A stretch of DNA of 64,000 bases from Enchytraeus crypticus (lineage: Eukaryota; Annelida; Clitellata; Enchytraeida; Enchytraeidae): contig CAJHZI010000423.1 in the NCBI GenBank assembly GCA_905160935.1, forward strand, positions 418,501 through 482,500, written 5' to 3'. Of the stretch, positions 1-64,000 are shown in pieces. How positions within the stretch are numbered: position 1 is the first letter of the stretch; the number at the start of each line of letters is the position of its first letter. The translations under genes were made by a program, and so were the position numbers. Below the pieces are notes generated by a model. The model did no database searches. It worked only from the letters and a program-made list of their open reading frames with translations, and was not told the origin of the DNA.

Positions 1-12
1 GCAAGTATAGCT

Positions 13-152
13 GTGGCTGGAGCCAGTGGCGAAGTCGGTAAGTCACTCCACCGTGGATCAGTATGTGCAGGGGTTCAAATCTTGGATTCGCCGGTCACTG
101 ACATAGCTTTCGAGTGAGGAAACTGAAGTTAACCTTAGCTTTATCAGCTTTA
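13..152 (+). repeat. tRNA-derived SINE, family 1 (copy 1)
   Basis: The copy begins with an A-box-like segment (GCCAGTGGCGAAGTCGGTAAG, one base variants elsewhere) and has a B-box-like GGTTCAAATC at about 76-85. It ends with the family tail GAGGAAACTGA..GTTAACC. At least nine further copies lie in the window, most of them inside TAOK introns and on the plus strand. The body is too diverged and too long for a functional tRNA. Confidence 0.8.
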
Positions 153-295
153 AACTCAAATTCAAAGCTAGACTATGACAGTAAACTAAACATGTTCAGG
201 ATTTCAGTTATACTATAAAAAGTTCTATAACTATTCGTAGTTATACGTTATTTCAGTTATAATAACAATAATAATAACAATTAGAGTGCTCCAGT

Positions 296-402
296 CATCA
301 ATGACAACATCGAGCACTATTGAGACAAAATCAAGCCGGCGAGCAAAAATAAGGTCCAAAAACGGTTCAAATTTCAAAATCCAGAAATTCAGTCCAAAGT
401 AT
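296..402 (+). repeat. Solo subterminal repeat related to the 4830-6437 DNA transposon
   Basis: This segment starts with ATGACAACATCGAGCACT and runs through AAAAACGGTTCAAAT to CAGTCCAAAGTA. An almost identical copy lies inverted at 18108-18228. A looser version is the subterminal repeat of the element at 4830-6437. It lies downstream of the last PI synthase exon seen, so it could be in an intron or the 3' flank. Confidence 0.6.
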
Positions 403-451
403 ACATAATCAATAAAGTATACATAAGTTACACATAGTCTGAATAACGTAC

Positions 452-533
452 AGACAGGTCCAGGTGTGAAGTGAATGAGGTAAAGCATAGCAAAGAACAG
501 CTCGTTACCAGCACACATACAGAACAGTATCTT
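452..533 (-). CDS. CDIPT: CDIPT coding exon 5, last one seen
   Basis: Acceptor ATATTGCAG. Encodes KILFCMCAGNELFFAMLYL then IHFTPGPV, matching the CAGNELF block of the family, and leaves one base for the next codon. The donor GTACGT at 446-451 fits well. Reading through instead gives a tail of repeat origin. Confidence 0.88.
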
Positions 534-3500
534 CTGCAATATAGCATAAACAAATACAAAATACATACTATGTCATCATCATCTTCCCTTGAAAATACAT
601 CCTATGACATTTAAAAATTAGACTTTTTCTTTCAATGCAACATGTAATGTGCATTATTATCTTTGAATTATAATTATAATTATCAGATTATCTTACTACT
701 ACTTAAAAGGGCCCAAAGCAATGGCCATTTTCAAATTACCATTAGAACTTCCATAGAAGCCAGAATATGTTTAATAAACAATATTAGATAAATTAAAACC
801 TCAATTAGAGATAAGTGATTATACAGACCTTGATTCTTAATTCAAATCCAGTTCTTTTAATTCAAATTCACTTCTTAATTCAAATCCAGTTCAATCTATA
901 ATTACTACCTCTAGCATTATTGGCATTAAGAGTGCCATGGTGGTTCGTTGAATATCTAATCAGTGAATTAATACTGTTAAATACAGTATTAATTCACTGT
1001 ACTAATCTTTTAATTCTGTTTTCATCAGGATGAAAACTACAATGAAATAAAAGAATGGAGAGAAAGAAATCTTCAAAAACATGTCCACTTTATGCATGCT
1101 GTGAATTTAATTTAATGCAAACATTAATTGGTCAGTAATAACAGCATATGCGTGAGGTTAATAAAAATAAATTTAAAATAAACAGAATAATTAAAAGATT
1201 AATTAAATCAAGTAAACATTCTCATGCTTCATGTTGTTGCAAACAACCATCATTAAAAAATTTGTATACATAGTTAATAAATTTCATCAAACTTATTTCA
1301 TGAAGGATCCTCAAATCTCATTTCAATCCAAGTCCATTAATATATTCAATGCAATCAAAGGCTAGTAAAGCCCTATATTCTTTTGTTTGTAGTCTAAGAA
1401 CTAGACACAAGAACGAGTGATTACTCTGCGGAATTTGAATACTTTAAACACAAGCCGGATTTCCCGATTGATTTCACTGTAAATGAAGAGTAGTTATAAG
1501 TAATCATAAATATAAAGTTCCATTTATTTATTACTGACCCTGTTAGTATAGTAATGTCTGAGAATAGGGTTTCCAGAAAGATCTATCAGCTTGTGGCTGC
1601 AGCTCCCCTTCATGAACGCACTAAAACAATAGATTACATTAAGCCTATAACATTATATTATGATCATCATCATCATCTTCCCTTTATTCCCAGTTAAACT
1701 AGGGAAGAGATCTTCTCCACTCTTCTCTGTCTCATACCATATAATAACCAAAATAAGCCAATCAAATATCCAATAATATTATCAAGCCAATAATAGCCAA
1801 TCCCTAATAATAACCTATACCATTATATTTTAGCAATATATAACATTAAGCGCTCTGTCTCCTAGAACATTCGTATATACAAAGAAAATTAAGTTATAAT
1901 AGTCTACAGGTCGGAATTCATAACTCAAACATGTCATAAACATGTAGAAAAATAAAGCTTAAATAGGTATATTCTAGAATTGCTGAAAGCTATGACTTTA
2001 TAATCGAAAAAATAAAGAATTGTTAAATAAAACAACGAACCTCTGACAGTGAATCCAGTGACTAACGATGTCAATGATCATGACTAGCTGGAAGACAAAC
2101 ATCCAGCTAGGATAGAATGTGCACAAGACCACAAGCAGACACATTGTCGCGCATCTATCTGTCAACATGTCCAGGAATGCTCCAAACTTAGAACCTGCAT
2201 CAACAAAAAACTATATAATCAATCAATCAATCAATAAGAATTTAACATCCGGTTCCTCACCGTAAGACTATGTCAAAGACGTCAATACACAGCGTCAAGT
2301 GTATATCAATTTTACCAGTGGCTGCATGATACTGCAATATCAGTAATACTATGCCTAGAATTTACTAATAGTTAAAATACTGATGTACATTGTTAACAGT
2401 TAAATGTTTAAATATTAAAATAAAAATGTGTAGAGATAAATATAAGCTCAAAATAGAAAGATTAGCATGGTAGATAGTTATTGCAGTAAAGCAGAATATC
2501 TGATATAGCTCTTTTGTAAGACCTGATATCCTTTGAAGTTAATTTTAATAAACTCTATAATAATTTTGGTTCATAGTTAATGAAATACGATTTGATGATC
2601 AGTCATGCATGAAACTAAATACTGAACTAAATTTGCCTTCACAGTATGAAATTTCACTATTTAAAAATTAACAAATGCTTATAAATATTTAAACTAAATT
2701 CAAAATTAGCTATACAGCAAATTTAAAAAAAAATTTATAACACTGTAGGAAGTGGTTAGACAACCCTTTGAAAAATAGCTTACAATAAATAATGAAATAA
2801 CAGGGGTAAAAATCTTAAAGAACACATATTTTAAATAATATAAATAATAACAAGAAAAATAACGTAGCGATTTCCTGGAAGCAAAAATTTGAATTTTTAG
2901 ACATAAATTGCAATCGCTAATAAAATTATGACCACTATCCAAGATTACCTTGATTCAGCATGCGTGCAGCATGGCCATCTATGGCATCAAGAAAGCCGCT
3001 GATAATGTAAGCCCACGATGCTAGAACATGATTAGTGGGCATTACATAGAACGATACCAATGCCAGTACAATCCTCACATAGCCTGCAACACAGTAAAAG
3101 TAAGATTTAGAAAACAACTAAGTTCCCATTTACAGAGAATGTATCATAGAAAGTAGATACCACTGCTAATCAATTTAACAAAGGTTTAAGTTAACATAAC
3201 TTTCCTCGACCAAAGTTAGAATCTCCACATCTCACGTCCTAAGTCATCAGGGATAAATGATAGTTGCTGAACAATTCTTACGCCTGACTTTAATAATAAT
3301 ATATAATTATATATATTGTTACTAATTTAGTCTACAGGTCTGATATAGAAATAAGGTCAGAAATTGCAGCAAAAATGTCATGATATCAGAAAAAACAATT
3401 TTGCATGTAAAAGAGATATAAAAATTTTCTAACAAATATTGAGAAAAGTTGCTCTAAAAAGAAGTTGCTTAGTGTCTCACACTAGAATTTCCTTTGATTG

Positions 3501-3692
3501 TAGTTATAAAGAAACTACAATCAAAGGTATATACAATTATATACATGTACCTTCCTAATTAGCTCTTAATACATCTATAGTGGTGTACATAGACAAAAAT
3601 TAAATAAAGTTGAAAAGAAATTGGACTAATAGTAACATAAAATACAAACCAATAAGATTTGGCACAAACAGATACACATTTTCTTCTGTCAT
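452..3692 (-). CDS. CDIPT: Phosphatidylinositol synthase (CDP-diacylglycerol-inositol 3-phosphatidyltransferase), partial at C-terminus
   Basis: The enzyme joins CDP-diacylglycerol and myo-inositol to make phosphatidylinositol and CMP, normally in the ER membrane. Five exons splice in frame on the minus strand: 3650-3692, 2949-3083, 2041-2194, 1539-1620 and 452-533, all with GT donors and AG acceptors. They give about 165 residues. The complete CDP-alcohol phosphotransferase signature D-x2-DG-x2-AR-x8-G-x3-D-x3-D is present at residues 47-72 (DAIDGHAAR, then G64, D68 and D72), split between exons 2 and 3. Other conserved blocks are LFVPNLIGYVRI near the start, SHKLIDLSGNP, and CAGNELFFAMLYLIHF. 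Animal orthologues are about 213 residues, so roughly 48 C-terminal residues are missing. They should lie in an exon beyond the donor at 446-451, left of the window or unrecognised in 1-445. The start is the first ATG before LFVPN. The gene is divergent from TAOK. Confidence 0.93.
961..999. repeat. Perfect short inverted repeat
   Basis: Arms CAGTGAATTAATACTG and its exact complement, 16 bases each, separated by 7 bases. In the CDIPT exon 4 to exon 5 intron. One of several hairpins of this size in the window. Confidence 0.9.
1539..1620 (-). CDS. CDIPT: CDIPT coding exon 4
   Basis: Acceptor TGTTTTAG completes the Ser codon opened in exon 3. Encodes AFMKGSCSHKLIDLSGNP and the conserved LRHYYTNR. 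Donor GTCAGT, phase 0. Confidence 0.92.
1662..1745 (-). repeat. RTE-type LINE 3' tail fragment (family 2)
   Basis: On the minus strand this reads as the end of a LINE ORF (a DREEWRR-like remnant), followed by CCCAGTTTAAC-type sequence and a terminal GATGAT run. The same tail occurs at 16120-16250, 20615-20720, 23655-23845 and 44785-44815. Confidence 0.6.
2041..2194 (-). CDS. CDIPT: CDIPT coding exon 3
   Basis: Acceptor GATGCAG. Encodes the second half of the signature, SKFGAFLDMLTDRC, and two hydrophobic membrane segments ending at DIVSHWIHCQ. Ends in phase 2 with the donor GTTCGT. Confidence 0.92.
2949..3083 (-). CDS. CDIPT: CDIPT coding exon 2
   Basis: Acceptor TGTTGCAG, phase 1 in and phase 1 out. 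Encodes residues 15-60 including GYVRIV and the first half of the catalytic signature, DAIDGHAARMLNQ. Donor GTAATC. Confidence 0.93.
3492..3526. repeat. Perfect short inverted repeat
   Basis: Arms CTTTGATTGTAGTT and its exact complement with a 7-base spacer, in CDIPT intron 1. Confidence 0.88.
3650..3692 (-). CDS. CDIPT: CDIPT coding exon 1
   Basis: Encodes MTEENVYLFVPNLI and the first base of Gly15, phase 1, followed by the donor GTTTGT. It lies between two near-identical direct repeats of about 40 bases (3530-3573 and 3861-3903). Confidence 0.88.
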
Positions 3693-4829
3693 ATTCCTTT
3701 AGTCACCTGCTACAGCAATACTATATTGTGCTATTGAGGTAATTTAGCAACTTTATAAATGTTAGGTACATCAAAAATTCAAAGCAAAACTTAATTATGT
3801 GTGTAATTTAATTATATTTTATACACTTTTGAAATTTCTGAAATCAATCAATCATAGCCATATACAAATTATATACATGTACCTTCCTAATTAGCTCTTA
3901 ATTAGCATCAACAGCAGTTTTAAATGAAGAGTGTTATAGAGTTAATTAATTAGCATTCGTAAAAATATTAGATAACAGCAATGTTACTCAGACATACAAA
4001 AAACTTCCTCAATTTTAATAGGCCTAATAATAGAACTTAATTCATTACTATATTATATTTACGAGTACTAATATTAATTCAAATGTCATTTCAATTCCTA
4101 AAATATGTTACAATCAATTAAAAGTTACAATGAGAATTTTAAGTCATAAAAAATATAAAGGCAAACGTGCATTCGCATAGCACAACTACTTCTAAACTAA
4201 TAATATCGGACAAGTCGGTTTATAATACAGCTAATAGTGAATGTTGCAATCACTTTAATAATTAATCACGCCATATCACGACATACGCAACATATAACTT
4301 CATGGAATCATCAAGCCTACTGCTAAAGTGCGCAATATTCGACGCCACACTAAGCTAGTTTAGTTACGTTAGGTTAGATAAATTAAAACTATTTCACACT
4401 ACTCAATTCTGATGTAGACATGTATTGATTAAAATCATAATTAATATTTCTATATTTTGTTTTTGTGTTATGTTTATTTCACATTGTTTACAAATAAGCG
4501 CACTTCTCGATTTTCTTTTTCTGCATTGCTTAAATCGGAAATATTTTATTGAAATCACGGTGCAGTAACAAATTTAGTGTTTTTACTAATCAAGTCTTCA
4601 TTTTATCAATTACTAATAAGAACACTAGTGCAAATAGTTCTAATTATTTACTGTCGTGCAATAGTTAAACAGTTACGAGTAACTAGTTTAAACAAGTTTT
4701 TACTGTTATTGTTTAATGTTATTAGTTAGGGAAAAAGTTTAACTTTTTAATTTAACTTTAAATACTATATTGCTAAATAATTTTCTTTTACGATATTTTG
4801 TATGATGATGATGGGGTATGAAATTTATA
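3693..4829. other. CDIPT upstream flank
   Basis: AT-rich sequence with no coding signal. It should contain the CDIPT promoter and any 5' UTR. No TATA box or CpG-rich segment stands out. The second of the two 40-base direct repeats around CDIPT exon 1 lies at 3861-3903. Confidence 0.5.
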
Positions 4830-6437
4830 CGGTGGCTCGCAACTGCCATCTAATTTCTGAACTTTTTTTTTAATTAAAAAAACAAAACAAATTTCTTGTT
4901 ACTATAAATAGCCACTTTGTTACCATAAATAGATATCTGTGCTATTTATAGTAATCAAAATTTCTTAACTTTTTCTTATTAAAAAAACAAAACAAATTTC
5001 TTTGTTACTATAAATAGCCACTTGTAACTATAAATAGCACACTAGCAGTATCTATATCACCCATAATCGATGACAACATCCAGCACTCGATCTTGCATCA
5101 AAGGCTAGCTCTGTGCAAAAAATATAGCAAAAAATATAGTTTATTGTCTATGACAACTACGAGCACTCGGTGTCAAACCAAAGCCAAACCGATGAGTACA
5201 AAATTAGATCAAAAACGGTGCAAATCCAAAATTCAGTTAATTAGTCTGTGCCTCTATATCTGCTCTAACTTTCAGAGGAGCACCGTTGTAAGCACAAATA
5301 AGCCTACTCTGCAAGTAGTACCACGCCATAACTTTAGGATCATTATTGGTTTTGTAAACTTCTAACCAGATAATTTTCCCTAAAAATCCATCAATACAAC
5401 CACTGATGACAACATCGAGTCCATATGGTTTAAGTTTGTCATAGCCGTCAACATGCCATATATTATTTGGCCCTGTTGCATAATAGGCTCTGCGACGTAG
5501 CCGTTTTGCAGTTCTCAGCGCCACTCCAGTGGAATCAAAGACAGGATAAGCCGAGCATCTTCTCTGTAAACAACCAATCCTTCCTGCAATCATCGTGCAT
5601 GCATCCATCGGTAGTCGAGTAGGTAACCTGACTGCCTCAGAAGATTGTGTACAAATCTAAATATTTCTTCTATTGGCGATGAAACTGAGCGACGATAATT
5701 ATTTCCTGATCGCAAAATTCTGTGCAATGTTCTCTCGGATATAATAACGTTATGAGCTTGAGCCAGAACTGCCAATATCTGCGAGTACGAGAGCCCTGAA
5801 TGAAAGTAGGCTACAGACCAACTAACCTGGAATTTTGGTTTTGCACCGTTTTTGACCTAATTTTTTGCTCATCGGTTTGGCTTTGGCTCGAGATCGAGTG
5901 CACGATGTTGTCATAAACGATTTGACTGAGTATGACTAATTAACGGAATTTTGTATTTGCACCGTTTTTGACCTAATTTTGTGCTCATCGGTTTGGCTTT
6001 GGTTTGACACCGAGTGCTCGTAGTTGTCATAGACAATAAACTATATATTTTGCACAGAGCTATCCTTTGATTCAAGATCGAGTGCTGGATGTTGTCATCG
6101 ACTATGTGTGATATAGATACTGCTAGTGTGCTATTTATAGTTACAAGTGGCTATTTATAGTAACAAAGAAATTTGTTTTGTTTTTTTAATAAGAAAAAGT
6201 TAAGAAATTTTGATTACTATAAATAGCACAGATGTCTATTTATGGTAACAAAGTGGCTATTTATAGTAACAAGAAATTTGCTTTGTTTTTTAATTTAAAA
6301 AAGTTAAGAAATTTTGGTTACTATAAATAGCACACATGTCTATTTATAGTAACAAAGTAGCTATTTATAGTAACAAGAAATTTGTTTTGATTTTTAATAA
6401 AAAAGTTAAGAAATTAGCTGGCAGTTGCGAGCCACCG
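4830..6437. mobile_element. DDE/integrase-type DNA transposon with long terminal inverted repeats, degenerate
   Basis: The left end CGGTGGCTCGCAACTGCCA at 4830 is matched in inverse orientation at the right end, 6419-6437. The inverted repeats continue for about 400-600 bases. Each has an outer part built of repeats of CTATTTATAGTAACAA with AT runs, and an inner part with ATGACAACATCCAGCACTCG and AAAAACGGTGCAAA. Between the arms lies a broken transposase on the minus strand (5237-5775). The right arm carries an extra copy of the inner subrepeat. Flanks share AAATTTA, but the target duplication is unclear. The transposase resembles the rve-type protein found with IS3EU-like eukaryotic elements; the family name is an inference. 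Confidence 0.75.
5237..5775 (-). pseudogene. Integrase-core (rve-type DDE) transposase remnant
   Basis: Two overlapping minus-strand frames (5590-5775, then 5237-5608) make one protein piece broken by a frameshift near 5590-5608. The segment GPNNIWHVDGYDKLKPYG followed by GCIDGF and IIWLEVYKTNNDPKVMAWYY matches the catalytic core of a family of integrase-like transposases known in fish, cnidarians and other animals. The Asp in WHVDG and the Asp in CIDGF fit the first two catalytic acids. The third acid is not seen before the frame runs into the left inverted repeat. The N-terminal piece has a helix-turn-helix-like SERTLHRILRSGN. Not functional as it stands. Confidence 0.75.
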
Positions 6438-6913
6438 TAAATTTACGGATTGATTTAAATTAAAAGTTTTACTTTAGTCTTTTAGGCAGTCTACATATTT
6501 GCATTTCTATCTTGAATTTTTATATTTTTGTACAAAAATATTAATAATTCACCAATGCTCATATTAAGTAAAAATAAATAATTTAATTTGTTTTATTTTA
6601 AGTTATGCGTTCTCAAAAGTTATCTATAATTAGCCACTTAATGATAATTTATGTTTAGAACTTAAATACTTCTATGGTGCTATTATTTTGTTAATATGTT
6701 GTGGATAAATTGTACATTTTATCTCTTGGTTGTATTTTAATTTATGTTTCATCTGAGATAATTATTGTGTATCTCTGTGACAGTTATATCTTTATAGATG
6801 TTATCCGACTCGTTTCTATCCATATTTCAATATTTTGTATTATTTAGTTTTAAGATATAAAAGAGAATATAATTTATTTGAATTGAAAACTAGATTGTTA
6901 TATGTTCGTAAAT

Positions 6914-7013
6914 CAACAGATCGATGTTGTAATATGTTTTACCTGACCAACAGATCGATGTTGTAATATGTTTCACCTGATCAACAGGTCGATGTTGTAA
7001 TATGTTTCACCTT
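6914..7013. repeat. 34-base tandem repeat, three copies
   Basis: Unit begins CAACAGATCGATGTTGTAAT and ends ACCTGAYC. The copies differ by a few substitutions. Confidence 0.9.
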
Positions 7014-7171
7014 CAGGAGCAACAAAACCGTTTCATAAACAGTTGTTCGCAAAATTAAATTATTGCCATAAGACTTCTGAGGCTTAATTTCTAGAGAACA
7101 ATATTGGGGCCTAATGATTAAAATACTATGCAAAGTTGCAAAATTAGTAAGATAATTACAAATAACTAGAA

Positions 7172-7205
7172 CTGTGGTTAACTTACATGAGTAAGTTAAC
7201 CACAG
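7172..7205. repeat. Perfect short inverted repeat
   Basis: Arms CTGTGGTTAACTTAC and its exact complement, 15 bases each, with a 4-base loop. Confidence 0.92.
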
Positions 7206-7359
7206 ACGACAGGCCACGATTTTCTCTCAGTTTATTATAGTTAGATTTTGTTTGTGGGAAGGACTATAAAATTAGAAATTAATTTAGATAATCATTCGTT
7301 TTTATGTGACATAAATTTAATATGTAGAATAATAATGTTAGCATTATTTTTACGGATTA

Positions 7360-7625
7360 ACTTGTGAGCATTATAGAGTCATGCTTCTTCTTCTCTAAGT
7401 GCTGTGCCTGTTCCACCTGGGCGGTCATGGTCATATTCCTCCATATGTCTCTGTTTATTGTTGCTCTGATCATCTCTGTTTCAGTTAACTGCATCCATTT
7501 GCTAAGACTCTTAATAAACGTCATTCGTTGTCGACCCTTGCATCTTTTTCCTTCTATCATTTCTGTCACTACGGTATTTTCAACTATTTTGTTCCGCATA
7601 ATGTGTCCAAAAAATTTCATCTGTT
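7360..7625 (-). pseudogene. RTE-type LINE ORF C-terminal fragment
   Basis: The minus strand encodes KFFGHIMR, EMIEGKRCKGRQRM and EMIRATINRDIWRNM in order, the typical C-terminal region of RTE-type reverse transcriptases (a GHxxR block, then GKRxxGRxR). It is a different subfamily from the copy at 53965-55058. 5'-truncated, no RT domain. Confidence 0.7.
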
Positions 7626-7960
7626 GTCGTGCTAACCATCGCTAAATAACCATTAACATTTGTCTGCAGAATGAACTGTTAGAAAATGGCCTTCATAAAC
7701 TAAAAATATTTAAAATAAAATATTGAGCTTATCTGTTTTTTCTAGATTTAGTTTCTTTGTATAGTTGATCAAGAAGTTTTGATCAAAGTAGGCAATCCAA
7801 TGTAGGTTGTTAAATATTATATATTTTGGAGGCATCTTTGTCTAAGTTCTGGCATATTTTTCATAGCTTGTGTGTGTATGTTGCAGTTTCATGTAGCTTT
7901 TAAAGACTGTGATTCATGTAAACATCTTGTTGATGTGTTTCTTAAACTGCTGGAGATAGC

Positions 7961-28066
<20,106 letters not shown>

Positions 28067-28129
28067 TGGTTGTCGGTGAAAGTCGTTGTTAGAATTGATT
28101 TCTGTTTGTGGTTTAAGATGTTATATATT

Positions 28130-28266
28130 GGCTAGAGCCAATGGCGAAGTCGATAAGACACTCGATCGCGAATCAGTATGTGCGGGGTTCAAATCCTGGG
28201 CTCGCCGGTCACTGACATCGCTTTCGAGTGAGGAAACTGACGTTAGCATTAGCTTTACCAGCTTTA
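28130..28266 (+). repeat. tRNA-derived SINE, family 1 (copy 8), in the TAOK 3' region
   Basis: Full copy 63 bases after the TAOK stop codon, so it probably lies in the 3' UTR. Confidence 0.9.
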
Positions 28267-29639
28267 TTGCGTGTGTCTATCTGTATGTGTGCGCGTGAGT
28301 CTATCTGCATGTGCGTGTGTCTGTGTAGGTGTGTGTCTGTGTGTCTTTGTGGTGGCAGATGAAGAACTTGGATTTATTGTTTTTTTATCCTAGGATGAAT
28401 CGGAGGTTTGAACTTGGTGAAGTGATCTAGTCGAAGAACAGCTCCGAATTTTATTGCTTTGCCTGTGGCATATTATATTTTGAGTCAATTCATTCTGTTA
28501 AACGACATAAAATATGCTGATAATAGAATTTAGTGGAAACATATTTGCTTCTGGCTCATTCGTGCCAGTATCTTAGGTGTAGAATTCTAAATCTCTATAG
28601 CTGGCAGAAACAAAGTTTGAAGTTATTTTCATCTGGAAATCTCATCAGTGATTGGGAATCCGAGGAACGTTCTGATCTTCAACCGGAGTCCAAAACAAAC
28701 GTGGCTGAGTCAAAGCCTCTGTTAATATTCATCTAAAATTTGGTCTTCATCTAAAATTTGATCTTTTCTGCCTGTATATCGTTTTTGTAATCGAGCCACA
28801 TAAGCGTATGACTGTACTTATCTATTTTTTCATTTAGTTTTTCATGTAGGTATCAAATTGTGATCGTATCAGTTTCGTAGAACATTGCGTTGAAGATGTG
28901 CTGAAATGTGTTTTAACATTCACCGTTTAGAGCTATTGTGTAGGATGCACAGTTTAACATCTCTAACGTTTATCTCTTGCTCATTAACGAGTGTGATTGT
29001 AGGACTGTATAGAAGTTCTCGAGGTGAAACGTAGATTATGCATTACTATCTGATATTTCTTCATTGAACACTTACTATGATGATCAAATTTGCATGTCTT
29101 TCTAACGATATCTGTTAACAAATTAACTTTTACATGTTAGAAAGAGTCGAACGTTGTAGGATTTTATGATTTTTTTAGTTTCATTTTTTAATTACTAATG
29201 AATATTAAAACTATTTTCTTTAGCGTGTGTGTATGTATTGGTCAATATTAGTTACATAAATTACCGAAATCATAGTTACTGAGAATTTCCTCTACGTGAA
29301 ATACTAATATGACATAATTTTTATTGTAATGGGCTCTCAACTTGTTGATGGTATTCGTGCACTTGTAGCATATTGATAACGACTGCTAGTGTGAGAATGT
29401 TGTAGTTTACTCCAGACAGTCTCAGCAATAACCAAGGTTTTGTTCTCAACATTTGAAGCGCTTGTATTCACAGTTCTCTCTTGTTTGCTACTATCTGGTG
29501 TCTGATATTTTATGATGCCAGTAAAGTGTTACTGAGATTTTAGGAGTACCTGTTTAATGTGATTTTACTTAAGCTGATGTCAGATACATTTGCACAATGA
29601 TGTCAACCTTTGAAACATTAACAGTGCCATGGTGTCAGT

Positions 29640-29865
29640 ATCGGTGTCAGTTTAACGACATCATTTACAATGTTAGTTAGAATGTCAGTCATCATGTCAC
29701 TATGACGTAGATTATGATGTCAGTTATCGTGTCAGTATGACGTAGGTTATGATGTCACTATGACGTTAGTTATAATGTAGGTTATGATGTCAGTATAATG
29801 GCAGTCATCATGCAACTATGACGTAGATTATGACGTAGATTATGACGTAGATTATGATGATTGCA
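29640..29865. repeat. Degenerate ATGACGTAGATT / GATGTCAGT tandem repeat
   Basis: Units of 11-24 bases such as TATGACGTAGATTATGATGT, with a clean TATGACGTAGAT triplicate at 29817-29855. Confidence 0.85.
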
Positions 29866-30437
29866 GAACTGGCTGATATTTGTGATGTATATAGATAAAG
29901 AGCTAAAGAAACGTATTCTGTTAATGTATCTCTGCAGACTCTTTTTATTGCATTTATGAACTTGCGTGAAGGAATAACCGGAATTCTCTTCAGAATGGAG
30001 CAATCTTTGAAGGTGCTATCCTCAGATGTTTTTCTAATTGCTTCTTGTAGTCTGGGGCAATCTGATTGATTATTTTAAAGATTATATCTAATTGTATACT
30101 GATTTGAATGGCATGAGAAAGTTGCAGGTATTGAACGGAGGTGCAATTTATTTGAGTAAACGTTCCAGCTTCCTTGATCGAACACGCTTCTATGGATTTT
30201 TCTCAGTTTATTGTAACAATTGTGTATTCTTTGAGGGTTAGATGTAATACGGGTTATAAGCCTGTTTCAATGTTCAGTGTCATAAAGCAGGAGACGCATT
30301 TTTGGTTGATTAATTTGTACCTGATGAACGTTACATTCATTCTACTGCTTCAGCATTTTTGCAGATTATTATGCTGAAAGAATTGCTTCCGAAATGTAAT
30401 GACTTTTGAACAGATTAAGACCGAGTGAAACTTAAAA

Positions 30438-30520
30438 AGTTTAAACTTAAAAAGTTTAAACTATTTTAAGTTAAACTGTTTAAGGTGTTTAAAGTTTAAA
30501 ACGTTTAAAGTTTAAACTGC
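30438..30520. repeat. GTTTAAAC-rich palindromic cluster
   Basis: About seven copies of AAGTTTAAAC or close variants in 85 bases, each near-palindromic. Confidence 0.8.
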
Positions 30521-31439
30521 TGCTTCATCTTATCTCTGATCACATCCGCTGTACAGTTTAATTGTTAATTTAAACTTATGTAATTGCCTACAGACATTCA
30601 GGCTTCCAACCACATTGATGAATACCGATGGTTTCAGATTAATTTGAGATTTAAAATTTACACAACTATCTTTATTTAACATAATCGAAATCTACTGTAA
30701 TTTATAAAAAATTTATTAAATTTAGATTAATCTTCAGTGGATAAATACGTAAATTGTAAAACGTTTTATGTCGCCACTAAAATGGAAATTATGCAGTTTC
30801 TTGAATTTTTTAAAGGAATTTTCCCTTGTGCCCTCGCCTGCTGCTAACCCGTTGCAGATAGAGCCTGCTGTTATGCGTCCAGTTCTGTGTATTTATTGAT
30901 ATTAGTGGATTTAGTGCATTCCCACCTGATAATGCAAGACTTTACCTCTTGTTTTGTAAGCTGTGAAGTTTGACTTGTATTTATTTGTATTTAATGTTGT
31001 GCAGTATGCTACTAACAGTGGCCATTGTTTTGAAGTCCAGATTTTACATCATGTATTATGTATATTTTGATTTGTTTAGTACTCGTAATACTATGCCTTG
31101 CCGATTTGATTTAAGAAATACCGTTTTTTTCTAATGATGATAGCCTCAGTATAATCAATTCAACTCTTAAAACAAGACTATTTGTACTTGTTATCGTATT
31201 CTGGCATTTATCGTTGTAATTTGAAAAATAGTAGTGGATTAACGTCTGTTTCTTCTGACGTTCCTGGAAAATGTCGTGGAATGCTTGTTGTTTGTTAAAG
31301 AATTACGTAGACAAATTACTAGAATGTCTTATGTCGAATTGCTCTGATTGTGTGATATGGAACAGTTTTAATATGGAACTGTTTTTAATAGAGATTGAAG
31401 CATTGAAAACTAGTGAAATACTGACTAGTATATATTCAG

Positions 31440-31485
31440 TAGTCGTTTTGTAGTATTTACTATAGTACATACTACAAAATGACTA
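31440..31485. repeat. Short inverted repeat
   Basis: Arms AGTCGTTTTGTAGTA and TACTACAAAATGACT (one mismatch) separated by 14 bases. Fragments of the arm recur to about 31560. Confidence 0.82.
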
Positions 31486-32309
31486 TACTTAATACTGCTT
31501 GTGACTATACAAATATACTTTTGTAGTATATTTTATAGTTTTTACTGTAGTAATTACTACCTAGCAATTATTCTCTTGCTCATTTAGTTGGTTTAAATAA
31601 TTTTTGCAAGCCCTTTGTTTTCAGTGTGGTTCCCTACTAACCATCTGATGCTTACATGAAATCGTTGTATTGCAGTATTTACGTGCGCAGTCCAAGCTAG
31701 CATCTAGCTAAATAATACTGCTATTAAAGCTAGTTTAGTCTGGTTTCTTATCACAAAGTTTTCAAGTTTGTTAGAGACTGTCCGGTTGATATTCGAAACT
31801 ATGGCCTTGTACTTATCAGATATTTGCGCTATTAACAAGATCAACCAAACGGTATTCTATTATAAAATAATATAAATATTATTTACTAACACGAGCAATT
31901 GTTGGTGCCTTCTCTTTTAGGAAAAGATTTAGGAAATTTCTTGTATTCAATTCTGTATTCAAGATTTCATTTTCATGTACGCTAATTGACAGCATTCGCA
32001 GTTTTTAGAGAACCCCACTTCTGATTATCTATACTATCGTATTGGCTTCCACAGGTTTTTAAATGAAACGCTGACTGGCATGAGTCTCTCTACTTGTATC
32101 TCAGTGCTCGCTAAGGAGGCGGTAATTAATTAGAGTAATTAATTAGAGTCAATCAGTAGTTAAAGTCCAATGCAGGTCTCTAGCAGTGAGTAACCACGCT
32201 ATTGTAAATCCTGTGGACTAGTTATGGAAGATTAGATCCACGTTTAGTAATGTACGTATTTATGTTGGCATATTCTAGTTGATATTGATTTTTTCTCTTG
32301 AAAATACGT

Positions 32310-32705
32310 CATTCTGACAATACTTCATTCTGACAATACCTCATTCTGATAATACCTAATTCTGACAATACTTCATTCTGACAATACGTCATTCTGACAA
32401 TACGTCATTCTGACAATACATAATTCTGACAATACGTTATTCTGACAATACGTCATTCTAACAATACATCATTCTGACAATACGTCATTCTGACAATACC
32501 TCATTCTGACAATATGTCATTCTGACAATACGTCATTCTGACAATACCTCATTCTGACAATATGTCATTCTGACAATAGTCATTCTGACAATACCTCATT
32601 CTGACAATAAGTCATTCGGACAATATGTCATTCTGACAATACCTCATTCTGACAATACGTCATTCGGACAATACATCATTCTGACAATACATCATTCTGA
32701 CATTT
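32310..32705 (+). repeat. 16-base minisatellite
   Basis: Unit TGACAATACGTCATTC with CTC/ATC/TGT variants, about 25 copies. Confidence 0.95.
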
Positions 32706-32830
32706 GTATCTTATTTTCAGCAACAGAGTAAAATAAGGATTGCTCGAAACGTCGCTGGTGTCTTAATTGGATGGTGAAATGATTTTTAAAATTTTCTTTA
32801 ATTGATTGATTGATTCTGATGGAGCTGATT

Positions 32831-32869
32831 TTTTATTAGCTATTTTATAAATTAAAATAGCTAATAAAA
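32831..32869. repeat. Perfect short inverted repeat
   Basis: Arms TTTTATTAGCTATTTT and its exact complement, with a 7-base spacer. Confidence 0.92.
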
Positions 32870-33557
32870 TTATAAAGGCTATTTTATTTGATTTATTATT
32901 AGGACAACATTAATTTTAATATTACTCTATTTTACAGCAATTGTTATGTATAGTCTAGTACTTTCTCATTCTCATAATAACTAAGTAACTCGCAGATAAT
33001 TACTGTTGTTATTTGTAGAAATAACTGGATTAAAATTCATATACAAAATTTTTACAGAATAGCAAAGAATTGCCGTTGTACGTTCTACAGAATATTAAAA
33101 TTAACGTTAGAGGCTCATAGAGAATTTGTGGCAACGACATCTGTTGAAGGCTACATAAATGATTTATATAGTCACGTGATTATAGCTAATGCTTTTCTGA
33201 AATGTAAGTAAATTAACAAAGCTTAAAGAGGAAACCCTGTTTATGTGCTGTAAGCTATTATTATATAATTTTACAGTTTTTTCTGATTATTAGGCTGCAT
33301 CTTCACAACTACTTGAAATAAGCAGAAGTGGTTAAGAGTTGAGTTAATATACGTTCAATTGGCTCTTGTTAATTCAATTGTAAAATATTTCTGCTATATT
33401 ATTTATAATGTTGAGTATTAGTAATCGTTCAAATCCATTAGTAGTAGTCTTCTGTAATGATTGTGTAGTTTTTGACTTGTAAATCACTGAAGCAATGTCA
33501 GTTTGTTCTTGTACTTTTTCAGTATCCATTTTCTACCAATACTAAAATTTTTATACT

Positions 33558-33570
33558 ATCTCTCTCTCGC

Positions 33571-33620
<50 letters not shown>
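33558..33620 (+). repeat. CT microsatellite
   Basis: Nearly uninterrupted CT for about 60 bases. Confidence 0.95.
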
Positions 33621-33622
<2 letters not shown>

Positions 33623-34424
33623 GTTCTGCAAACAGTAGCAGGCTCAAGGCACATATTCATATTGTGCTATACTGGATAATTCTGCTTAAATAAGCCACAG
33701 CAGTTTAAAAACGTGTTCTCTTTTCCTGCCGCCGCGTGTATCAAACTAAGTACTCTAAATACTAAATTGTCTTACTCTATGCGTGCCTTGCTAGCTTCAT
33801 ACTGCGGGATAGAATCTTTAAATATATGCTGCTAACTGACTTGATACTGATTTGATAGTGTAGTGCGGTGAGACGCTGCTGACAAATAATTGGGCGTACC
33901 TTAGTAGCTATTCAAGGTATTTAGCTAACCGAAATGTATGAGTATGATGCACGTTGATTAATCGTACGTTCACAAATACTTTGTCTAACAGTTGCGATGC
34001 CTGAAGTTGATGGATGGATAGGCCAAGTGTATGATAATATCACGCTATTCCCTCATTCTTGTTGCTTCTCTGATATTATTCAAGTAAATTGTAGCTAATG
34101 TAAATTAATCCACTGCTATAAGTAGACTTATTCATAACTTTGACACTGCTACCTCTTCGCAATCCACCTTGTCTAATTATAGATTTGTTGATGTTCTCGA
34201 TAATAGCTGTATTAGCCAATGTACTTAATATTGTATAGCATATCGTCATTACTAACGTAGTATAACATAGCCTACATAGTCTTAAAAAGAGATAGTAATG
34301 GTGAACGGGTGTAAATTCGTATTTTTAATAGAAGATACCTTAATGTCTCATTATTGCATCATGACTCAGTAATTACCCCAACTTTTAATCTGCCACGTAC
34401 GTTGTATAGGCTATAATGGCGCCT

Positions 34425-34495
34425 GTTGGTGTAGATTCTGCAATAGACGTCCCTGACTTTGCCGTATGGCGAAGAACCGGACGTTAAATTCTCAT
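34425..34495 (+). repeat. CR1/L2 LINE solo tail, diverged
   Basis: GACGTCCCTGAC, then GAAGAACCGGACGTTAAATT, the same order as the intact LINE tail but with substitutions. Confidence 0.5.
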
Positions 34496-34562
34496 TCATT
34501 GATTGATATATAAATTTTCTTTGCTATGAAATTTACTAATATTTTATTTAATGTGCACTTTT

Positions 34563-34692
34563 AGGAAGATAAGTTGTATCATTACAATCCATAGTGTATT
34601 TTCTGATGCTGTTATGATTTTATGATTAGGAAGATAAGTTGTATCATTACAATCCATAGTGTATTTTCTGATGCTGTTATGATTTTATGATT
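34563..34692 (+). repeat. 65-base tandem duplication
   Basis: Two essentially identical copies starting TAGGAAGATAAGTTGTATCA and ending GATTTTATGATT. Confidence 0.95.
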
Positions 34693-34987
34693 CACTGAAA
34701 AATAATCTATGTATAGATTGTTTTTTTTTTTTTTTTGCTTACTTAGTTAGATAACCAACGGATTAGTTCCTATTTGCTATTGAGCATAGATTTAAATCAA
34801 GAAAGATTTAGAATTGATGTTTAGTTATCTGTGCTCTTTCTGCTGCTCAAGATTTCTTCATTAATTATTCCTTAATAACTTGCCAGAGCCTGATGCTCAA
34901 GTCAATTAACCTACCGTTATGTAATATTTAAAAAAATTATGTTCTACTCCGCATCTGACGTTTTTGTAGGAATATAGATTATAATTA

Positions 34988-35068
34988 GGACGTCACTGAC
35001 ATCATCCTTGTATGAAGAAACGGACTTTAAACGTTTGTTTTAGTATGTATTATTATTATTATTATTAC
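34988..35068 (+). repeat. CR1/L2 LINE solo tail
   Basis: GGACGTCACTGACATCATCC, GAAGAAACGGACTTTAAACG and an ATT run. Confidence 0.75.
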
Positions 35069-36493
35069 CGATTTATGTATGTTTTGCAAAAGCTATAGAT
35101 ATTATCATGGTTGATCATGTCGTTGCAATATTTCTTGTTTTATTCACCAATTTTGATGAAATACATAATCCTCTGATGCTTTAATTTCCGACCCGCACGA
35201 TGACGTTTTAAATTATTTGATTGAATCTAGATGATTGTCCTTTGGTATTTATTGATTGTTAATCAGGCGTCAGTCAATCAATTCGACGTATTAACGGTAT
35301 ATGTGTGTATTTTATTCATGTATAATTATGTCTAATTGGCACTATTCGTTAGGCGTTGGGTAGTGACAAATTAGTATCATACTGATCCCGTAACATTGTC
35401 AAAAAACCCTTTCATCAGTCCCGAGGATCAACGTCGCCTTGGACTTTAAGAGCGGCCGGTAAATGGATAATTATTTGCCTAAAGATATAAACATGCTTTA
35501 TTAACGGTGTTAGATGTCTTCATGGACGAAATTTTAGCCAAAAAAATATCGTTAGTTTTAGATTCTGCCGTCTTGACAGTTTGTCAATGGCTATGTGTTT
35601 GTCAATAGAGCCGTGTGTAATATCACTGCTGTTTTCTGCAATGTCAAATGTAACGTTTGAAATTGATGGTTAACCTAAAACCTATTTTCACATTATTTTT
35701 TATGTAAATATTCTACAGTTTTAAACCCGTGCTATTTTAATTGATATTTGTTAACTGAAATCAGCGCAAAGCAATAATTTAGACCGGTAAAAGAGTTGGG
35801 TAAGAGAGCTGTAATGTAATCAGCTTGAACGTGTCTCTTTTTATCATTTTATTTCGGCTGGGAAAATATACTTTAATGAACTGTAAAATAATTGTTATAC
35901 TCGACTGGCTATTTGTATATTTTCAATTATTTCAGCTCTTTATGATTTCTTTAGGCCAGCGTTTCTAACATATTTAAGAACTGCTATTTGGTGAACGTGC
36001 AAATACTAATCGAGTTTGTATTATTCTTGCATTGAATTGTGATTTAAACATGAATTTTAATCGAGTATTGAAATCGTTCTTGACGAGTTATTCGGAGATT
36101 ACATTAGCTTTTTCATCCCTACACGTAAGTGTTGCACTTCTGAACTGTCGTCGTGTCTATTAATAGTCCCATGAATTTTCCTATTAACGAATTTAAATGA
36201 GATATGATTTCGTGAAAAATGTCCGGAATATTTTTTAAAATTCTGACTTGAATGAAGACAATGTTGGCTGCTACATAGAGCTATGTTAAGAAATACCACT
36301 TCTATATACATGTATAATGTTATTCTTAGCTTAGGTCAGTTTCTCCGTGTGGCACAATATTTAATACTATATACGGACATAGTGATATCGATGGTGTGTA
36401 CATTTATGAATGAGATGTAGGTTTTTTTTAATTTTGGAACTGTGTAGTTCAAATTATTATTTGAATCTGCTAGAGCACACTTACAAAACACGT

Positions 36494-36663
36494 GTATATA
36501 CATACGTACGTACATACATACGTACATACATACATACATACATACATACATACATACATACGTACATACATACATACATATATGCATATACATACATACA
36601 TACATACATACATACATACGTACATACATACATACATATATGCATATACATACATACATACAT

Positions 36664-36738
<75 letters not shown>
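36494..36738. repeat. TACA/TACG and TA microsatellite
   Basis: TACA and TACG tetranucleotides to about 36670, then TA to 36735. Long frames on both strands are artefacts. Confidence 0.95.
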
Positions 36739-36741
<3 letters not shown>

Positions 36742-36867
36742 TGTATATATGCCTATGGGTTTATACATGTATATTTTTACTCAGTTCATTATAAACATGT
36801 TGTGCAATTCGACGATACTCTATTACTCTGGTACAATTGTGTCGTATATATCGAAAACTATTGACTG

Positions 36868-37008
36868 ATTGCCATGGATCTTCGGTTAGGCAGCTCGGCT
36901 TACGATCAATAGGTGCGTGATTCGAGTCCTCGACTCATCGCCTCTCATGTGACATATGCCGGCTGAGCTGATGTTAATCCAGACTTTATCGTTTTATTTT
37001 ATAGTTAC
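36868..37008 (+). repeat. Probable tRNA-derived SINE, family 3
   Basis: A-box-like GGTTAGGCAGCTCGGCTTAC at about 36889 and a B-box-like TGATTCGAGTCC at about 36917. It ends with GATGTTAATCCAGACTTTAT. A single copy, so the family status is inferred. Confidence 0.5.
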
Positions 37009-37272
37009 GACCACATTGAATTAGTTGCTCATACATCTATGTTACCCCAGTTATACTACGGTAGTAATTGTATAATTTCTCGTGAAATAAACGATTATTA
37101 GATGAATGGATTTGTCCATTATGTTTCCTCGCAACTGCTGATTTCATGCCAGTTTTTCTGCTCTTGAAGACTATTTATTTATGTCGTATGGCTCAACCAA
37201 TCCTGAAAACATTATCTGAACAAGCTACAACCGAATTTAGCTTCCGGTTTCGAAAACCCGCCATGATGACTG

Positions 37273-37625
37273 CATGAGCTAGCATTTGATTTGAATCTCA
37301 TGTGCTAGCGTTAGATTTGATAAAGCTAATGTAAACGTTAGTTTCCTCACTCAAAAGCGGTGTCAGTGACGGGCGAGCCAGGGTTTTTAGCCCTGTACAT
37401 ACTGATCCGCGATCGAATATCTTACCGACATCGCCAAGTGGCTATGTCGAATCCCAACATATTTGAATCCCACGTGCTAGCAGTAGATTTGAATCCCAAG
37501 AGCTAGCATTAGATTTAAATCCAATGGGCTAGCATTAGATTTAAATCCAATGGGCTAGCATTAGATTTAAATCCAATGGGCTAGCATTTGATTTAAATCC
37601 AATGGCCAGCATTAGATTTGAATCC
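37273..37625. repeat. 27-base minisatellite interrupted by a SINE
   Basis: Unit GCTAGCATTAGATTTAAATC plus CAATGG. One or two units lie before and about six after the inverted SINE at 37319-37441. Confidence 0.88.
37319..37441 (-). repeat. tRNA-derived SINE, family 1 (copy 9)
   Basis: The only clear minus-strand copy. The tail (plus strand GTTTCCTCACTCAAAAGCGG) and head (CTTACCGACATCGCCAAGTG) are both present. Confidence 0.85.
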
Positions 37626-39878
37626 TGTCCAGTCTGCGCCTCTCAGCATTCGGTCACCTAACCGTATTACATGTGTCAGTCGATTCTCTAAATAATTATG
37701 TAGAGAAAGTGAATTGATAGTTGCGTGAACTCGTCACATTAAAATGAAATGTCTAGTTTAATTGTCCAAAAGCCTTCAACTGAGATGCGCGCTTGTATTG
37801 GGCTCTGATCTTTGAGCCTACACTCGCCTACACTCGGCCAGCTTCTCCTGACTGCCACAATTCCACAAAAGTGACAGAATGGTCTAATGCGTTTATTTTA
37901 ATTGAACGAATTTCTGGTGTTCGAGTAACATTTAAAAATATAATTGGCCTGACAACAGAGTGATACCCAAGAGAATATGATAATCGTGGCGTAAATTTAA
38001 CAATTATGCGCATTTCTTTGTTTAAACCGAGTATACGGAATCTAAGGCCTAACTTGCATGGAATCTGAGCTTAAGCGGAATTCTGTATAATCTATATGCT
38101 ATGGTCTACAAAGCGATGGATAGGTTCTTAAGATTATCATGCAAGAAAAACAAAATAAATTTTAAATTATTACAATTATGTGACCGTACTGTAACTCAAC
38201 TTTCATTTTACTGTAACGATCACTTCATTGATTATAGGACAGTTGTAGTAATGGGTATAGCATCTCAACAAAAATGTTCGACCGTCGTGTCATATCGCCT
38301 CTTTTCCTGAATCAATCAAAAATATGTGAAAAAATGGCAGCCTTAACTGCTTTAACGTTATTTAAAACTGTCTTCTGATTGGCCACGCTATTGTTATTAA
38401 GGATCAAACAAAAGATGCTAGCAGAGCTTGGCAGAGCTGTAGCCCTTTTCGGTGTAGCCCAGCTTTAGAATATGAGACGTTATGTTTACGCTGTGTTGAT
38501 AGTTTGACGGAAATACCGGGCACACTTTAGCCAGTGTAACAGATGTAGCCAATACAATAGGCTACACTAGTATAATACACTAATACACTAATATAGCCAA
38601 TATAATACACTAGCGTAATTATTGAAATTATGAAATAGTGTAGACTTTAGTGAATAATATATAATAGTGTACGTTGTAATGAGTAATGTGTAACTACCTT
38701 CATTTAACATTTATTATAATTAGTACAATATTATTGTATTATAAGCCTCACTGGGGTTCGCGGATATGTCTACATGAACGTCCTGAGCATGTTTTTAAAG
38801 AAAGGGTTAAAAATTAAGTCAAATATTTTACCTGAATAAATAAGTTGTCTACTTCAGTAATGAAATCCTCGTTGGCGCCATTTAAAGAGACACATTGATG
38901 GAAGTGGACCGATGTACAGTTTACAGTGTAGATGTCAGTGAACACCTTTGTCTCTCCAGTGACCGTTAGTACGTTCATCGCCCAATAATTATCCAGTGAA
39001 CTTTTCAAGAAGCCTACTCAGTTGGCCCACCCAGTGGGCCTACTTTCCATCCCATGCATTTGGGCTAAACAGCGTCCAAAATGCTTTGGTGATATTCCAC
39101 TCTGGTCGAGCATGTAAAACATGTTTTATGAACCACTCGCTATAGTTATAACTTATAATGTAGATCAGGCCATATCTAGATAGCAAAGTAACAAATGTGA
39201 AGTCTAGAGTTGTCGTTAAATCTGAAACATTTATTAGTTTTTATAAATCTAAGCTGTTATTTATCCTATTGTAGTTGCAGCGTTTAATAATTCTTATCGA
39301 TATAAATCAATTACAATTTAGTGCGCTATATTTACATAGGTAATGGTAGGCCTAATCTAAATCATATTTCTTATTTCTATGTATCGTACTTTAAAAATGT
39401 TACGTAAACGCTGTTGTCGGAGAATTTAATTTTCTCAGCATCAATTGCAAGATGAGTGTAGGCATATAGCCTCCGTAATGTTGAGTAGCAAACATCTTCA
39501 ATTAAAGTTGGAATAACAATCTAGGATTTTGACCTTCTGGGGATGTAATTTCTAACCTTGGCCAATTTACATGGCCGCAGCTGGATATTGGAGAAATCCC
39601 TATGTGCTATAATATCCTAGCGCTATGGATTTAAACAAAATTGGACTAACAAGGTAAATTACAAATCTTGAGCTTTAAGCCGTATTTAGCAAGTTATGCG
39701 AAAAGTAAGTATTGGTCCACAATATTCATCCAAGTTAATCATGACGTAAAGCTAGTAGACGTTACTGAAATAATCTTAAGCGTTTAGGATTATATCCAGG
39801 ATCAGTTACTTTTAGAAACCATTGAAGTCTTACCGCTTCTCTTCAATAGTCCATTTCGCGCAGTAAACATTTATTGAA

Positions 39879-40104
39879 ATGGATGAAAGAACGCCCCTCG
39901 TTACGGGTGATACCCGCCTCTCAAATTCTCTACTAAGAGAACACAGACAGATTGAGGAAGTGCAAGAAATCAACGAGGATGGCATGATTCAAGAAGAGAC
40001 TCCTGGATACAGGGATATCATCAAGAGTGTATTCAGTCGACCTTTTCTTTTCATAGTGACTTTCGTCAATCTGCTGAATTACATCGACAGATACACTCTA
40101 TCAG
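39879..40104 (+). CDS. SPNS: SPNS exon 1A (first exon, isoform A)
   Basis: Residues 1-75 and the first base of Gly76. Acidic N-terminus with a dileucine-like DERTPLV, then [20 protein letters not shown] (first membrane segment). The donor GTGAAA and the preceding exon bases are repeated six more times in the intron. Confidence 0.92.
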
Positions 40105-43100
40105 GTGAAATTATCTTATAATTACCGATACACTTTATCAGGTGAGATTATAGTATGATTAGGCCTACAGATACACTCTATCAGGTGATAATTAATCTTT
40201 TATGATAGTTATACTCTATCAGGTGATAATCTCGTATGATAGCTATACTCTATCAGGTGATAACCTCTTATGATTACAGCTATACTCTATCAGCCTATCA
40301 GGTGATAATCTCATTTATATGATTACAACTATACACTCTATACTATGGCAGGTTAGAATATCCTATGATTACTGCTATACTCATGCAATAATTAAATTTG
40401 GGGGGGGATGCAGGGAACTGATTGGTTTACACAAGCTCGTATATTTTGAATTATTTTTTAAGTTTATTTCCCCAGCTAGGGGCCCACATTAGCTACTAGG
40501 AGATATCTAAATACAATACGGAGGCCCGACAATTTTTTACCGTTCCTCTAGTTCTGAATTCCCATTTTAACTTAACTGAAGGAAAGCATATTACTTCACG
40601 TACCGCATTCCGGGCCCATATGGCTGACAAAATTAAGCTAAACACACGTTAATTATGGTTAAATAATTCTTTTTGATGACATTTACAATTTTCAATGCCA
40701 CATGTTTATCCATTAATATCAGGCTATTCAAGCAACTATCCGTGTTACGAATCCTAGGATGTGACTGACATTTTACTCTGTGATCTTGTACTGATCAGCT
40801 GTACCGGGAATTACTCTCATGACCGGAATTGTTACCAAGACTTCAGGAATAGCCATTTAAAATGTCATTATTTAACTTGACGCACTTACTTATCGACAAC
40901 TTTTTAGATATTCTAACAAAATATAGGCCCTAAGATAGATAGAATGTCTAAATAGCGTAGGGGTAGCGTCATGAAGTTTTAAATGACAGATCCTGCTGTG
41001 AATTGAACCCTCGCGGGTTCGATCCCGACCGCGCTGATCTGAGAGTAAAATCTCGGACATTCACTGGACTGGTTATACGGAAAATGGACTAAAATAGTCT
41101 AACGGATTAAGCAGGTGGTTTTAAAAGTGATAGATATCAACGTAGTTGATTATTCACTATAATGCGTGTTTTACTTGTTTTATTGAGAAATCAGAGGGTT
41201 GTTGTTGTTGAGTTAGATATAATTATATCTCTCCAGTTATACTAGCAACCTGTGCCTACTTTGTTAGCATCAGCAATGGTAAATCTTAGTTAAATAATAT
41301 AAATATCGACACTTTTCCAAGATACTACATACTTCTTACTTCAATTAATCTTGATTATATATACCACTTTATTTGTCAATATATGCCCTGATTATATAAA
41401 TTGTCATAAATTGGTCCCTCGCTTAGTTAGAGGTTGGTAGACGGGCTTAGATTTACAAATTACAATAAGTTTTGAAAGTTGCTTGATATAAGTTGCCAAA
41501 AGCTTTCAAGTTAAAGTTCTTAAAATATAAACAAACAAAAGATAAAAGTGAAATAAATGTTTACTAAATGCTATAGTAAAGCCAAACCCTAAATAATCAT
41601 GCCATAATTTATTAATATACTAAGGGGCTTTTAAATGTGTTTATCTTCTTTCTTCAGTATTGAAAAATTTAAAACATGTTATTAAATAAAACTAGATCAC
41701 GTGTTATTATTTTCTATAGGTTGAAAGTAATTGTTTAAATCTGGTTTTGTTAGCATTAATCGTTTTCAAGGTTCTTCCCCTTTAAACCAGGTCCGCAACA
41801 TTGGACAAAATTATATTTGCAAAAATATAATTTATCATATAAGCTCAATCTCGAAGCTATGCCAATATGCAATAGTAGAGTACAACAATTTTATTGCTTG
41901 AATTGTGGTATTAAATTTCTACCTCAATTGTAGCTTACATTTACACCTGCTTAAATTTTTTACTTTGAATCCATAATGTAGACCTGTATGAATTTGAAAG
42001 AATGCCATTCAAATCATGTAACTAAGAAACAGAACTAATTATATTATGCGGCACTGCTCTTTATGCTGCAGATATTTGTGACATGCTACAAGTCTTCTAT
42101 GACTTCATTAGGTATGACCGTATGAGTATATGAATTTGGTTTTAATTTTCTACTATTCTGAAGTTACTTCAAAAAGTGTCTAACCCTGGATAAAGACGAA
42201 TCTCAGAAATTCAAAATTAACATTTTAACAGTTTTTGCTCCAAGTGGAGAAAATTACTGAAAATTTTGGAAGCCCTCATTAAAATTTATGTCATTTGCAA
42301 CTTCAGATTTTAGAGATGAATTCTTAAAGTCTTCATTATTGTTTCTCTTAACTAATTTATCGATTGATGTCATTTTTGTTTAGACAACTTACTTACTAAG
42401 TTTGAAGAGACGTCAAATTATAACAATGAGTTTAAGCAGTAACAATAAGGAAGCTGTAAATGAACTAAAAGTAGATGTAGAAAAGAATGGAAAATTGAGT
42501 CTTGATTCTGTCTGCATTGATACGAAGGATGAAAAATTAGCAGAAAGAGTAGAATTAATGGTGGCAAAAGATGGAATAATTGCATCTGAAAATATAATAG
42601 CAAAGGAAAGGGAACAAGGTTTAACTCTAACATGTAACTGTCGCATGAAATCATCAAGAGTTGGACACATCGTCAATTTAATTCTAGTCCTTTCCAACAT
42701 TCTGAATTATATGGATCGATTTACAATTGCAGGTATTATTTTTTTAAACATCTGTTAATGTTTAATTTATAGACCTATATTATTATGCCTTGCTGGTTTG
42801 AAAGTAAATTGCATTTGATTTAATTACAAATTCAAAGTTTTTTAGCAAGTTAATCTTGAGTTTTTGGGTAACTTAAATATCTGAAAAACTGGAATTCTTC
42901 AAATAGCCTTATGTATTAAAGTGATCAACTTCTGCATTGAATAATTACTAAATAATCTAATCAAATTACTAGATTCCCTGTATTATGTCTAGGCTGCAAC
43001 AGAGTGGACCAACCTGGTTAGAATGTATGTGTTGTAATAGGTGATTAAGCAGAAACTAAGGAAGGCAATGGGAAACAACTTCAGAAGCCTTATTTTTCAT

Positions 43101-46100
43101 GCTTTAGGTTTAGTATAGTCTGAGTCCTGGTAACGAGATCAGTGTTGCTCAATGAATTGCTCCTATTGAGCGTGAGAATAGTCTGTGGGAAGGAATGTTA
43201 CATTGGACGTGCCATTGTGCAGGCCACTGTAGAGAACATTTAACGGAAATATTAGTATGACTTCAAATATCAGATAAATACTCTCAGGAGCATCAGATAT
43301 CTTCACATAAAGATGCTATAATTGCAGTTGTCATACGAAAATGTAGATCAATGCTTACTGAAAATGCCAAATATCAATATACTGGGTATTGCTGTATGAA
43401 TAAGAGTAGAAGTTATATGATCATTGTTTTAGTTTTGTAACTTCTGTATGGTTTGTGCTATTTAATATATAAATACCAATGAATAATTAATAGCAAACCA
43501 TTGCAAGGCTACCTGTTGCTGCATATTTGTATTCATAATCTTACATATCTTTTAATTGATTTCTATATTGCATCAGGTGTTCTGGAGCATGTAGAGGATT
43601 ACTATAACATCTCAAAATCTCAAGCGGGCCTACTGCAGTCCTCCTTCATAGTGAGCTATATGATTCTGTCGCCTGTGTTCGGCTATCTCGGAGACAGATA
43701 TAATAGAAAATACATCATGGCCGCTACTATCTTCTTCTGGTCTGGCATAACTCTAGCATCGTCGTTTGTAGGAAGGGATGTAAGTCACAAAGTTGTTGTT
43801 GTTATCTAATATATTTTAATGGACCTTGTAATAGTAGTGGTACATCTGGTGATATGGTTTAAATTAGTTGTAGTCCTTCATATGAACGCATCTCCTTCTG
43901 GTTCTATAAATATTTCTATTCAAATTATGATATTTTCTCGACTAATTTTATATATAAGCTAATAGCGTGTTAGCTTTAACATTGGAAATTTATGAAGCAG
44001 ATCAAAATCATCTAGTTTTAAAATAGATTTTTATCACCTGATCTGACTGGTTTTTGATCACCTGACCGGCATTGTTTTGTGTTTTTCTTTCTCCTCCACG
44101 CATGTTTTTTCAAATTGTTTTCTTTCGGGTGAATCGATTTGTAGTCATATATGATAAGGGTTTCTACCTGGGATCATCGTTGTATGAGGAAATGGATGTT
44201 AAATCTTTATTATTATTATTATTATTATTAAATATTATTATTATTATGACAATTATTATGATTATTATTTTAAGTTTTCCCAATCCTAGTAGAGCTTGGA
44301 TTTAAGTGAAGATGATGATTATTATTAATTATTATTATTATTATTATATTTTGTGTATTAAACAATGTGCTATATTGATATATTATGTGATAAATTATGT
44401 GATATATTATATCACAATGTGCTCTATTATGTGTGTTTTGTGTATTGAACAATGTGCAATAATTATGTGTGTTATGTGTGTTTTGTGTAGTATTTCTATA
44501 TATTTCTGCTGATGAGAGGATTGGTGGGGGTGGGAGAGGCAGGCTACTCCACCGTCACGCCCACTATCATTGCCGATATGTTTTCTAAGTCAACACGCTC
44601 TCTTGCACTTGCTATATTCTACTTCGCTATTCCCGTTGGAAGGTTTGATAAATTAAAGCATATTTTAATATTCTTACATTTACAATACTAATATTGAAAT
44701 TTATTTTTAACAATTTTAATGTACTGCGATCAAAATAATTTGGCTTATCATAAAGGAAGAATAATAATGAAGAATAATAGCTTAGAATAAAGGGAAGATG
44801 ATGATGATGATGAACACTAGTTCAATTATTGTAACTCTACGCTATTTCTCTAATATGTGTATAATTAATTAAATATAGTATGTGTACTTTGAGGATGTAA
44901 TTAGAAAAATTTTTCTTTATTGTTTTATATTGACAGTGGTTTAGGTTATATTGTGGGATCTAATATGGCAAACATTTTTGGAGGGTGGCAGTGGGCTCTA
45001 AGGGTACGTATTGTTACTGTGCGTTTATAATATTTTGCAGAAAACTTACTTTATTTTATAAGTTTATTTACTTTGTATAGAATATAATGTTGTAATTGAT
45101 TGATACTTCTGATTGATCAATTAGTTGTGAGGCTTTATCGGATGCTGAGCTAAATTGTAAGTCCTCTGCATGAGTTTATGCGCTTGTGAACGTTCACTAA
45201 CTTAAAGCTTTGAATGAATAAATAACACAATTTCTACATTAATCAGTGTTAATTTTCTAAATTCTTTAAGTACAGTAATTAAATACTTACATTTATACTC
45301 TTACTACTGATTCTCTAAAAAATTGGGAGTACAGTGCAATCTGCTTATATGCAAAGGACCTAACTGAATCTTATTTATAGCCAGAGCATGTTTTTAAATG
45401 AAACTGAGCCTAGAGCTATTAAAATATAGCTACTTACATTTCAATAGCCCTAATTCTAACTTGCCAACCATAACGTGTTGTATCTGCCTCTGCACATATA
45501 AAATAATGCTTAAATAAACGCTGTAGTTGCTATTGAGACTTGACTTTCTTTGGCATCCAGTCGCTATAGAATTTCAACACTTTCAAATAATGACATTGTC
45601 TTACGCTTGCTAACTAATGCCATATTCAAGTTTCTACTAAGAACTTTAAACACTAGCCCACTGTTCAACCTTAATTCAATCAATGCTCATATGAATGATT
45701 TAGGCTACACCAGGCCTGGGCTTGCTGTGTGTGATTCTGATCATGGTGTTCGTTGAAGAGCCCGAGAGAGGTAGTTCTGAGGGAAGTACCAACATGTCTA
45801 CGACATCCTGGAGTACTGATCTCATCTACCTCGCCAAAAAGTATCAATACCGGCTGCTTGCATTTAATTATATTTGTGTATACTATTTGCAATATAACAT
45901 ACCTTTGCTTCCATGAGCTAGCTTGGTGTAGATATTGTTTAATAAAAGTTTTGTTCACTTGAGAGTAGGAATTTGCTTCTTGAAATCTGTCTTGTGTTAA
46001 ATGTTTCCAATAGTGGCTTAAGTTGTGAGATTCATTATATTTCTGGTATTATTAAATCACCAGTAGCTTATGCTATATTTTGAAATTGTGGCTTTTGTTG

Positions 46101-49100
46101 TAAGATTCACTATGTAAACATATCCATTAATACTCTCGTTGTTGTTTAAATTGTTCAGTTGGTTAGACATTTATATGTTGTTTAGTTATATGTGCATATA
46201 TAATGTATGTATAATGATAATATAAAAAAATAAAATATATCTTGTAATATAAGTAACAATTATTTATTTATTTATTGCTTGATTTAAGGCATAATAACCC
46301 ATAGATGAATCGTACACATACAACAATGCAAAAAGAACCAGAAAATTAAATTGGCTAAGCATATATTAAGCTCTAAGACAATTACTAATAGAATTAGGCA
46401 TAAAAACCTACAATAAGCTCAGAACATCAAAGCACTTAACTAGCATATTAGTATTAAAACAAAAACAGAAACTTAAGAAAGGAAACTTTGTAAACACATG
46501 CGGTATGTCATGTGTGTAACTATACGGAATAAAAAAAATAAAATAAATTATCCAGCAAGCACATTCTAAACTTTAATCTGTAATTAGAAAGGAGAGTATC
46601 AAAACTAAGTAATCCGGTTTCCAGAGCGTGATGGTTAAGCTGCTGTAACGTTTATATCCAAAAACGTTTATGTTATATAAATACATACATGCATACTTAC
46701 GTACATACATACATACATATACATAATTACCAGTTACTGTCCTATTTCCAATCTTAACTTCATCTCTAAACTTCTTGAAAAGGTAATTTATACCCGTTTA
46801 TGCACTCGTCTTGATTCTTTCCCTTCTCTCTCTCATTATCAATCTGCCTATAGAAAACTCCATTCTACTGAAACCGCTCTTCTTCGTATACATAATGATC
46901 TTAGCTTGGCCATGAGTAGTAAACAGGTTTCTGCCTTGGTTCTTCTAGATCTCTCTGCTGCCTTTGATACAATTGACCATGGCATCCTAATAAATAGGCT
47001 TAAATCTTGTTTTGGCATATCTGATTCTGCCTTTTCCCTTCTCACATCATATCTCTCATGTCGCACACAATCTGTTGTTATTGGTCAAAATCGCTCTTCT
47101 GAACTACCCCTCCTACGCGGTGTTTCTCAAGGTTCAGTGTTAGGTCCATTGCTCTTCTCTTTATATATCACACCTCTTAGCTACCTGCTTGCTCAGTCCT
47201 CCATAAATTTTCATTTTTATGCAGACGACACACAACTATATATTTCCTTTTCTAATCATGATTCTGATCAAAAACTGGCTCATCTCTCATCCATTCTTGA
47301 CAAGGTTTATTCCTGGTTTTGTGCTAACCGTCTTGCTGTTAATCCCTCCAAAACTGAATACCTTTTAATTGGCACTCCTTTGCAAAGAAGTAAAATTACC
47401 AATAACTCTGTTAATTTTCAGAATCTTGCTCTTTCACCTTCTCGATCTGCCGAAAACCTTGGAATCATATTTGATGAAAACCTTGACTTTAAATCCCATA
47501 TCTCATCTGTTTGTCGCGCTTCTTTCTTTCAGATTCGTCAGATTAGGCAAATACGTCCATCCCTTACTAGAAATTCAGCCACTATCCTTGCTAATTCTAT
47601 AGTTCATTCAAAGCTTGACTACTGTAATTCATTATTACATGGGTTGCCTACTTCTTCTCTCAATCGTTTGCAGCACGTCCAAAATTCTCTTGCACGTGTT
47701 GTTTGTAAGTCCTCTCGACTTCAATTTCGCTCTCTTTCTCTTCTACGCAGTCTTCACTGGCTCCCTGTTAATCAACGCATAAAATATAAAATAGCTCTAT
47801 TAACTTTCAAAACTCTGCGATTTGGCAAGCCTTCTTACTTATCTGAAATTCTTCTTCCCTATCGCCCCTCACGTACACTTCGCTCCACCGATGCCAATCT
47901 TCTCTCAGTTCCAAATATTCTCACGTCATTGGGCAGACGTTCATTTTCTTACGCAGCACCCACAATCTGGAACTCTTTACCTGCTAATCTTCGCTCTTGT
48001 TTTCTCTTTCAACATTCTCTAGCAAGCTTAAAACTTACCTTTTCCCACCATAGACATAATCAATCTACCCTGACCATTTTTTGATCACCGGACTGGCTTT
48101 TGTTTAGGACCTTACTTCTCCTCAGCACATTTCTTTCGCAGATTGGTCTGGGTGAATTGATCTGTAGTGATATGTGCTGTTGGGGACGTCCCTGACATCA
48201 TCCCTGGATGAGGAAACGGACGTTAAACCTTTATTATTTATTATTATTATTAATTATTTAAAACAGATGATGCAATATACAAGTATTGAAGCATATATAA
48301 TGCGTTTATTTTGTGATCTCTTTACTTGATTGTGAGAGCAGCAAGAGCTTCATGTTGTCTTCCGCTGGTTTTACATGTGTATCATTTGTCACTGGTGCTC
48401 TGGCATGGTGGGGCCCAACCTTTTTTGCGATGGCTTTTGAAGTCAGCACGGCCACTCAGGCCGATGACGCAGATAAAGCACAGTACGTATTTTAAAGATA
48501 TTCATATTATTTTTGTGAACAATGCGTTATTGATTAAATATTCCTAGCAATTTTAATTAATAACATTCACTATATTTAATTTGCAAAAGTAGCAGATGTT
48601 GAAAATTAATTCCATTACAGGTTTGGCAAACTCAAATTCAAGTATATTATCAAATATATATATATTGTAGCTTATGTATAGTATAGTATATACCGGTATA
48701 ATGTAGCCTTTTATTATTGTAATAAATGTTAAGGCGTTCTGTCTTTCATATTTATATACATGCATATATATTTGAGGCCATTCATGAGCACTCCATTATT
48801 CTGAATCTCATAATATATAACTTATGATATTGATGTGTTGTTTGTAGTCTGAGCTTTATATTCGGAGTGATCACGTGCTTCGCCGGATTCTCGGGCGTCG
48901 CTCTTGGTTGGGTTCTTGCTGCGGTGCTGCGTAAATATACGCCTCAGGCTGATCCACTAGTGTGCGGTGCCGGGCTGATTAGCGGCGCTCCCTTCCTCTT
49001 CGCCGTCATTGTCTGGTCCCGCTACAACATCGACGCCACCTGGGTGTGTGATCATTAATGAGACGTACTGTATACTTCTTATAGTTTTACCCACAATCTG

Positions 49101-52100
49101 GAGCTCTTTACCTGCTAATCTTCGCTCTTGTTTTTCTCTTTCAACATTCTCTAGCAAGCTTAAGACTTACCTTTTCCCACAAAGACATAATCAATCTACC
49201 CTGACCATTTTTGATAACCGGACTGGCTTTCGTTTAGGACCTTACTTCTCCGCAGCACATTTCTTTTGCAGATTGGTCTGGGTGAATTGATCTGTAGTGA
49301 TGTGTGCTGTTGGGGACGTCCCTGACATCATCCCTGGATGAGGAAACGGACGTTAAACCATTATTATTATTATTATATTATTATAGGATACAGGAAGATT
49401 TAACTTTTTGTAACCAAAAATATTCGTAAAAATATTTGTAATTTTCTTTCCAAACTTTATTTATTTTCTAGTAGTTACTGGCTGGAGCCAGTGGCAAACC
49501 CGGTAAGATACTCAACCACAGAGCAGTTTGTGCGGGGTTCAAATCCTGGGCTCACCCATCACTGACATCGCTTTCGAGTGAGGAAACTGACATTAACCTT
49601 AGCTTTACCAGCTTTTATATAATTATTATGCAATTTTCATTTGTATTTCCTTATACAAGTTCTTGCTGTTAATGGAGGTTTCTGTGTTCATTCTCATTGA
49701 TATAACTGATTGCATTCTGCCTGTTTATGGATTGCTTTCATTAGATAGCTGTACAGCTTTAATAATAAAACTAACTATTTACTACTCTATATAATAAATC
49801 AACTAATATGCCATTTTAAATAGTATTTTTATATATTTATATTTAGATGGTTTAAAGCTTAAAATATATCCAGTTATCACAATTAATTAACTTGTGCGTT
49901 TGTTTTTTGAATTTTGTTTGATTTGAGGCTTAGAATTTATAACCATTTGTTTGACTGAATTTGTTTGCTTAGGCTAATATAATAGGTGTTTATGTCTCTC
50001 CTTACAAAAATGGACTAAATTGCCTAATGGATTAGCCATATGATAATAAACGTGATGGATATCAACGTGGTTGATCATATCACTATAATGCATATAATTA
50101 TTATGTCTCTCTTGATATCTTCAGCCGATGGCGAGCCTTAGTTAGAATTCATTTGATTTTTTAAATATAATTATTTTTTTATGTTGCAGGCATGTGTATA
50201 TTTTGGAGAGACTCTGGTTTCTTTGAATTGGGCCCTTGTCACCGACATATTACTGGTAGAGAGTATTTTGACATTGTTAATGTGCTTATACGAGATTTTG
50301 TTTTGTTAATGTAGTAAAATATTTACAGTCAATGCATACAATCTTATATCTGTCTCTGCACAGCTTAGCCTTTACTAATAAGTAATAAAAATATAAGGTG
50401 TGAAATGATTTTCTTCAGGACAATTTATTGGCAAAATTAGACTAAATGCATGCAGTTTTGTGAATATTACCCTGAAGTCTCTGTGATGAAAGCTTTGTAG
50501 TCGATTGTATCTTTATGTATAAATATTCATAATATTTATATGTTGCTTGTGTTGTCAGTATGTTGTCTAGAATTGCCTGATGTAGTTTATGTTATCAGTA
50601 TATTGTCTAGAATTGCCTGATGTTGTTTATGTTGTCAGTATGTTGTCTAGAATTGCCTGATGTTGTTTATGTTATCAGTATATTGTCTAGAATTGCCTGA
50701 TGTTGTTTGTGTTGTCAGTATGTTGTCTAGAATTGCCTGATGTTGTTTATGTTGTCAGTATGTTGTCTAGAATTGCATAATGTTGTTTATGTTGTCAGTA
50801 TGTTGTCTAGAATTGCCTGATGTTGTTTATGTTGTCAGTATGTTGTCTAGAATTGCCTTATGTTGTTTATGTTGTCAGTATGTTGTCTAGAATTGCCTGG
50901 TGTTGTTTATGTTGTCAGTATGTTGTCTAGAATTGCCTTATGTTGTTTATGTTGTCAGTATGTTGTCTAGAATTGCCTGATGTTGTTTGTGTTGTCAGTA
51001 TGTTGTCTAGAATTGCCTGATGTTGTTTATGTTGTCAGTATGTTGTCTAGAATTGCCTTATGTTGCTTGTGTTGTCAGTATGTTGTCTAGAATTGCCTGA
51101 TGTTGTGTATGTTGTCAGTATGTTGTCTAGAATTGCCTGATGTTGTTTGTGTTGTCAGTATGTTGTGGTACCTACCAGAAGAGCCATGGCCAGTGCCATT
51201 CAGATCTTCATGTGCCACCTGCTGGGAGACGCTGGTAGTCCTTATCTTGTCGGACTGGTGAGCTTACATTTACATTCAAGAAGTAGAAAATTAAACATTT
51301 TATTTTGAACTTGGTTTTGACTGTTTTAAGTTTTAATTAAGTCTTCGCCGAAGCATTCAACATCAGAATTCAACTGGTGGATTAAACTTGGAGAATTTCA
51401 ATGTGAATCTGGAGTGGATCATTAAGTTTAAATTTCCTAGTGTGACTTAGTAACATGCTATATATATATGTATATATATGTATATATATATATATATACA
51501 TGTATATATACAATGATATAAACCCTGGGTTGTTGAAGGATTATTCTTACATCTCTGAAAAGCAAACGTTATGAATAATTGTGAAGTGAGAAGAAAATAG
51601 GAAAACATAATACGACAGAAACAAGATAGTTCTCGAAAAATGTGCGATCTGTCATTTGTGACTACAGAAAAATTGAAAATAAATACGTACATATAGTATT
51701 ACTCTACAGCTCAATATGTGAGATTAACCTAAGACGAAGATGAAAAACTATTTTAAAGAAATCAATACTGGGTACTAATATAAGTACTAGTAAATATATT
51801 AGTAATATGTACTGGGTCAGTGTTGGAATCTCTGAAGTTTGAACTATGAAATCATAATAACTCTGACGATAAAGCCTACATCTGACAATGTGATATTATT
51901 CTATTTCGTTCACGGCAATGCCATGTAGTATTGACCCAACATTCATTGCCCTGTCTCAAAGTTGTGTAATTTTTGTATGAAGCTAAATGACTGGGCAAAA
52001 CTGATAATAAATTAATAATAATTATATTTAATTAATCATAATAATAAAGGTTTAACTTTCGTTTTCTTATGCAGTGATGATGTCATGGACGTTAAAACTT

Positions 52101-52691
52101 AACTAATAATTGCTTAATAATTCAGTATTAAGCACTTATTGCTGGTACTTTGCTTGTTTTCTATAGATTTATGATTCAGTAAATGGAGGCAGAGAAGATG
52201 CTAACGCTAAGTACATTCGCATGCAGAACGCTCTGTACATGATGTGTTTTATCTGTGTGATTGGCGGTGGATTCTTCTTAGCCACAGCTCTCTATGTCCA
52301 CTCTGATCGCACGAAAGCCAATAAGGCTATTAAAGGTTTGTCTTATGATACATTTAATTACATATAAATTTTGTTACAAATGTGCTGATATACATGTATA
52401 TATATATCATAATTGATATATAGGAAGGAAGGCTGAGGATAGAATTCGTTGCAAGATTTGTATGCCATGGACCTGCCGTTAGGCAATGCACTAGAAGAAT
52501 AATGATTTCAGGTTTCATTTGAAGTAGATTTATTAGAGCCTGAAGATATTGTTAAAGATGTTGTTTATTGTTCAGACGCTCAGCAGGAATCTGCGCCTCA
52601 GAACGGACTTACGGACACTGAGAGTGCACCGAGCAACAACACAGCAACTGTTCAAAGTTCCTCTGCTGCAGAAAAAACCCTGGTACCCTAA
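39879..52691 (+). CDS. SPNS: Spinster/SPNS-type major facilitator transporter (isoform A)
   Basis: A major-facilitator protein of the Spinster family. Family members export lysophospholipids from lysosomes (SPNS1) or sphingosine-1-phosphate and lysolipids at the cell surface (SPNS2/3). Eleven exons join in frame to 524 residues: 39879-40104, 43577-43779, 44491-44642, 44937-45003, 45704-45840, 48339-48482, 48848-49043, 50190-50255, 51159-51257, 52167-52335, 52576-52691. Human SPNS1 has 528. Conserved blocks are [12 protein letters not shown] at the end of the first membrane segment, the MFS loop [81 protein letters not shown] and [14 protein letters not shown]. The N-terminus is acidic and cytosolic; the C-terminal tail is Ser/Gln-rich and ends TLVP. 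Which vertebrate paralogue it is closest to is not decided. An alternative first exon at 42426 gives isoform B. Confidence 0.95.
40085..40355 (+). repeat. Tandem repeat made from the exon 1A end and its donor
   Basis: Seven junctions of the form CTCTATCAG-GTGATA at exon-end positions 40104, 40141, 40184, 40222, 40255, 40301 and 40351, 33-50 bases apart. The exon part carried along is up to ACAGATACACTCTATCAG. The copies degrade away from the exon. Confidence 0.93.
40949..41166 (+). repeat. tRNA-derived SINE, family 2 (copy 2)
   Basis: TAGCGTAGGGGTAGCGTCAT, GGGTTCGATCCCG, CTGAGAGTAAAATCTCGGAC and the TTCACTATAATGCG end, as at 14979-15215. Confidence 0.82.
42426..42732 (+). CDS. SPNS: SPNS exon 1B (alternative first coding exon, isoform B)
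   Basis: Encodes 102 residues plus one base: a longer charged N-terminus ([20 protein letters not shown] onward), then [20 protein letters not shown] and IAG. It ends in phase 1 with the donor GTATTA, exactly like exon 1A, so either can join exon 2 (43577). Its [11 protein letters not shown] end is the more typical Spinster sequence. The first usable ATG is 42426; the frame is open further left but only with TTG. An acceptor-like TTTTGTTTAG ends at 42383, so it may follow an untranslated exon. Joining exon 1A to that acceptor would give an early stop, so 1A and 1B should be mutually exclusive. Isoform B would be 551 residues. Confidence 0.85.
43577..43779 (+). CDS. SPNS: SPNS exon 2
   Basis: Residues 76-143 (isoform A): [40 protein letters not shown] and NRKYIM (MFS motif A). 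Acceptor GCATCAG, donor GTAAGT. Confidence 0.95.
44045..44235 (+). repeat. CR1/L2 LINE tail, older copy
   Basis: TTTTTGATCACCTGACCGGC, GGTGAATCGATTTGTAGT, TGAGGAAATGGATGTTAAAT and an ATT run. It corresponds to the last 190 bases of the LINE at 46726-48250 with many substitutions. Confidence 0.75.
44491..44642 (+). CDS. SPNS: SPNS exon 3
   Basis: [20 protein letters not shown] and [11 protein letters not shown] to [10 protein letters not shown], phase 2 out. Acceptor TTTTGTGTAG. Earlier TTTTGTGTA copies at about 44349 and 44429 suggest an old repeat through the acceptor. Donor GTTTGA. Confidence 0.94.
44937..45003 (+). CDS. SPNS: SPNS exon 4
   Basis: Residues 194-216, [20 protein letters not shown] and ALR. 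Short exon of 67 bases. Acceptor ATTGACAG, donor GTACGT. Confidence 0.94.
45704..45840 (+). CDS. SPNS: SPNS exon 5
   Basis: Residues 217-261: [20 protein letters not shown], then a hydrophilic loop to [11 protein letters not shown]. Acceptor GATTTAG, donor GTATCA, phase 2. Confidence 0.93.
46726..48084 (+). CDS. LINE reverse transcriptase, partial ORF
   Basis: The palm and thumb of a CR1/L2-type reverse transcriptase, with the FADD-type box as FYADDTQL. The uninterrupted frame points to a young insertion. No in-frame ATG start is expected because the copy is truncated; the first internal Met is at 46906. Confidence 0.85.
   Translation: MTSYCPISNLNFISKLLEKVIYTRLCTRLDSFPSLSHYQSAYRKLHSTETALLRIHNDLSLAMSSKQVSALVLLDLSAAFDTIDHGILINRLKSCFGISDSAFSLLTSYLSCRTQSVVIGQNRSSELPLLRGVSQGSVLGPLLFSLYITPLSYLLAQSSINFHFYADDTQLYISFSNHDSDQKLAHLSSILDKVYSWFCANRLAVNPSKTEYLLIGTPLQRSKITNNSVNFQNLALSPSRSAENLGIIFDENLDFKSHISSVCRASFFQIRQIRQIRPSLTRNSATILANSIVHSKLDYCNSLLHGLPTSSLNRLQHVQNSLARVVCKSSRLQFRSLSLLRSLHWLPVNQRIKYKIALLTFKTLRFGKPSYLSEILLPYRPSRTLRSTDANLLSVPNILTSLGRRSFSYAAPTIWNSLPANLRSCFLFQHSLASLKLTFSHHRHNQSTLTIF
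46726..48250 (+). mobile_element. CR1/L2-type non-LTR retrotransposon, 5'-truncated
   Basis: A reverse-transcriptase frame is open without a stop from 46726 to 48084, about 450 codons. It begins inside the RT domain ([18 protein letters not shown]), followed by [36 protein letters not shown], the catalytic [11 protein letters not shown], and the CR1/L2-type end [17 protein letters not shown]. The 3' end is GACGTCCCTGACATCATCCC, TGGATGAGGAAACGGACGTT, then an ATT run. The 5' end stops at a TACA microsatellite. It lacks the endonuclease, so it cannot move by itself. It sits in the exon 5 to exon 6 intron of SPNS. Confidence 0.9.
48339..48482 (+). CDS. SPNS: SPNS exon 6
   Basis: Residues 262-310: [20 protein letters not shown] and [16 protein letters not shown]. 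Acceptor TGTGAGAG has a poor pyrimidine tract; the true acceptor is fixed by frame and homology. Donor GTACGT. The LINE ends about 90 bases upstream. Confidence 0.92.
48848..49043 (+). CDS. SPNS: SPNS exon 7
   Basis: Residues 310-375: [40 protein letters not shown] and RYNIDATW. Acceptor GTTTGTAG, donor GTGTGT. Confidence 0.95.
49084..49378 (+). mobile_element. CR1/L2 LINE, second severely truncated copy
   Basis: A near-identical copy of the last 290 bases of the LINE at 46726-48250, from CCCACAATCTGGAGCTCTTT to the ATT run, with scattered differences. It starts about 40 bases after the exon 7 donor. Confidence 0.92.
49480..49618 (+). repeat. tRNA-derived SINE, family 1 (copy 10)
   Basis: Full copy in SPNS intron 7, with head GGCTGGAGCCAGTGGCAAAC, B-box GGTTCAAATCC and the usual tail. 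Confidence 0.9.
50005..50093 (+). repeat. SINE family 2 tail fragment
   Basis: AAAATGGACTAAATTGCCTA, GATGGATATCAACGTGGTTG and CACTATAATGC, the last 90 bases of family 2. Confidence 0.75.
50190..50255 (+). CDS. SPNS: SPNS exon 8
   Basis: Residues 376-397, [20 protein letters not shown] and LL. A 66-base exon. Acceptor TATGTTGCAG, donor GTAGAG. Confidence 0.93.
50540..51166 (+). repeat. 40-base tandem repeat running into the exon 9 acceptor
   Basis: About 15 units of TGTTGTCTAGAATTGCCTGA, TGTTGTTTATGTTGTCAGTA. Each unit reproduces the acceptor TTATGTTGTCAG and the first eight exon bases TATGTTGT. The real exon follows the last unit. Splicing into an upstream copy would read TAT GTT GTC TAG, an immediate stop. 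Confidence 0.96.
51159..51257 (+). CDS. SPNS: SPNS exon 9
   Basis: Residues 398-430: [20 protein letters not shown] and [13 protein letters not shown], strongly conserved. Acceptor TGTTGTCAG is the last of about 15 tandem copies. Donor GTGAGC. Confidence 0.95.
51456..51512. repeat. TA/TATG microsatellite
   Basis: TATATATATG repeats in SPNS intron 9. Confidence 0.9.
52035..52098 (-). repeat. CR1/L2 LINE solo tail
   Basis: Plus-strand AATAATAAAGGTTTAACTTT, GTGATGATGTCATGGACGTT, a minus-strand tail with substitutions, 70 bases before exon 10. Confidence 0.65.
52167..52335 (+). CDS. SPNS: SPNS exon 10
   Basis: Residues 431-486: [20 protein letters not shown], then the last membrane segment [20 protein letters not shown] and LYVHSDR. 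Acceptor TTCTATAG, donor GTTTGT, phase 1. Confidence 0.94.
52428..52502 (+). repeat. RTE LINE 3' end fragment
   Basis: GTATGCCATGGACCTGCCGT and TAGGCAATGCACTAGAAGAA, the extreme 3' end shared with 53965 (minus) and 62090. Confidence 0.6.
52576..52691 (+). CDS. SPNS: SPNS terminal exon 11
   Basis: Residues 487-524, a hydrophilic tail [20 protein letters not shown] to EKTLVP and the stop TAA at 52689-52691. Acceptor TTGTTCAG. Confidence 0.9.
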
Positions 52692-53964
52692 AGTTCATTG
52701 TGTATGACTTGTTCGAGCAAAGCTTCCATTTGAAGTGTTCGAGCAAAGCTTCCATCTCCATTTAAATTTGTTATTTTAAGAATATGATAATGTGAGGATG
52801 TTTGAATTTACCTGGTATGTCTCATAAGTGCTTATGAATAATCAGCTTGATGACCGTTAATTTGGGAGAGATATTAAAAAGTTAAAAATATTTATAGTTA
52901 AAAATATTTTATTACTAAGTTAGCGTATGTTAGTTCACTGATTTGGTTTGTCATTGAGTCAAACGGACGGAAAATACCTAATGTAAAGGTTAATTAAAGA
53001 AGCTCTCAGTTACTGCTTGGATATATAAATAACCACTCTGTACTGTATCTGTTTTATTATTTGCGCTAAGTTAGTATCATACTCGGCCTGCATATATGCG
53101 AACGATGTCTCCCAGATATGCTGTTTAACAATGTTGTGTGCTCATTGTGCAACGTGTTCATCTTATTACGTCATTTACTTTATTTCCTAGTGTTTCGTTA
53201 TACAGAGTACCGAAATACTAAATGGTTGCTCCCATGTACATATTCCTGCTCAATCTAATGTCTCGCTCACTAACGAGCACATCATCAGCCGACTAGTTAT
53301 CCAACAAGTTATCCGACAAGTTATCCGACTTGTTATTGGTATCAGATATAATCTATGCCGCGGACATGTCATCATTTATCCTTTATCTTGAACAGTAGCG
53401 TCTGCGGTGCTATCTATAGCCTTTGCAATGTTTTCATTAATCGTCTTTTAGGAAACACATGCATCTCTCATATACACCAGGTCTTTTCTTCGTTTATTCT
53501 TATGTTTCTTGAGTTCAATACTTGAGCCTAAAATTCATGATTGCAGTACTTGGGCACTTACATAATTTCCTGTCATTCACTAGATGGCGAGTAGCTCAGA
53601 TGTCTGTCGCAAGATTAGCGTTGCATCACACTTTGGTTTTGCTCATATTAATAATCTCTTTGAAACTTACGAATTATGAAAGATCAACTAACTTTTTCAA
53701 TTATAACGTTTTGTGATTTATTGTAATGATAGGTGTGTTTAGGAGAAGTGTTAGGCAATGACATCAAATATTAGCCATTTTCTTTTTATATTCTTGCATT
53801 TTAGCTCCTTATGAAAATATATTTCTAGACTTCTTGGTGCCACCAATGAAATTGTATGATCGTAAAATTAAGATATTTTGTCGCCATTTCCCAAACTGAT
53901 TCGCAATAAAAGATGTGCATAAAATACAGTAGGCTTACTACGTTAATCTATAATAATGAAATAT
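52692..53964. other. SPNS 3' region
   Basis: Probable 3' UTR and flank. A short duplication TTCGAGCAAAGCTTCCAT lies at 52711-52758. AATAAA occurs at about 53907 in GCAATAAAAGATG, but no downstream signal fixes it as the poly(A) site. Confidence 0.4.
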
Positions 53965-55058
53965 CTCTCTCTCTTAGTGCACTGCCTACTGGCAGGTCCA
54001 TGGTACATAACGCCTCCACTCTTCTCTGTTTTCCGCCTTCCTCTTCATTTCCTCATATGAGTGGGTCTTTGAATCATCTAACATACCTAATCTCGGCCTG
54101 CCCCTGCCTCTTTTTCCTTCCATTCTACCTTCTATGACTTCTTTTAATAGACCTTGCCCCCTTAGAATGTGTCCTATCCATCTCTTCTTCCTATTTCTTA
54201 ATACATTTATCAACTGTCTATCTGTTCCAACTCTCTCCAGGACTTCCTCATTTGTAACCTTTTGAGTCCAGCTAAACCTCTCCATTCTTCTCCAAATCCA
54301 CATTTCCAATGCCTCCAGTTTCCTAATATCTTCCTTCCTTAAGGTCCATGTTTCACATCCATACAATAGCGTGGTCCAAACCAAAGTTTTCACTATCTTT
54401 ATCTTTGTGTCTTTCTGTAGACTTTTTGTTAATAGTTCTTTTCTACTACCAAAGGCCGCTTTTGCTTGTGCAATCTTACTGCATATTTCTGTCTCACATT
54501 TCCCATCATCGGTTATAGTATGACCCAAATATTTGAAACTCCTTACCTGTTCCAATTTTGTACCATTTATTGTGATATTAACTTCACCTTTATTATTGGA
54601 CACTCTCATAACCTTGGTCTTTTTTATATTAATCTTTATGCCATATCTTAGGGCCGTATCATTCAGCCTATCCATTATCTTCTGCAATCCAATCTCGCTG
54701 CCCGCTACCATTCCTTGATCATCTGCAAATCGTACATCTTGTAACAAATTCCCTCCTACTTTTATTCCTTCTTCCAAGTCTTCCATGGGTTCCTCCATCA
54801 TTGCCTCAGCATAAATGTTAAACAGCAGCGGCGAAATGCTACAACCTTGTCTTACTCCACGTCCTATTTCACCTTCTTCTGAGTATTCTTGCTGGATTTT
54901 GATTACTGCTCTTTGATTTATGTACAAGTTCAAAATTAGTCTTCTATCTCTCCAGTCAATTCCTATTCTTTTTAAGATATTCATCATCGTTATCCAATCA
55001 ATCCTGTCAAAGGCCTTCTCGAAGTCTACAAAGCATACAAAAACGTCATTTCCAAATA
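53965..55058 (-). mobile_element. RTE-type non-LTR retrotransposon, 5'-truncated
   Basis: A minus-strand frame open from about 55058 to 53986 encodes FVCFVDFEKAFDRIDW, GVRQGCSISPLLFNIYAEAM, the catalytic FADDQGMVAGS, LLYGCETWTLRKEDIRKLEA and the C-terminal GHILRGQGLLKEVIEGRMEG then KRGRGRPRLGMLDD. These are typical of RTE-type elements. The missing part is the endonuclease and RT fingers. There is no stop within the remaining frame, so this copy is young. Older 3' fragments lie at 21032, 25118, 52428, 61755 and 63395. Confidence 0.88.
53986..55058 (-). CDS. RTE reverse transcriptase, partial ORF
   Basis: About 355 codons of reverse transcriptase palm, thumb and C-terminal region. The first internal Met is at 54987. 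The frame ends with EEWRRYVPWTCQ and a stop. Confidence 0.85.
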
Positions 55059-56749
55059 CTGAAATATAGGATAAAAATATTCAGCAAATATTAATACAAA
55101 TGTTTGAAAATCTATAAATAAATAACATTAGCTAAATATGTATTGCGATTTTTAGTTCTCCGTTTTAAAATTAATTTTTCTAGAAAAATTGTGCATATTG
55201 TATATGAAAATTGAGCCTACTTTAGATTGTATTTATTGTATTAGAAATTAAGCAATAAACTATGTACTGGGAATTGTACAAAGCAGTTTGAGAAATGCTG
55301 CAGTTATTTCATTGACACTTGTGCTGTTTAATTCACTATCACACCAATTCAACGTATTGTATAGTAAATAGACTTACGTCGGGCTGAGCATCATTTGTAC
55401 TATTCAATGGCATCATCAGCAATCAGACTAGTCAGGTACTAGAATGGCAAAGCTTTTTATGTGATGGAAGAACTTTAACATTTAGTGAACCGGCTCATTT
55501 GAGTTAATTAAACGTTTGAAACCGTGTTTAAACAGCATCGTATTAGTTTTTGAAGTTGTAACTATGCTGCCATTGTATCATATTTAACAAATTGTCAGAA
55601 TTGATTAGATAGAAATACATTGTGCTAGTGCTGTTATTCCAGTCATATATTGTTATTTGATTAGCTGTTCCTGTATTTTTCGAATACTAATCAATCAGAA
55701 TGCTCTAGTTTTCTGTAGTAGATAACTTTGCAGAAACAACTCAAGTGCCGTTCTTGTTCAATCAAGTTTGCTAGTTAATCGAAGTACATATTCAAGTCGT
55801 AGCTGTTAATTGTTCTAGGTTAGTTTTTTCTGATGATACTTTTAAGTGGTGTAGTCTTAATTGTTGAAAAATAAAAGTATAAAGAAGCTGGATTGACGAG
55901 GGCGGTGCATAGATAACTTTGAAGTTGCTACTTGTAACGATATTTTAATTTAGCTACACCATACTAAAAATGTTCACAAGGAGACTTATTTCTTCACCAT
56001 ATGATTGACTCTAATATCTTCATTACTGCTACATTCGCTGTCTTAACTTTGCAAATCTGATTAATTTGAGTTTAACCGTTATTTTAATATTTATAATGCG
56101 ATACTCTTAGCTATACAATACTATTTACAGTGCTACGTTTAGCCAAAATTGTTTAGATTTTGTTTCTCTGAAAAAATATTTTATGTAATGTGTTAAGTGT
56201 AATTCAAGGACATCTATTATGTCATATTATATTCCGAATTTTGCTGAAGATGTATTTCGTCGTAATAGGTTGCAAACCATTTAGATATATATATACGTCT
56301 ACTTAAAAAAGGTGCATTCAGCATCTGTTGTCGTATCACAAGAGATAGTGGCAGTAACGCTGGGATTTGAACTGATGGCTTCCCTCTCAGACAAGATGAA
56401 GATTGTTGTTTATTAGAACCAAAGTAAAAATATAAGAAATGAATCACAGCATACAGACACATCATGAAAACATCATATCAGTGAACATAAATGAATCAAA
56501 CACTTAATCTCATCAATCATTCTAATTAAAACCAAGCATCTTATTCATTGAGTAAGATGTTATTTATTGACAAGTGTGTTATTCATTCAGCCATCCAGCT
56601 GGTACCATTTATTTTTTGCAAATGTCTATAAATATGCATGTTAAATGCAGTTACTATGTGTACTCAATGGCAATCCCTTGGCTTTGTGGCTCTACAGCCT
56701 AATCGATTAATTATCACTTATTGTTGGAATTCTATAGTTTACCCGGGTT

Positions 56750-56925
56750 GCTGAAGATTAGACCAACCTTGTCGTAAAGGACGACAAAGCACTAAGATCT
56801 ACACCAAAGTCAGAAAGAGCATTCGGTTGATGAACACCTAGGCTCCAGAAATTGCTAACAAAATTCTAAATCCTGACTTTAGCTAAGCATGGATTCAAGT
56901 TACGATGATGATGATGATATTGGAA
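56750..56925 (+). repeat. Unclassified interspersed repeat, second copy
   Basis: Same segment order as 20830-21030: GACCAACCTTGTCG, AAGTCAGAAAGAGCATTCGG, GGCTCCAGAAATTGCTA and a GATGATGATG end. Confidence 0.6.
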
Positions 56926-58433
56926 TTCTGTGATTAGTTTGACTTGATCGCTTTAAAAGTCGAGATTAACGCTTGATGTAAGCACTTGATTATTGATTTG
57001 CTCTTAAAAACTCATTCTCCAACAACTCTTTCCCTTGTCTGTGGTACTGTGTCTGTAACATTGTACTATTCGTGGTTGTTGTCGTGGTATACCTGATGAG
57101 AAAGTCAGGAATGTAAGTAATCTGCAGCCTGATGTAGTCTCGTTCACTTTATCTTAATTATTTTATTATTATGTTGTGGTTTACTATAATATATTTGTAT
57201 TGTTATATTGTATTTTTTCTCATCATTTTTCTTTGCTCCTACCCTTTTACAACTGGCTCAATTACGCTTTATGAAACAACTTTTAACCATTATTTGTACT
57301 ACAAGTTATTATAAACTTAATTGAAATGTTTGCTGATCGGCTGTTTTTTGTATATTCTGTGTTTCTATTGTTTAGAATTGAGTTTTGTTTGATATACTAT
57401 CGTGATGATCAATTTACTACAAGTTGAAAGTTATTCGATATAAAGGCCCATTATGAAGCGTTCCTTCTCGTTTAACTTTCTGAGGTTCAATTTTTCTATT
57501 TGAAACTTTTGCCTAATGCTACTCAAAGTATCATACCGGCGTAACATTGCCAAGTTACTGGGTCGATCCTGCGTAGACACTTTGTGAACGCATCGTTATT
57601 ATACAGAAACTAAACGTTAAATTTGCTTTCTCTATGCGAACAGCTGCAGTATTTTATGAACATTAGTCCAATGGGGTTGTGAACTTGACAGCTATTGTAT
57701 TTTCAAGTATTTTGTTTCAAATGTAGCTTTCATTGCCTAAAAAAAAGTTAATCGAAGATATTTATTAAAATGAAAAATTACATGCAATTCTGAAATGAAA
57801 CATATGTATTTCACTGCATGTAATATGTCAGTGATTAAATAACGTATTAGGAGCTATATTTTGGCTATATTTTTGCAATGTTTACCTCAGAGTACTTACA
57901 CGCTAGCCATATGGATAAATGTGGCTCTGCAGTAACTTGCCTTTGCCTTCCTCAGTTTAGTCGCCCGCTATACTTAAACAACAGTAATTTGTCGTTTTCA
58001 TATATGCTTATTTTCAAGTGTTCTTTTGTCTAATTAATTATTAGATTCTACACGTATACATGAACACTTAGTTTGGAACACTATATGAGTGTGTATGTAT
58101 ATGGAACTATATTTTATCATACATCTACGCCTGTTGCAACTCTAAGCATTGCACACTTATATGTGCATAATAGTGTGTATTGTAACCGAAATATTTACTT
58201 TTTCTGCATTATACATAAATAAAAGAACTGTGAATATTTGTATTATGTCTTCACAAAGGTTTATTTACTTCCTCTATGAACTCAACTCAATTATAACAAG
58301 ATTACATGAAGTTGACTGTTGTAGGAAACTGTTTGTTATATTATATTTATCAATGCATGAAAATCAAAATGGGAAAAGACGTCAAAGACAATGAAATATT
58401 GATGCAATATCTTCAAATTTGATATACCACCAG

Positions 58434-58486
58434 GGTTGTATTTGCTGGAGGGGGGTTCGACCCTCGTTGATTTAACAAATACAACC
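58434..58486. repeat. Inverted repeat with a nested stem
   Basis: Outer arms GGTTGTATTTG and CAAATACAACC (11 bases, exact), inside them GAGGG..CCCTC around a B-box-like GGTTCGACCC. No transcript type is assigned. Confidence 0.75.
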
Positions 58487-58664
58487 GTGACTACTTATAT
58501 ACACACGTGTATGTGTATATGGAAAGTCAAGTCAAATGTATTATGCAACTACAAGAAGTATCCTAGACTGCCACAACAAACTTGCAATCTACCAACTAGC
58601 TCTGACCAATAAATAAACTCAAATTACACACTCATGTCTAAAGCAAACTTTCAAATATTTAACG

Positions 58665-58670
58665 TTTATT
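58665..58670 (-). promoter_or_regulatory. POMP: Candidate POMP polyadenylation signal
   Basis: AATAAA on the minus strand, about 165 bases after the POMP stop codon. Position is reasonable, but no cleavage site can be identified. Confidence 0.4.
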
Positions 58671-58833
58671 GTTAAGTCATTACAAAATATACATCACTTG
58701 CAATAATTTAAACCTTGAGTTGTCTATGCAGCCACAACAACATCAGCAAATTTGTCGATAGTTTATTACAAAGTGTACATTAGATTTGGTATATTTCAAA
58801 TATACATCAGTTCATATGTAGACAGGTTGCTTC

Positions 58834-58898
58834 TCATAGTCCTAGACGTCGCTCCATCAGGATGTGTGGCTGACCCACAATCTCTGCATTCATCGGAT
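58834..58898 (-). CDS. POMP: POMP terminal exon 5
   Basis: Completes Asp, then PMNAEIVGQPHILMERRLGL and TGA. Acceptor TTGTTGTTGTTTAG. Only this copy of the repeated exon edge continues into MERRLGL, matching the family C-terminus (human ends MVEYKLGLL). Confidence 0.93.
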
Positions 58899-61800
58899 CT
58901 AAACAACAACAACAACAACAAATACATGTACATGAGGATATGAGGCTGACCCACAATCTCTGCATTCATCGGATCTAAACAACAACAACAACGTATACAT
59001 GTACATGAGGATGTGTGGCTGACCCACAATCTCTGCATTCATCGGATCTAAACAACAACAACAACGTATACATGTACATGAGGATGTGTGGCTGACCCAC
59101 AATCTCTGCATTCATCAGATCTAAACAACAACAACAATGTATACATGTACATGAGGATGTGAGACTGACCCACAATCTCTGCATTCATCGGATCTAAACA
59201 ACAACAACAACGTGTACATGTACATGAGGATATGAGGCTGACCCACAATCTCTGCATTCATCGGATCTAAACAGCAACAACAACAACGTATACATGTACA
59301 CGAGGATGTGAGGCTGACCCACAATCTCTGCATTCATCGGATCTAAACAACAACAACAACAACAACAAATACATGTACATGAGGATGTGAGACTGACCCA
59401 CAATCTCTGCATTCATCAGATCTAAACAACAACAACAATGTATACATGTACATGAGGATGTGAGACTGACCCACAATCTCTGCATTCATCGGATCTAAAC
59501 AACAATAACAACAACGTATACATGTACATGAGGATGTTTGGCTGACCCACAATCTTTGCATTCATCGGATCTAAACAACAACGTATACATGTACGGTGAA
59601 GCTAACTGACGATATATATACACATCTCCATAACTTAAACACTGCAGTACAATACTATAAATGATTACTAAAGTACTTGTAGTTTACAATCTCAATGATA
59701 ACATTTAAGGCAAACAGACGTCATGTATAATTGGTTCATAAGAGAATATGAAGAAGCACGTTAGTACATACGTCGCAGTATAAGTAGCAGAGTATTAGGT
59801 ATAATATATAATAGATAAGGTGAAAACTGATTTGCTCTCTGTCTGATAGAAGGTGAGTTTAATCATTTTCTTTTCCAAAAATATTTCTGATCGCTCTCTG
59901 ATTTTAGACAGTTCACTTATGTTCTTGGTAAATGCAGAATTGGGACGCATGTCATCCATACAGAAAATGTGTCGTTTTTTATTATGGAGAATTTTTAGTT
60001 ACCATTCAGCATGTCGTCAAACTCCATGTCGTCGATCTTTCCGGTCAGAATGTCAGACATGAGATGAGAGGAAGGTAGGCCTGGCAGGCGCTCCATCTGT
60101 TGATATATTAGTAATAGAAATACTGTAGCTAGTAAAATACTGTCAACACTAGTTTAGACCAACTTCCATTCACAAACAATTCATCCTTCTTGATGAAAAT
60201 TAATTAATTCCTCACACTCATACTGCGTATGTTAAAGCTCATGCGCTAGCGTAGAAGAAATAATCCTACATAACAGAAATCAAAATTTAATGTAGATTAA
60301 AATTGCAGTATTCAAAATGAAAATGATGGATTAAGAGCTGACTAGTACCGTATGCAAGGCGCCTGTGTATTGATGTACAGAAAAAAATACGAACCTACAA
60401 ATCTTTTTAGGAATAAAAGTCTACAGAATATATTAACAATAATAAGGCTTAATTCAGCCATTTTTCACAAAAAAAGCCACAATCTTTTCAGACTGCCTAC
60501 AGTAACACAGAAAACTAATAAGAAGCAGTAGGTAGTAACAGTCTGTAGACAGTCAATGCCTACAGTAACTGTCCATAGACAATACACAAAGGTTTTAGTG
60601 TGAAAAATGTAATCGAAAAAAACTAAGTGGAATGTCCACATGAAATGTATTTGCAAAAATTAACTATGCTTTAAAAGAAGCGCAACTAAGCTACAGAATA
60701 AGCGCTGAATTATACCAAAACTTTCTAAAATACTAATACGAATTCAACGGCAACTCAGCACATTCTAATAATTTGTACCTTAGATGCAATTTCCCGTTCT
60801 ACTTTCAGTCTAAGAGGAGCGTGCAGGCCCTGAGAGTTACGCAGCATCAGAAAATCATTCTTCTCTCGATTCTCATGATACTGAACATAAAATCAAACAA
60901 CAATCACAGTATGTGAAATCTTACTACAAAATACACCACAAATATCAAGCTCAATCAAGAATCATTATAGTAACATTACAAGACTACAACAGATACAGTT
61001 TGAGTCAGAATAATGTTCGTAAAAATTATGATGCAATACAAGACACTGTATTAAATGAACAGCATTTATTTATTTCAGCAAAAACAATGAAAACATATAT
61101 AGCAAATAAAAATACATAGTAAAGTATGAAATAAGCAATATGAAGAGGTAATCTCTAATTTAATAGAAGTTGGTAGTGAAAAATGTTGACAGTAAAACCA
61201 TATATCAATGCATTTGAAAGTTACGAGCATTTGATAACTTTAGTAACATAACATTATATGCTTACTTTTATAAATATCTTTTTTATTTCGAGTTTTCACT
61301 GGCAAGTGTATGGTCATCAGGGTAGTTCTCAACTTTAAAATAGTAAATTGTGTGGCTACCAAAGGTTTTACGGTAATAAGTAGTGTAGTAAAAAATACGT
61401 AATTCAGACTTGAACGAGCTTACTTTTGCTAGAGCTTATTTATCGTATTGATACACAGAGCTTAAGCTCTCTATAATAGAAACATTCATAGGTCTTGTTT
61501 GCTTACTTAATTACAACTATTTATTTTTCTGTACTTATAAAACTTGTGCTGAAGTGAACAAACAAACAGTTTGAAAATGAAAGAAACGTCAGCAACAGTT
61601 CAAAGACTTGAAACACTCACGTGTTTCTCAGAGAACTCCAGTGGATGACGGTTGACCTGAACGACAGAAGCCTTCTGACGCAGCCTGTCACACATCATCA
61701 TCATCATCAGATAAAAATTCTCTATTTTCAATTATAAATACAAAACCTTGAGATGAAGGAAGATATCAGGAAACTAGAGGCACTGGAAATGTGGATTTGG

Positions 61801-62998
61801 AGAATAATGGCCAGGATTAGCTGGACTCAAAAGGTTACAAATTAGGAAATTCTGGAGAGAGTTGGTACAGATAGACAGTTGATAAATGCATTAAGAAATA
61901 GGAAGAAGAGTTGGATAGGAAATATTCTAGGGCGGGGAGGGGGTTGGGGAGAAGTCTACTAAAACAGATCATAAAAGGCAGAATAGAAGGCAATCGAGGC
62001 AGAGGCAGGCCGAGATTAGGAATGTTAGATGATTTAAAGATCCACTCATACGAGAATATGAATAGGAAAGCGAAGACAAAAAAGAGTGAAGGCATTGTAT
62101 GCCATGGACCTGCCAGTAGGCAGTGCAATAAGAGAGAGAACCTTGAGATAATTCTCCCACAGGGGATTCTAAATGGCAAGCAAATCTTTTATCAATTCAG
62201 AAGTTCTTAGACTCAACACATGAAACTGAATTGCTTATATTAATTAGTCAAAGTTTAATTGGTCAAATTTAAGCCAATCATCTAAAAGCAATGTGCTTCA
62301 GCATGAAGTTGGACGACTTGGCTAGATGTATTAATATTTTAAATAAACTATAACGTAAGGCCACCTCATAGTTTATTAAACTACATGCAAAACTGGATAC
62401 AATTTAACTAGCAAAATAATTAGCGAAAATAAGCATGCTTAAATTACATATTGAATAACTAGCAACAATAGAGATTAAATATTCATTTTCAGGTGAGGAA
62501 GGAAATTGCTTAATTATCTATTCACTATTTCACACCATGGATATCTAGACTGTAGTTGGACACCATTTAGTTACCTAGTTAATATATATGTAATAACTAC
62601 TAGCTAATATTTCATTATTAATAATATAAATATTATGATTGATATAATTTATTTGTACATAAATAACATTGAGCAATTCTTTAAAATTTTGAAGATTAAA
62701 ACATCAATTAACACTACAGACAAGCAAAACACAAGTTTCAACTTGAGGGCTAAATCAGCAATCCGGGATTCCAATTGTCCAACATCAAGGAATCAACCAC
62801 ATATGTTCAACGAAAAAGCACCATCCAAAGCATTATAACCTTCGTAGGTATCGCTATACACGAATGAACTTTGGACAATTCAATATTAATGCTATTTCAA
62901 AACATGTACCCAGAAGTCATAGGGTCCTCAAGACCAAATGGTTGCGACAGGTCCATGGGTTTCACCAGAGAGCTGCCTTCAGCATGAGGTCTCAACAT
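58834..62998 (-). CDS. POMP: Proteasome maturation protein (UMP1/POMP)
   Basis: A chaperone that recruits beta subunits during assembly of the 20S proteasome and is then degraded as its first substrate. Five minus-strand exons join in frame to 137 residues (human 141): 62910-62998, 61621-61684, 60779-60880, 60003-60096 and 58834-58898. Recognisable blocks are GLEDPMTSGLRQKA, NRHPLEFSEKHYHENREKND, LRNSQGLHAPLRLKVE, ERLPGLPSSHLMSDIL, MEFDDMLNDPMNAEIVGQPH and the C-terminus LMERRLGL. The start is the ATG of MLRPHAEG, which gives the expected distance to LRQKA. The frame is also open up to an acceptor-like TTTTCAG at 63011, so an extra 5' coding exon is not excluded. The odd feature is the last intron: nine tandem copies of the terminal exon's acceptor and first 40 coding bases stand before the real one. 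Confidence 0.93.
58858..59590 (-). repeat. 73-80-base tandem repeat made from the POMP terminal exon edge and its acceptor
   Basis: Ten copies of the acceptor GTTGTTGTTTAG followed by ATCCGATGAATGCAGAGATT and GTGGGTCAGCCACACATCCT. AG dinucleotides lie (plus-strand coordinates) near 58899, 58975, 59048, 59121, 59194, 59267, 59343, 59423, 59496 and 59570. Nine decoys continue with CATGTACATGTATACG instead of the real coding end. Most units are 73 bases; three are 76-80 because the CAA/TTG run varies. The overlapping 70-codon frames across it are by-products. Confidence 0.96.
59591..60002. other. POMP intron 4, unique part
   Basis: AT-rich sequence between the exon 4 donor and the first decoy exon edge. 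Nothing recognised. Confidence 0.5.
60003..60096 (-). CDS. POMP: POMP coding exon 4
   Basis: MERLPGLPSSHLMSDILTGK and IDDMEFDDMLN plus one base. Acceptor ATCAACAG, donor GTAACT. Reading on into the intron gives GN and a stop. Confidence 0.93.
60779..60880 (-). CDS. POMP: POMP coding exon 3
   Basis: YHENREKNDFLMLRNSQGLH and APLRLKVEREIASK, phase 0 both sides. Acceptor TATGTTCAG, donor GTACAA. Confidence 0.94.
61621..61684 (-). CDS. POMP: POMP coding exon 2
   Basis: Completes Gly30, then LRQKASVVQVNRHPLEFSEK and H. Acceptor TGTGACAG, donor GTGAGT. Confidence 0.93.
61755..62130 (+). pseudogene. RTE-type LINE ORF 3' fragment
   Basis: Plus-strand remnant reading KLEALEMWIWRI, SWTQKVTN, a stop, then EILERVGTDRQLINALRNRK and, after frameshifts, GRGRPRLGMLDDLKIHSYEN and the CTGCCAGTAGGCAGTGCAAT end. 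A decayed copy of the LINE at 53965-55058, in POMP intron 1. Confidence 0.82.
62910..62998 (-). CDS. POMP: POMP coding exon 1
   Basis: MLRPHAEGSSLVKPMDLSQP then FGLEDPMTS and two bases of Gly30. Donor GTACAT. The exon may extend to 63010, after the acceptor TTTTCAG. Confidence 0.82.
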
Positions 62999-63010
62999 CA
63001 ACTGATCATT

Positions 63011-64000
63011 CTGAAAATATTTACACAACGTCTGACATATTTCCATATAAGGAAATCAATAGAGTTCTCCAAGAAATAGGAGTTCAACTAGTCCAAACTA
63101 GTTATTAGATTTTGTTATGAAATGTTTGTTTATAATTTTCAGTCAGAGATTGAAAAAATATCTGCAACATGTATTTTATTAAAGATTTTATTAATTTAAA
63201 GGGATGGACTAATTAGCAAATATGAAAGAAATAACAGAAAAGACAGAAATAGTCAAAAACAAAATGAAATCAACTAGAGCTCTTAAGTGGTAACAATAAC
63301 TATGGTGTGGATAAGGCACAGCCATTTGTAGAGGGAATAACTTCCTAATCGATGGAGTGATCTTTATTGAGCCCAAAAGTAGAAGTTGAGTATGAATATA
63401 TACCTTGGACCTGCCACTTAGCAGAACATTTAAGAGAAAGAGACAGAGAATAACTATGACAAAATATTAACATAAATGTTGCTGGATAGGTACAAGGAAT
63501 TTTGGATTTTCACAGTTAAATTAATATTGCTTGCAGTACAGGAATAGATTTACTAAACAGTGGTCTATGTTGATGTAATAACCGATAATAACAGGACTCT
63601 AAATTATTCTTGCTTCCCTTCTTCAATTTAATATTAGTGAATCCTAATTAAGACATTGATCTATTAAGTAGAGATTTCTAGAACACCTCAAGAGACTACA
63701 TCAGCAGCTGTCCGGTCTACATTAGTTCATTAACTAAAATTTATGAGACAGATCTATAATTTCTTTTGATTGCATTTTAGGTACACATATTTTAAAATCA
63801 TTTCACATTAAAATTTCTAACGCGATGCAGAATTATTTTTATCTGCAATACAAATATTCCCATAACTTTATAATCGAATTTAACTTTATATTCAATCACA
63901 ACCTAATAATGCAAGAAATATTTACACACCATGTCTAACGAATTTCAATCTTAACCTAAATTATTTACTAAATATGACTGAGCAACTTTTCTGTTTTTCA
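63011..64000. other. POMP upstream flank
   Basis: AT-rich with no recognised exon. A short RTE 3' end (CTTGGACCTGCCACTTAGCA and AAGAGAAAGAGACAGAG) lies at 63403-63448. The POMP promoter or first untranslated exon may lie here. Confidence 0.45.

Follow-up and report, generated by a model that had tools for sequence, protein, structure and literature searches.

The closest described counterparts of the array reported here are the mirages of amphioxus, arrays spanning exon-intron boundaries (PMC3087553). Mirages have been described in Adh3, in the globin genes BflGb6 and BflGb9 and in TnC, with similar repeats in PGBD5, and the Adh3 data and globin RT-PCR suggest that they leave splicing undisturbed (PMC3087553, PMC3902484). 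In these reports the copies retain splice signals and are homogenised within an array, and regular splicing is reported. The splice-edge arrays of Enchytraeus crypticus are the same in anatomy as the mirages described there. They differ in where they occur: the array at the proteasome chaperone gene POMP lies in a non-amphioxus genome, has ten copies and sits at a terminal exon, and arrays of this kind are found at many junctions of the few genes examined.

Two further systems bear on the comparison. In potato, a tandem duplication crossing an intron-exon boundary produced a new intron (PMC4974935). The potato and POMP duplications both carry an acceptor, a branch site and an exonic segment with donor potential across such a boundary; in potato, however, there was a single duplication and the new intron is in use, whereas POMP has nine extra copies, whose use as micro-exons or introns is a proposal. 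In human duplicated genes, variable internal tandem repeats alter gene structure and can yield novel introns through cryptic splice sites (PMC2812944), although the repeats described there lie in exons and introns of recent paralogues, and arrays of a gene's own splice edge are not among them. The literature that we searched, in which subscription journals were mostly uncovered, contained no multi-copy splice-edge array outside amphioxus. As far as this search reaches, what is new here is the scale and the occurrence outside cephalochordates.

The POMP gene

Judged by homology, the minus-strand gene at 62998–58834 of the window (the whole 64-kb stretch of DNA analysed) is POMP/UMP1, the identity that had been read from the sequence at the outset. 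Its predicted protein matches the Pfam UMP1 profile (E=6e-27) and human POMP (E=6e-26), the latter alignment extending through the C-terminus, so that both the UMP1 domain and the conserved C-terminus of the family are present. Five exons are predicted on the minus strand, all with GT-AG borders, the junctions being predictions from homology and these border dinucleotides: exon 1 (62910–62998, the coding part as predicted, with an upstream exon possible), exon 2 (61621–61684, placed by its GT-AG borders), exon 3 (60779–60880), exon 4 (60003–60096, from exon prediction, with its donor GT at 60002–60001) and the terminal exon (58834–58898, placed by homology), which encodes DPMNAEIVGQPHILMERRLGL and then the stop codon. 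Intron 4 is 1,104 nt long. A likely poly(A) signal, AATAAA, lies 67 nt past the stop codon (58762–58767, minus strand). POMP looks single-copy in the genome, since exon 3 of this gene gave the sole hit in a genome-wide profile search with PF05348.

A C-terminus of the MER[RQ] type is shared by the 14 POMP homologues found: in 13 of them three last residues follow MER[RQ], and the most distant, P0014, ends in MERRLNMKF. The homologue P0001, from another species, is 92% identical and continues across all four junctions; the contig that holds it is no longer than 1,392 nt, and the P0001 sequence is therefore probably cDNA. A search with POMP of assembled genome contigs and viral contigs confirmed no relative.

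Anatomy of the array

The end of intron 4 and the first 44 nt of exon 5 are repeated in tandem as ten acceptor-edge units of 73–79 bp (58855–59582, minus strand; TRF 73 x 9.8 copies, score 1167). The unit spans the exon-intron boundary, which is what defines a mirage minisatellite. Ten acceptors of the form TTTAG/AT(C or T), the slash marking the splice point, lie within the array. Nine of them belong to decoy copies in intron 4 (58899–59570, minus strand), each with acceptor and branch-point-like signals; the first exonic bases of copies 1–9 are 59570, 59494, 59421, 59342, 59266, 59193, 59120, 59047 and 58974, and that of copy 10 is 58898. The spacings between successive acceptors (76, 73, 79, 76, 73, 73, 73, 73 and 76) differ because of GTT triplets and all equal 1 modulo 3. 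The sequence-only reading had located this array correctly, together with the exon, the donor at 60002, the ten acceptors and the frame arithmetic; the exonic part that the copies share is 44 nt, not the 40 coding bases that it gave. It was also right that the proper C-terminus follows from the furthest copy only: ERRLGL and the stop codon are encoded solely by copy 10, which adjoins the exon body. By homology to known proteins, the start of the exon is placed at this copy, which the coding logic also calls for. Copy number is taken from the assembly alone.

The copies are imperfect, copy 1 holding only (GTT)3. Copies 2–5 match copies 6–9 in order, with 1, 2, 4 and 1 mismatches for the pairs 2/6, 3/7, 4/8 and 5/9, and this ordered resemblance suggests that a four-unit block was duplicated within the array. 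In summed mismatches to the other nine copies, the edge copies 10 (46) and 1 (41) rank first and third and the inner copy 4 (44) ranks second; with an inner copy as diverged as those at the edges, any edge effect is weak. At the upstream flank and the start of copy 1 (59574–59601, minus strand) lies TTCAC, possibly the ancestral branch-point motif, with its A 27 nt before acceptor 1; the repeat unit begins just downstream of it.

Splice signals and predicted products

Four genes were annotated in the window, giving 35 donors and 33 acceptors: a complete TAO kinase gene of 16 exons (kinase part against 6bdn, E=9e-146), a complete spinster-like transporter gene of 11 exons (against 9boi, E=3e-142), POMP, and a partial CDP-alcohol phosphatidyltransferase gene (PF01066, E=4e-19). 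The last of these we take to be CDIPT. An acceptor matrix was built from 32 of the 33 annotated acceptors, leaving out the POMP terminal acceptor. With this matrix copies 10 and 4 tie for the best score (12.6), copies 2, 3 and 5–9 score 10.9–12.0, and copy 1, the nearest to the donor, is by far the weakest at 6.4; leave-one-out scores of the 33 annotated acceptors run from -2.5 to 13.0. The decoys had been described as perfect, a term that does not fit copy 1, with its (GTT)3 and its score of 6.4 against 10.9–12.6 for copies 2–10.

A yTnAy motif lies 27–46 nt upstream of each of the ten acceptors, which in copies 2–10 is a CTCAY supplied by the coding bases of the preceding copy; the criterion is a loose one, with 28 of the 33 annotated acceptors having such a motif at 15–50 nt. 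Because every acceptor has its own branch-point-like motif, the ten sites could compete, rather than being decided by one scan. The earlier picture of a spliceosome scanning from a single branch point is for this reason not supported and was set aside. A terminal exon running to 20 nt past AATAAA would measure 157 nt if begun at copy 10 and 829 nt if begun at copy 1. The 33 annotated introns of the window measure 240–2,501 nt (median 844). Each decoy also holds an in-frame piece of 24 nt followed by a donor-like site, GTCAGY.

Splicing to a decoy would give altered C-termini. From copies 1–8 the reading frame would run through one acceptor and be closed by the TAG of the one after it, and from copy 9 it would end in the 3' UTR, so that the proposal of a tail closed by the TAG of a later acceptor holds for eight of the nine decoys and fails for copy 9. 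The tails after the HILM position would have 33–36 residues for copies 1–8 and 44 for copy 9. Decoys 5, 8 and 9 keep every residue up to GQPHILM, as had been claimed for all nine; the other six carry one or two substitutions (E to K and H to N in copy 1, P to S in copies 2 and 6, P to L together with P to S in copy 3, M to V in copy 4, P to L in copy 7). These substitutions fall at positions that an alignment of 15 sequences shows to be invariant or conserved to 90% or more. Eight exonic sites vary across the copies and five of these variations change an amino acid, about what unselected sequence would give, and the exonic parts of the decoys appear to vary as if non-coding.

Choice among the ten acceptors

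We think it probable that the array is a junction-spanning minisatellite, a mirage, whose last copy is used through terminal exon definition while the nine decoys are mostly skipped. A block that begins just past the probable branch point of intron 4 and takes in the first 44 nt of exon 5 would have been tandemly duplicated, and the array would then have grown by unequal exchange, including one exchange of a four-unit block. The exon body, the stop codon and the poly(A) site would have remained attached to the last copy only, and every other copy would be intron within the pre-mRNA. We infer that the exon-proximal copy is chosen because the spliceosome recognises the terminal 3' splice site together with the poly(A) signal close by, the nine look-alikes being mostly passed over. 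Rare use of a decoy would yield POMP with a largely hydrophobic tail of 33–44 residues in place of ERRLGL, a product probably cleared as faulty protein. In large introns, splice sites closest across the exon are preferred, according to one report (PMC9225289). That setting and the POMP array both present competing sites in large introns with the exon-proximal one expected to be used; the sites in that report are ordinary alternative sites, whereas those at POMP are near-identical tandem copies. A counterpoint to last-copy choice is that the acceptor of copy 10 scores 12.6 against 10.9–12.6 for copies 2–9 and is tied by copy 4. As for the homologues, P0001 comes from another species, which may be free of the array, and none of the 14 is known to carry one.

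Of the two outcomes framed by the sequence-only reading, skipping of the decoys is favoured over a family of altered isoforms. That the decoys are used appreciably, giving POMP isoforms with altered C-termini that perhaps regulate proteasome assembly, seems to us unlikely. The decoy acceptors (6.4–12.6) do lie within the annotated range (-2.5 to 13.0, 33 acceptors), each decoy has its branch-point-like motif, and, the exon being terminal, the new stops would fall in the last exon. Stop codons in a last exon escape junction-dependent decay. Yet a decoy-type tail is present in none of the 14 homologues found, the decoys are altered at conserved residues as unselected sequence would be, and the same architecture recurs in unrelated genes; in nine of the 12 counted arrays most unit spacings are not divisible by three, so that decoy use would usually break the frame.

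Alternatively, the decoys might act as in-frame micro-exons or budding introns, with splicing to acceptor k, inclusion of the 24 nt ATCCGATGAATGCAGAGATTGTGG, and onward splicing from the donor GTCAGY to acceptor 10, which would add DPMNAEIV. This is attractive in that the 24-nt piece is present in all nine decoys (copies 1, 3 and 7 each differ at one base), the frame is kept in all nine, TGG/GTCAGT scores 6.3 against 6.4 for intron 4's own donor (5.6 leave-one-out), and one of the donors predicted for CDIPT in this window likewise reads GTCAGT; potato, too, is reported to have gained an intron by boundary-crossing tandem duplication in which an exonic segment gives the donor (PMC4974935). Even so, we regard it as very improbable: GTCAGT occurs in only three of the ten copies, the other seven having GTCAGC (5.4); the real copy itself has GTCAGC and must leave it unused; splicing between adjacent copies would leave introns of 49–55 nt against a minimum of 240 nt among the 33 window introns; and the insertion is absent from the homologues found. 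Equally hard to credit is that copies were gained or lost during assembly. Arrays of this sort vary in copy number and are easily misassembled, and one mirage was apparently misassembled in a draft genome (PMC3087553); against this, the copies differ by patterned substitutions with a four-unit block structure, and like arrays occur in several genes across several contigs.

Recurrence in the window and at genes elsewhere

Splice-edge arrays are a habit of the Enchytraeus crypticus genome, not of POMP alone. The array had at first been presented as a peculiarity of POMP; similar arrays at other genes, and the amphioxus mirages as a known kind, place it in a wider class. Elsewhere in the window, on the plus strand, the spinster-like gene has an acceptor array at the exon at 51159 (50540–51166; 40 bp x 15.7, 8 exon nt) and a donor-edge array at an alternative first exon (40087–40293; donor copies 34–45 nt apart), and the TAO kinase gene has donor-edge arrays at exon 10 (20020–20247; 40 bp x 5.7, 19 exon nt) and exon 14 (24891–25001; 38 bp x 2.3–3, 6 exon nt) and a borderline case at the exon 6 donor (12885–12993; 55 bp x 2), where the array begins exactly at the donor GT. 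Six of the 25 arrays with a period of at least 20 hold a junction, four of them donors and two acceptors, against 1.15 expected (P=0.0006) under a null in which each array is reduced to one unit and placed at random; we prefer this collapsed-unit null because an array starts from one unit. Counting genic arrays only, 6 of 18 hold a junction against 1.41 expected (P=0.0016). Enrichment is weaker under a full-length (coverage) null (6/25 against 1.64, P=0.004; genic, 6/18 against 2.11, P=0.013). The window was chosen for POMP, and the fair tests are therefore the count with POMP's own array removed (5 of 24 against 1.05 expected, P=0.003) and a set of chaperonin genes, both of them small.

The replication set consisted of chaperonin-family (PF00118) genes on other contigs, found by profile and fetched blind to arrays, taking five of the nine multi-exon places, those with the shortest spans. 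Among 24 neighbouring exon pairs, profile gaps led us to skip 7, another 6 gave no solution and 11 were solved; one solved junction, L027 J3, which scored 0.9 and whose donor lies inside an array, was discarded, leaving ten, and L028, with no solved junction, was left out of the simulation. Six of the ten introns have their acceptor within an array and none has its donor there. With a period of at least 20, 0.81 would be expected over the 20 arrays, and none of 40,000 simulations reached 6; with a period of at least 15 (28 arrays), P=0.0001. Four of the six positives lie in a single gene, L025, and one, L027 J1, is marginal, its array covering just 2 nt of exon. On visual inspection the units resemble those of POMP, for example an 80-bp unit present three times with about 46 exon nt and a 30-bp unit present nine times with 8 exon nt. 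Among the 12 counted junction arrays of the window and L025–L027, taking 34–38 for the spinster first exon, the three exceptions to a spacing that is not a multiple of three are 48, 30 and 30 bp; in these three, use of another copy need not break the frame.

Further examples were found via array edges and are for that reason uncounted as tests; they comprise a beta-catenin gene, a channel-like gene with one further acceptor array, and genes near 72k and 221k. The beta-catenin gene (L016–L017; contig C330, about 368.0–375.6 kb, some 43 kb before the window) has three copies of the exon 6 acceptor, at least 13 of the exon 8 acceptor (13 by one pattern) and one extra copy of the exon 2 donor, with other arrays beginning immediately past the donor consensus of exon 10 and 8 nt beyond the donor of exon 11. 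Its protein shows 65% identity to the Branchiostoma floridae protein and 63–68% to those of molluscs and annelids among the 120 matches listed, the best of which reaches 74% over 98% of the query; on these identities amphioxus was rejected as the source of the DNA. Two neighbouring genes are, we presume, PDCL3-like and sugar-kinase-like; the former has a single array, beyond the stop codon only, and none was found in the latter. Three 10-kb stretches on other contigs (L022–L024) held no confirmable gene and so gave no test.

We tentatively propose, as a possibility rather than an expectation, that a continuing junction-biased duplication process in this lineage multiplies splice edges, acceptors in particular, and that many of its housekeeping introns, a large share of them, would therefore terminate in stacked, near-identical 3' splice sites. 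The spliceosome would faithfully read the exon-proximal one, and the stacks would form a reservoir from which new micro-exons and introns could arise. A neutral account is that ancestral introns may have been short, and any seed unit was then likely to touch a junction. Near-identical tandem splice sites that differ mainly in their neighbours are a natural experiment on site choice, and if many essential genes carry them (POMP, chaperonins, beta-catenin, TAO kinase and spinster), exon definition would become measurable by ordinary RNA-seq. A genome rich in such stacks would also reveal early intron growth and possible intron gain. Exon edges placed by gene predictors or short-read aligners in Enchytraeus crypticus may be wrong and call for caution.

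Other features of the window

About 62 copies of a 15-bp unit (TAGTAAGCACTGTGC; 25517–26421) form an array that ends 21 nt before the TAO kinase exon 15 acceptor and whose consensus unit has a donor-like GTAAGC and a TAG, and an array of 39-bp units (19080–19456) begins 14 nt past the donor of exon 9 in the same gene. The alternative first exon of the spinster-like gene (39879–40104) joins in frame to exon 2 at 43577. Open frames lie at 46681–48084 on the plus strand and 53986–55080 on the minus strand; we take them to resemble LINE reverse transcriptases. A dispersed element with a GGTTCAAATCC box recurs at 1–130, 19650–19770, 22870–22960, 24540–24670, 27590–27700 and other places; the box appears to us tRNA-like and the element is presumably a SINE.
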